A stretch of DNA of 41,790 bases, from the NCBI GenBank assembly GCA_009843865.1, contig VYCQ01000032.1, forward strand, positions 1-41,790. The letters run 5' to 3'. The notes under the pieces are model-generated. The model did not search any database, was not told the origin of the DNA, and saw only the letters and a program-made list of their open reading frames with translations. Origin of the DNA: Acidimicrobiia bacterium (lineage in GTDB: Bacteria; Actinomycetota; Acidimicrobiia; Acidimicrobiales; Bin134). The translations under genes and the position numbers were made by a program. The stretch's first letter is position 1. Every line of letters begins with the position of its first letter. Below are positions 1-41,790 of the stretch, in pieces.

Positions 1-2
1 CT

Positions 3-974
3 GTTGATAATCAGGTGGAGGTGAGGGTTGTTGATGATGATGGTGAGGTTGGGGTGGTTGTGTCTGAGGATGTGGTGGTGGTTTCGGAGGATGGGGTTGT
101 GGCTGGTTTTTATTCGGTGGTTTTGGGTGCGGAGCCTTCTGATGATGTGACGGTGACTGTTGTATCTGGTGATACTGGTGTTGCGGGTGTGTCGTCTGGG
201 GTGTTGGTGTTTGGTGTGTTGGATTGGTTTGAGCCTCAGACTGTGGTTGTGGTTGGTGTGGATGATGAGGTGGATAATGCGGGTGGGCAGCGTTCGGTGG
301 TTGTGTCACATGTTGTGTCGTCTGTTGATTCTGTTTATAACGAGGTTGCGGTTGGTTCGGTGGATGTGATGGTGGCTGATGATGATGCCACAGCGGTGAC
401 TTTAAGCGGTGGTGGCATAGTGTCCGAAGCGGACACAGCGGTGAGCGTTGAAGTAGTTGTCGAGTTAGATCGTGTGTTGGTAGCGGGTGAAACAGCGGAG
501 ATACCGTTGAACATTTCAGGTGACAGCGTTAACGCAGACGATTTTATGTTGACATTGAAAACAGGTGTGGGGATCAACACTGGGGTGACGCTGTCTAAGC
601 GAACCTCATTGACACCGTCGGTGACCCTCACAGGTGTAGACGCTCAAACAGCGACGTTGGTGTTTGCTGGTGTGGATGATGAGGTGGATGAAAAAGCAGA
701 AACCGTCACAATCACCTTCGGTGATCTCACAGACACCAGTCTGGGCACAAACCTGGGCGGCGGTGTCACACCATCAAACGACCAAAACCCTGCCACCGCC
801 GACAACCAGGCAACCATAACCATCACCGACAACGACACCACCGACACTGAAGACACCGGCAACGATGATACAGACGATGCTGAAGACCCCGATAACACCG
901 ACGAAAGCACCACCCCTGACCCAGCCCTACAGCAAACAGCACGAAAAGAAGAAAAAGACCAACAAGACGAATAA
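3..974 (+). CDS. Calx-beta-like repeat surface protein, C-terminal part (5' end outside window)
   Basis: The frame is open to the left edge, so this is the 3' end of a longer gene; the GTG at 15 is an internal Val codon, not a start. The protein is acidic and built of beta-strand repeats with Calx-beta/cadherin-like features: two modules carry a GVDDEVD element (about residues 84-90 and 224-230 of the visible part) followed by alternating V/T strands, and modules end in DDD or TDND. The last 60 residues are an Asp/Thr-rich low-complexity tail ending in charged residues, with no sorting signal or membrane anchor. Such repeats usually belong to large secreted adhesins that bind calcium; that role is inferred from the fold only. 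The first 400 bases are extremely G/T-rich and the last 300 A/C-rich on the same strand, unlike all other genes here. Confidence 0.75.
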   Translation, partial: VDNQVEVRVVDDDGEVGVVVSEDVVVVSEDGVVAGFYSVVLGAEPSDDVTVTVVSGDTGVAGVSSGVLVFGVLDWFEPQTVVVVGVDDEVDNAGGQRSVVVSHVVSSVDSVYNEVAVGSVDVMVADDDATAVTLSGGGIVSEADTAVSVEVVVELDRVLVAGETAEIPLNISGDSVNADDFMLTLKTGVGINTGVTLSKRTSLTPSVTLTGVDAQTATLVFAGVDDEVDEKAETVTITFGDLTDTSLGTNLGGGVTPSNDQNPATADNQATITITDNDTTDTEDTGNDDTDDAEDPDNTDESTTPDPALQQTARKEEKDQQDE

Positions 975-993
975 GTAGGGGGTCAGGCTCTTG

Positions 994-2214
994 ATGGTCT
1001 CTAACCTGTACGTCTTATCTGCACGGATTTTTAGCATCGTCAATTTGGGAGTTGTTGTGGTTGCGAGCATTGTGTTGTCGGCCTGTTCAACGGCTACGCC
1101 TTCTCCGCAAGTTACAGCTTTTGAGCAGGTCACCCCATCCGACGATGGTCCGGTTGGCAGGCTCGCTGAGGTAACACAGGGATGGGCTACAGACTTCTCT
1201 AGTCGCATTATTGATCTAGATGAGCTGATTGTTGGTATTCAGGCCATTCCGATTCGTGACCGCATTTCTCCAATAGATAATCCGCGGTTTGTGCCTGCCA
1301 GTCAGGCGAGTTGGGCCGAAACGGAGCCAGGATTGGTGCTTGTGCTGGGAGATGTTGCTCGCTTTTATCCGTTGGCTATGCTCATCGTGCATGAGATTGT
1401 TAACGATGAGGTTGAGGGCCGCCCGGTAACCGTTACTTATTGTCCGCTTTGCAACAGTGCTTTAGTGTTTGATCCTGTGGTTGACGGGCAAACGTTACGG
1501 TTTGGAACATCTGGGCTGTTGCGCAACAGCGATCTGGTGATGTGGGATGATGCTACCGAGTCATTGTGGCAACAGATTGGTGGGGAAGCTTTGGTGGGTG
1601 CTTTTGCGGGTCATCGTTTAGGGGTAATCCCTTCTGCCATCGTTTCTTGGGGTGATTTCACTGCCACATATGCCGAAGGCACAGTGTTGGCACCGTCGGG
1701 CCGAACTCAGAGCAGCTATGGTGCAAACCCCTATGTGTTCTATAGCTCGCGCAATGTGCCTTATAGCGGGTTTTTTGATGTTTCTCAGTTGGATGAGCGC
1801 TATCCGGCTCTTGAACGTATGGTGGGGGTGTCTGTTAACGGTATTGCTAAGGGTTATCCGTTTAGCACCGTGCAAGCCGCAGGCACCATCAACGACATGG
1901 TGAGTGATGTGCCGGTGGTGGTGTGGTGGTCGTCTGGTACTGCCGATGCCCTTGATGCTGCTGAAACCGCAGATGGCAAAGATATCGGCGCAGCTTTGGC
2001 CTTTGACCGTCGCGTATATGGCACTGTGCTGAAGTTTACAGTATTAAGAGAAGGCCGGTTTAGCGATGACCGTACCGGCTCGGTTTGGAACTTGCTTGGT
2101 CATGCCATCTCTGGCGATCTAGCAGGTGCAAGGCTGCAAAAGGTGGTACACACCAACGAGTTCTGGTTTGCTTGGTCTGCTTTTAATCCTCAAGCCGAGG
2201 TGTATACCCCATGA
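994..2214 (+). CDS. DUF3179 domain lipoprotein
   Basis: The N-terminus is a lipoprotein signal peptide: a hydrophobic stretch at residues 15-28 ends in the lipobox LSAC with Cys31 as the predicted lipidated residue. The rest matches the DUF3179 family, recognisable by VHEIVND (132-138) followed by a TYCPLC motif (Cys150, Cys153) and a long beta-rich C-terminal domain. The function of DUF3179 is unknown; the paired cysteines suggest a metal or redox site, but that is speculation. The ATG at 994 is preferred; a TTG three bases upstream is in frame, and the G-rich AGGGGG about 10 bases upstream serves either. It follows the surface-protein gene by about 20 bases and may be co-transcribed. Length (about 406 residues) is normal for the family. 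Confidence 0.85.
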   Translation: MVSNLYVLSARIFSIVNLGVVVVASIVLSACSTATPSPQVTAFEQVTPSDDGPVGRLAEVTQGWATDFSSRIIDLDELIVGIQAIPIRDRISPIDNPRFVPASQASWAETEPGLVLVLGDVARFYPLAMLIVHEIVNDEVEGRPVTVTYCPLCNSALVFDPVVDGQTLRFGTSGLLRNSDLVMWDDATESLWQQIGGEALVGAFAGHRLGVIPSAIVSWGDFTATYAEGTVLAPSGRTQSSYGANPYVFYSSRNVPYSGFFDVSQLDERYPALERMVGVSVNGIAKGYPFSTVQAAGTINDMVSDVPVVVWWSSGTADALDAAETADGKDIGAALAFDRRVYGTVLKFTVLREGRFSDDRTGSVWNLLGHAISGDLAGARLQKVVHTNEFWFAWSAFNPQAEVYTP

Positions 2215-2285
2215 CCGTGTTGCTGCCAACTTGCAATTTAGATGCAGTATTGCATGCGTAGTGTATTAGAGAAGATCTGGTACTG

Positions 2286-2843
2286 ATGAGCATTGCTGCT
2301 GTGTTGCTGGCCGCTGGAGCTGGTACCCGTTTTATGGGTGCAACCCATAAGTTGCGAGCCCCTTTTCGAGGTTCTACGGTGGTACAACATGCTCTTGCGG
2401 GCGCGTTAGAAGCCCGATTAGATGCAACCTATGTTGTTGTCGGGGCAGTGGAGCTTCGTGATCTGATACCTGAGGGCGTTATTGTGGTGCAAAATCACTC
2501 TTGGGAGTTAGGTCAAGCCACCTCGCTTCGTGCCGGGGTCTTCGTTGCTGAAAATGACGGTCATGATGCGGTGGTGGTTGGGCTTGGCGATCAGCCCTTG
2601 ATTGGTGCTGGGGTTTGGCAGGTGGTGGCTCAATGTTCAGGCGATCTGGTCACCGCAGTTTTTGGTGATAGTCGTAGTCCGCCGGTGAAGTTAGGTGCTG
2701 CTGTGTGGCCGTTGTTACCAATTAGTGGTGATGCCGCTGCCCGGGTGCTGATGCAAATGAGCCCTGAACGGGTTATGGAAGTATTATGTGAAGGAGAGCC
2801 TATAGATTTCGATACGTTGGAAGATCTGAAACCTTGGGGCTGA
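2286..2843 (+). CDS. MobA/MocA-like nucleotidyltransferase
   Basis: This 185-residue protein has the GT-A nucleotidyltransferase fold of the MobA/MocA/CoxI group. The N-terminal nucleotide-binding loop reads LLAAGAGTRF (7-16) with a conserved Lys22, a QATSLRAG segment lies at 77-84, and the metal-binding GDQP motif at 101-104. Relatives transfer CMP or GMP to molybdopterin during maturation of molybdenum hydroxylases. The next gene, a CoxG homologue, is also associated with molybdenum hydroxylases of the CO dehydrogenase type, which supports a molybdenum cofactor role, but no hydroxylase subunit is in the window. Whether CTP or GTP is used cannot be told from sequence by eye. The ATG follows a weak ribosome site (GAGAAG). 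Confidence 0.8.
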   Translation: MSIAAVLLAAGAGTRFMGATHKLRAPFRGSTVVQHALAGALEARLDATYVVVGAVELRDLIPEGVIVVQNHSWELGQATSLRAGVFVAENDGHDAVVVGLGDQPLIGAGVWQVVAQCSGDLVTAVFGDSRSPPVKLGAAVWPLLPISGDAAARVLMQMSPERVMEVLCEGEPIDFDTLEDLKPWG

Positions 2844-2882
2844 CTGGTAGCGTGAGTTGTTTTACTTGAGAGGATTGCAACT

Positions 2883-3557
2883 ATGGAAATAAGCAATGAG
2901 ATTGAGGTTAATGCCTCTATTGACGATGTTTGGCGAGCTTTCAACGATGTGGAGCGCATGGCTTCTTGTTTGCCGGGGGCTCAGCTTACTGAAATCGAGG
3001 GCGATGAGTATCGCGGGGTGGTCAAGGTGAAGGTAGGCCCTGTGAACGCCCAATATAAGGGCAAGGCCACTTTTTTAGAACGCGATGAGGAGGCCCATAA
3101 GGTGGTGATTTTGGCAGAAGGCCGCGAGGCTCGAGGACAAGGTAATGCCAGCGCTCAGATTGCTGCTGTGCTAACAGATTTAGGCGATGACAGCACCAAG
3201 GTGGGGGTGACAACAGACTTGAAGATTACCGGCAAGGTAGCTCAAATCGGGCGCAATCTCATTCCTGATGTGAGCGTTAAAATTATGGGACAGTTTGCTG
3301 GGAATCTCGAAGGCATGTTGTCTGAGGGCAATTCTGATGAGGCTGCTGCTACCTCAGCAGCAGAGGGTAGCGATCAAGATGAAGGAGAGCAGGCAGAGGG
3401 GCTTAGCTCTAGCGCAGTACCTGAGGCCGAAGCGGTGAATCTGTTGGCAGTGGCAGGACCACCGGTAGCCAAGCGGGTGGGGCCGTTTGCTGGCTTGGTC
3501 GCAGCTTTGTGGTTGGTACGCAAACTCTTTAAGCGGAAGAAGAGAAGGCGGGCCTGA
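2883..3557 (+). CDS. CoxG-like SRPBCC family protein with C-terminal membrane anchor
   Basis: Residues 1-150 form a CoxG/SRPBCC (START-like helix-grip) domain: MEISNEIEV opening, VWRAFNDVERMASCLPGA, and the YRGVVKVKVGPVNAQYKG strand pair are diagnostic. An acidic Ser/Ala/Glu linker follows (about 150-190), then a hydrophobic helix near 199-213 and a strongly basic tail (KLFKRKKRRR), which fits tail-anchoring to the inner face of the membrane. In carbon-monoxide-oxidising bacteria CoxG recruits CO dehydrogenase to the membrane; related proteins serve other molybdenum hydroxylases. The pairing with the MobA-like gene 40 bases upstream supports that link. The coxLMS structural genes are not seen here. 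An AGAGGATTG ribosome site precedes the ATG. Confidence 0.83.
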   Translation: MEISNEIEVNASIDDVWRAFNDVERMASCLPGAQLTEIEGDEYRGVVKVKVGPVNAQYKGKATFLERDEEAHKVVILAEGREARGQGNASAQIAAVLTDLGDDSTKVGVTTDLKITGKVAQIGRNLIPDVSVKIMGQFAGNLEGMLSEGNSDEAAATSAAEGSDQDEGEQAEGLSSSAVPEAEAVNLLAVAGPPVAKRVGPFAGLVAALWLVRKLFKRKKRRRA

Positions 3558-3563
3558 TACAGA

Positions 3564-4055
3564 TTGAACGATCATGAGCAGGTAGAGGCCCTGTTAGGTC
3601 GGGTGCCTCAGGGTGCCTATGAAGTAGTAGTTCGTAGTGCCGATGGCACTCCTCGAGTGTTGCGTAATGCTCCGATCTCGGACGATGGCACGCCTATGCC
3701 CACTCGCTATTGGTTGCTTGGTTCCGACGATGTGTTGCGCGTGAGTCGTCTGGAATCGGCAGGCGGGGTGTGCCAAGCTGAGGCCGCAGTAGATCCACAA
3801 GAGCTAGCCGATGCTCACCTTCGCTACGAGGCTGAGCGTGATGCTGCGATAAACCATCTCTATGGTGGACTTTATAGTGGGCATCGTCCTTTCGGGGGCG
3901 TTGGAGGCACTCGTCGTGGGGTCAAATGTTTGCATGCTCACTATGCCTGGTATTTGGCAGGTGGCGACGATCCGGTAGGTCGGTGGGTAGCTGAACAACT
4001 TGATGCTGACACGCTTGATAAGGAGACTGATCTTTCAGCCAAGGTCTATGACTAG
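3564..4055 (+). CDS. DUF501 domain-containing protein
   Basis: The 163-residue product matches the actinobacterial DUF501 family: RYWLLG near residue 50, the central AEAAVDPQELADAHLRYEAERD helix, and a Cys/His-bearing end (GGTRRGVKCLHAHYAW) that resembles a metal site. Its biochemical role is not established. The start is a TTG only six bases after the CoxG stop, with AAGG inside the end of coxG as a ribosome site. Family members commonly sit directly upstream of a Ppx/GppA phosphatase, exactly as here, where the two genes overlap by eight bases; translational coupling is likely. In many actinobacteria the genes ahead of DUF501 are eno and a FtsB-like gene; here they are replaced by the MobA-CoxG pair. 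Confidence 0.85.
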   Translation: MNDHEQVEALLGRVPQGAYEVVVRSADGTPRVLRNAPISDDGTPMPTRYWLLGSDDVLRVSRLESAGGVCQAEAAVDPQELADAHLRYEAERDAAINHLYGGLYSGHRPFGGVGGTRRGVKCLHAHYAWYLAGGDDPVGRWVAEQLDADTLDKETDLSAKVYD

Positions 4056-5001
4056 AGCAGACAAAACTAGTGCAACAGCGGGTGTACCAGTGGTGGCGGC
4101 TATTGACTGTGGTACTAACTCCACCCGTTTGTTGGTGAGCAGCGGGGGCACTGAGACCATTGAGCGGTTGATGACTATCACCCGGCTAGGAGAAGGTGTT
4201 GACCAAAAAGGTGCCCTAGCTGATTCTGCAATTGCTCGCACGGTGGACTGCTTGGGCACTTACCGTAAGATTATGGATACTTATGGGGTTTCTGCGGTAC
4301 GCATAATTGCCACATCTGCTGCTCGAGATGCTGCTAACCGACATGATTTTTTTGATGCTGCTGAGACCGTTGTGGGGGTTCGCCCTGAGTTGCTTAGTGG
4401 CTTAGAGGAAGGGCAGCTCTCGTTTCGAGGTGCTACCGCCGAGCTGCATTCGGCTCAAGGGCCTTTCTTGGTGGTGGACTTAGGCGGTGGATCCACTGAG
4501 TTGTGTGTGGGGACATCGGAGTGTGAGGCGGTCATGTCGCTTGACATTGGCTGTGTGCGGCTCACCGAGAAGTATTTGCATGGCGACCCACCGTTGCCTA
4601 GCGAACTACACGCATGCTTATCGGTTACTGGGAACTACTTAGATGATGTGGATCGAGAGATGCCTCAAGCCCGTCATGCCCGTACTTTCGTTGGTTTGGC
4701 TGGCACTGTTTCTGCTGCGGCAGCAGTAGAGCAAGGGCTGAAGCAATATCAACGAGACAAAATCCACCATTTTGAGTTGACCAAGCGAGCTGCTGAAGAC
4801 GTGTTCCGCACGTTAGCTAGCGAGTGTCGCAGTGATCGGGTCTTCAACCCAGGGCTGGAGCGGGGGCGTGTGGATGTGATTGTCGGTGGCATGGCGATTT
4901 TGGTGAAGATCATGCGCCATTTTGAGTTTGATGCTTGTTTGGTGTCGGAGGCAGACATCTTGGACGGCTTGGTAGCGGGCCTTTTAGAACGCAGAACTTG
5001 A
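4048..5001 (+). CDS. Ppx/GppA family exopolyphosphatase / pppGpp phosphatase
   Basis: This 317-residue protein of the ASKHA superfamily has the phosphate-1 motif AAIDCGTNSTRLLV (17-30), the catalytic acidic pair in SGLEEGQLSF (Glu120/Glu121) and the phosphate-2 motif VVDLGGGSTEL (142-152). It hydrolyses inorganic polyphosphate and/or pppGpp; sequence alone does not separate the two activities. At about 317 residues it is the short actinobacterial form lacking the C-terminal HD domain of E. coli Ppx. The ATG at 4048 overlaps the end of DUF501 and is preferred because the family begins close to the first strand; in-frame TTG/ATG codons at 4000-4003 would add an unmatched basic extension. It is likely cotranscribed with the upstream genes. 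Confidence 0.9.
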   Translation: MTRADKTSATAGVPVVAAIDCGTNSTRLLVSSGGTETIERLMTITRLGEGVDQKGALADSAIARTVDCLGTYRKIMDTYGVSAVRIIATSAARDAANRHDFFDAAETVVGVRPELLSGLEEGQLSFRGATAELHSAQGPFLVVDLGGGSTELCVGTSECEAVMSLDIGCVRLTEKYLHGDPPLPSELHACLSVTGNYLDDVDREMPQARHARTFVGLAGTVSAAAAVEQGLKQYQRDKIHHFELTKRAAEDVFRTLASECRSDRVFNPGLERGRVDVIVGGMAILVKIMRHFEFDACLVSEADILDGLVAGLLERRT

Positions 5002-5017
5002 TTAAGTTGGATGATTA

Positions 5018-5644
5018 GTGCGTACTTGGCCGCGGTTTCGTAGTTCTTCACAGCGCAGTGTGTTGAAAGGGGCTCGTGTGGAGCTGAGACCTTTGGTTGA
5101 TGCGGATTTTGTAGAGTGGCAGGCGGTTCGGCGAGCTAATCGGGAGTGGCTCGTTCCATGGGAACCCTTAGCTTCGCCAACTCAGCCTGATGTGGTAGAA
5201 GATCGCTTTGCTTTTGCAGGCCGGTGTAGCGCGCGTGACCATGAGCGGCAAATGGATGCTGGCTATGGGTTTGGGGTGTTTGCTGCGGGAAGGCTGGTGG
5301 GAGAGATGAATTTGTCAGGAGTGCAGCGCGGCCCTTTTCAGAGCGGTCATGTAGGTTACTGGATTGACCAACGCTACGCAGGGCGGCAATACGCGCCGGA
5401 GGCTTTGGTGGTGGTGTTGGATTACGCTTTTGAAGCTTTGGGTTTGCACAGAGTACAGGTGGACATCATTCCCCGCAATCATGCTAGTCAACGGGTGGTA
5501 GAAAAACTGGGGCTGCGCAGTGAAGGGGTGGCTTTGCGCTACTTGGAGATAAATGGCCGTTGGGAAGATCACATTCGCTACGCCATTACATCGGAGGAGT
5601 GGCAAGTGCGAGGCCCTGAGCTGGTGGCTGCTTGGCTGAGCTAG
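5018..5644 (+). CDS. GNAT family N-acetyltransferase (RimJ-like)
   Basis: The 208-residue protein is a RimJ/RimL-type GNAT: the VLKGARVELRPLVDADF opening, FGVFAAGRLVGEMNLS, the HVGYWIDQRYAGRQYAPEAL acetyl-CoA loop and the LHRVQVDIIPRNHASQRVVEKLGLRSEG stretch are in the expected order. It would acetylate an amino group, such as a ribosomal protein N-terminus or a small amine, using acetyl-CoA; the substrate is unknown. The start may be GTG at 5018 or the TTG at 5063, which begins right before the conserved domain; the first 15 residues look non-conserved. It lies 16 bases after the ppx/gppA stop, so cotranscription is plausible. Confidence 0.85.
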   Translation: MRTWPRFRSSSQRSVLKGARVELRPLVDADFVEWQAVRRANREWLVPWEPLASPTQPDVVEDRFAFAGRCSARDHERQMDAGYGFGVFAAGRLVGEMNLSGVQRGPFQSGHVGYWIDQRYAGRQYAPEALVVVLDYAFEALGLHRVQVDIIPRNHASQRVVEKLGLRSEGVALRYLEINGRWEDHIRYAITSEEWQVRGPELVAAWLS

Positions 5645-5714
5645 ATTGCTCGAACAGCGATTCTTTACCCGGTGATGCAGATGTTGGCTGGATTTGCTTT
5701 AGGCTTATAGGGTT

Positions 5715-6116
5715 ATGCTGCTCACCGAGATTGACCATGTTGCTATCGCCGTTCATGATTTAGATGCTGCTGTGGCATTTTATGAGTTGGCATTTGGTGC
5801 AACCGTGGAACATCGCGAGGTGGTAGAAAGCGACGGGGTGCAAGAGGCTCTTTTGAAAGTGGCCGATTCTTATATTCAGCTCACTGCCGCTACTCATGAT
5901 GAATCTCCGATTGCTAAATATTTGGCGAAACGGGGTGAGGGGATTCATCATGTTGGTTACAGGGTGGATAATTGCGCTGCTGCCATAGAGGCTATGGTGG
6001 CCGCAGGAGCTACCCCTATTGATAAAGCCCCTCGTCCTGGTTCTCGGGGCACTACCGTGGCATTTATACATCCCAAAGGTGCCTTTGGCACCCTCATTGA
6101 GTTAGTGCAAGAGTAG
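5715..6116 (+). CDS. mce: methylmalonyl-CoA epimerase
   Basis: This 133-residue vicinal-oxygen-chelate protein interconverts the (2R) and (2S) forms of methylmalonyl-CoA in propionate metabolism. Two VOC modules are visible: IDHVAIAVHDLDAAVAFY (6-23) and GIHHVGYRVDNCAAAIEAM (76-94). The metal ligands expected for the family map to His8, Gln55, His78 or His79 and Glu129. Length is typical. No mutase (mutAB) or propionyl-CoA carboxylase gene is nearby, so its pathway partners are elsewhere. The spacer of about 70 bases before it contains a possible promoter (TTGGCT, 16 bases, TATAGG), but the second element is too near the ATG to be convincing. Confidence 0.9.
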   Translation: MLLTEIDHVAIAVHDLDAAVAFYELAFGATVEHREVVESDGVQEALLKVADSYIQLTAATHDESPIAKYLAKRGEGIHHVGYRVDNCAAAIEAMVAAGATPIDKAPRPGSRGTTVAFIHPKGAFGTLIELVQE

Positions 6117-6161
6117 TCATACCTTTAACTGCTAGTCAGCAACTTTTAGGGAGTAAGTTGA

Positions 6162-7289
6162 ATGAGGAGCTACTCATGTGTTCGCGCCCGTTTATTGTTT
6201 GTGTGTGCTGCGTTGTTTCTCGTGTTGTCGTTGGCAGCGATGGCTTGTGGTAATGATGATGCAGACTTTCTTGAGGTCACTGACAATTTAGCTACCCAAG
6301 AGTTGTTGGCCACTTTTGATGCTAACGATGACGGCACCCTGACCATTGGAGTAGCAGCGGCTGGGCCTCGGGATGACCAAGGCTACTATCAGGCGCTGGT
6401 GGATTTCGCAGAGGAGTTTTCAGCTGAGAATGGTTTTGCTCCTCCTATCGTTAGCGACAACATTGGTTTTACTCAAGCAGCTAGAGCCCTGTCTGATTTA
6501 GCAGTTCAAGGGGTGGACATTGTTTTTGTGGGTGCTAGCGAGATAGCCGAACCGCTGGCTGATTTAACCAAGGAGTTTCCTGATATTTTCTGGTACTGCA
6601 ATTGCGGGGCTGGGGCTAGTTCTTCTCGGATAGATGGAGTGGCTCAAGCTACCGATTGGGGGTCGGCTATTCACTACACGGGTGGTGTGGCCATGGGCGC
6701 AGTGTTGCAAGAAATAGGCGGTAGCAGCGCAGTGTTCTTGGGTTGCTGTGAGTTGCCCTTTGAAACAGAGGCTTATGAGGCCACCTTGTTGGGCTTGCGA
6801 TCAGTAGACGCATCTTTTGACATGGAGTATGTGGCCACCGGCGAGTTCCCTTACGACTTTGACAACTCAGCAAATGCTACTGCTGCATTAGCCAATGCTG
6901 CTGCTCAGGGTGCAGCGTTGGTTTATCCCTATTTAGGCGGGGCTTTGAACTCCGCAGCGTTGTTGGCCACGCGGGAGGGCCTTGCTGTTTTCGCCCCCGG
7001 ACCAGCCGACATTTGTTCTCGTGATGATGGCATTAATTGGGCTGGTAGCGTGATCTACGATGGTGGCCTGTACGCACGGCAAGCATTTCAGCGAATTATC
7101 TCTGGAGAACTATTAGAGGGCAGCATCTTTCGATTTCCTACCGAACAGGGGCTAAACGGCGGTTCTCTGTGTGATCCATCCCCGCAAGCTGCCATGTTGG
7201 TGTCGGATGCCTTTGTTGCTGTTGATACAGATGCAGAGTTAGTTGGTACGCTCAGGGAAATTTCTAGTGCTGCCTACGGCAGTGAGTGA
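6162..7289 (+). CDS. BMP family ABC transporter substrate-binding lipoprotein
   Basis: The product is a secreted lipoprotein: a hydrophobic signal ends in AAMAC with Cys29 predicted as the lipidated residue. The mature part has the Bmp/PnrA-like periplasmic-binding fold, with TIGVAAAGPRDDQGYYQAL and an ALSDLAVQGVDIVFVGASEIAEPLADL segment. Family members bind purine and pyrimidine nucleosides, and related proteins bind other small ligands, so a nucleoside is the best guess. It is the first gene of a four-gene uptake operon and overlaps the ATPase gene by four bases. AGGGAG about 8 bases upstream of the ATG is a good ribosome site, consistent with high expression of the binding protein. Length 375 residues is normal. 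Confidence 0.88.
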   Translation: MRSYSCVRARLLFVCAALFLVLSLAAMACGNDDADFLEVTDNLATQELLATFDANDDGTLTIGVAAAGPRDDQGYYQALVDFAEEFSAENGFAPPIVSDNIGFTQAARALSDLAVQGVDIVFVGASEIAEPLADLTKEFPDIFWYCNCGAGASSSRIDGVAQATDWGSAIHYTGGVAMGAVLQEIGGSSAVFLGCCELPFETEAYEATLLGLRSVDASFDMEYVATGEFPYDFDNSANATAALANAAAQGAALVYPYLGGALNSAALLATREGLAVFAPGPADICSRDDGINWAGSVIYDGGLYARQAFQRIISGELLEGSIFRFPTEQGLNGGSLCDPSPQAAMLVSDAFVAVDTDAELVGTLREISSAAYGSE

Positions 7290-8902
7290 CAAGATCTGCG
7301 TCTGAAGCAATGCGGGGAGCGGGGTCACACGACTCTGAAGTGCCTGTTGTTGAGCTGTGCGGGATAACGAAGCGGTTTGGCGATATCACGGCCTGCGAGC
7401 AGGTGGATCTCACATTGCACAGGGGGCGCATCCATGGGATTTTGGGCGAAAATGGGGCGGGCAAGTCCACCTTGATGAAGGGGCTCATTGGCTTGGTGTT
7501 GCCTGATGCTGGGTTAATCCGCGTTAACGGTCAAATCTGTGCTATTCACGATCCGCTGATAGCCGCTGAGTTGGGTATCGCCATGGTGCATCAGCACTTC
7601 AGCTTGGTAGAGCATCTCACGGTTTGGGAGAACGTTGCTTTAGGGGAAAGCGGTAGGTTGAACTCCACAGAGGTACGTCGAAGTATAGAAGAGATTGTTG
7701 ATCTGTATGGCCTTGAGGTTGATTATGATGCTCAAGTTGGTGAGCTCTCTGTTGGGTTGCGCCAACGGGTAGAGATCATCAAGTGTTTGTGCCGTGATCC
7801 TGATGTTTTGGTGTTGGATGAACCCACATCGGTGCTTACCCCCGATGAGTCTGCTGAGCTGTTTTCTACCTTGCGTGAGGTGGTGGCAGAAAAGGGTAGC
7901 GCTGTGGGGTTGGTCAGCCACAAGCTAGATGAGGTGTTGAGCGTTACCGATGAGATAACCGTCATGCGTGACGGGCGAGTGGTGGCCTCTATGCTTACCG
8001 AACAAGTTGAAGCTGGCCATTTGGCAAAGGCCATGGTTGGTCGAGAAGTAGCCTTAAGTTCGCTCTCGCAGGGCTCTGAAGAGCCAGAATCGTTCAAGCG
8101 GGTATTCAAGCAGCAAGCATCACCGTTGCGGGTGGGTGTTGCGGGGGTTGTTGACACGCCGGTGTTGCAGCTTGAGGGGGTTACGGGGCGAGGTCGTGGG
8201 CAAGCAATGCCCTTAAATAATTTGAGTTTAGAGTTGTACGCTGGTGAAATTGTTGGTGTCGCTGGTGTGGCAGGCAGTGGTCAGCGAACCCTCGCTGATT
8301 TGCTGTCTAGCCTTGTATCCTTAGACGCTGGGCGTGTGCTCGTTAACGGCACCGAGGTGCTTGCTGGCAAGCCTGGCGCAATGGCCAAAGCTGGGGTAGC
8401 GGTGATATCCGAGGACCGTCACGACTCGGGGGTTGTGTTGGAGATGAGCGTGGCCGAGAACTTGTTCATGGCGACACCTCACAGGGTGGCCCGTTGTGGG
8501 GTCATCAATCAAGCCCAAGCACACCGCATCGCTCGGGAGATGATTAATGAGTTCAGCATTTCTTGTTCTGGCCCCGAGGCACCGATGTGGTCGCTTTCAG
8601 GTGGAAGCCGTCAGCGGGTGGTGTTGGCCCGTGAGTTAGCCGCCAGTCCAGATGTGCTTGTGGCAGCGCAACCTACTGGAGGGTTGGATGTTGGTGCCAT
8701 TGAGTACATAATCGAATGCTTTCAGCAAGCAGTGACAACGGGGATGGCTGTGTTGTGGATCTCTAGTGATCTTGAGGAGATACTCAGCTTGTCGCAGCGA
8801 ATGCTTGTGATGGCAGAAGGCCGTATTGTCGGTGAAATGTCTAAGGCAGAAGCCAGCTTGGAAGCGCTAAGTGAGTTGATGGATGGAGGAAGCCAGCGGT
8901 GA
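7286..8902 (+). CDS. ABC transporter ATP-binding protein with two ATPase domains (nucleoside/sugar type)
   Basis: This protein of 538 residues has two fused ABC ATPase domains. The first carries Walker A GENGAGKST (54-62), the Q-loop segment MVHQHFSLVEHLTV, signature LSVGLRQR (154-161) and Walker B LVLDEP (175-180). The second has a lysine-less Walker A (GVAGSGQRT, 327-335), signature LSGGSRQR (437-444) and a Walker B in which the acidic pair is replaced (LVAAQPTGGLD). That asymmetry is normal for the RbsA/NupO/YufO family, in which the second site is catalytically weak. It energises import through the two permeases downstream. The GTG start overlaps the stop of the binding-protein gene (GTGA), and its own stop overlaps the next GTG in the same way. 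Confidence 0.92.
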   Translation: MTRSASEAMRGAGSHDSEVPVVELCGITKRFGDITACEQVDLTLHRGRIHGILGENGAGKSTLMKGLIGLVLPDAGLIRVNGQICAIHDPLIAAELGIAMVHQHFSLVEHLTVWENVALGESGRLNSTEVRRSIEEIVDLYGLEVDYDAQVGELSVGLRQRVEIIKCLCRDPDVLVLDEPTSVLTPDESAELFSTLREVVAEKGSAVGLVSHKLDEVLSVTDEITVMRDGRVVASMLTEQVEAGHLAKAMVGREVALSSLSQGSEEPESFKRVFKQQASPLRVGVAGVVDTPVLQLEGVTGRGRGQAMPLNNLSLELYAGEIVGVAGVAGSGQRTLADLLSSLVSLDAGRVLVNGTEVLAGKPGAMAKAGVAVISEDRHDSGVVLEMSVAENLFMATPHRVARCGVINQAQAHRIAREMINEFSISCSGPEAPMWSLSGGSRQRVVLARELAASPDVLVAAQPTGGLDVGAIEYIIECFQQAVTTGMAVLWISSDLEEILSLSQRMLVMAEGRIVGEMSKAEASLEALSELMDGGSQR

Positions 8903-9990
8903 GTCGGGGGATCCGGATCAACGAGTGGTTGTTGATGTACGTGTTGAGCGTGGTCGTGGCTCTTGGGGTGTCCAGCGTGGTCGTGGAAGCAACAGGGGGA
9001 GATTGGTGGCCGGTATTAGAGGCTCTTGTGGAAGGTAGTTTGTTGGCACCGGGTCGCTGGGGCGAAACTTTGGGTGTGGCGGTGCCTTTGGTTTTGGTAG
9101 CGCTGGGCACGGTGATTAGTTCTAAAGCGGGCTTGGTGAACATTGGTCAAGAAGGGCAGCTCTTGATGGGGGCTGCATTTGCTGTTTACTTCGGCTTTTT
9201 GTTGGGAGGCCCCGGCGTTATCAACTTGGTTGTGGTGATGATGGCTGGTGCGCTAGGAGGCGCAGTATGGGCATCTGTGGCTGGCCTTTTACGCTTTTGG
9301 CGCGGGGTGCCAGAGGTGTTGAGCACTTTGTTGTTGGTAGTGGTGGCTTCGCAGGCAGTGGGTTACGGGTTGAAGCAGCAGTGGTTGTTGTTGGAACCTG
9401 GCGCAGATAGGGGCAATCGTAACCAGGTCAGCCAGCAGCTAGCCTCAGGCAATCGGGTCCCTCGCCTCGATTTTTTTGGTAATCAGTTCCCTGTAACAGT
9501 GTTTGTGGCCGTGGTATTGGCATTGTTGGTGGCTTTTATGTTGGCTCGCACGGTTTGGGGGATGCGGTTGCGGATGTTGGGTCATAACCACATGGCTGCT
9601 CACCGCGTTGGTGTATCGGCGACTTCATACGGTCTAGCTGCGTTAGGTGTCGGAGGAGCGTTTGCTGGTTTGGCAGGAGCTGCCATGTTTGCTGGCGGCG
9701 GTTTTTCTTTCGGTAACTATCAGCTTGGGCCAGGGTTTGCCGACAATATTGGCTGGACAGGTTTGTTGGTGGCTTTGGTGGCTCGGGAACGTGTACTTGT
9801 TGTGCCAGCTGTGGCTTTTGTTTTTGCCGGTTTGCGTACTGGGGCTGGTTTTGTGAACAGCACTGGGGTGGAGAGTCGTATTACAGAGGTGGTTCAGGCG
9901 CTGTTGGTGTTGGCTTTGCTGTTGCCTCCGGCTGTGGTGTTTTTGAGGACTCGCCGTCAAGCTCGATCTGTGGCCTTGCTCAAGGCATGA
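8899..9990 (+). CDS. ABC transporter permease (BMP/nucleoside system, first permease)
   Basis: The 363-residue polytopic membrane protein has about eight to ten hydrophobic helices and the family segment LVNIGQEGQLLMGAAFAVYFGF that identifies the NupP/YufP branch of the BPD_transp_2 permeases. A second conserved block lies in RTVWGMRLRMLGHNHMAAHRVGVSATSYG, the cytoplasmic loop that contacts the ATPase. It forms one half of the transmembrane channel with the next gene product. The GTG start overlaps the stop of the ATPase gene by four bases, so translational coupling is likely. Confidence 0.9.
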   Translation: MSRGIRINEWLLMYVLSVVVALGVSSVVVEATGGDWWPVLEALVEGSLLAPGRWGETLGVAVPLVLVALGTVISSKAGLVNIGQEGQLLMGAAFAVYFGFLLGGPGVINLVVVMMAGALGGAVWASVAGLLRFWRGVPEVLSTLLLVVVASQAVGYGLKQQWLLLEPGADRGNRNQVSQQLASGNRVPRLDFFGNQFPVTVFVAVVLALLVAFMLARTVWGMRLRMLGHNHMAAHRVGVSATSYGLAALGVGGAFAGLAGAAMFAGGGFSFGNYQLGPGFADNIGWTGLLVALVARERVLVVPAVAFVFAGLRTGAGFVNSTGVESRITEVVQALLVLALLLPPAVVFLRTRRQARSVALLKA

Positions 9991-10031
9991 CTGCTAAAGC
10001 CATGATCGGTGAGTAGAGAAGGTAAGAAACC

Positions 10032-10970
10032 GTGTTGATGAATTTCGTTTCTGCTGCGGGGGATGTGTTTTCTAGTGAGTCCACCTACATCAACTGCATG
10101 CTGTTTGCTGGGCTGTTAGGCTTTGCGGCTACTGGGGAATGGGTGGCTGAGCGGTCGGGTACTTTGAACATTTCTGTTGAGGCCATGTTATTGAACGGGG
10201 CCTTTGCCGGGGCCGTGGGCTATCACCTGTTTGACTGGGTGGGTGTGGCCATGTGTTTTGGTGCCTTGGGCGGGTGGTTCATAGCGTTTCTGCAAGCTCA
10301 GATGAGTCATCGCTTAACTGCGGATCAGTTTGTGGTGGGACTGACCCTGAACATATTGGTGTTGGGCTTGACTGGCTTTTTGGATAGAGAAATTCAGCCC
10401 AAGGCTGCTTTTGCTGCACGGTTAGAAATACCACTGTTGGCGGAGTTGCCCTGGGTGGGTCAAGCATTGTTTGGGGCACCGTGGCCGTTCTACCTGTTGT
10501 ATGGGCTTGTGCCGCTTGCGTGGTGGTTGGTGTTTCGCACCCGCTGGGGTTTGGAGTTGCGAGCGGCTGGTGAGAATCCTCAGTCGGCAGATGTGAGTGG
10601 CGTTGAAGTGAATTTACGGCGTCGGCAAGGTATTTATTTTGCGGGGATCGCTTCGGGGTTGGGCGGGGCTTATTTCCTGGTGACACGGCTAGCAGATTTT
10701 GATTCGTCGGCAATTGGAGGTCGGGGCTTCATCGCGATTGCAGCAGTGGTATTTGGCGGTTGGACTTTGTGGGGCACGATGGCAGGCTGCGTGCTTTTTG
10801 CCGGTGCCTTATCGTTTCAGCTGTCGTTGCAGGGTTTGGGTTACGAGTTCAACACCGAGCTACTTCAGGCGTTGCCGTTTTTGGTGACCATTGGTGCTAT
10901 GGCTGTCTTTGCTCGTCGAGTGCGCGCTCCTGTTGCGTTAGCGCAACCCTTTATCAGGGGTCTTAAGTGA
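10032..10970 (+). CDS. ABC transporter permease (BMP/nucleoside system, second permease)
   Basis: This 312-residue permease is the NupQ/YufQ-type partner of the preceding one. Diagnostic blocks are ATGEWVAERSGTLNISVEAMLLNGAFAGA near the N-terminus and TRWGLELRAAGENPQSADVSGVEV, the coupling loop toward the ATPase. Eight or so hydrophobic segments are visible. A GAGAAGGTAAG ribosome site lies before the GTG at 10032; an in-frame ATG at 10038 is an equally good start. There is a 41-base gap after the first permease, but no terminator, so one operon is likely. Its stop overlaps the ATG of the following dehydrogenase-like gene. Confidence 0.9.
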   Translation: MLMNFVSAAGDVFSSESTYINCMLFAGLLGFAATGEWVAERSGTLNISVEAMLLNGAFAGAVGYHLFDWVGVAMCFGALGGWFIAFLQAQMSHRLTADQFVVGLTLNILVLGLTGFLDREIQPKAAFAARLEIPLLAELPWVGQALFGAPWPFYLLYGLVPLAWWLVFRTRWGLELRAAGENPQSADVSGVEVNLRRRQGIYFAGIASGLGGAYFLVTRLADFDSSAIGGRGFIAIAAVVFGGWTLWGTMAGCVLFAGALSFQLSLQGLGYEFNTELLQALPFLVTIGAMAVFARRVRAPVALAQPFIRGLK

Positions 10971-11575
10971 TGAAGGCGGTGCGGTATCACGAGTTCGGAG
11001 GACCAGAGGTGTTGCGATATGAGAATGTTCTCGACCCTGAACCCGGGCCTGACGATGTGCTGGTGGATGTGGTTGCTTGTGCGGTTGGACGACTAGATGT
11101 GTTGCTGCGAGAGGGTAGCTTTATGCTGTCTGGGTTTAATTTGCCTCATATAGCGGGGACGAGCATTGCTGGGGTTATATCTGAGGTTGGAGCCGCTGTG
11201 CAGCATCTGAAGCTAGGCGACAGGGTTGTGGTGAACCCCATAAGCAATGACCACAGGCATAAGGGTTGTGTTGTTTTGGGTGCCAACGTCCCTGGTGGTT
11301 ACGCCGAGAGATGCTTGGTAGCAGCTAGCAATGTCTATTTGGTGCCCCATGCCATTTCGCTAGATGCAGCATCTGTGTTTTGGTGCTCACTGATGCCTGA
11401 TAGTTCTGAACCAGACAATTTTGAACTAGACAACTTTGGTCTGGCATGGGAAGCCTTTTGTGTGAGCGATAACACTTCGTTGATTCACGCTGTGTTTGCT
11501 TTGGCCGACGCAGCTCAAGCGCACCGTGAGATGCTTTTGGAGGAATGTGTGGGCAAGATCATTCTCAAACCCTGA
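10970..11575 (+). CDS. medium-chain dehydrogenase/quinone oxidoreductase-like protein lacking the nucleotide-binding domain
   Basis: Residues 1-135 are a clear GroES-like N-terminal half of the zinc-independent MDR/quinone oxidoreductase family (MKAVRYHEFGGPEVL, LPHIAGTSIAGVISEVGAAV, LKLGDRVVVNP, GGYAER). Residues 172-201 match the family's extreme C-terminus (HAVFALADAAQAHREMLL, VGKIILKP). The roughly 120-130 residues between these, containing the Rossmann NAD(P)H-binding fold with its GxGxxG loop, are absent; instead there is a short acidic linker at about 139-170. Family members are about 320-340 residues; this one is 201. The frame is intact with no stop or frameshift. It is probably not an active oxidoreductase; it may be decaying or may have kept a binding or structural role. 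The ATG overlaps the permease stop by one base. Confidence 0.75.
   Translation: MKAVRYHEFGGPEVLRYENVLDPEPGPDDVLVDVVACAVGRLDVLLREGSFMLSGFNLPHIAGTSIAGVISEVGAAVQHLKLGDRVVVNPISNDHRHKGCVVLGANVPGGYAERCLVAASNVYLVPHAISLDAASVFWCSLMPDSSEPDNFELDNFGLAWEAFCVSDNTSLIHAVFALADAAQAHREMLLEECVGKIILKP
11408..11437 (+). repeat. two-copy 15-base tandem duplication at the deletion junction of the dehydrogenase-like gene
   Basis: GAACCAGACAATTTT is followed directly by GAACTAGACAACTTT, two copies of a 15-base unit with two mismatches. It encodes the linker that replaces the missing Rossmann domain and keeps the reading frame. Confidence 0.8.
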
Positions 11576-11661
11576 GCTAGCTCGGTCTAGGCCGTTTTAG
11601 ATTTATGTAGGTTGTTTCGGCACAGCGTTTGGTGCTGTGCAAGCTCTATTGTTGTTGCCGT

Positions 11662-12360
11662 ATGACTATGAGGTGGGCTTTGCGGTTAGGCGCATTTGCC
11701 TTGTTGGGTATTTGGATGCTCACCTGGGCCTTAGATGCCCCGCATCGCCCCATTCTTGCTGAGCGTGATGCCATTTTTCAGGCGACGGTACATGTTAGTG
11801 GGATGGCTTGTGACCGTTTTTCTGAGGGTCATGGTTTCGCTGTGGAACCTGAGTTGGTGCTTACCAATGCTCATGTTGTGTCCGGGGTGGATGAAATTAC
11901 GGTGACCACAGCTGCTGGAGGGTCGGCAGCGGGCACTTTGGTGGGGTTCGATCCAAGCCGAGATGTTGCAGCAATTTTGGTGTCTGGTTTGGACTTAACT
12001 CCGGTAAAGCTGGCCAAAAAGATAGCGATGCCAGCCGATGCTGGTGATGTCGTCACATTTGATCAGTCGAACGGTATCAACTTTGCCCCTTTTAGTGTGA
12101 AGCGTAGGATATGGGTATCTGGGCGTGACATTTATGGAGAGCTAGCTCAGAACCGTCAAGTGTTGGAGATCCAATCAGTGTTGGTTACAGGAGATTCTGG
12201 TGCTGGGCTCGTTAATGTGGATGGCGAGTTATGGGGCATGGTGTTTGCGGTGGATCTTGGACAACGCAAACAAGGCTACGCATTAGATGTTGTGGAGATT
12301 TTCGATTTTCTGACTGAGGTTGATTCAACCCCGTTGCCAACGCAGCCTTGTCGTCTTTAG
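11662..12360 (+). CDS. MarP-like membrane-anchored serine protease
   Basis: A single N-terminal membrane helix (about residues 8-24) is followed by a chymotrypsin-fold protease domain outside the membrane. The triad is His71 (LTNAHVV), Asp101 (SRDVAAI) and Ser179 (TGDSGAG). The C-terminal half, with SGRDIYGE, a V-rich strand, GDSG and ELWGMVFAV, resembles the protease domain of mycobacterial MarP (Rv3671c), but the four-helix CvpA-like N-terminal region of MarP is absent. The usual GDSGGP is GDSGAG here, a change beside the oxyanion hole; activity is probable but not certain. The ATG at 11662 (or 11668) fits the signal-anchor better than the upstream TTG at 11629. No strong ribosome site is visible. 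MarP acts in cell-envelope acid stress; the role here is inferred. Confidence 0.8.
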   Translation: MTMRWALRLGAFALLGIWMLTWALDAPHRPILAERDAIFQATVHVSGMACDRFSEGHGFAVEPELVLTNAHVVSGVDEITVTTAAGGSAAGTLVGFDPSRDVAAILVSGLDLTPVKLAKKIAMPADAGDVVTFDQSNGINFAPFSVKRRIWVSGRDIYGELAQNRQVLEIQSVLVTGDSGAGLVNVDGELWGMVFAVDLGQRKQGYALDVVEIFDFLTEVDSTPLPTQPCRL

Positions 12361-12385
12361 TGCTAGAACAAGAGTTCTAGCACTA
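12358..12385. terminator. bidirectional hairpin between convergent genes
   Basis: A perfect 12-base-pair stem (TAGTGCTAGAAC with GTTCTAGCACTA) encloses the four-base loop AAGA. It begins in the stop codon of the serine protease gene and ends two bases before the stop of the minus-strand surface-protein gene, so it could end both transcripts. No clear U-tract follows on either strand. Confidence 0.65.
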
Positions 12386-12386
12386 G

Positions 12387-12950
12387 TTACTGTATGTCGC
12401 GGAGGCGGCGGCTAAAGCTAAATATCATCAGACCTGCTAGTGCAATGCTGCCCCCAATGATGGCTAGCAACCCGGTTTGGTTGCCGGTATCGGCTAGTAG
12501 GTCATCTGTTGTCAGTAGGTTATCTGTTGTTGTCTCGTCGACATTCACTGAGACAGCCGCCATTTCGCCGGTAGCTGACAGTTCAAACATCATGAAGGTA
12601 ACACCAGCATCGGTCACCTCAACAGATTGTGTAGTGGTATAGGTACCGTTTTCCCAGCTTGCTGGATTTATTGGAGTTCCGAAACTGCCACCGCAGTATT
12701 GGGGTACGCCAGCAGTTAGCTCAACAATGTTGGTTCCGATTTCGTTGATGTCGCCTGTATTGCAGATAGCGAAGTTAATGTTTGTGGCTGTGAAACCTGA
12801 AGCGGTAACGGTGATGTCGTAGGTCCCTGGAGCTGGCACTGCTGCTGGGTCGGCGGTTAACGTTTGATCTTGAGCTGAGGCTGTGCCTACAGATGCTAAG
12901 CAGACGAGGGTCAAAGCGGAACCGAGAAAAATCAACTTGGCTTTGGTCAT
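12387..12950 (-). CDS. secreted protein with sortase-type cell-wall sorting signal
   Basis: The 187-residue product has a signal peptide (MTKAK, hydrophobic core, cleavage after TASA at residue 26), a small beta-rich domain (about 27-140, with Cys63 and Cys86 probably disulfide-linked) and a sorting signal: LADTG at 152-156, a hydrophobic helix (160-179) and a basic tail RRLRDIQ. LADTG departs from LPXTG but suits some actinobacterial class E sortases. The opening ADPAAVPAPGTYDITVTASGF resembles the Ig-like neocarzinostatin-type strand pattern; no function can be given. The ATG at 12950 is chosen because AAGGAG lies eight bases upstream; eight more codons are open. No sortase gene is in the window. 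Confidence 0.8.
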   Translation of the reverse strand: MTKAKLIFLGSALTLVCLASVGTASAQDQTLTADPAAVPAPGTYDITVTASGFTATNINFAICNTGDINEIGTNIVELTAGVPQYCGGSFGTPINPASWENGTYTTTQSVEVTDAGVTFMMFELSATGEMAAVSVNVDETTTDNLLTTDDLLADTGNQTGLLAIIGGSIALAGLMIFSFSRRLRDIQ

Positions 12951-13024
12951 GGTTTTGTCTCCTTGGAGCAACATGATTGGCCCCTACATGGATGAATTGT
13001 AGGTAACTGTAATGCCCCTAAGTT

Positions 13025-13030
13025 ATTATA
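13025..13030 (-). promoter_or_regulatory. -10 element (TATAAT) for the sorting-signal protein gene
   Basis: A perfect TATAAT on the minus strand lies 74 bases upstream of the ATG at 12950, in the 125-base spacer after cysS. No good -35 match is seen at 16-18 bases. The predicted 5' leader contains a six-pair inverted repeat, CCTACA/TGTAGG (12983-12988 and 12998-13003). Confidence 0.5.
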
Positions 13031-13075
13031 TTGTGTCATTGCGTTTTAGCTTCCTAGCAACGTTCAAGTTTCGGC

Positions 13076-14464
13076 TTAGGGGTGTCTCCAGATAGTGCCG
13101 TCTGGCCCATCTTCTAGGATGATGCCCTCAGCGGCTAGTTGATCGCGAATGGCATCGGCACGGGTGAAATCCTTGGCTGCACGAGCTTGGTTGCGCTGAT
13201 CCAATAGCTCGTCGATTTGTTGTGTTAGTGCAGTTTCGGTAGTGGTTGAGGTGGGGTTTTCTTGGCTGGGATCAATGCCCAACGCATCACACAGATGGTG
13301 TACGGTGGTGAATATCTCGCTAGCTCTTGTGAGGTCGGTGGCATCTAGCGCTGCATTGCCAGCCCTCACCAAATCGAATATGACAGCTACAGCCGCAGGA
13401 GTGCTGAAGTCATCGTCCATAGCTGCGGTGAATCGAGCTAGTGCTTCCGCATCCATTGTGGCTGTGCTTAGCCCAATTGCCAAGCTACGACGGTGCCAAC
13501 TGTTGAGACGTTGCATTGCACCGGTGGCGCTGGCTAAAGAGTCGTCGCTCAATTCCATTACCGTGCGGTAGTGGGTTTGCAGCATTAAGAGGCGTAACAC
13601 TTGTGGCGGGTGGGTATCTAATAAACCTGACAGCGTGGTGAAGTTCTCTAATGATTTGGCCATTTTTTCGCCGTTCACGTTCAGCATGGCTCCATGAATC
13701 CAGTAGCGGGCGAAGTCCAGCTTCGCTCCTTCGGCTTCAGCGATCTCGTTTTGGTGGTGGGGGAATGCCAAATCATCCCCTCCTCCGTGGATGTCAAAGA
13801 TTTCACCTAATAGGTGGGTGGCCATGGCCACACACTCAATGTGCCAGCCGGGGCGGCCTGGTCCCCAGGGTGAATCCCAAACAGGTTCACCGGGTTTGGC
13901 CGCTTTCCATAGGGCGAAGTCCAACGGGTCGGCCTTATTAGCATCCACCTCTACACGCGCTCCAGCACTTTCTCGTAGTTCGTTGACGGTGCGCCCGATT
14001 AGGTCGCCGTAGCTTTCATGGGTAGCCACAGAAAAGTAGATCCCCTTGCCCTTAATTACATATGCGACCTTTCGCTTTAGCAGCTCGCTAATTAGGTCAA
14101 GCATTTGGGCTATGTATTCGGTTGCGTGCGGTTGATGGTCGGGACGGGCGATGCCAAAGCGCTCCATTTGCTTCATGTAGACCTGTTTATAGTGCATGGC
14201 TAGCTCAGCTTCGGTAGTTCCGCTGGCCGCAGCTCGGGCGATGATCTTGTCGTCAATATCGGTGATGTTGGACACGAATGTCACCTCAAAGCCACGCCAT
14301 TGTAAATAGCGGCGGATCATGTCAAAGGTGAGGGCGGTGCGGGCGTGTCCGAGGTGCGGTACGTCGTAGACGGTGGGGCCGCACACATACATTGATACTT
14401 GGCCTGGTGCTATCGGCTCAAAGGGGAGAACTGCTCTTTGGCGGGTGTCGTAGAGCGAGATCAC
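13076..14464 (-). CDS. cysS: cysteinyl-tRNA synthetase
   Basis: This class I synthetase of 462 residues charges tRNA-Cys. The active site shows HLGH (37-40) as the HIGH motif and KMAKS (267-271) as the KMSKS loop. The zinc site that selects cysteine against serine is complete: Cys28, Cys211, His236 and Glu240, within YVCGPTVYD, WHIECVAMA and HHQNEIA. The C-terminal anticodon-binding region ends with DGPDGTIWR, typical of the family. It could be confused with the mycothiol ligase MshC, but length and the complete C-terminal domain favour CysS. It is transcribed opposite to plsC, with a 111-base divergent spacer between them. Confidence 0.95.
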   Translation of the reverse strand: MISLYDTRQRAVLPFEPIAPGQVSMYVCGPTVYDVPHLGHARTALTFDMIRRYLQWRGFEVTFVSNITDIDDKIIARAAASGTTEAELAMHYKQVYMKQMERFGIARPDHQPHATEYIAQMLDLISELLKRKVAYVIKGKGIYFSVATHESYGDLIGRTVNELRESAGARVEVDANKADPLDFALWKAAKPGEPVWDSPWGPGRPGWHIECVAMATHLLGEIFDIHGGGDDLAFPHHQNEIAEAEGAKLDFARYWIHGAMLNVNGEKMAKSLENFTTLSGLLDTHPPQVLRLLMLQTHYRTVMELSDDSLASATGAMQRLNSWHRRSLAIGLSTATMDAEALARFTAAMDDDFSTPAAVAVIFDLVRAGNAALDATDLTRASEIFTTVHHLCDALGIDPSQENPTSTTTETALTQQIDELLDQRNQARAAKDFTRADAIRDQLAAEGIILEDGPDGTIWRHP

Positions 14465-14499
14465 CTCATAATTTTAGTTAGCCTTGTGTGTCAGACTGT

Positions 14500-14531
14500 T
14501 ATTACCTGCCTATCTATTATCTGCCTATCTA
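14500..14531. repeat. 15-base tandem duplication in the cysS-plsC divergent spacer
   Basis: TATTACCTGCCTATCTA (14500-14516) is repeated as TATTATCTGCCTATCTA (14515-14531) with a period of 15 bases and one mismatch. It occupies the divergent promoter region; a regulatory role is possible but not shown. Confidence 0.75.
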
Positions 14532-14575
14532 GAGGTACACACTCGAAAGCATATGAGTCTGAATGACTAACCTTC

Positions 14576-15286
14576 ATGTCTGATCAGCAACTGGAAGAAA
14601 AGGTGCTGCGAATTTGGCAGACTCGGCGTGCTCGCTGGTTGTATGCAGTGTTGCGGGTTGCGATTTTGCTGGTGGGCCGCATCTACTTGAGAACACAGGT
14701 GCAAGGCGCAGAGAAGCTGCGCCTTGGCGGGGCGTTCATCGTTGCGCCTGTGCATCGCTCTAATTTGGATGCTCCATTGGTGAACGCTTGTTGCCCGCGA
14801 ATAGTGCGGTCGTTGGCCAAAAGAGAGATGTTCCCGGGCGGTGTGGGTACGTGGTTTAGTGCCATGTGTGGTTCGTTTCCGATTCGACGAGGTGTCATGG
14901 ATCGTCGTTCGTTGGAGGCAGCTATGGAGCTTTTGCATGGGGGCGAGCCTTTGCTGATATTTCCTGAAGGCACTCGTCAGACTGGGAAACATGTGGGGAA
15001 AATCTTTGGTGGTGCGGGTTATTTGGCATTGCGGGCCAAGGTGCCGATCATCCCTGTTGGCATTGCAGGTACAGAACAGGCCATGCCAGCTAAAGCAAAG
15101 CTGCTGCGTCCCGGGCCGGTATCTATTGTGGTGGGTGAGCCTTTAGTGCCCCCAGAACCTGTTAGCGAGCGGCTCAGCTCAGAGCTGCGGGCTGATTTCA
15201 CCGCCGTGCTGCGTTGCGCTATGCAAGATGTCATGGAACGGGCTTATGTGCAGGCATCAACCCGCAGGGGCTGGCGAGATTTGTAA
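14576..15286 (+). CDS. plsC: 1-acyl-sn-glycerol-3-phosphate acyltransferase
   Basis: This 236-residue membrane-associated acyltransferase adds the second acyl chain to lysophosphatidic acid in phospholipid synthesis. The catalytic NHX4D-type motif is His60-RSNL-Asp65, and the phosphate-binding motif FPEGTR lies at 129-134, with IPVGIAGTE near 155. A hydrophobic stretch at 22-35 may insert into the membrane. Related PlsC-fold proteins include haemolysin-type and phosphatidylinositol mannoside acyltransferases, so the acyl acceptor is inferred. It is the first of a plus-strand group followed by the NodB-fusion lipoprotein. Confidence 0.88.
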   Translation: MSDQQLEEKVLRIWQTRRARWLYAVLRVAILLVGRIYLRTQVQGAEKLRLGGAFIVAPVHRSNLDAPLVNACCPRIVRSLAKREMFPGGVGTWFSAMCGSFPIRRGVMDRRSLEAAMELLHGGEPLLIFPEGTRQTGKHVGKIFGGAGYLALRAKVPIIPVGIAGTEQAMPAKAKLLRPGPVSIVVGEPLVPPEPVSERLSSELRADFTAVLRCAMQDVMERAYVQASTRRGWRDL

Positions 15287-15299
15287 AATTGGTGTGCTT

Positions 15300-17036
15300 G
15301 TGCGTGAGGTTAAGGTTGTCAAGATTGTAGCTGCTCTTTTAACAGCAGGGTTGTTGGCAGCTAGCGGATGTGTCGACGACTCTGAGGTAGGCCAACCCTT
15401 GTTGACTCAGTTGGTAGATGGTGCGGGTTGGCCTACTCTAGTTAGTCCAACAGAGTCTTCGCTTGCTACTGCGATCAGCACACCTCAAGTAGGACTGGAA
15501 ATAGAAGCAGCACCGGAAATATCTGAAGAGGTATTCGAAGAGACAAAGGTGTCGGGTGGGGATTTTGCAGACCCATTGACCGAGGAGCTTCATTTCGCGT
15601 TGGCTGAGGAGCTTCAAACATTGGCGGAGATGGCTAGTTCTTGGAATCCAGATGTGCGTGTCTCAATTACTGTGGAGTTGTCTGATGGGTTCCGACACGG
15701 TTTGTCCCCGCAGGAAAGTCACAATTCGGCTAGCGCTACGAAGTCGTTGTGGGCGGCTGCGGCCTTAGATGTTGTGGGGTTGGAAGCAGCTCAGTCGTTG
15801 AGTTATGCGGCTTTGGTTGACTCCCACAATTTGGCTGCTGGTCAGCTCATTGACTTGGCAGGGGGAGTGGATGCAGTCAATGAGTGGGGCCGCAATGTGG
15901 CAAGGTTGCAAGAAACCTATCTAGAGGCTTGGCGATTTGGTGCAGACGACAGGGTTGCCAGCGATTTTAATCCCGATAAACCCCTAGGTAATCGCACTAG
16001 TACTTCTGATCTTGCCAAGTTCTATGCGCGGTTTTATCGGGGTCAACTTTTAGACGCTTCGCTCACAGCGGCATTGCAACAGTGGTTGCGCGACACTCCA
16101 CGTTCGATGGCCACTTCTACTGAGCTTGGCGGGGTTTTGCTGGATCGGTTGCCGCGGGAGGTGGCTGCTGCCTCCCTGCATAAGGGTGGTTGGTTGCCTC
16201 CGGGCTGTTGTTCGATCGAACTTCGGCATATGTTGGACGCTGGGGTGATAGTGCTGCCCGATGGTGAGTGGTTTTCTGTAGCGGTATTGAGCACGCGTGG
16301 GGAGTACTTTGATCAGACCGTTAGGTGGGTGTCGTTAGCGGCATGTCGCCTTTATGTCATCATCGCCAAAGATTTAACCGCAAGTTGCGACAGGCCAGGT
16401 GATGGGGTTCATGATCCCGCAATTTGGTTGCTTAAACCCGATGTTTTAATTGAAAGCCCAACCCAATCTGCTAGCGAACCTGCACCGGTGTTGTATTTTA
16501 CTTTTGACGATGGTCCTGATCCGATTTACACGCCGCAGATTTTAGATGTGTTGAAGCGTTATGGGGTGCAGGCAACCTTTTTCGTGGTGGGTTCGGTGGC
16601 TGCAAGTCAACCTAATCTTTTGCAGCGTATTATGGACGAGGGGCACGCCGTTGCCAATCACACTTGGAATCATGATGACTTAACGAAGCTCACGCGTGCA
16701 GAGTTTGACGAGACCGTTGGGCGTACAGAAACCTTGTTAGGCACTGACGGCGCAAATTGCCTGAGGCCACCTTATGCTTTGTTTAACGAAACCACTCGTT
16801 TGTGGGCTTTGGAACATGGGTTGGAGGTAGTCACGTGGGATTTCAGTCCGAAAGATTGGGAGCCACAGTCGCCCGAAAAGATTGCACGCAAGATCGTGGC
16901 TAACGCTTATAACAACGCGATTCTCTTGCTTCACGATGGTGGTGGAAACCGCTCTTCAACCGTGCTTGGCCTTGAACTGGCTTTAGAAGAGTTATCCCAA
17001 AAAGGTTTTCAATACAACACACTTGACTGTGCTTAA
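15300..17036 (+). CDS. lipoprotein fusing a serine beta-lactamase/PBP-like domain to a NodB polysaccharide deacetylase
   Basis: From the GTG at 15300 the protein has 578 residues. Residues 1-24 form a lipoprotein signal (LLAASGC, Cys24), followed by a Glu-rich linker to about 95. Residues 96-360 look like a class A beta-lactamase/DD-peptidase fold with its three active-site motifs in order: SATK (145-148), SHN (175-177) and KGG (295-297). Residues 396-578 form a NodB deacetylase domain with TFDDGPD (401-407, Asp403/Asp404), the metal histidines of NHTWNH (His454, His458), RPPY (489-492) and LLLHDGG (His545), all apparently intact. It would be tethered outside the membrane, where both domains could act on peptidoglycan. 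An ORF extends upstream into plsC, but the signal peptide fixes the start at 15294 or 15300. Confidence 0.85.
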   Translation: MREVKVVKIVAALLTAGLLAASGCVDDSEVGQPLLTQLVDGAGWPTLVSPTESSLATAISTPQVGLEIEAAPEISEEVFEETKVSGGDFADPLTEELHFALAEELQTLAEMASSWNPDVRVSITVELSDGFRHGLSPQESHNSASATKSLWAAAALDVVGLEAAQSLSYAALVDSHNLAAGQLIDLAGGVDAVNEWGRNVARLQETYLEAWRFGADDRVASDFNPDKPLGNRTSTSDLAKFYARFYRGQLLDASLTAALQQWLRDTPRSMATSTELGGVLLDRLPREVAAASLHKGGWLPPGCCSIELRHMLDAGVIVLPDGEWFSVAVLSTRGEYFDQTVRWVSLAACRLYVIIAKDLTASCDRPGDGVHDPAIWLLKPDVLIESPTQSASEPAPVLYFTFDDGPDPIYTPQILDVLKRYGVQATFFVVGSVAASQPNLLQRIMDEGHAVANHTWNHDDLTKLTRAEFDETVGRTETLLGTDGANCLRPPYALFNETTRLWALEHGLEVVTWDFSPKDWEPQSPEKIARKIVANAYNNAILLLHDGGGNRSSTVLGLELALEELSQKGFQYNTLDCA

Positions 17037-17094
17037 TTGTGCGTAGGCCCTAATTGGTTGGGAGTGATAACCAGCGCCGTTAAGATGCGCCAAC

Positions 17095-17886
17095 GTGTTG
17101 GGTTTACCTCACCCCACGATCGTGCTGTCTTTGGCTAGTGTGTCTGTGTCGTTGATCTCTATTCCTTTTGGATGGGGTAACGAGATGGGTCTTGGTGGGG
17201 CTCAGCAGCTGCTGAGCATTGCTTTCACTGTTTTGGCCATGGCGTATGCGGTTGGAGCAATTTGGGCCATTTTTATGCAATGGCACGGCGACCGTGCTCA
17301 TCCATCGGTACTGATGGGGTCGGCCGCTATAGCAGTGAGCGCTACTGCTCTTCCGTTGTGGTATACTAGTTCTGCTGGTCAGGATGCTCCGCATTCCGCT
17401 TTTTTCATTGTGATTGCTGCAATAGCTATGTTGCTGACCTCTGCTTGTATAACCACTGCTTTGGGCAGGATTGCTGGCGACCGTTATTTGAGCAGTCTTT
17501 CCTCTCCAGAACTCGTTATGTTGGAGCAGCGTTTGCAAGCGTTTCCCCGAACGCTGGAAAGCGCAGCTTTAGACGATATTGCTGATACTTATGATGCTGT
17601 GCGAGAGGGTATTAGGCGCGCGGTGGAAAACGGGACCTGCTCTAGAGATTTCATCCGGACTCAAGTGGGCGAGCTTCGGTCTCTGGCAGATCGAGTGGGT
17701 GTGTCCCCTACTGCAGACGCTATCCGCTCAGAAGCTCGTTTGTTTAAGCGTAAAGCTGGTGGCAGGTTGCGCCAACGTCATGTTTCGGCTGCTCAGTTTA
17801 TTCAGAGGCGTTGCCGTCAGCGTTTTGCAGCTGCGGTGCTGGCTAATAGGCAGTTAAATCGGCCCCAAATGCCCAATACTTCTTGA
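17095..17886 (+). CDS. four-helix membrane protein with basic helical tail, unknown function
   Basis: I do not recognise the family. The N-terminal half contains four hydrophobic helices (about residues 7-25, 38-60, 73-92 and 100-123). The C-terminal half (125-263) looks helical and soluble, with LEQRLQAFPRTLESAALDDIADTYDAVREGIRRAV and then an Arg/Lys-rich end, probably cytoplasmic. GTG at 17095 is used; no convincing ribosome site is visible, and TTG at 17098 is an alternative. It follows the NodB fusion gene by 58 bases in the same direction. Codon use and base composition match the neighbours, which supports a real gene. Confidence 0.65.
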   Translation: MLGLPHPTIVLSLASVSVSLISIPFGWGNEMGLGGAQQLLSIAFTVLAMAYAVGAIWAIFMQWHGDRAHPSVLMGSAAIAVSATALPLWYTSSAGQDAPHSAFFIVIAAIAMLLTSACITTALGRIAGDRYLSSLSSPELVMLEQRLQAFPRTLESAALDDIADTYDAVREGIRRAVENGTCSRDFIRTQVGELRSLADRVGVSPTADAIRSEARLFKRKAGGRLRQRHVSAAQFIQRRCRQRFAAAVLANRQLNRPQMPNTS

Positions 17887-17964
17887 TAATTACGATTTTG
17901 ACGGGTTGGGCTTCTAGCGATTGTGCCTTTCGTGGGCCAGTTCCGCAGGTGGGGAGATGTGGGT

Positions 17965-18075
17965 TTATCCAAGCAGTGCCCACAAAAGGAGTCCTGCGCA
18001 TATCAGCAGCCCCGCAGCCACCAACCAGTAATCAAATCGGCTGCGTTTATGCTGACGGGTGGGATCAAAGCCCAT
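17965..18075 (-). CDS. small membrane protein, 36 residues
   Basis: An ORF of 36 codons runs from ATG at 18075 to TAA at 17965. The product starts MGFDPTRQHKRSRFDYW, a basic amphipathic stretch, followed by one uninterrupted hydrophobic helix (LVAAGLLICAGLLLWALLG, residues 18-36) ending at the stop. The positive-inside arrangement and lack of any other ORF in the 207-base gap favour a genuine gene. Similar short proteins with a basic FDY-type opening and a single C-terminal helix are, as I recall, found in other actinobacteria; I cannot check this. The start codon lies only 18 bases from that of the divergent cytochrome gene. No ribosome site is seen, so translation may be leaderless. Confidence 0.65.
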   Translation of the reverse strand: MGFDPTRQHKRSRFDYWLVAAGLLICAGLLLWALLG

Positions 18076-18093
18076 GCTTTAAGTATTGTGTAA

Positions 18094-18462
18094 GTGGTGG
18101 TGATAAGGAAAGTTTGCAGGTTGGCCTGGTTCTTGTTGGTGATGAGCGTGCTGAGTTTTGCTAGCTGTGGTGTTGCAGAATCGCCGGAGGTGTCCGTAGG
18201 TGCTGATGGCACGCCAGATTGGGTTTTGGCTAGTGGCAGAGAAGTGTTTGTGGATCGGTGTAGTTCTTGTCATGATGGTGATGGGAGCGGCACGATAACA
18301 GGTCCCCGTTTGAATAACGGTCGCTTGCTTGCGGTTTATTCTGATTTGGAGGCAGCTGCTGTCGTGGTATCGCAAGGCAGGAATGGCATGCCGGGGTTTT
18401 CTTCTTCTCTGACTTCCGCTGAGATTAACGCCGTTTTGCGCTACATCAGTGAGGTGTTGTAA
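18094..18462 (+). CDS. c-type cytochrome lipoprotein (class I, single heme)
   Basis: The 122-residue precursor has a lipoprotein signal ending SFASC (Cys25), so the mature protein should be anchored outside the membrane. The heme c attachment motif is CSSCH (56-60), and the distal ligand is probably Met99 in NGMPGF, followed by a C-terminal helix SAEINAVLRYISEVL typical of class I cytochromes. It likely carries single electrons between respiratory complexes; the partner is unknown. Starts at GTG 18094 or GTG 18097 are possible; TATTGT at 18084-18089 would place a leaderless start at 18097. It is divergent from the small membrane protein gene. Confidence 0.85.
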   Translation: MVVIRKVCRLAWFLLVMSVLSFASCGVAESPEVSVGADGTPDWVLASGREVFVDRCSSCHDGDGSGTITGPRLNNGRLLAVYSDLEAAAVVVSQGRNGMPGFSSSLTSAEINAVLRYISEVL

Positions 18463-18487
18463 GCCGAGGTATAACGCTTCGATGCAA

Positions 18488-18517
18488 TTGTCACAGTTTA
18501 GGTGCAACGGTCATACT
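18488..18517 (+). promoter_or_regulatory. promoter upstream of comM
   Basis: TTGTCA (18488-18493) and CATACT (18512-18517) are separated by 18 bases, resembling a housekeeping sigma-70 type promoter. Transcription would begin near 18524, giving an 80-base leader that contains the predicted folded element before comM. Confidence 0.5.
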
Positions 18518-18529
18518 CTCACGGTAGGG

Positions 18530-18599
18530 TGTGCTTGGCGTTCGTGACTTGCCTTAGAGGTCACCCTGTCGGTACGGGGGCTCACCCCGAGAAAGCACA
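18530..18599 (+). ncRNA. predicted three-way-junction leader RNA before comM
   Basis: The 70 bases fold on paper into a closed junction. A seven-pair outer helix joins 18530-18536 (TGTGCTT) with 18593-18599 (AAGCACA). Inside are a seven-pair hairpin, GTGACTT (18544-18550) with AGGTCAC (18558-18564) around a seven-base loop, and a five-pair hairpin, CGGGG (18575-18579) with CCCCG (18585-18589). The outer helix ends five bases before the GTG start of comM, where a ribosome site would be expected and none is seen. An alternative pairing AGGGTG/CACCCT is also available (18525-18530 with 18562-18567). I do not recognise a known riboswitch class. Confidence 0.4.
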
Positions 18600-18604
18600 G
18601 CTAC

Positions 18605-20137
18605 GTGCTCGCCACTATTTCCGCCTCGGTACTTGCAGGCATTACCGGTCATCGGGTTGCTGTGGAAGTTCATGTTGCATCAGGGCTTCCTACTTTTACT
18701 GTGGTGGGTCTTCCAGATGCTGCCTGTCGCGAAGCTCGAGATCGGGTTCGGGCTGCCCTGCTTTCAAGCGGGGTCTTGTGGCCTCCCGGGAGGATTACCG
18801 TCAATTTGGCTCCATCGGGCATTCGCAAAGAAGGCTCTGGTTTAGATTTAGCTATTGCTATAGGGGTGTTGGTTGCTGATAAGCAGCTGAGTGCCGAAGT
18901 GGTGGCAGATATGGCATTTCTGGCCGAGTTGGGTTTAGACGGTCGTCTGAGGGGGGTGCCTGGGGTGCTTCCGCAAATCCGCTGTTTAAAAAGTACTGCG
19001 GTTGTGGTGGCACCTGAAAGTGCTGCTGAAGCTGCTCTCGCAAATGGGCCGCTGGTTCGTTCGCCAGCCACTTTGGAGGAACTGGTGTTGGCACTGCGAG
19101 GGGATAAGCCCTGGCCTGATCCAACATCGGTACCTTCTAGTACGGCTATAGAAGCGGTGGCAGATTTGGCCGATGTTAGGGGGCAACACTTGGCTCGGAT
19201 GGGTTTAGAGGTGTCCGCAGCAGGCGGTCATCATCTCTTGATGATCGGTCCGCCTGGGGCTGGTAAAACCATGTTGGCCAGACGGCTAACTGGTTTGTTG
19301 CCTGCTTTAGATGAAACCACTGCTATTGAAACCACCATGGTGCATTCTGCTGCCGGTTTGGATTTGCCTTCTGGTGGGCTTATCCGCTTAGCGCCATGGC
19401 AGGCACCTCATCATTCTGCCTCAATGATTGCTCTCGTGGGAGGTGGTAGCAGAGCTTTGCGTCCGGGTGCCATAAGCTGCGCTCACGGTGGTGTGTTGTT
19501 TCTGGATGAGATGGGCGAGTTTGCGCCGCAGGCTTTAGATGCGTTACGTCAGCCTCTTGAAGAGGGGGTTATTAGGGTAAACCGTGCCACCGCTGCCACA
19601 TCATTTCCGGCACGATTTTTGTTGGTAGGTGCCATGAATCCTTGTCCTTGCGGCGAGTTGGGACAGCCGGGCATGTGTCGTTGCACTCCAATGGCGCGGC
19701 TTCGCTATGCCCGTCGGTTGAGCGGTCCTTTGTTGGATCGCTTTGATCTACGCATTCATGTGGGCCGTCCAGAGGTGAGCGATCTTTTTGATACAAAGCC
19801 GGGGGAATCTACTGCTCAGGTCAGGCACCGTGTTGATCAAGCACGAGCTGCTGCTCGCCAGCGCGGTGTATCAGCCAACAGCGAGCTAGCTGACGATGCT
19901 TTAGAAGAATGCGCTCCGCTTGATCCAGATGCTAAGAATCTTTTTACTAAAGCGATAGCTGATGGTCGCCTAACTGCTCGGGGGTTTCAGCGGGTGCGTC
20001 GGGTGGCGTTGACCATTGCTGATTTGGCTGGGCAGTCGCCACCGCTTACTAGCGATAACGTGGCACAGGCCTTGTTTATGCGCACTGAGCCGGTAACGGT
20101 GGCTCAAGATCCAGTGAGCTTGGTGCATGCCCGCTGA
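18605..20137 (+). CDS. comM: YifB/ComM family magnesium-chelatase-like AAA+ ATPase
   Basis: This 510-residue protein has the three-part ComM layout: an N-terminal Lon-protease-like substrate fold (ASGLPTFTVVGLPDAACREARDRVRAAL, 25-52), a central AAA+ domain with Walker A GPPGAGKT (215-222) and Walker B GGVLFLDE (295-302), and a C-terminal Mg-chelatase-like domain with MNPCPCGE and RYARRLSGPLLDRFDLRI. ComM is a hexameric helicase that promotes branch migration when transformed DNA is integrated. It is followed immediately by dprA, which loads RecA on incoming single strands, an arrangement common in actinobacteria. GTG at 18605 is the start because an in-frame stop lies upstream at 18545 and the family begins MLAT. 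Confidence 0.92.
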   Translation: MLATISASVLAGITGHRVAVEVHVASGLPTFTVVGLPDAACREARDRVRAALLSSGVLWPPGRITVNLAPSGIRKEGSGLDLAIAIGVLVADKQLSAEVVADMAFLAELGLDGRLRGVPGVLPQIRCLKSTAVVVAPESAAEAALANGPLVRSPATLEELVLALRGDKPWPDPTSVPSSTAIEAVADLADVRGQHLARMGLEVSAAGGHHLLMIGPPGAGKTMLARRLTGLLPALDETTAIETTMVHSAAGLDLPSGGLIRLAPWQAPHHSASMIALVGGGSRALRPGAISCAHGGVLFLDEMGEFAPQALDALRQPLEEGVIRVNRATAATSFPARFLLVGAMNPCPCGELGQPGMCRCTPMARLRYARRLSGPLLDRFDLRIHVGRPEVSDLFDTKPGESTAQVRHRVDQARAAARQRGVSANSELADDALEECAPLDPDAKNLFTKAIADGRLTARGFQRVRRVALTIADLAGQSPPLTSDNVAQALFMRTEPVTVAQDPVSLVHAR

Positions 20138-21305
20138 TGTTTGTTCTGCCAGCGTTCAAGGTATGAAGTCCTTTCAAGACACTGTGTCTAAGCAGGATGT
20201 ACCTAAGCAGGATTTGCCCCCAGAGGCGTGGCTTGTGGCTTTAGCGTCTTTGCCTGCGGTGGGTCCGATGCGGCTACGAGCACTGTTAGATATTGCTGGT
20301 CCGCAGACTGTGTGGGGTCGCTTGCTGTCGTCTGGCGATGCCGAGCTAGCTCAAGTTGCTGGCAGCACCGACTTGCTGGCGAGTTGGTGTCGTTGTGCAT
20401 GTGAGTTAGATGTGGCTTTGTTGTGGTGCTTGCACCAAAACAAAGCCATTGGGGTGACGGCTTGGGGCACGCCTAGCTACCCCGAAGTGTTATCGGATGA
20501 TATTGAACCCCCTGCGGTGTTGTTTTATCAGGGTGATCTCAGCGTGGTTGTGGGCCCGAGGGTAGCGCTGGTGGGAACGCGCAGATGCACTCGCTACGGC
20601 AGTGAAGTAGCTTTTGAACTAGGACGAGACTTAGCCAAGGCAGGAGTGGCAGTGGTCTCGGGGCTAGCGTTGGGCATTGATGGTGCTGCCCATGCTGGTG
20701 CTTTGGAAGCTTGCGCAGCGCCACCTATCGCAGTGGTGGGTAGTGGCCTAGATCGGGTGTATCCCGAGCGTAATCGCTCGCTTTGGCAAGCTGTAGCTGC
20801 TGCTGGGGTGCTTTTGGGAGAGGCACCGTTAGGAGCGGCTCCGGAGCGCTGGAGGTTCCCTGCTCGTAACCGCATCATTGCTGCTTTAGCCGATGTGGTA
20901 GTGGTGGTGGAGTCGCATTCAGCGGGTGGATCTATGCATACGGTGGCTGAAGCATTGAAACGAGATCGTTATGTAATGGCTGTGCCTGGGCCGGTTAGGA
21001 GCTCAGCTTCGGGCGGCTGTATCGACTTGCTTGCTGATGGAGGGGCACCTTGTAGAGATGCTAGCGATGTGTTGCTAGCTCTTGGGGCATCGCTGTTTGA
21101 GTCACCCAAGTTGGATACAAGGAAGCCACCTGATGCCATAGAGCAACAGGTGCTAGATGCTTTAGGTTGGCAGCCAGCTGATCCAGAGCAGATCAAGTTG
21201 CGTAGTGGTCTCACAATGGCACAGGTGGCGTGTGCAATCGAGGAACTACGTGCAGCGGGGTGGGTAGCGATATCGGGACGTTGGATTGAACAGGTGGCTC
21301 GATGA
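20127..21305 (+). CDS. dprA: DNA processing protein DprA (Smf)
   Basis: The 392-residue product contains the DprA Rossmann-like core: PPAVLFYQGDL, VALVGTRRCTRYGSEVAFELGRDLAKAGVAVVSGLALGIDGAAHAGAL and VYPERNRSLW, with RFPARNRIIAALADVVVVVE and GSMHTVAEALKRDR. An N-terminal helical region resembles a SAM domain, and a winged-helix DprA_WH domain (QQVLDALGWQPADPEQI to the C-terminus) completes the usual architecture. DprA binds single-stranded DNA and recruits RecA during transformation. The ATG at 20127 overlaps the end of comM by 11 bases; a second in-frame ATG at 20163 is possible. The N-terminal linker contains a short duplication (KQDVPKQDLP), encoded by repeated AAGCAGGAT. Confidence 0.92.
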   Translation: MPADVCSASVQGMKSFQDTVSKQDVPKQDLPPEAWLVALASLPAVGPMRLRALLDIAGPQTVWGRLLSSGDAELAQVAGSTDLLASWCRCACELDVALLWCLHQNKAIGVTAWGTPSYPEVLSDDIEPPAVLFYQGDLSVVVGPRVALVGTRRCTRYGSEVAFELGRDLAKAGVAVVSGLALGIDGAAHAGALEACAAPPIAVVGSGLDRVYPERNRSLWQAVAAAGVLLGEAPLGAAPERWRFPARNRIIAALADVVVVVESHSAGGSMHTVAEALKRDRYVMAVPGPVRSSASGGCIDLLADGGAPCRDASDVLLALGASLFESPKLDTRKPPDAIEQQVLDALGWQPADPEQIKLRSGLTMAQVACAIEELRAAGWVAISGRWIEQVAR

Positions 21306-21307
21306 TG

Positions 21308-21337
21308 TTGTTTCAGCAAGGCAGATTGTTTCAGCAA
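21308..21337 (+). repeat. 12-base direct repeat between dprA and xerC
   Basis: TTGTTTCAGCAA occurs exactly at 21308-21319 and again at 21326-21337, with a period of 18 bases, in the 60-base spacer. Confidence 0.8.
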
Positions 21338-21365
21338 TGTTCTCTTCTCAAAGTAGCCTGGAAGG

Positions 21366-22268
21366 ATGATGGGATGGGATTTGGAGGATTTTGTGGCTTC
21401 TGTAGCCTCGGTTTCGCCCGCGACAGCTGATACGTATTGCCGCGAGGTCAAAACGTTTGTTCAGTGGCTAGGTCAAGATAACGCTAAAGCCGCATTGGTT
21501 GCATTGGGGCCTGGCTATGTGCAAAACAAGATGGTGCGTAGGTATCTGGCGTATTTGAGCGCTAAGGGTTATGCCCGCAAGACCGTAGCTCGTAAGGCAT
21601 CCTCATTACGTCGATACTTTTGTTGGGCCGAACGCACCGGACGCGTCTGCGCAGATCCCACGGTTGGTGCGTCGGTACCGCTTCGCGAGCGTCGCTTGCC
21701 CAGGGTTTTGCGTCCGGACGAGTTGGAAGTTCTTTTGGACAAGCCACGACCAGCAATTAGTAATGACAGCATCGCCCGCCGTCAACGTGATGATGCTGTG
21801 ATTGAGTTGTTGTATGGCAGTGGGTTGAGGGTGAGCGAGGTGTGCGCCATGCAGGTGGAAGATGTAGATCTGAAGCGATATCGGCTGATTGTGCATGGTA
21901 AGGGTGCCAAGCAACGGGTGGTGCCCCTGAGCGAGCCTGCGGCTTTGGCTTTAGAGGCGTGGTTGAGTGAGGGCAGAGCGGAGATGGCCGACCCGAATGT
22001 TGTTGGTGAGGCTGTGTTTGTGAACTTGCGCGGCCGTCTGTTGAATACGCAGGCGGTACGACGTTTGTTAGACCGTAGAGCTAAAACTAAGACTAACCCG
22101 CACGCATTGCGCCATACTTTCGCCACTCATCTCTTAGATGGCGGGGCTGATTTACGGCAGGTGCAAGAGATGTTGGGTCATTCTGATTTGGGGTCAACGC
22201 AGGTTTACACTCATGTCAGCAAAGAACGTCTGCGCAAGGTGGTGCAAGATAGTCATCCTCGTGCTTAG
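21366..22268 (+). CDS. xerC: tyrosine recombinase XerC
   Basis: This 300-residue recombinase has an N-terminal SAM-like core-binding domain (about 5-95) and a C-terminal catalytic domain with all active-site residues: Arg155 (SGLRVSE), Lys179 (HGKGAKQR), His246 and Arg249 (HALRH), His272 (GHSDLGST) and the nucleophile Tyr281 (VYTHV). It resolves chromosome dimers at dif with XerD; no dif site was recognised in the window. Length and location (between dprA and rpsB) match chromosomal XerC rather than a phage or integron integrase. The start is ATG 21366 or 21369; GGAAGG lies directly before the first, which favours the second. Confidence 0.9.
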   Translation: MMGWDLEDFVASVASVSPATADTYCREVKTFVQWLGQDNAKAALVALGPGYVQNKMVRRYLAYLSAKGYARKTVARKASSLRRYFCWAERTGRVCADPTVGASVPLRERRLPRVLRPDELEVLLDKPRPAISNDSIARRQRDDAVIELLYGSGLRVSEVCAMQVEDVDLKRYRLIVHGKGAKQRVVPLSEPAALALEAWLSEGRAEMADPNVVGEAVFVNLRGRLLNTQAVRRLLDRRAKTKTNPHALRHTFATHLLDGGADLRQVQEMLGHSDLGSTQVYTHVSKERLRKVVQDSHPRA

Positions 22269-22272
22269 TGGG

Positions 22273-22806
22273 GTGTGGAGGTTGAAAGATTTAGTGCCGT
22301 GGGGCTTCATTTGCGGATTAGCAGCGTTCGGCATGATGCTGCTGCTTGAGCAGGGGCAATTGGAGGTGAGATTGGTGGCCATAGGGCAGATGGCATCAGC
22401 GCAGCCGCACACCGTTTTAGAGCCGTTGGTTGTTCGTTATAATCCTCCGCTACAAGCTGAGATTGTTGATTACTTTCGGCCACCTGCTCACATTGGTGCT
22501 CCAGGCAATCGTGGGTGGGAATACAACCCCGAACCTGGCCAACCGGTACATGCTTCAGCGGCTGGTGAGGTGGTATTTGCTGGGGTTGTGGTGGGCAATC
22601 GTTTTTTGACCCTGCGACATCTTGACGGGCTGCGTACAACTTATGGATACCTGGCTCAGATTCAGGTTGTTGAGGGAGAAATGGTTGAGGCTGAACAGCT
22701 TATTGGTACTACTACGGGGCGGTTTTTCTTTAGCGTGCGTGCGGGTGATGAGTACCTGGACCCAGCTAGCGTGCTCGCTGCTGGTCGTGTGCGGCTAGTT
22801 GCTTAG
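22273..22806 (+). CDS. membrane-anchored LytM/M23-like protein with degenerate active site
   Basis: A single membrane helix (about residues 10-25) precedes a LytM-like beta domain (about 65-177): FRPPAHIGAPGNRGWEY, PGQPVHASAAGEVVFAG, LTLRHLDGLRTTYGYLA and EGEMVEAEQLIGTTTG. In active M23 peptidases the first motif is H-x3-D; here the matching positions are Asn79 and Glu83. The final H-x-H of the catalytic site is replaced by GRFFFSV (149-155). All expected zinc ligands except possibly His116 are lost, so hydrolysis is unlikely. Similar genes lie between xerC and rpsB in other actinobacteria with the motif intact. It may be a regulatory LytM protein, as EnvC and NlpD are. The start is uncertain: GTG 22261, GTG 22273 and TTG 22282 are candidates. 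Confidence 0.8.
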   Translation: MWRLKDLVPWGFICGLAAFGMMLLLEQGQLEVRLVAIGQMASAQPHTVLEPLVVRYNPPLQAEIVDYFRPPAHIGAPGNRGWEYNPEPGQPVHASAAGEVVFAGVVVGNRFLTLRHLDGLRTTYGYLAQIQVVEGEMVEAEQLIGTTTGRFFFSVRAGDEYLDPASVLAAGRVRLVA

Positions 22807-22814
22807 TGTATGAG

Positions 22815-22842
22815 TTGGCTATTGTCTTAGGTGGTCTAGAGT
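22815..22842 (+). promoter_or_regulatory. possible promoter of the rpsB operon
   Basis: TTGGCT (22815-22820) and TAGAGT (22837-22842) are 16 bases apart in the 133-base spacer before rpsB. An exact direct repeat TGGTCTAG overlaps and follows the second element (22833-22840 and 22845-22852). A leader of about 90 bases would follow, ending in the strong ribosome site AAAGGAG before the ATG. Confidence 0.35.
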
Positions 22843-22939
22843 ATGGTCTAGGCCGCAACAAAATATCGCCCGGAGCATCTCACGGTCGCCGCTTGGTGTT
22901 GGCTTCGGGTTTCGATGAACCGTTGAGAAAGGAGAGAGC

Positions 22940-23917
22940 ATGTCACCTGTTGTGACGATGCGTCAGCTGCTAGATGCTGGAGTTCATTTCGGGCACCAGA
23001 CCCGTCGCTGGAATCCAAAGATGCAGCGTTTCATCTTTGGAGAGCGAGACGGCATCTACATTATTGATTTACGTCAGACTTTGGCCCATATCGAATCGGC
23101 CTATATTTATGTTAGGGATTTGGTTGCTCAGGGCGGTCAGGTTTTGTTTGTGGGCACAAAAAAGCAAGCCCAAGATAGCGTGCAGAGCTACGCGGAACGT
23201 GTGGGTATGCCTTATATCAACGAGCGGTGGTTGGGAGGTTTGCTCACCAACTTTGAGACCATCTCCAAGCGTATGGGCAAGATGAAAGAGTTTCAGCGGA
23301 TGCGGAGTTCTGGTGAGTTAGAGGTAATGCCTAAAAAAGAGGCCTTGTTGATTTCTCGCGAGCTGGCCAAGCTAGAGCGTAACCTCAATGGTATTCGAGA
23401 TCTTGCTCAACCGCCTGATGCTGTGTTTGTGTTGGACACCAAAAAGGAGCACATCGCGGTAGCTGAGGCCAATAAGCTGAAGCTGCCCGTGATTGCAGTG
23501 GTGGACACTAACTGCGATCCAGATGTGATTCAATATGTGATTCCTGGCAACGATGATGCCATTCGCTCTGGTGAGCTTATGTGTCGGGTTATCAGTGAAG
23601 CAGTTATTGAAGGCAGATACATGGCACATGCCAACCAACCTGCGCCGGTAGCTGAGGAACCAGCCGTAGCTAAAGAGGAAGCAGTTTTGGATGAAAAGTC
23701 GCCGGAGCGGTCTCAAGAAATAGCCGAAGAAACAGCTGCTGAGGCAGAAGATGTTGCGGAGTCTCATGAAACAGCCGTTGAGCCAGCAGATTTCTCTGAG
23801 TTAGAAGATGTCGCAGAGTCACAAGAAGCTGTTGAGTCAGAGCAGCTTGAAGAAGCCCAAGCAGAAGCGAGCCCGGAAGAGAGTGAGAGCTTTGAAGAAA
23901 GTAGGGCATCGACGTGA
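22940..23917 (+). CDS. rpsB: 30S ribosomal protein S2 with long acidic C-terminal extension
   Basis: Residues 1-235 are ribosomal protein S2: [35 protein letters not shown], and [15 protein letters not shown] with [12 protein letters not shown]2 joins the 30S subunit late and bridges head and body. The remaining 90 residues (236-325) are low-complexity and Glu/Ala/Ser-rich, with near-repeats [12 protein letters not shown] and [11 protein letters not shown]. Bacterial S2 is commonly about 230-300 residues; acidic tails are found in some actinobacteria, but this one is long. A strong AAAGGAG ribosome site precedes the ATG. The stop overlaps the GTG of tsf, the usual S2/EF-Ts pairing. Confidence 0.97.
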
Positions 23918-24717
23918 GTGATGTCACAGCCTTATTTACAGCTTTAGATGTGAAAGCTCTGCGTGAGGCTACTGGTGCGGGCATGATGGACTGTAAACGT
24001 GCCCTTACTCAGAGTAGCGGGGATCAACAAGCTGCTGCTCAATGGTTGCGCGAGAAGGGCATCGCTAAGGCGGCTGCTAGAGCCGAGCGTGCTAGTGATG
24101 AGGGTGCTGTGGCTTTAGTAGCAAACGAGCAGGCCGCAGCCATAGTGGAGTTGCGCTGCGAGACTGATTTTTCTGCTAAGGCAGACGATTTTGTGGCCTT
24201 AGCTAATGAGTTGGCGCAGTTAGCTCTGTCGGAGGGTGAGGAGGCTTTGAGTTCTCAGGCTGAGGCTATTCAAGATATCAGCCTGGCTAAGAAAGAAAAC
24301 GTGCATTTAGGCAAAGTAGTGCGGGTGCAGGTAGCCGACGGGAATTTTTTGGACACCTATTTACACACTCAAGATGGACGTGGCATCAGCGCTGTGGTGG
24401 TGGAAGCTCGGGGTATCAGTCAAGAGTTAGCACATGAGGTGGCACTGCACATTGCCTTTGCCAAACCTTCTGTGCTTCATCGTGATCAGGTAGATCTTGA
24501 TGAAGTGGAGCGGGAAAAGATAGCACTGACCGAACTTACTAAGGCAGAGGGCAAGCCTGAACAAGCTTGGGACAAGATTGTTGCTGGTCGTTTGCGGGCC
24601 TGGTACGGCGAGAGGGTGCTGCTGGAGCAGGGCATGTTTGGAGAGAAGGAAACCGTGCAGTCCAAGCTAGGAGATGGAGAGATTGTCCGTTACGAGCTGG
24701 CCGCTATCGGCGGTTAG
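23914..24717 (+). CDS. tsf: translation elongation factor Ts
   Basis: The 267-residue EF-Ts exchanges GDP for GTP on EF-Tu. The N-terminal UBA-like module reads [19 protein letters not shown] (13-31), followed by the core with [23 protein letters not shown] and [21 protein letters not shown], the EF-Tu contacting surface. The coding sequence starts with GTG overlapping the rpsB stop (GTGA), so translation is probably coupled. The C-terminal module is complete. Confidence 0.97.
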
Positions 24718-24742
24718 CACCTGTAATGCCATCTATTAGCGT

Positions 24743-25516
24743 ATGACATCCATGAGCACCAAGCGTTTGATGCGCTGGGATCGTGTCGTCATTAAGCTTT
24801 CAGGTGAGGTGTTTGGGGGTGAACTTGGATATGGCATTGATGGCGAGATTGCGGCTCAGATTGCCAACGAAATAGTTAAGCTTAGAACTCAGTTTGATGT
24901 GGAAGTAGCCATCGTGGTGGGAGGGGGTAATATTTGGCGGGGCATGACCGGTACCGGTTTGGGCATGGATCATGTTCAATCTGATTACATGGGTATGTTG
25001 GCTACTATCATGAATGCTTTAGCCCTGCAAGACATACTTGAGCGGCTTGGTCAGCCAACAAGGGTGCAGGTAGCCATTGATATGGTACAGGTCGCAGAGC
25101 CCTACATTCGTCGTAGGGCAATTCGTCACTTGGAAAAGGGCCGAGTGGTGATCTTTGCGGCTGGTACAGGCAATTCGTTTTTTACTACCGATACCGCCGC
25201 AGCTCTCAGGGCTGTCGAAATAAAAGCCGGGGTGTTGCTAAAGGGCACTCATAGTGGCATCGATGGCATCTATACCGCTGATCCTCGTACTAATTCAGAT
25301 GCCAAGAAGCTTGAGGTCGTGCGGTATATGGACGTGCTCTCGTGGGGCTTGCGGGTTATGGACAGCACGGCTATTTCGCTATGTATGGATAATGAGCTAC
25401 CCATCGTGGTGTTTGATTTGCTGGTACCTGGAAACATGGTTGCGATACTTGAAGGCCAGTCAATCGGTACTGTTGTGACAAATGGTAACGGGGTGAAAGA
25501 TGACAACAGGCAATGA
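24743..25516 (+). CDS. pyrH: uridylate kinase (UMP kinase)
   Basis: PyrH phosphorylates UMP to UDP in pyrimidine nucleotide synthesis. The amino-acid-kinase fold is seen in RVVIKLSGEVFGG, VAIVVGGGNIWRG, DYMGMLATIMNALALQD and FAAGTGNSFFTTDTAAALRAVEI, followed by GVLLKGTHSGIDGIYTADPR. The usual SGE and GGGN phosphate-binding motifs are intact. Length (257 residues) is normal, with a short N-terminal extension. It overlaps frr by 17 bases. Confidence 0.97.
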   Translation: MTSMSTKRLMRWDRVVIKLSGEVFGGELGYGIDGEIAAQIANEIVKLRTQFDVEVAIVVGGGNIWRGMTGTGLGMDHVQSDYMGMLATIMNALALQDILERLGQPTRVQVAIDMVQVAEPYIRRRAIRHLEKGRVVIFAAGTGNSFFTTDTAAALRAVEIKAGVLLKGTHSGIDGIYTADPRTNSDAKKLEVVRYMDVLSWGLRVMDSTAISLCMDNELPIVVFDLLVPGNMVAILEGQSIGTVVTNGNGVKDDNRQ

Positions 25517-26075
25517 GCTAATCGATCTAGCTTTAGAAGAGGTGGGGGAACGAATGGATGTAGCTGTGGATTACGCTCGTCAGCAGTTCGCTTCTGTTAG
25601 AACTGGCCGAGCATCTTCGGCATTGTTTGAACGCTTTATGGTGGATTATTACGGCACAGAGGTGCCTTTAAATCAGCTGGCTAGTTTTAGTGTCCCAGAG
25701 GCGCAGCTTCTAGTGATATCGCCGTTTGATAAATCGTCTATTCCCGCGATAGAGCGGGCTATCACGCAGGCCGATATCGGAATTAATCCTGCCAGCGATG
25801 GCAGCGTTGTGCGTTTAGCATTTCCGCCTTTAACCGAAGAGCGGCGTCGTGAACTAGTAAAGTTGGTTAAACAGATGGCCGAAGACGGTCGGATAGCAAT
25901 ACGGAATTCTCGGCGTCATACACGCCAAGAAATCGACCAACTTAGCAAACAGGGTGATATCTCTGAAGACATTGTTGCACGAGCCAACAAAGAATTAGAT
26001 CAATTGACCCATGTCCGCGAGCAGTTCATTAATGATGCCCTCAGCGTCAAAGAACAAGAGCTGTTGGCAATTTGA
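25500..26075 (+). CDS. frr: ribosome recycling factor
   Basis: The 191-residue RRF splits post-termination ribosomes with EF-G. The three-helix bundle opens at VGERMDVAVDYARQQFASVRTGRASSALFERFMVDYYGTEVPLNQLASF, and the C-terminal helices include ERRRELVKLVKQMAEDGRIAIRNSRR. The ATG at 25500 lies inside the end of pyrH, and the G-rich GGGGTGAAAG just before it could serve as a ribosome site. It ends four bases into a possible TTG start of cdsA, but a later start is preferred for that gene. Confidence 0.97.
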   Translation: MTTGNELIDLALEEVGERMDVAVDYARQQFASVRTGRASSALFERFMVDYYGTEVPLNQLASFSVPEAQLLVISPFDKSSIPAIERAITQADIGINPASDGSVVRLAFPPLTEERRRELVKLVKQMAEDGRIAIRNSRRHTRQEIDQLSKQGDISEDIVARANKELDQLTHVREQFINDALSVKEQELLAI

Positions 26076-26089
26076 TTAGAGGAGGGCAA

Positions 26090-27394
26090 GTGGACGACAA
26101 CAACGCTTTTGAAAGATCAAAGGAGCTTTCTGAAGGATCGCTTGAAGAACAGCAGGCTGGTTATCTGGACGATTTGGCATCACTGTTTGACGAAGAAGAG
26201 GAAGAAGGTCTAGGTCAAGAAGGCTCAGATCTTGGTGTTTGGAGCGAGTCATCCTCTGAAGTTGAGTCGGAGAGCGGGGAGACTGCTGTTGATGCTGCGC
26301 CTAGATGGCGAGAAGACATCCCCGTCACTGAAGGTGCCTCAGAACAGATGGGAGGGTTGTCAGATATCCCTGAGTTCTCTTCTGTGGCATCGGGTGCCAG
26401 CGTGTTTGCCGACCCGGAGCCCACTGAGGCTTTTGATCTTTCTGCGGCAGGTCGGGTGGATGAAGTGTTGTCTTTGAACGAGCCGCTTACTGGTCCAGTG
26501 ACCGAACTTACCGCTATGCGTGACCCCGTGTCGGTGTCTTCTGCGAGCGTGGGTTCGGGCGAGCATGGTTCTTCGCTTAGAGTGCGTTCTAGCACGGCTG
26601 TATTGGTAGGTCTGATACTCGGGGGGTTAGTGCTAGGTGCGGTGGCTTTAGGTGAAAAGATTACCCTGGCACTTTTGGCCATAGTGTTGCTGATTTGCGC
26701 AACAGAGTGGTTTACAACCATGCGTAAAGCCGGGTTTCAGCCTCCGATGCTGTTGGGCTATGTGACGATAACCGTTCTGCCTATTACAGCTTATTGGCGT
26801 GGAGCTGAAGGGATGTCGCTGACGTTGCTGTTTGGGTTGTTTGGCGCAGGTATGTGGTACGTGAGTGGGGTGGCTCGAGAACGGCCCCTGATGAACTTAG
26901 GGGTAACCCTTTTGGGGATCACATATGTTGGGTTTACAGGTGCGTTTGGTGGCTTGCTCTTGAGCGCACCTGAGGGAGCGCAGCTAGTGCTGACCGCAGT
27001 GGTTTTGACTGCGGTTAATGATGTGGGTGCTTTTGTAGTGGGTAAAACCGCTGGTCGTACCCGGTTATCGTCAGTCAGTCCAAATAAGACACTGGAGGGG
27101 TTTGTGGGTGGAGCCATACTCACCATCAACGTTGCGTTGGTGTTTATTTCGGTGCTTGAAATGGGCCCATTTGGAGACTCAAGTTCTCGCTCTGATGGCG
27201 TGATCTTGGGTATTGTCGTAGCTGCGGTGGCACCTTTGGCCGATTTGTTGGAATCAGCTCTCAAACGTGATCTGGGCGTGAAGGACATGGGTACGTTGTT
27301 GCCAGGTCATGGAGGTATGTTGGACCGGATTGATGCTTTGTTGTTTGTGTTGCCAGCTACTTATTTTACAGGGCTGATGCTTGGTGTGATCTGA
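26090..27394 (+). CDS. cdsA: phosphatidate cytidylyltransferase with long acidic N-terminal extension
   Basis: The C-terminal half (about 165-434) is a polytopic CdsA that makes CDP-diacylglycerol from CTP and phosphatidic acid. The signature region is SPNKTLEGFVGGA and the closing block LLPGHGGMLDRIDALLFVLPATY, with seven or eight hydrophobic helices. Residues 1-160 are acidic, Ser/Glu-rich and probably disordered, far longer than the short N-terminus of E. coli CdsA. The GTG at 26090 is chosen because GGAGGG sits four to five bases upstream; the TTG at 26072 is in frame but lacks such a site. It supplies phospholipid precursors within the translation superoperon. Confidence 0.92.
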   Translation: MDDNNAFERSKELSEGSLEEQQAGYLDDLASLFDEEEEEGLGQEGSDLGVWSESSSEVESESGETAVDAAPRWREDIPVTEGASEQMGGLSDIPEFSSVASGASVFADPEPTEAFDLSAAGRVDEVLSLNEPLTGPVTELTAMRDPVSVSSASVGSGEHGSSLRVRSSTAVLVGLILGGLVLGAVALGEKITLALLAIVLLICATEWFTTMRKAGFQPPMLLGYVTITVLPITAYWRGAEGMSLTLLFGLFGAGMWYVSGVARERPLMNLGVTLLGITYVGFTGAFGGLLLSAPEGAQLVLTAVVLTAVNDVGAFVVGKTAGRTRLSSVSPNKTLEGFVGGAILTINVALVFISVLEMGPFGDSSSRSDGVILGIVVAAVAPLADLLESALKRDLGVKDMGTLLPGHGGMLDRIDALLFVLPATYFTGLMLGVI

Positions 27395-27431
27395 GCGGCC
27401 TATCAGCGCGTTAGCTAAGTAGCTCCGGGTT

Positions 27432-28637
27432 ATGAAATCGCTATCGTTGCTTGGCTCTACTGGCTCAATTGGCATCCAAACCTTAGAGGTATTGCGGGCT
27501 GAGCCTGAATCTTGGGATGTTGTTGCCTTAGGAGTGGGGCGATCTGCGAGTAAGTTGTTGGAGCAGGCTCGTGAGTTCCAGCCGCAGATGGTGGTGGTGG
27601 CTGATCCTGAGATGGTTTCCGAGCTTCAAGCAGATCTTCCCGGAATACAGGTGGCTTCTGGATCTGAGGCGTTGGTTGAAGCCGCCGCAATGGGGGAGGT
27701 AGTGGTGAACGCGGTGGTGGGCTTTGCTGGTTTGCCGGTAACCCTGGCGGCCCTAGAGGCTGGGCGGCGCTTGGCTTTGGCTAACAAGGAGTCGTTGATT
27801 GCTGCTGGTCCTTTGGTGCAGCGGGCACGTCAAACCTTCGGTGCTGAGCTGTTGCCGGTGGACAGCGAGCATTGCGCCATACATCAGTGCTTGCGTGCCA
27901 ATAGTAGGGCGGATATAGATCATTTCAATACAGATGTGAATACAGATACAGACGTGAATACAGAACGCGTGGCCCGTATAGTGCTCACTGCTAGTGGTGG
28001 CCCTTTCCGAGGCTGTACTACAGAAGAGCTAGCCACGGTGACCGTGCAGAGTGCTTTGTCTCACCCAACATGGGAGATGGGGGCCAAGATCACGGTGGAT
28101 TCCTCAACACTGATGAACAAGGGTTTAGAGGTGATCGAGGCCAACGAGTTGTTTGGGGTTGATTTCGAGCGTATCGAGGTGGTGGTACACCCTCAGTCTG
28201 TTGTGCATTCTATGGTGGAGTACACCGACGGGGCTACCGTAGCGCAGCTTTCAATGCCTGATATGAGGCTCTGTATTGGCTATGCCTTGGCCTATCCAGA
28301 TCGCATCACAACCCCATTTGGTCAAATTAACTGGCAAACACTTGGTCGGTTGGAGTTTGAGTCTCCCAATACAGAGCTCTTTCCTTGCTTGGAGTTGGCC
28401 TATGAAGCAGGACGGTTAGGAGGTACTGCCCCGGCCTTGTTGAATGCTGCTAATGAGGTGGCAGTGCAAGCTTTTTTGGATGAGCAGATACGCTGGATGG
28501 AGATTCCCCATGTGCTGCAAGATGTTTTGGATAGCTATGACGGCACCGCGGCTGACTCTTTAGGGGCCGTCATGCAGGTTGATCGACAGGCGCGCATGCA
28601 AGCAGAGCGCATAGTGACCACGATGTCGGCGAGTTGA
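27432..28637 (+). CDS. dxr: 1-deoxy-D-xylulose 5-phosphate reductoisomerase
   Basis: Dxr catalyses the second step of the MEP isoprenoid pathway, using NADPH and a divalent metal. LLGSTGSIGIQTL (6-18) is the NADPH loop, LALANKESLIAAG follows, PVDSEHCAIHQCL carries the metal-binding acids, and ASGGPFRG, HPTWEMGAKITVDSSTLMNKGLE and HPQSVVHSMVEY complete the active site. Between CLRA and RIVLTASGG there is an inserted segment with the repeated peptide NTDVNTDTDVNTE, encoded by three AATACAGA repeats (27927, 27939, 27957). The insertion lies on a surface loop in the family, so activity need not be affected. The stop overlaps the next gene's ATG by one base. Confidence 0.96.
   Translation: MKSLSLLGSTGSIGIQTLEVLRAEPESWDVVALGVGRSASKLLEQAREFQPQMVVVADPEMVSELQADLPGIQVASGSEALVEAAAMGEVVVNAVVGFAGLPVTLAALEAGRRLALANKESLIAAGPLVQRARQTFGAELLPVDSEHCAIHQCLRANSRADIDHFNTDVNTDTDVNTERVARIVLTASGGPFRGCTTEELATVTVQSALSHPTWEMGAKITVDSSTLMNKGLEVIEANELFGVDFERIEVVVHPQSVVHSMVEYTDGATVAQLSMPDMRLCIGYALAYPDRITTPFGQINWQTLGRLEFESPNTELFPCLELAYEAGRLGGTAPALLNAANEVAVQAFLDEQIRWMEIPHVLQDVLDSYDGTAADSLGAVMQVDRQARMQAERIVTTMSAS
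27927..27964 (+). repeat. short repeats inside dxr encoding an inserted NT/D-rich loop
   Basis: AATACAGA occurs at 27927, 27939 and 27957, twice followed by GA(T/C)GTG. The array encodes a peptide insertion with no counterpart in typical Dxr proteins. Confidence 0.75.
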
Positions 28638-29986
28638 TGCGTACCGATCAATCCATTCAAACAGGCAGGCAGGTAGCAACAACACATGGTTCTTCTGCGC
28701 GTGGGTCTGCTGCGGTTTCTGGAATGACCGGCATTTGGGCTCATCGTCAAAGCTGGGGTCCCTTGTTGTTGTTGGTGGGGTTTCTAGTGGTGCTAGGTGT
28801 GTTTTATGGTCTGCCGCTGTTAATTGTGTTGCTAGCCATCATCGTGATGATCTATTTGCATGAATTAGGTCATTACCTCACTGCACGGGCGGCTGGGATG
28901 AAGGTGACGGAGTTCTTTTTGGGGTTTGGACCCAAGCTTTGGTCGACGCGTCGTGGTGAAACCCTATACGGCTTAAAGGCGATACCTGCCGGGGCTTATG
29001 TGCGCATTATCGGCATGAACAATTTAGATGAGGTGCCTGCTGATGAAGAGCATCTTACCTATCGATCTAAGCCTTATTGGCGGCGTATGTCGGTAGCTGT
29101 TGCAGGTTCAACGATGCACTTTTTGCTGGCTTTTGGGTTGATCTTTTCATTTTTGGTAGTGGGGGGTAAGACCGAGAGGATTCAGTCGTCAGATTGGACG
29201 ATCAGCGTGGTGTCTGAGGGTTCTCCAGCCCAACAAGCTGGGCTGTTGGCAGGAGATCGCATTGTGTCGGTGGATGGTCAGTTGGTGGCGACCATGGGCG
29301 AGATGATCCAAGCGCTGCCTCCGCCGACAACCTCAATTAGTTTGGGTGTCCAAAGAGACGGCGTACAGTTTGTTCAAACCTTGATCCTTGGTACCCATCC
29401 TCTAGATGCCACGAGGGCGTATATCGGGATCGGCTCTAGGTCGGCTTATGTCTCTGAATCGGTTGAGGTTGGATATTTTAAGGCTGTGCCGGAGACCTTC
29501 AGGGAGTTCGGGTATCTGGTTAAAGAGTCGGTGCTTAGCATCGGCAGGTTTTTTTCTCCTAGTGGGTTGAGCAACTTTTATCGCGACCTCACCAACCAGC
29601 CAGCTGAGCAGCCAAGCACACCCTCGCAAGGTGTCTTTGCCCCAAGTGAGGGCTTGAGTGATGATGAGGCTCGTGTGATTTCTATATTTGGGGCATTACA
29701 GATTGGTGCTGATCTCACAGAGAACAGCTATGTGAACTTGTTAGTGTTCTTGGCGCTCTTGAATGTGTTTGTGGGGGTTTTCAACATGATTCCTCTGCTG
29801 CCCTTAGATGGGGGTCATGTGGTGATTGCTACTTATGAGCGATTACGTTCGCGTCGAGATCGTCGTTACATTGCTGATGTTTCAAAGATGATTCCTGTTG
29901 CTTATGGGGTTATTCTGGTGCTGCTGTTTGTGGGTTTAGGGGCTTTGTATCTAGATATCACGGATCCTGTTGAGCTGCCAGGCTGA
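28637..29986 (+). CDS. RseP-like site-2 intramembrane zinc protease (M50)
   Basis: This M50 protease of 449 residues has HELGH (75-79) inside a membrane helix, followed by the FFLGFGPKLWS block, a PDZ domain (about 190-255, SEGSPAQQAGLLAGDRIVSVDG) and the third conserved motif NMIPLLPLDGGHV near 395, which supplies the metal-binding aspartate. Family members cut membrane-spanning anti-sigma factors and other substrates; mycobacterial Rip1 lies in the same dxr-ispG context. The N-terminal 40 residues are hydrophilic and poorly conserved. An insertion rich in Ser/Pro/Gln lies at about 310-340. The ATG overlaps the dxr stop (TGATG). Confidence 0.93.
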   Translation: MRTDQSIQTGRQVATTHGSSARGSAAVSGMTGIWAHRQSWGPLLLLVGFLVVLGVFYGLPLLIVLLAIIVMIYLHELGHYLTARAAGMKVTEFFLGFGPKLWSTRRGETLYGLKAIPAGAYVRIIGMNNLDEVPADEEHLTYRSKPYWRRMSVAVAGSTMHFLLAFGLIFSFLVVGGKTERIQSSDWTISVVSEGSPAQQAGLLAGDRIVSVDGQLVATMGEMIQALPPPTTSISLGVQRDGVQFVQTLILGTHPLDATRAYIGIGSRSAYVSESVEVGYFKAVPETFREFGYLVKESVLSIGRFFSPSGLSNFYRDLTNQPAEQPSTPSQGVFAPSEGLSDDEARVISIFGALQIGADLTENSYVNLLVFLALLNVFVGVFNMIPLLPLDGGHVVIATYERLRSRRDRRYIADVSKMIPVAYGVILVLLFVGLGALYLDITDPVELPG

Positions 29987-29988
29987 TC

Positions 29989-31212
29989 GTGGAGGTTCAA
30001 GCATCTTTTGAGCGTCGCCAAACCCGGCGGATTTATGTGGGGAATGTGGCCGTGGGTGGTGGCTCTGCGATAACAGTGCAGTCTATGACTACCACCCGCA
30101 CTGCTGATGTGGAAGGCACCTTGCAGCAGATCTATGATCTCACAGCCGCCGGTGCTGACATAGTACGTTGCACTTGTAACGAGCTTGAGGCTGCCGAAGG
30201 GCTAGCGCAGATAGTGCCTCGTTCGCCTGTGCCGATTGTGGCTGATATCCACCATCAATACCGGATGGCTTTGGCTGCTTTGGATGCTGGTGTTCATTGC
30301 CTCAGGTTAAACCCGGGCAATATCCGTAAGCCAGCACATATTCGCGCTGTGGCATCGGAGTGCAAAGACCGTCAGGTGCCCATACGCATAGGAGTGAACG
30401 GTGGGTCGTTACACCCCGACTTGTACCGCAAGTACGGTGACAAGGTTACACCTGAGGCCCTAGTGGAGTCGGCTCAGATGGAGTTGAACTACTTTGCTGA
30501 GGTGGACTTTAGCGATGTCAAGATTTCGGTGAAGGCTTCCAGCGTGCCGCTTATGATCGAGGCCTACCGTCAGCTAGCCGATCTTACGGAACATCCTTTG
30601 CACTTAGGGGTCACCGAGGCCGGTCCGCCACCCGCAGGTTTGATCAAGTCCACCGTGGGCATAGGCACGTTGTTGGCTGAAGGCATTGGCGACACTATCC
30701 GCTATAGCCTTACAGCTGATCCAGTGCAAGAAGCTAAGGCTGGTAGGCAGCTTTTAGAGGCTATGGGGCTACGGGAGCGCAAGAATGTGGATCTCGTTGC
30801 TTGCCCAAGCTGTGGTCGAGCTGAAATTGATGTTTATGAGGTGGCCGAACAGGCTATGGAAGCCTTTGGCGACAAGGAGATCCCATTACAAGTAGCCGTC
30901 ATGGGTTGCGTGGTAAACGGCCCCGGAGAGGCTCGTGGTGCTGATATTGGCATAGCTGCGGGTAATAAGCGAGGCCACCTATTTGTGAAGGGTCGCAATG
31001 TGGCAGTGGTGGAAGAACAAGATATGGTGTCTGCTCTTGTAGAATGGGCTGAGTTGATCCATGAGCAGGGCTTTGAAGCTGCCTTAGCTAAAGCAGATAT
31101 TGTGGCCGCCGAACGTGAAGCAGAGCGTGATCGTGTTCGCTTGTTAGCCGATCAAGGCAGCGATGTGAACATGGCACAGCAAAAGATTGCATTGATTCGC
31201 AATAGGGGATGA
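29989..31212 (+). CDS. ispG: 4-hydroxy-3-methylbut-2-enyl diphosphate synthase (flavodoxin/ferredoxin)
   Basis: IspG (GcpE) performs the penultimate MEP step with a 4Fe-4S cluster. The TIM-barrel part begins RRIYVGNVAVGGGSAITVQSMTTT, with VADIHHQYRMALAALDAGVHCLRLNPGNI. The cluster ligands are Cys272, Cys275 (ACPSCGR), Cys307 and Glu314 (GCVVNGPGEARGADIG). It is 407 residues long with a small charged C-terminal extension. The GTG start is two bases after the rseP-like stop, so translation is probably coupled. With dxr two genes upstream, two MEP steps are encoded here. Confidence 0.97.
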   Translation: MEVQASFERRQTRRIYVGNVAVGGGSAITVQSMTTTRTADVEGTLQQIYDLTAAGADIVRCTCNELEAAEGLAQIVPRSPVPIVADIHHQYRMALAALDAGVHCLRLNPGNIRKPAHIRAVASECKDRQVPIRIGVNGGSLHPDLYRKYGDKVTPEALVESAQMELNYFAEVDFSDVKISVKASSVPLMIEAYRQLADLTEHPLHLGVTEAGPPPAGLIKSTVGIGTLLAEGIGDTIRYSLTADPVQEAKAGRQLLEAMGLRERKNVDLVACPSCGRAEIDVYEVAEQAMEAFGDKEIPLQVAVMGCVVNGPGEARGADIGIAAGNKRGHLFVKGRNVAVVEEQDMVSALVEWAELIHEQGFEAALAKADIVAAEREAERDRVRLLADQGSDVNMAQQKIALIRNRG

Positions 31213-32627
31213 GGATGTCCAAACAGAGGGTGTTAACCCCACAGGATGAGGATTTTCCTGCTTGGTATCAGGACATTTTGAATAAAGCTGAGCTAGCCGA
31301 TAATGGCCCGGTGCGTGGCACCATGGTAATTCGGCCCTATGGGTTTGCGCTGTGGGAGCGCATGCAGGCCGCAGTGAATCAGCGAATAGTTGACGCTGGT
31401 GCTGAAAATGCCTATTTTCCCCTATTCATCCCCCAGAGTTATCTGAATCGGGAGTCTGAGCATGTGGAGGGTTTTAGCCCCGAGTTAGCTGTGATCACTA
31501 TGGGTGGTGGTCGGGAGCTAGCGGAACCAGTGATCGTGCGTCCTACTAGCGAGACCATTATTAACGCTTACATGTCTAAGTGGATTCAGAGTTATCGCGA
31601 CCTACCATTTTTAATCAACCAGTGGGCTAATGTGGTCCGCTGGGAAATGCGTCCTCGTATTTTTTTGCGCACCACGGAGTTCTTGTGGCAAGAAGGTCAT
31701 ACGGCTCACGTCAGTCGCCAAGAGGCTCGTGAATATGCCGCCAAAATTCTCCATGAGGTGTATCAGGACTTCATGGAGTCAGTATTGGGAATCCCTGTGT
31801 TGATCGGCTACAAGACAGCATCTGAACGCTTCCCCGGCGCTATCAATTCCATGTCTTTAGAAGCCATGATGCGTGATGCTAAGGCTTTGCAAATGGGGAC
31901 TTCGCATGAGCTAGGTCAGGGTTTTGCTACCATGTTCAACACTACATATTTAGATGCTGAGGGTAATCAAGAGTATGTGTGGCAAACCTCTTGGGGTGTC
32001 TCCTCGCGCATGGTAGGGGGTTTGATAATGGCACACGGAGACGATTTGGGAATGGTGGTGCCGCCCCGCCTAGCGCCAATTCAAGTTGTGGTAATCGCAG
32101 TGCGTGATGACGGTGCGGTTGTGGAAGCTTGTCACAGTCTGGCTAATGAGATGGTTGCTGTAGGGTTGCGGGTAAAGGTGGATGATAAGACTGGTACGGG
32201 ATTTGGCCGTCGTTGCACCAACTGGGAACTCAAGGGAGTTCCGATTCGCATTGAAATTGGTCCACGGGATCTTGAGCAGCAACAAACAACCCTGATCACC
32301 CGAATGACAGGGGAAAAGCAAACGGTGAGCCTTGCGGCTGCGCCCCAGCATTTGGTGACGTTGCTAGAAGATATCCAAGACAACATGTTGGCTGCGGCTA
32401 TTTCTTGGAGGGACTCCAAGATTGTTGATGTGGTGAATCTGGCTGAAGCTCGCGAAGCATCTCAGGTTGGGTTTGCTCGCATTGCTTGGGAGATGCTTGG
32501 AACTCAAGGTGAGGTGGCCCTTGCTGAAGATGCTGTTACCGTGCGCTGTTTGCAGCGTGCTGATGGATCGCTGCCTGAAGATATTGATGAGCCAAATCTG
32601 CTAGCCATCTGCGCAAAGAGCTATTAA
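31209..32627 (+). CDS. proS: prolyl-tRNA synthetase, short (archaeal/eukaryotic-type) form
   Basis: The 472-residue class II synthetase charges tRNA-Pro. Motif 2 is in VVRWEMRPRIFLRTTEFLWQEGHTAH, and the motif 3 region reads VWQTSWGVSSRMVGGLIMAHGDD. The editing insertion (INS) found between motifs 2 and 3 in standard bacterial ProRS is absent, and the protein ends with Tyr (CAKSY), both features of the archaeal/eukaryotic-type enzyme. That form occurs in scattered bacteria and was probably acquired by transfer in the lineage. The start is ATG at 31209 overlapping the ispG stop; ATG 31215 is also possible. A hairpin follows the stop. Confidence 0.95.
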   Translation: MRMSKQRVLTPQDEDFPAWYQDILNKAELADNGPVRGTMVIRPYGFALWERMQAAVNQRIVDAGAENAYFPLFIPQSYLNRESEHVEGFSPELAVITMGGGRELAEPVIVRPTSETIINAYMSKWIQSYRDLPFLINQWANVVRWEMRPRIFLRTTEFLWQEGHTAHVSRQEAREYAAKILHEVYQDFMESVLGIPVLIGYKTASERFPGAINSMSLEAMMRDAKALQMGTSHELGQGFATMFNTTYLDAEGNQEYVWQTSWGVSSRMVGGLIMAHGDDLGMVVPPRLAPIQVVVIAVRDDGAVVEACHSLANEMVAVGLRVKVDDKTGTGFGRRCTNWELKGVPIRIEIGPRDLEQQQTTLITRMTGEKQTVSLAAAPQHLVTLLEDIQDNMLAAAISWRDSKIVDVVNLAEAREASQVGFARIAWEMLGTQGEVALAEDAVTVRCLQRADGSLPEDIDEPNLLAICAKSY

Positions 32628-32638
32628 TATTAAAAAGA

Positions 32639-32660
32639 GCTGTTAAGAGGTATTAACAGC
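32639..32660 (+). terminator. hairpin after proS
   Basis: GCTGTTAA and TTAACAGC form a perfect eight-pair stem around the six-base loop GAGGTA, 11 bases after the proS stop. No U-tract follows, so termination may be partial, or the hairpin may be an RNA-processing site within the superoperon. It lies in a cluster of near-repeats of GAGCTATTAA. Confidence 0.45.
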
Positions 32661-32694
32661 CGCTAGTGGTGTACTTCGGTGCAGTGTCAAATAC

Positions 32695-32719
32695 CATTGG
32701 CATAATCATTTGGCATAAT
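32695..32719 (+). repeat. direct repeat TTGGCATAAT upstream of rimP
   Basis: CATTGGCATAAT (32695-32706) and CATTTGGCATAAT (32707-32719) lie in tandem. Each contains CATAAT, a plausible -10 element, so a promoter for the rimP-nusA-infB group may lie here. No -35 at consensus distance is convincing. Confidence 0.6.
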
Positions 32720-32766
32720 AAACGGGTATGGTTAGGTGAGTATCAACGTCCACTAAAGGGAGCGAC

Positions 32767-33261
32767 ATGTCTGTAGCAGAGGCGGCAAACAACTTGCTCG
32801 CGCCCATTTTTAAGGGTAGAGGACTAGATCTTTATGACCTTACCTATGGTGGGGGAGTTTTGCGTGTCATCGTGGATAAACCTGGTGGCATCAACCTAGA
32901 TGAGGTTGCAGATGTATCAAAGGTGGTGTCGCGTTTGCTGGATGATTATGAAATTTGTGGTGGACATTACACCTTGGAGATCAGCAGCCCGGGGTTAGAA
33001 AGATCTTTGCGCAGCCCCGAGCATTTTATGCAAGCTATAGGAGAAACCATTAGCCTTAAATTGGGGTCGCATGTTGTAGGTGAGCGGCGTATTGAGGGTG
33101 TTTTATTGGGTTGTGAAGCCGACAGCATCAGCGTTAAGTTCAACGGAGTTGCGCAAAGTGTGGCTTTGAGTGATATTTCCAAAGCTAGGACCAAGTTTGA
33201 ATGGGGCTCTACACCTAAGAAGAACACTTTAGGGTGTAAGACCGAGGAGAAGAGCAGCTGA
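32767..33261 (+). CDS. rimP: ribosome maturation factor RimP
   Basis: The 164-residue protein needed for 30S maturation has the RimP N-terminal alpha/beta domain (LLAPIFKGRGLDLYDLTYGGGVLRVIVDKPGGINLDEV) and the GGHYTLEISSPGLERSLRSPEHF segment, the family's most conserved block. The C-terminal SH3-like part spans about 95-150, followed by a short charged tail. AAAGGGAG lies a few bases before the ATG. Its stop overlaps the nusA ATG by one base, the usual pairing. Confidence 0.95.
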   Translation: MSVAEAANNLLAPIFKGRGLDLYDLTYGGGVLRVIVDKPGGINLDEVADVSKVVSRLLDDYEICGGHYTLEISSPGLERSLRSPEHFMQAIGETISLKLGSHVVGERRIEGVLLGCEADSISVKFNGVAQSVALSDISKARTKFEWGSTPKKNTLGCKTEEKSS

Positions 33262-34424
33262 TGACCCCAGACATGCTAGAAGCTCTTCAGGCCCTAGCTT
33301 CAGATAAGGGCATCTCGGTGGATGCTTTGCTTGCTGCTTTGGCTGATGCTTTGGAATCTGCTTATAAAGGTATGCCCAACAGTGAGGAGTACGCCTGGGT
33401 TACCATCAATCCGGACACCGCAGAAATTCAGGTGTATGCCCAAAAACTGGACGAAGACGGCGAACCCGTGGGTGAGCCTTTTGATGTCACCCCTGATGGT
33501 TTTGGTCGCATTGCTGCTCAGAAGGCTAAGCAGGTGATGATGCAGCGAATTCGTGAGGTGGAAAGAGAACTCAAGTATGAAGAATATGCTGGGCGCGAGG
33601 GAGACATTGTCACTGGCATTATTCAACAAAATGATGCTCGCTACACGCTTTTGGATTTAGGTCGGGTGGAAGCGTTGTTACCTCAGGCTGAGCAAGTGCC
33701 CTTTGAGCGTCCTGATGCCAACAGTCGACTTAAGGCCTACATTATAGAGGTGCGTAAGACAGCTAAGGGACCACAAATCGTGGTTAGCAGGACTCACCCG
33801 GGCCTTATCAAGAGGCTCTTTGAGCTGGAGGTGCCAGAAATAGCTGATGGCGTGGTGGAGATCAAGGCGTGTGCTAGAGAACCAGGCCACCGTACCAAGA
33901 TTGCAGTGCTGTCAAACGACATTAATGTGGATCCTGTGGGGGCCTGTGTAGGGGCTCGTGGGGCACGGGTGCGTATGGTGGTTAATGAATTACGGGGCGA
34001 GAAGATCGACATAGTGCCCTTTGCTGATGATCCTGCTGATTTTGTTGCTAAGGCTTTATCTCCAGCCAAGATTAAAGAGGTGACCATAGATGAGGAGGCT
34101 GGTATGGCCGTGGTGGTTGTGCCCGACTATCAGCTTTCTTTAGCTATCGGGAAAGAAGGTCAAAACGCTCGTTTGTCAGCTCGACTTACCGGTTGGCGAA
34201 TTGATATCAAAAGCGAAACTCAGGTAGCCCAAGAGGCTGCCTTTGCTGAGATGGATTGGGCTGAAGGGGAGTGGGTGGTGGATGAGGAGACGGGCGAGCA
34301 GGTGTGGAAGCCTGCTGAGGGTGGGCCTGCGTTATCGGCTGAAGATTGGGCTGCTGAGGGTTCAGAGTTGGCTTCTAGTGAACAGGACACCGTGACTGCT
34401 GAGGGGGTTACTCCCTCGGCTTAG
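33261..34424 (+). CDS. nusA: transcription termination/antitermination factor NusA
   Basis: The 387-residue NusA has the N-terminal RNA-polymerase-binding domain, an S1 domain (about 110-180, REGDIVTGIIQQNDARYTLLDLG), and two KH domains containing VGARGARVRMVVNELRGEKIDIVPF and AIGKEGQNARLSARLTGWRIDI. No C-terminal acidic repeat domains of the E. coli type are present; instead there is a 50-residue acidic tail with tryptophans. It modulates pausing, termination and rRNA antitermination. In most bacteria ylxR follows nusA; here infB comes next after 67 bases without a coding gene. Confidence 0.96.
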   Translation: MTPDMLEALQALASDKGISVDALLAALADALESAYKGMPNSEEYAWVTINPDTAEIQVYAQKLDEDGEPVGEPFDVTPDGFGRIAAQKAKQVMMQRIREVERELKYEEYAGREGDIVTGIIQQNDARYTLLDLGRVEALLPQAEQVPFERPDANSRLKAYIIEVRKTAKGPQIVVSRTHPGLIKRLFELEVPEIADGVVEIKACAREPGHRTKIAVLSNDINVDPVGACVGARGARVRMVVNELRGEKIDIVPFADDPADFVAKALSPAKIKEVTIDEEAGMAVVVVPDYQLSLAIGKEGQNARLSARLTGWRIDIKSETQVAQEAAFAEMDWAEGEWVVDEETGEQVWKPAEGGPALSAEDWAAEGSELASSEQDTVTAEGVTPSA

Positions 34425-34491
34425 CCATTTCTGCGATAGATTGACTTCGAAATTCGTAGGCGTGGCGTGAAAATATATATGTCTGGCCCAA

Positions 34492-37326
34492 ATGGGCTTA
34501 CCGCAAATAGCGGATGAACCAAGAAAGAACTTTTTGCCAGCAAAAATCCGGTTGTACGAACTTGCCCGTGAGATTGGTCTCACTAATCCTGAGACCCTTG
34601 ATCTTTGTGGCCAATTAGGGATAGGTGTTAAGAGCCCTTCTTCAAGTATTGAGGTTGCTCAAGCCGATCGAGTACGCCGGCGCGCTCAAAAAGATGAGCT
34701 AGGTAAATTTGGAGAGTCCCAACCCGAGCAAGAGCCTGAGCTTGAGGTTGCTGTGTTCGAGGTTGCTGAGCCTGAGTCACCTGATGTTGAGCTTGTTGAG
34801 CCTGAGTTAGAACAAGAAGCAGCGCAATTGAACAAGTCGCAGGATATTCAGGAACCTGATACTGAGGACGCTGAGATTGATACTGACGTTGATATTGACA
34901 CTCAGGCAGCTCAGAAAGCTCAGGAACTTAAAGCAGGGCAAGCTGGACCAGCAGAAGTCCCATCAAGAGCTAAATCAGAAGCCAAACCAACAGCAGAACC
35001 AGTAGCCGAGCCAAAACCTGATCGGGTGGTGACCTCTAGTGGTGACCTGCCACCTCGGCAACGCCCGTCATCGCCGTCTGTTGAGCCCGCCTCTGCACAA
35101 GCTTCTTCACCTTCGCGTACTGCTTCGTTACCTGAGTTTGGGTCAATGCCGACGCAATCTGCGGCACCTCTGCCAGCTCAGCCACCGCTTTCAGCTTCAG
35201 GTAAGCCCATACCACCACCACCGGGGCGAGGTGGGAGGTTGCAGCCACCCCCCAGTGTTCGTCGCAGTTCACGTAGCTCAGGTCGACAACAAGCTTCGCC
35301 CTCAGGGTTGAGCACTTCTCGGGCTACGGCGCGTCCTGCCCCTATAGGCGGGCGTACTTCTGCTGGACCGGTGCCGAGTCCTTCTGCTGGGCCTCCTGGC
35401 TCTGGAGGTGGTCGTGGCCGCGGTGGTCCGCAACGACCTCAGCAAAGAAGACGTAAGAGCAGGCGGCGTCGGCGGGTAGCTGAGGAACTTCAGCCAATGA
35501 ACGTAGTGGACTACGCCCCTACTGAGGTACCCGCACCTACTGGAGAGGTCGTTATTGAGCGGGCTTCTACTCCTTTAGAGGTGGGGCCCAAGCTCAATCA
35601 AACCGCTGCCGATGTGGTGCGCTTTTTGATGCAGCAGGGTGAGATGGTAACCGCCACGCAATCTTTAAGTGATGACATGATCGAGTTGTTCGCTGCTGAG
35701 ATAGGGGCGCAGGTGCGCCTTGTGAATCCAGGCGAAGAACAGGAAAAAGAGTTGCTCAAGTTACTTGAAGCTGATGTAGATTTTCAAGTAGCTGGTGAAG
35801 ACCTTGCGGTACGTCCTCCGGTTATTACCGTTATGGGCCATGTGGACCATGGGAAAACAAAGCTTTTGGATCAGATTCGCAATGCTAATGTGGCTGCAGG
35901 AGAGGTCGGGGGTATTACGCAGCACATAGGTGCATATCAGATTGAAAAAGATGGCCGCACGCTCACTTTTATCGATACCCCCGGGCACGCAGCGTTTACC
36001 GCTATGCGGGCCAGGGGTGCTGATGCTACCGATATTGTGGTGCTGGTTGTGGCTGCTGATGACGGTGTGATGCCCCAAACCTTGGAGGCCGTCAGCCACG
36101 CCAGGGCAGCTGACGTGCCCATCGTGGTGGCCGTCAATAAGGTCGACAGGAACAATGCCGATGCTAATCGCACCATGCAGCAGCTTTCTGAGCAAAACTT
36201 GGTGCCTGAGCAGTGGGGCGGCGAGACCATTATGGTGGAAGTGTCAGCTTTGCAGAACCTAGGCATTGATGACCTGTTAGAGCAGTTGGCGGTGGTGGCC
36301 GAGGTAGAAGATCTTACTGCTAATCCCGAGGGTCGCGCCCGGGGCGTGGTGTTGGAGTCTCATCTAGATACTGGCCGAGGCCCTGTGGCAACCTTGCTAG
36401 TGCAACAAGGAACCTTGGAGAGGGGCGACCCAGTGGTGGCCGGAGCAGCGTATGGTCGAGCCAGGGCGCTTTTAGATGATAAGGGCAATCAGATAACGCA
36501 AGCCTGTCCTTCTAAACCAGTACAGGTGTTGGGCTTGTCCGATGTAGCCACAGCTGGAGATGCTTTTGTGGTGGCACCTAATGAAAAAGTGGCGGCTAAG
36601 GTAGCCCAAACCCGAGAACATTCTCAGCGGGTTGCCAGCTTAGGTCGAGATGCCGCAGCAACCGCTGGTGGTGCCCGCCTAGAAGATGTTTTCAGTCAAA
36701 TCCAGTCTGGCGAGACCGCTACCTTGAACCTGATTATTAAGGCCGATGTTAACGGGTCGCTAGAAGCGGTGGTGGACAGCCTCAAACGTTTAGAGCGTGA
36801 AGATGTGCAGCTAGCTTTTGTGCATTGCGGGGTAGGTGGGGTGACTGCTAATGACATTCAGCTAGCCGCAGTCTCTAATGCTACGGTTATCGGTTTCAAC
36901 GTTCGTCCCGATCGCAAAGCCCGTGAGCTAGCTGAGCTTGAGCAGGTGGAGATACGCACCTATGAGATTATTTACAAGCTCATCGAAGACATAGGGAATG
37001 CAATGGTGGGCATGCTTGCGCCCGAGTTCGAAGAGGTGGTTACCGGTGATGCCGAAGTGCGAGAGATATTTCGGATTCCCCGCGTTGGTGCTGTGGCGGG
37101 TTGCTACGTGCTTAACGGGGTCATCACGCGGGGCTCAAAGGTACGGTTCTTGCGAGACAGCATCGTTATATGGCGAGGTGAGGTGTCCTCGCTGAAGCGC
37201 TTCAAGGAGGACGTGCGTGAGGTGCAGTCGGGCTATGAGTGCGGCATTGGATTGTCAGATTTTCAAGACCTCAAACAAGGCGACATCATCGAAACCTTTG
37301 AGGAGCGAGAAGTCGCTCGGGTTTGA
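34492..37326 (+). CDS. infB: translation initiation factor IF-2
   Basis: The 944-residue IF-2 brings fMet-tRNA to the 30S subunit. It opens with an IF2_N module ([26 protein letters not shown]), followed by an acidic then Pro/Ser-rich and Arg-rich linker (about 80-340). The G domain has GHVDHGKT (449-456), DTPGHAAF and NKVD; domains II, III and IV follow to the C-terminal fMet-tRNA-binding region. The ATG at 34492 is kept, but a TTG at 34534 with AAGAAAG upstream would begin right at the conserved module. Two small hairpins (GCCCAAATGGGC and CCGCAAATAGCGG, 34486-34513) lie at the start. ylxR is absent before it. Confidence 0.96.
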
Positions 37327-37363
37327 AGCATGCTGACACGGGTTGCTCAGCATTTTGATGTAA

Positions 37364-37732
37364 ATGGCTCGTAGACCGGCATCGCGCCCCTCTCACTATT
37401 CTAGGTCGGCGCGCCTTGGTGAGTTGCTGCGGGAGATCGTCGCCTCAGAGTTGGCACAACTCGATGATTCTCGCTTGGAGTTAGTTAGTGTCACTGGTGT
37501 TGATACCAGCGCTGAGCTGAGTAGGGCCACTGTTTACATCAGTGTGTTGGATACCGAGGGTTCTGAGGATGCTCTTCAGGCTTTGCAAGAGCATCGTTTG
37601 ATTCTCAAGGGGGCGGTAGCTCAATCTTCTGCGGTTCGTAGGGTTCCCGATTTGGTGTTTGCGTTGGATCCTTCTATTGCTGCTGGTGAGCGGGTGGATG
37701 AAATATTACGGAGCTTGGCCGACGAGGATTAA
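37364..37732 (+). CDS. rbfA: ribosome-binding factor A
   Basis: The 122-residue RbfA is a KH-type 30S assembly factor. The opening SRSARLGELLREIVASELAQL, the central VSVTGVDTSAELSRATVYISVLD and the end RVPDLVFALDPSIAAGERVDEIL are in family order. It follows infB and precedes truB as in most bacteria. The ATG at 37364 has no clear ribosome site. The end of the gene overlaps a longer upstream extension of the truB frame, which is rejected as a start. Confidence 0.93.
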   Translation: MARRPASRPSHYSRSARLGELLREIVASELAQLDDSRLELVSVTGVDTSAELSRATVYISVLDTEGSEDALQALQEHRLILKGAVAQSSAVRRVPDLVFALDPSIAAGERVDEILRSLADED

Positions 37733-37742
37733 GGGGGTGAGC

Positions 37743-38645
37743 TTGATAGATGGGCCAGTAGATGGAATAGCAGTGGTTGACAAAGCTCCCGGCTGGACAT
37801 CCCATGATGTGGTGGCAAAGGCGCGAGGGGTGTTTGCTACTTCTAAGGTTGGTCATGCAGGAACTTTAGATCCAGATGCGACCGGAGTATTGCTGTTGGG
37901 TGTGGGCCGAGCCACCCGTTTGTTGCGGTTCTTCACCGCACTTCGCAAGCGCTACACGGGCGAGGTGGTGCTTGGCAGCGAAACCACCACATTGGATGCT
38001 TCTGGTGAGGTGATTGCCACTTATGATATGTCAACGGTTACCCCAGCGCAGGTGGTCGCTGTGGCTTCTCAGTTTGTGGGCACCATCATGCAAGTGCCCC
38101 CGATGGTTTCAGCCGTTAAGGTTGGAGGACGCCGATTGCATGAATTGGCTCGTGAGGGTGTTGTAGTACAGCGCCGCTCTCGATTAGTAACCGTCTATGC
38201 GCTAGGGATTGCTCGGGATGATGCTGGTTTTGGGGCTTCTGTTCCTGAGGTTTACCGGCTTCGGGTGACCTGTTCTTCGGGCACCTTTGTGCGTTCTTTG
38301 GCCGCGGACATAGGGAGTGCTTTGAAGGGTGGAGCGCATCTTAGGTCGTTGAGGCGCGAGGCTATCGGGAGCTTTATTGTAGAACAGGCTAAGCCTGTTG
38401 AAGCAGTTGAGTTGTTGTCCATGTCTGAAGCGATGCGTGACTATCCCTCCTTGTCGGTGAGTGATGCCGTGGCGCGCAAGGTGAGTAGCGGGCAAGTCTT
38501 GGCTAATGAGGAGTTGGGGGTAGTAGGAAGAGGAGAGGGGCCTTGGGCTGTTCAGAGTTCTCAGGGTGATCTGTTGGCTATGTATGAGATGTATAAAGTT
38601 GGTTGGGTAAAGCCTGCTGTGGTCATACCCCAACAGCGTCGGTAA
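37743..38645 (+). CDS. truB: tRNA pseudouridine synthase B
   Basis: TruB makes pseudouridine-55 in the T loop of tRNAs. The N-terminus reads GIAVVDKAPGWTSHDVVAKAR, the catalytic motif is GHAGTLDPDATGVL with the nucleophile Asp, and YTGEVVLGSETTTLDASG and VPPMVSAVKVGGRRLHELAREG follow. RVTCSSGTFVRSLAADIG near 200 and a C-terminal PUA-like region complete the protein. The TTG at 37743 is preferred because AAGGGGG lies five bases upstream; GTG 37737 is also in frame but overlaps that site. It ends just before ribF. Confidence 0.94.
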   Translation: MIDGPVDGIAVVDKAPGWTSHDVVAKARGVFATSKVGHAGTLDPDATGVLLLGVGRATRLLRFFTALRKRYTGEVVLGSETTTLDASGEVIATYDMSTVTPAQVVAVASQFVGTIMQVPPMVSAVKVGGRRLHELAREGVVVQRRSRLVTVYALGIARDDAGFGASVPEVYRLRVTCSSGTFVRSLAADIGSALKGGAHLRSLRREAIGSFIVEQAKPVEAVELLSMSEAMRDYPSLSVSDAVARKVSSGQVLANEELGVVGRGEGPWAVQSSQGDLLAMYEMYKVGWVKPAVVIPQQRR

Positions 38646-38653
38646 AATTTGGG

Positions 38654-39607
38654 TTGGTGCAGGTAATAAAGGATTCAGATTCAGGCAAGAATACTAAGCC
38701 TACTGCTATCAGTGTAGGGGTATACGACGGAGTCCATGTGGGGCATCAGGCGGTGTTGAGCCAACTGTTAGTTCAGGCTGATTGTCTTGGGGTTGCCTCA
38801 GCGGTTGTGACTTTTGACCGGCATCCAGCTTTGGTTTTGCGGCCTCAAAATGCTCCCAAGTTGTTGACCTCGCTGGATCAAAAGTTGGAGTTGTTGGAAC
38901 GTGCGGGTCTTGAGTACGTCTATTTAGTTGAGTTCACACCAGATCAGGCTCACACAGCCCCAGAAGATTTTGTGCGTCAAGTTTTTATGGACAGGTTGCA
39001 GGTGCGCTGTGTAGTGGTGGGGGAGGATTTTCATTTTGGGCGGGCGCGTCAAGGCAACATCGACACTTTGAAAAAGTTTGGCATGGACATGGGCTTTGAG
39101 GTGCAGACCTTGCAGCTAATTAATCATGATCAGAGTTGGCTTGAGCCGGTGTCTTCAACTGCGGTGCGTCGAGCGCTAGCCGGGGGGGATGTGCGTACTG
39201 CAACGGCTATGTTGGGTCGTTATCACGAGACGAGAGGTCAGGTGGTGCTAGGTGATCGTCGCGGCATGGAGATTGGCTTTCCCACGGCCAACATTGCAGT
39301 TGCGAAGGAGATGGCTTGGCCAGCCGATGCGGTTTATGCTGGTTGGTATACTAGACCTGATGGCACCCGTTATATGGCGGCCATTAACATTGGTCGCCGG
39401 CCTACGTTTTACGAGCATGCTCAACAGTCATTGCTAGAGGCTCATTTGCTGGATTTTGAGGGCATCCTTTATGGCGAAGAGGCCAAGGTTGAGTTTGTGG
39501 AGTTGTTGAGGAGCGAGCACCGCTTCGACGGTATTGAGGCTTTGGTGAACCAACTGCACATAGATGTCGTCCAAACCCGGGAGTTGCTTTCGGCTGAAGG
39601 TGCTTGA
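38654..39607 (+). CDS. ribF: bifunctional riboflavin kinase/FMN adenylyltransferase
   Basis: RibF makes FMN and FAD from riboflavin. The FAD synthetase half has the nucleotidyl-transferase motif GVYDGVHVGHQAVL and VVVGEDFHFGRARQG; the SSTAVRRAL signature follows. The riboflavin kinase domain begins VVLGDRRGMEIGFPTANI, with YMAAINIGRRPTF and the C-terminal end EHRFDGIEALVNQL. The start is TTG 38654 or GTG 38657, a few bases after the truB stop; an ORF extends upstream into truB, but that part does not resemble the family. No strong ribosome site is seen. Confidence 0.95.
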   Translation: MVQVIKDSDSGKNTKPTAISVGVYDGVHVGHQAVLSQLLVQADCLGVASAVVTFDRHPALVLRPQNAPKLLTSLDQKLELLERAGLEYVYLVEFTPDQAHTAPEDFVRQVFMDRLQVRCVVVGEDFHFGRARQGNIDTLKKFGMDMGFEVQTLQLINHDQSWLEPVSSTAVRRALAGGDVRTATAMLGRYHETRGQVVLGDRRGMEIGFPTANIAVAKEMAWPADAVYAGWYTRPDGTRYMAAINIGRRPTFYEHAQQSLLEAHLLDFEGILYGEEAKVEFVELLRSEHRFDGIEALVNQLHIDVVQTRELLSAEGA

Positions 39608-39619
39608 TGAGATGTATGT

Positions 39620-39689
39620 TTTTATTGGTTTTATTGGTCTTGGGTTAGGGGGCTGTGTTGCTAGGAGCTTTTGTACTTAGGAACTTTTG
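39620..39689 (+). repeat. two pairs of short tandem duplications between ribF and the DUF3040 gene
   Basis: TTTTATTGG is repeated exactly at 39620-39628 and 39629-39637. TAGGAGCTTTTG (39662-39673) recurs as TAGGAACTTTTG (39678-39689), with a period of 16 bases. No coding region was seen in this 120-base spacer. Confidence 0.8.
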
Positions 39690-39727
39690 GTGTTGTTTGC
39701 TGGGTTGGCCTGTGCGACACTAGGGAT

Positions 39728-40114
39728 ATGCCACTTTCGGAGGATGAGCAACGTATCCTCGATCAAATTGAGGATCAGCTTTATGAGACCGACCCCGCTC
39801 TAGCTCGGGAAGTGGGGCGCACTACGGTGTTTACACATCCTGCTCGCAATCTTCGTTTGGCTATCTTGAGCTGTATCGGTGGGTTGGTGTTCATGATTTT
39901 TACCTTGTCTATATCGTTTTGGTTGTCTTTTGTGGGTTTTTTGGTAATGTTGGCAGCCTCTCTTTGGGCTTGGAGCAGCTTGCGGCAGCTAGGGCGTTTT
40001 GGGCTTCAACAGATTAGTGGCAGCATCAATCGCGGTGATATCAGCAACTTTTTGCGTGTACCCGGGCGGCGCATCGTGAACCGGATGCGCCGTGATGATT
40101 CTGGCCTCGGTTAG
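39728..40114 (+). CDS. DUF3040 domain-containing membrane protein
   Basis: The 128-residue protein begins MPLSEDEQRILDQIEDQLYETDPALARE, the hallmark of the actinobacterial DUF3040 family. Two hydrophobic helices (about 45-62 and 64-80) follow, and the C-terminal part is soluble. The function is unknown. The ATG at 39728 is chosen because conservation starts there; an ORF extends upstream from 39671. GACACT, six bases before the ATG, resembles a -10 element, so the mRNA may be leaderless. Genes of this family are often near mraZ in the cell-division cluster; here the following gene is the convergent methyltransferase. Confidence 0.85.
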   Translation: MPLSEDEQRILDQIEDQLYETDPALAREVGRTTVFTHPARNLRLAILSCIGGLVFMIFTLSISFWLSFVGFLVMLAASLWAWSSLRQLGRFGLQQISGSINRGDISNFLRVPGRRIVNRMRRDDSGLG

Positions 40115-40158
40115 TTCTGGGTATATCTAGTTCTGGGGTATGCCTGCCTTCTGGGTAT
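40115..40158. repeat. three direct repeats in a convergent spacer
   Basis: TTCTGGGTAT (40115-40124), TTCTGGGGTAT (40131-40141) and TTCTGGGTAT (40149-40158) lie between the stops of the DUF3040 and methyltransferase genes. Spacing is 16 and 18 bases. No terminator hairpin is evident. Confidence 0.8.
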
Positions 40159-40160
40159 AA

Positions 40161-41579
40161 CTAGTGTGGATGGCCTTGGGCTAGGGCGGCTAGTAGGGCT
40201 AAGTCTTCAGAGTTGAACATCTCTATCACTGCATAGATGAGCTTGTCAGCTCCGGTAGTAGTCGCGAGAGCACGGTGGCCACTGCTGCCTTCGGTCGGGC
40301 GGTTGGTGGTTAGTAGAACCAGTGGGTAATCAACTTCAGAGCAAGCTAACAACGCTGCTTTGCCTAGGGCTTCCCAGAGAGTATCGCTGCGATGCAGTCC
40401 GAGACCTTGGGAAACGGTGAAGGCACCTGAGACATTAAAAAGAAATTTTTGACCTCGCTGGTTGCTGGCTGCAAAGTGAGCCTCTACTCCACAGGGAAAT
40501 TTAATCTTGTCTTTGATGTTGCGAAATCCACTTTGTTCAAGATGCTCACGCGCTAAAGCTTGTGCTGTTTGGCCTTTTTGTGCTATTTGATTTTGTATTA
40601 CTTGGTCTTCTTGTGTTGTTTGAGTGGCGAAGTTGTTCAGCAACGCTGTTTGGGAGCGTTCGTCTGCAATGCGCTGTTTTGCTAAAGCCACGTAGTCGGT
40701 ATCGGTATCGAAGCCCACAAAGTGGCGGCCGTTGCGAATCGCAGCAACTGCGGTTGCACCCGAGCCCATAAAGGGGTCTAGAACCAAGTCTCCTTTATAG
40801 GTGTAGAGGTTGATAAGGCGTTGCGGCAGCTCCACGGGGAATGGCGCGGGGTGGCCTATACGCTTGGCGGATTCTGCTGGTATGTCCCACACATCGGTGG
40901 TGGCCTCCATGAACTCATCAGCAGTAGAAGTTGCCTCTGAAGGCATTCCTAGCGCGGCTCTTTCTGTCGCGGGTACAGCTCGATCGAACCTGCCTTTGGA
41001 TGCGATCACCACTCTTTCGGTCAGGTCGCGTAGCACCGGGTTTGTTGGTTGTCGAAAGCTACCCCACGCGCAGTTTCCTCCAGATCCTTTAGCTTTGCGC
41101 CAGATTACTTCGCCTCGCAACAACAGCTTGAGGCGGTTTTGCAGGATGTTGATTATATCTGCTGACAAAGAGCGGTAGGGTCTGCGCCCTAAGTTGGCGA
41201 CATTAATCGCCAAGCGGCCACCGGGTTCAAGCTTGGCTACACAGTTGGCGAGAACCTCCTCCAGCATGGTCAAAAAATCTATGTAATTAGCTGGTACATG
41301 ACCTTCGCCTGCTGTTTTTTCATATTCTTTGCCTACAAAGTAGGGGGGTGAAGTTACTACAAGGGCTACTGAGTTGTCGGCTATCTTGCCGTGTAGATCC
41401 ATCTTGCGAGCATCACCTAACCAAATTTTATTTCGACAGATCGGTGTCGCAATATCAGCATTGTTGTTGATCTCAGGTGCTGGAAAACGTCCATAAAATC
41501 TCGAGGCATCGTGCCCTTCGCGTTTTCCCACTCCGAAACTAGACGTTGTTGTGGGTTGTCGCTGCTGAGCTGAAGGCAT
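40161..41579 (-). CDS. beta-class site-specific DNA methyltransferase with extra C-terminal domain
   Basis: The 472-residue protein has a methyltransferase half (about 50-310) with TSPPY (76-80, motif IV) before DPFMGSG (268-274, motif I), the beta-class order typical of N4-cytosine or N6-adenine enzymes. DVWDIP (229-234) and HPAPFPVELPQRLI also fit. A Gln-rich linker (310-340) leads to a 130-residue C-terminal domain (REHLEQSGF to LAALAQG) with GVEAHFAA (364-371), FLFNVSGAF and an alternating strand-helix pattern; it resembles a PD-(D/E)XK nuclease fold in outline, but the catalytic acids and lysine are not clearly conserved. No separate restriction gene is visible. An in-frame stop lies just upstream of the ATG; AAGGAG is 13 bases away, rather far. 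Confidence 0.82.
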   Translation of the reverse strand: MPSAQQRQPTTTSSFGVGKREGHDASRFYGRFPAPEINNNADIATPICRNKIWLGDARKMDLHGKIADNSVALVVTSPPYFVGKEYEKTAGEGHVPANYIDFLTMLEEVLANCVAKLEPGGRLAINVANLGRRPYRSLSADIINILQNRLKLLLRGEVIWRKAKGSGGNCAWGSFRQPTNPVLRDLTERVVIASKGRFDRAVPATERAALGMPSEATSTADEFMEATTDVWDIPAESAKRIGHPAPFPVELPQRLINLYTYKGDLVLDPFMGSGATAVAAIRNGRHFVGFDTDTDYVALAKQRIADERSQTALLNNFATQTTQEDQVIQNQIAQKGQTAQALAREHLEQSGFRNIKDKIKFPCGVEAHFAASNQRGQKFLFNVSGAFTVSQGLGLHRSDTLWEALGKAALLACSEVDYPLVLLTTNRPTEGSSGHRALATTTGADKLIYAVIEMFNSEDLALLAALAQGHPH

Positions 41580-41631
41580 TATTTCAAGTTAGCTCCTTAT
41601 CATCTTCAATTACTGGCAGATGTCAAGGAGG

Positions 41632-41790
41632 TTAATGCAATTCTTTGGGTTGGAGGTTGGATGCTTCAACCCTGCCTTCTAAGCGACCTACTCTGCCACA
41701 GAGTTCCATAACAACATTGGTGAGATGGTTTAGCTGATGAAATACTTGCTTGAAGTTGTCTTGGGTTTCGGTTCGTAGTTGTTGGATGCT
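41632..41790 (-). CDS. C-terminal end of an unidentified, probably coiled-coil protein (5' end outside window)
   Basis: On the minus strand the frame is open from the right edge to a TAA at 41632-41634, giving 52 codons. The peptide contains QLRTETQDNFKQVFHQL and LTNVVMELCGRVGRLEGR, with hydrophobic residues spaced as in a coiled coil. It is in the same direction as the methyltransferase, 52 bases upstream, so the two may be cotranscribed. Too little is visible to name a family. Confidence 0.5.
   Translation of the reverse strand, partial: SIQQLRTETQDNFKQVFHQLNHLTNVVMELCGRVGRLEGRVEASNLQPKELH

Follow-up and report, generated by a model that had tools for sequence, protein, structure and literature searches.

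The serine lipoprotein-NodB fusion gene

The window, by which we mean the whole stretch of 41,790 nucleotides of Acidimicrobiia DNA analysed here, carries on its forward strand a gene that joins a serine domain resembling class A beta-lactamases to a NodB/CE4 deacetylase domain. The gene is a single uninterrupted frame of 578 codons that runs from a GTG at 15300 to a TAA at 17036. An alternative in-frame ATG at 15228 overlaps the upstream plsC-like gene; translation from the GTG gives a normal signal peptide with the lipobox LAASG ahead of Cys24, and by inspection the residues KVVKIVAALLTAGLLAASG followed by Cys form the lipobox of a bacterial lipoprotein. The features referred to below are as follows.

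14576..15286, forward strand: upstream plsC-like acyltransferase, conserved in the genus as the opening gene of the cluster (Pfam, synteny)
15300..17036, forward strand: fused lipoprotein gene P0001, class-A-like serine domain plus NodB/CE4 deacetylase, 578 aa; a second copy lies in genome G004
15300..15371, forward strand: signal peptide and lipobox LLAASG before the predicted lipidated Cys24 (codon 15369-15371), from the sequence and the equivalent lipobox in relatives
15570..16415, forward strand: class-A-beta-lactamase-like (PF13354) serine domain, residues 91-372 (Pfam, profile search, hhalign, 21-row alignment)
15732..15743, forward strand: SxxK as S145-A-T-K148, nucleophile and general base; Ser and Lys invariant, aligned to S70xxK73
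15822..15830, forward strand: S175-H-N177, equivalent of S130-D-N132; Ser and Asn invariant, aligned to SDN
15933..15935, forward strand: Arg212, which follows the omega-loop Trp and occupies the Ambler Glu166 position; the deacylation base is missing (alignment against class A RWEPELN)
16182..16190, forward strand: K295-G-G297, equivalent of K234-T-G236; Lys and Gly invariant, aligned by hhalign
16416..16475, forward strand: short non-conserved linker, the apparent junction of two former genes (comparison with the G004 linker; stop point of unfused relatives)
16476..17024, forward strand: NodB/CE4 deacetylase domain, residues 393-575 (Pfam; solved peptidoglycan GlcNAc deacetylases)
16500..16517, forward strand: CE4 motif 1, TFDDGP, residues 401-406 (sequence, alignment)
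16656..16673, forward strand: CE4 motif 2, NHTWNH, with the metal-binding His residues (sequence, alignment)
16764..16775, forward strand: CE4 motif 3, RPPY (sequence, alignment)
16854..16859, forward strand: core DW of CE4 motif 4, within SPKDW, the first Asp of DxxDW being Ser (alignment)
16929..16943, forward strand: CE4 motif 5, LHDGG, with the catalytic His (sequence, alignment)

The sequence-only reading had described this gene as a lipoprotein that joins a serine domain to a NodB deacetylase, with the active-site motifs of both halves kept. That description stands: the 578-aa frame is intact, the lipobox and both Pfam domains are present, and SATK, SHN and KGG are found together with TFDDGP, NHTWNH, RPPY and LHDGG. 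Serine lipoproteins of the genus that are not fused have comparable lipoboxes, and the corresponding residues of the G004 fusion are LLLLGGC.

In the NodB half, Pfam Polysacc_deac_1 (PF01522) matches residues 393-511 with an E-value of 5.1e-31 and 107.7 bits, against a cut-off of 23.1. The whole CE4 motif set (TFDD, H(S/T)xxH, RPP, DW and the LxH-type motif) was recovered, with Ser for the first Asp of DxxDW in both fusions and in many of the NodB proteins of the cluster. Among solved structures, this half comes closest to peptidoglycan GlcNAc deacetylases (5o6y, E 2.5e-35; SpPgdA 2c1g, E 5.4e-29). These CE4 enzymes, together with 4l1g, are secreted and wall-directed and share motifs 1-3, motif 5 and the DW of motif 4 with the fused domain, from which they differ in the first Asp of DxxDW. 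We know of no CE4 peptidoglycan GlcNAc deacetylase that carries a class-A-like serine domain. BA0330 and BA0331 of Bacillus anthracis are likewise NodB lipoproteins, held on a Gram-positive membrane, but their motifs 4-5 are rearranged, their partner is Fn3 rather than a serine domain, and they are inactive (PMC4505593). In view of the inactivity of these two lipoproteins, we regard catalytic activity of the fused NodB domain as likely rather than certain.

An acylation site without the class A deacylation base

The serine half belongs to the PF13354 family, as Pfam Beta-lactamase2 matches residues 165-330 (E 5.8e-10; 39.3 bits against a cut-off of 22). The SATK motif falls outside this match because about 31 residues that separate SxxK from SDN in class A enzymes are missing from the domain. 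In an alignment of 21 serine-domain homologues (A1), which extends down to about 42% identity, Ser55, Lys58, Ser85, Asn87, Lys205 and Gly207 (domain-alignment numbering) are invariant, and these are the equivalents of the catalytic Ser and Lys, Ser130, Asn132, Lys234 and Gly236. Set against 25 PF13354 proteins taken from the phylum, the A1 profile gave an hhalign probability of 99.4 and an E-value of 5.3e-21, with all three serine motifs in register: SASATK is paired with SASTIK, SHN with SDN, and KGG with KGG or KTG, with one 31-residue gap between the first two. When solved structures were searched with the A1 profile, the matches were class A beta-lactamases, the best at E 4.4e-7, and LRA-5 ranked in the first three; AlphaFold, run on the serine domain alone and without homologues, gave a pLDDT of 37. 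The unfused homologues of the genus carry SDN, whereas the fusions carry SHN (window) and SNN (G004), a departure that may reflect an altered activity of the fused serine domains.

This fold raises the question whether the protein acts on beta-lactams. In a class A motif comparison, the catalytic Ser, Lys, Ser, Asn, Lys and Gly are present and in register, while SHN and KGG deviate from SDN and KTG/KSG. The Ambler 166 position, whose assignment comes from sequence alignment, is occupied by Arg in the cluster of the genus, and in other homologues by Arg, His, Tyr, Ser or Asp; none of the aligned homologues has the Glu that characterizes the class A omega loop. The curated class A model NF033103 scored 36.4 bits, well below its 200-bit cut-off. 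With the acylation residues kept and the Glu166 deacylation machinery missing, we read the serine domain as something other than a beta-lactamase.

Characterized proteins with comparable changes point in the same direction. LRA-5 (8EO5) has likewise kept its acylation residues and lost Glu166, which is Val166; it differs in being a single-domain, distant relative of PER-type enzymes with a full-length helical domain. Despite its class A fold, its beta-lactamase activity is negligible and biologically insignificant, and the same study mentions a putative relative with Arg at position 166 (PMC12777564). Cpe (Orf12) of Streptomyces clavuligerus is also a two-domain protein with a class-A-like part that carries SxxK, SDN and KAG, or KGG in homologues, and its beta-lactamase activity was not detectable (PMC6478378). 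Its partner domain, however, is isomerase/cyclase-like, its role is biosynthetic, and in vitro it is a cephalosporin esterase. Other actinobacterial PF13354 proteins (e.g. at locus L093, in frames of about 580 aa) also have SxxK, SDN and KGG and no evident equivalent of Glu166, but their SxxK-SDN region is about 31 residues longer and the NodB motif is absent from all 29 sampled frames, which were examined at full length.

These comparisons bear on the proposal, made in the sequence-only reading, that the protein confers beta-lactam and lysozyme resistance. Some support for a true class A beta-lactamase in the serine half comes from an NCBIfam class A model (E 3e-9, though at 36 of the 200 cut-off bits) and from the fact that class A enzymes are the closest solved chains by profile. 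Resistance by hydrolysis is nevertheless disfavoured, because the Glu166 position is Arg here and never Glu among homologues, about 31 residues are missing between SxxK and SDN, and KTG is replaced by KGG or KAG; LRA-5 and Cpe, which carry similar changes, have no useful lactamase activity. We therefore consider a true beta-lactamase very unlikely, and the fused gene appears more likely to encode a wall-modifying enzyme than a resistance determinant. These analyses also define a small family of actinobacterial lipoproteins that are class-A-like but lack Glu166, and that automatic annotation may label as beta-lactamases.

Origin and distribution of the fusion

The family was sampled as one genus of 22 genomes, which include that of the window (G000; 1.79 Mb, 98% complete). 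The serine lipoprotein occurs without a NodB fusion in 20 of them, and a second fusion of 642 aa is present in G004; the two are about 62-66% identical per domain and differ in their linkers, that of G004 being much longer and Ser/Gly-rich. Fusion and unfused parents have thus been caught together in one genus. Gene order in the genus is usually plsC, cupin, TAP-like alpha/beta hydrolase, serine lipoprotein, short-chain dehydrogenase (SDR), NodB lipoprotein and a thiolase-like gene. In most unfused genomes NodB is the next or next-but-one gene on the same strand after the serine lipoprotein, usually behind the SDR gene. Some members of the cluster are missing in several genomes, and synteny of the genus loci placed no NodB gene beside the serine lipoprotein in G011 and G016. 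Unfused serine lipoproteins end a few residues past DPEIWPE, and the unfused NodB lipoproteins of the cluster come in two sizes, about 310 aa and, where an FG-GAP-like region is present, about 560 aa; a long N-terminal region with a weak FG-GAP match recurs in the genus, for example at L037 4839-6515 (-) and L058 5946-7697 (-).

Both fusions lack the SDR gene, and their NodB part no longer has a signal peptide of its own. No SDR orthologue was found elsewhere in G000 or G004 (best matches 32% and 41%), nor was one of the TAP-like hydrolase. On their 3' side both fusions share a set of four genes (263-aa membrane protein, cytochrome c, comM and dprA), which begins immediately or two additional genes further on and was not seen at the other loci of the genus. 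The membrane protein gene (window 17095-17886, +), downstream in both fused genomes, has no significant Pfam match.

Phylogenetic trees place the two fused serine domains in one clade (98/94) that is sister to the other 20, and the two fused NodB domains in one clade (100/98) inside a 12-row group of the NodB lipoproteins of about 310 aa. On this evidence the trees support what would be a single fusion event. They disagree on the sister of the fused pair: the NodB tree favours a grouping with G012 and G001 (80/95), and the serine-domain tree rejects (p-AU 0.0097) a placement of the fused serine domains with these two genomes, in which the gene order resembles an intermediate.

The sequence-only reading had also named an assembly error as a possible source of the fusion. 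Although the window genome is a draft in 43 contigs, an assembly or binning artefact is refuted by the same fusion in the independent genome G004, where it recurs with a different linker; furthermore, the frame is continuous and the gene lies deep inside a 154-kb contig. The fusion is real, and the chance that it is an artefact is negligible.

Other arrangements of the cluster were observed in the genus. In G010, an 84% complete draft, a 1036-aa frame (L056 1646-4756, +) comprises plsC, the TAP-like hydrolase and the serine domain; the hydrolase keeps its own lipobox (LIAAGC) and the serine domain is without its signal peptide. In G001 the plsC frame (L055 11-1426, +) runs on uninterrupted into the serine lipoprotein's signal peptide, and the cupin and TAP-like hydrolase genes are absent between the two.

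Beyond the genus, members of the serine family turned up in families f35, f51 and f56; of the 397 genomes in the order, 32 gave a match, in two cases only a marginal one. The loci read from these three families have no NodB fusion and no NodB gene nearby. At one f35 locus (G055, L054 5818-7404, +), three SLH domains precede the serine domain, another mode of holding it to the wall. Across 149 phylum-wide genomes, inspection by eye of the matches listed found PF13354 and PF01522 in one frame in the window gene alone. A scan of viral contigs with both halves returned no relative, and a scan of genome contigs gave NodB relatives only. Among 426 plasmid records from tblastn none covers 80% of the query, and those listed match around the NodB half; a defence-system library gave no match. 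A serine-domain/NodB fusion was not found described in the open-access literature. The pairing of a penicillin-recognising type of acyl-serine domain and a peptidoglycan deacetylase in one protein is an architecture found nowhere else in the collections searched.

A proposed role at the cell wall

Taken together, we consider it probable that the window gene is an inherited fusion of two lipoprotein genes that pairs a wall-acting acyl-serine enzyme, not a beta-lactamase, with a peptidoglycan deacetylase. As the comparison shows, the genes for the serine and NodB lipoproteins were fused in frame in an ancestor common to the window organism and G004, with loss of the SDR gene that usually separates them and of NodB's signal peptide and lipobox. 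A single lipid anchor therefore now holds the two domains at the outer surface of the membrane. The NodB domain would carry out metal-dependent N-deacetylation of peptidoglycan sugars, while the serine domain may form an acyl-enzyme with D-Ala-type peptides or esters of the wall, as a carboxypeptidase, endopeptidase or esterase; for both domains these putative substrates are those suggested by family membership. Tethering would lead both domains to act on the same patch of wall, and it is plausible, as the sequence-only reading suggested, that peptide and glycan modification are coordinated by the two. A parallel is offered by Bdellovibrio, in which the DacB endopeptidases Bd3459/Bd0816 and the GlcNAc deacetylases Bd0468/Bd3279 combine peptide cutting and deacetylation on one wall, although these are separate proteins, the peptidases are of the DacB type and the target is the prey wall.

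The fused gene is the only detected match to PF01522, and the only one to PF13354, in G000. Peptidase_S11 (PBP5-type) is absent from all four genus genomes tested (G000, G004, G007 and G015), while one S13-like protein is present. These observations make a DD-carboxypeptidase or endopeptidase role for the serine domain, suggested by its fold and setting, an attractive one. A more specific proposal is that of a bifunctional, tethered wall editor, in which stem-peptide trimming, filling the missing S11 role, would be coupled to NodB deacetylation on the same peptidoglycan unit; we advance this tentatively and think it rather unlikely. Nothing about the linker, which is not conserved, points to a fixed geometry between the domains. 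Fusions among the members of one cluster are classical evidence for a shared task, and the second, different fusion in G010 suggests that the genes of this cluster work together, which makes the pathway of the cluster testable.

Two further readings keep the fusion as a genuine inherited gene and differ in what it does. The serine domain might be a non-catalytic, wall-binding module that positions the deacetylase, an idea for which there are precedents both in the NodB-fold pseudo-enzymes BA0330/BA0331 (PMC4505593) and in the joining of the serine domain to SLH surface-binding domains in the related family f35. A mere binder, however, would need none of the six acylation-site residues, yet 21 homologues with identities as low as about 42% all keep them unchanged, and we hold this reading unlikely. 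Alternatively, the fusion may be a neutral by-product of genome reduction, with the domains still independent and only the anchor changed. The fused genomes are smaller (1.79 Mb for G000 and 2.2 Mb for G004, versus mostly 3.3-3.8 Mb in relatives) and the fused stretches have a lower GC content (52.6% for the window and 56% for that of G004, versus about 64% in the stretches of two relatives), linker length varies between the fusions, and another in-frame join of neighbours occurs in G010. Against a neutral origin, the two fusions have diverged to about 62-66% identity per domain and the domains are still joined, with neither active site lost; we regard such an origin as a serious possibility, albeit short of probable. 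The fused wall enzyme remains the reading we prefer.

Elsewhere in the window, a small secreted protein (12387-12974, -) ends in LADTG, a hydrophobic stretch and a basic tail, scores 15.0 bits against a cut-off of 15.9 for the LPXTG anchor, and is a possible sortase substrate. About 3 kb upstream of the fused gene, a trypsin-like protease (11629-12360, +) gives a partial match to the MarP model (145 of 250 bits).
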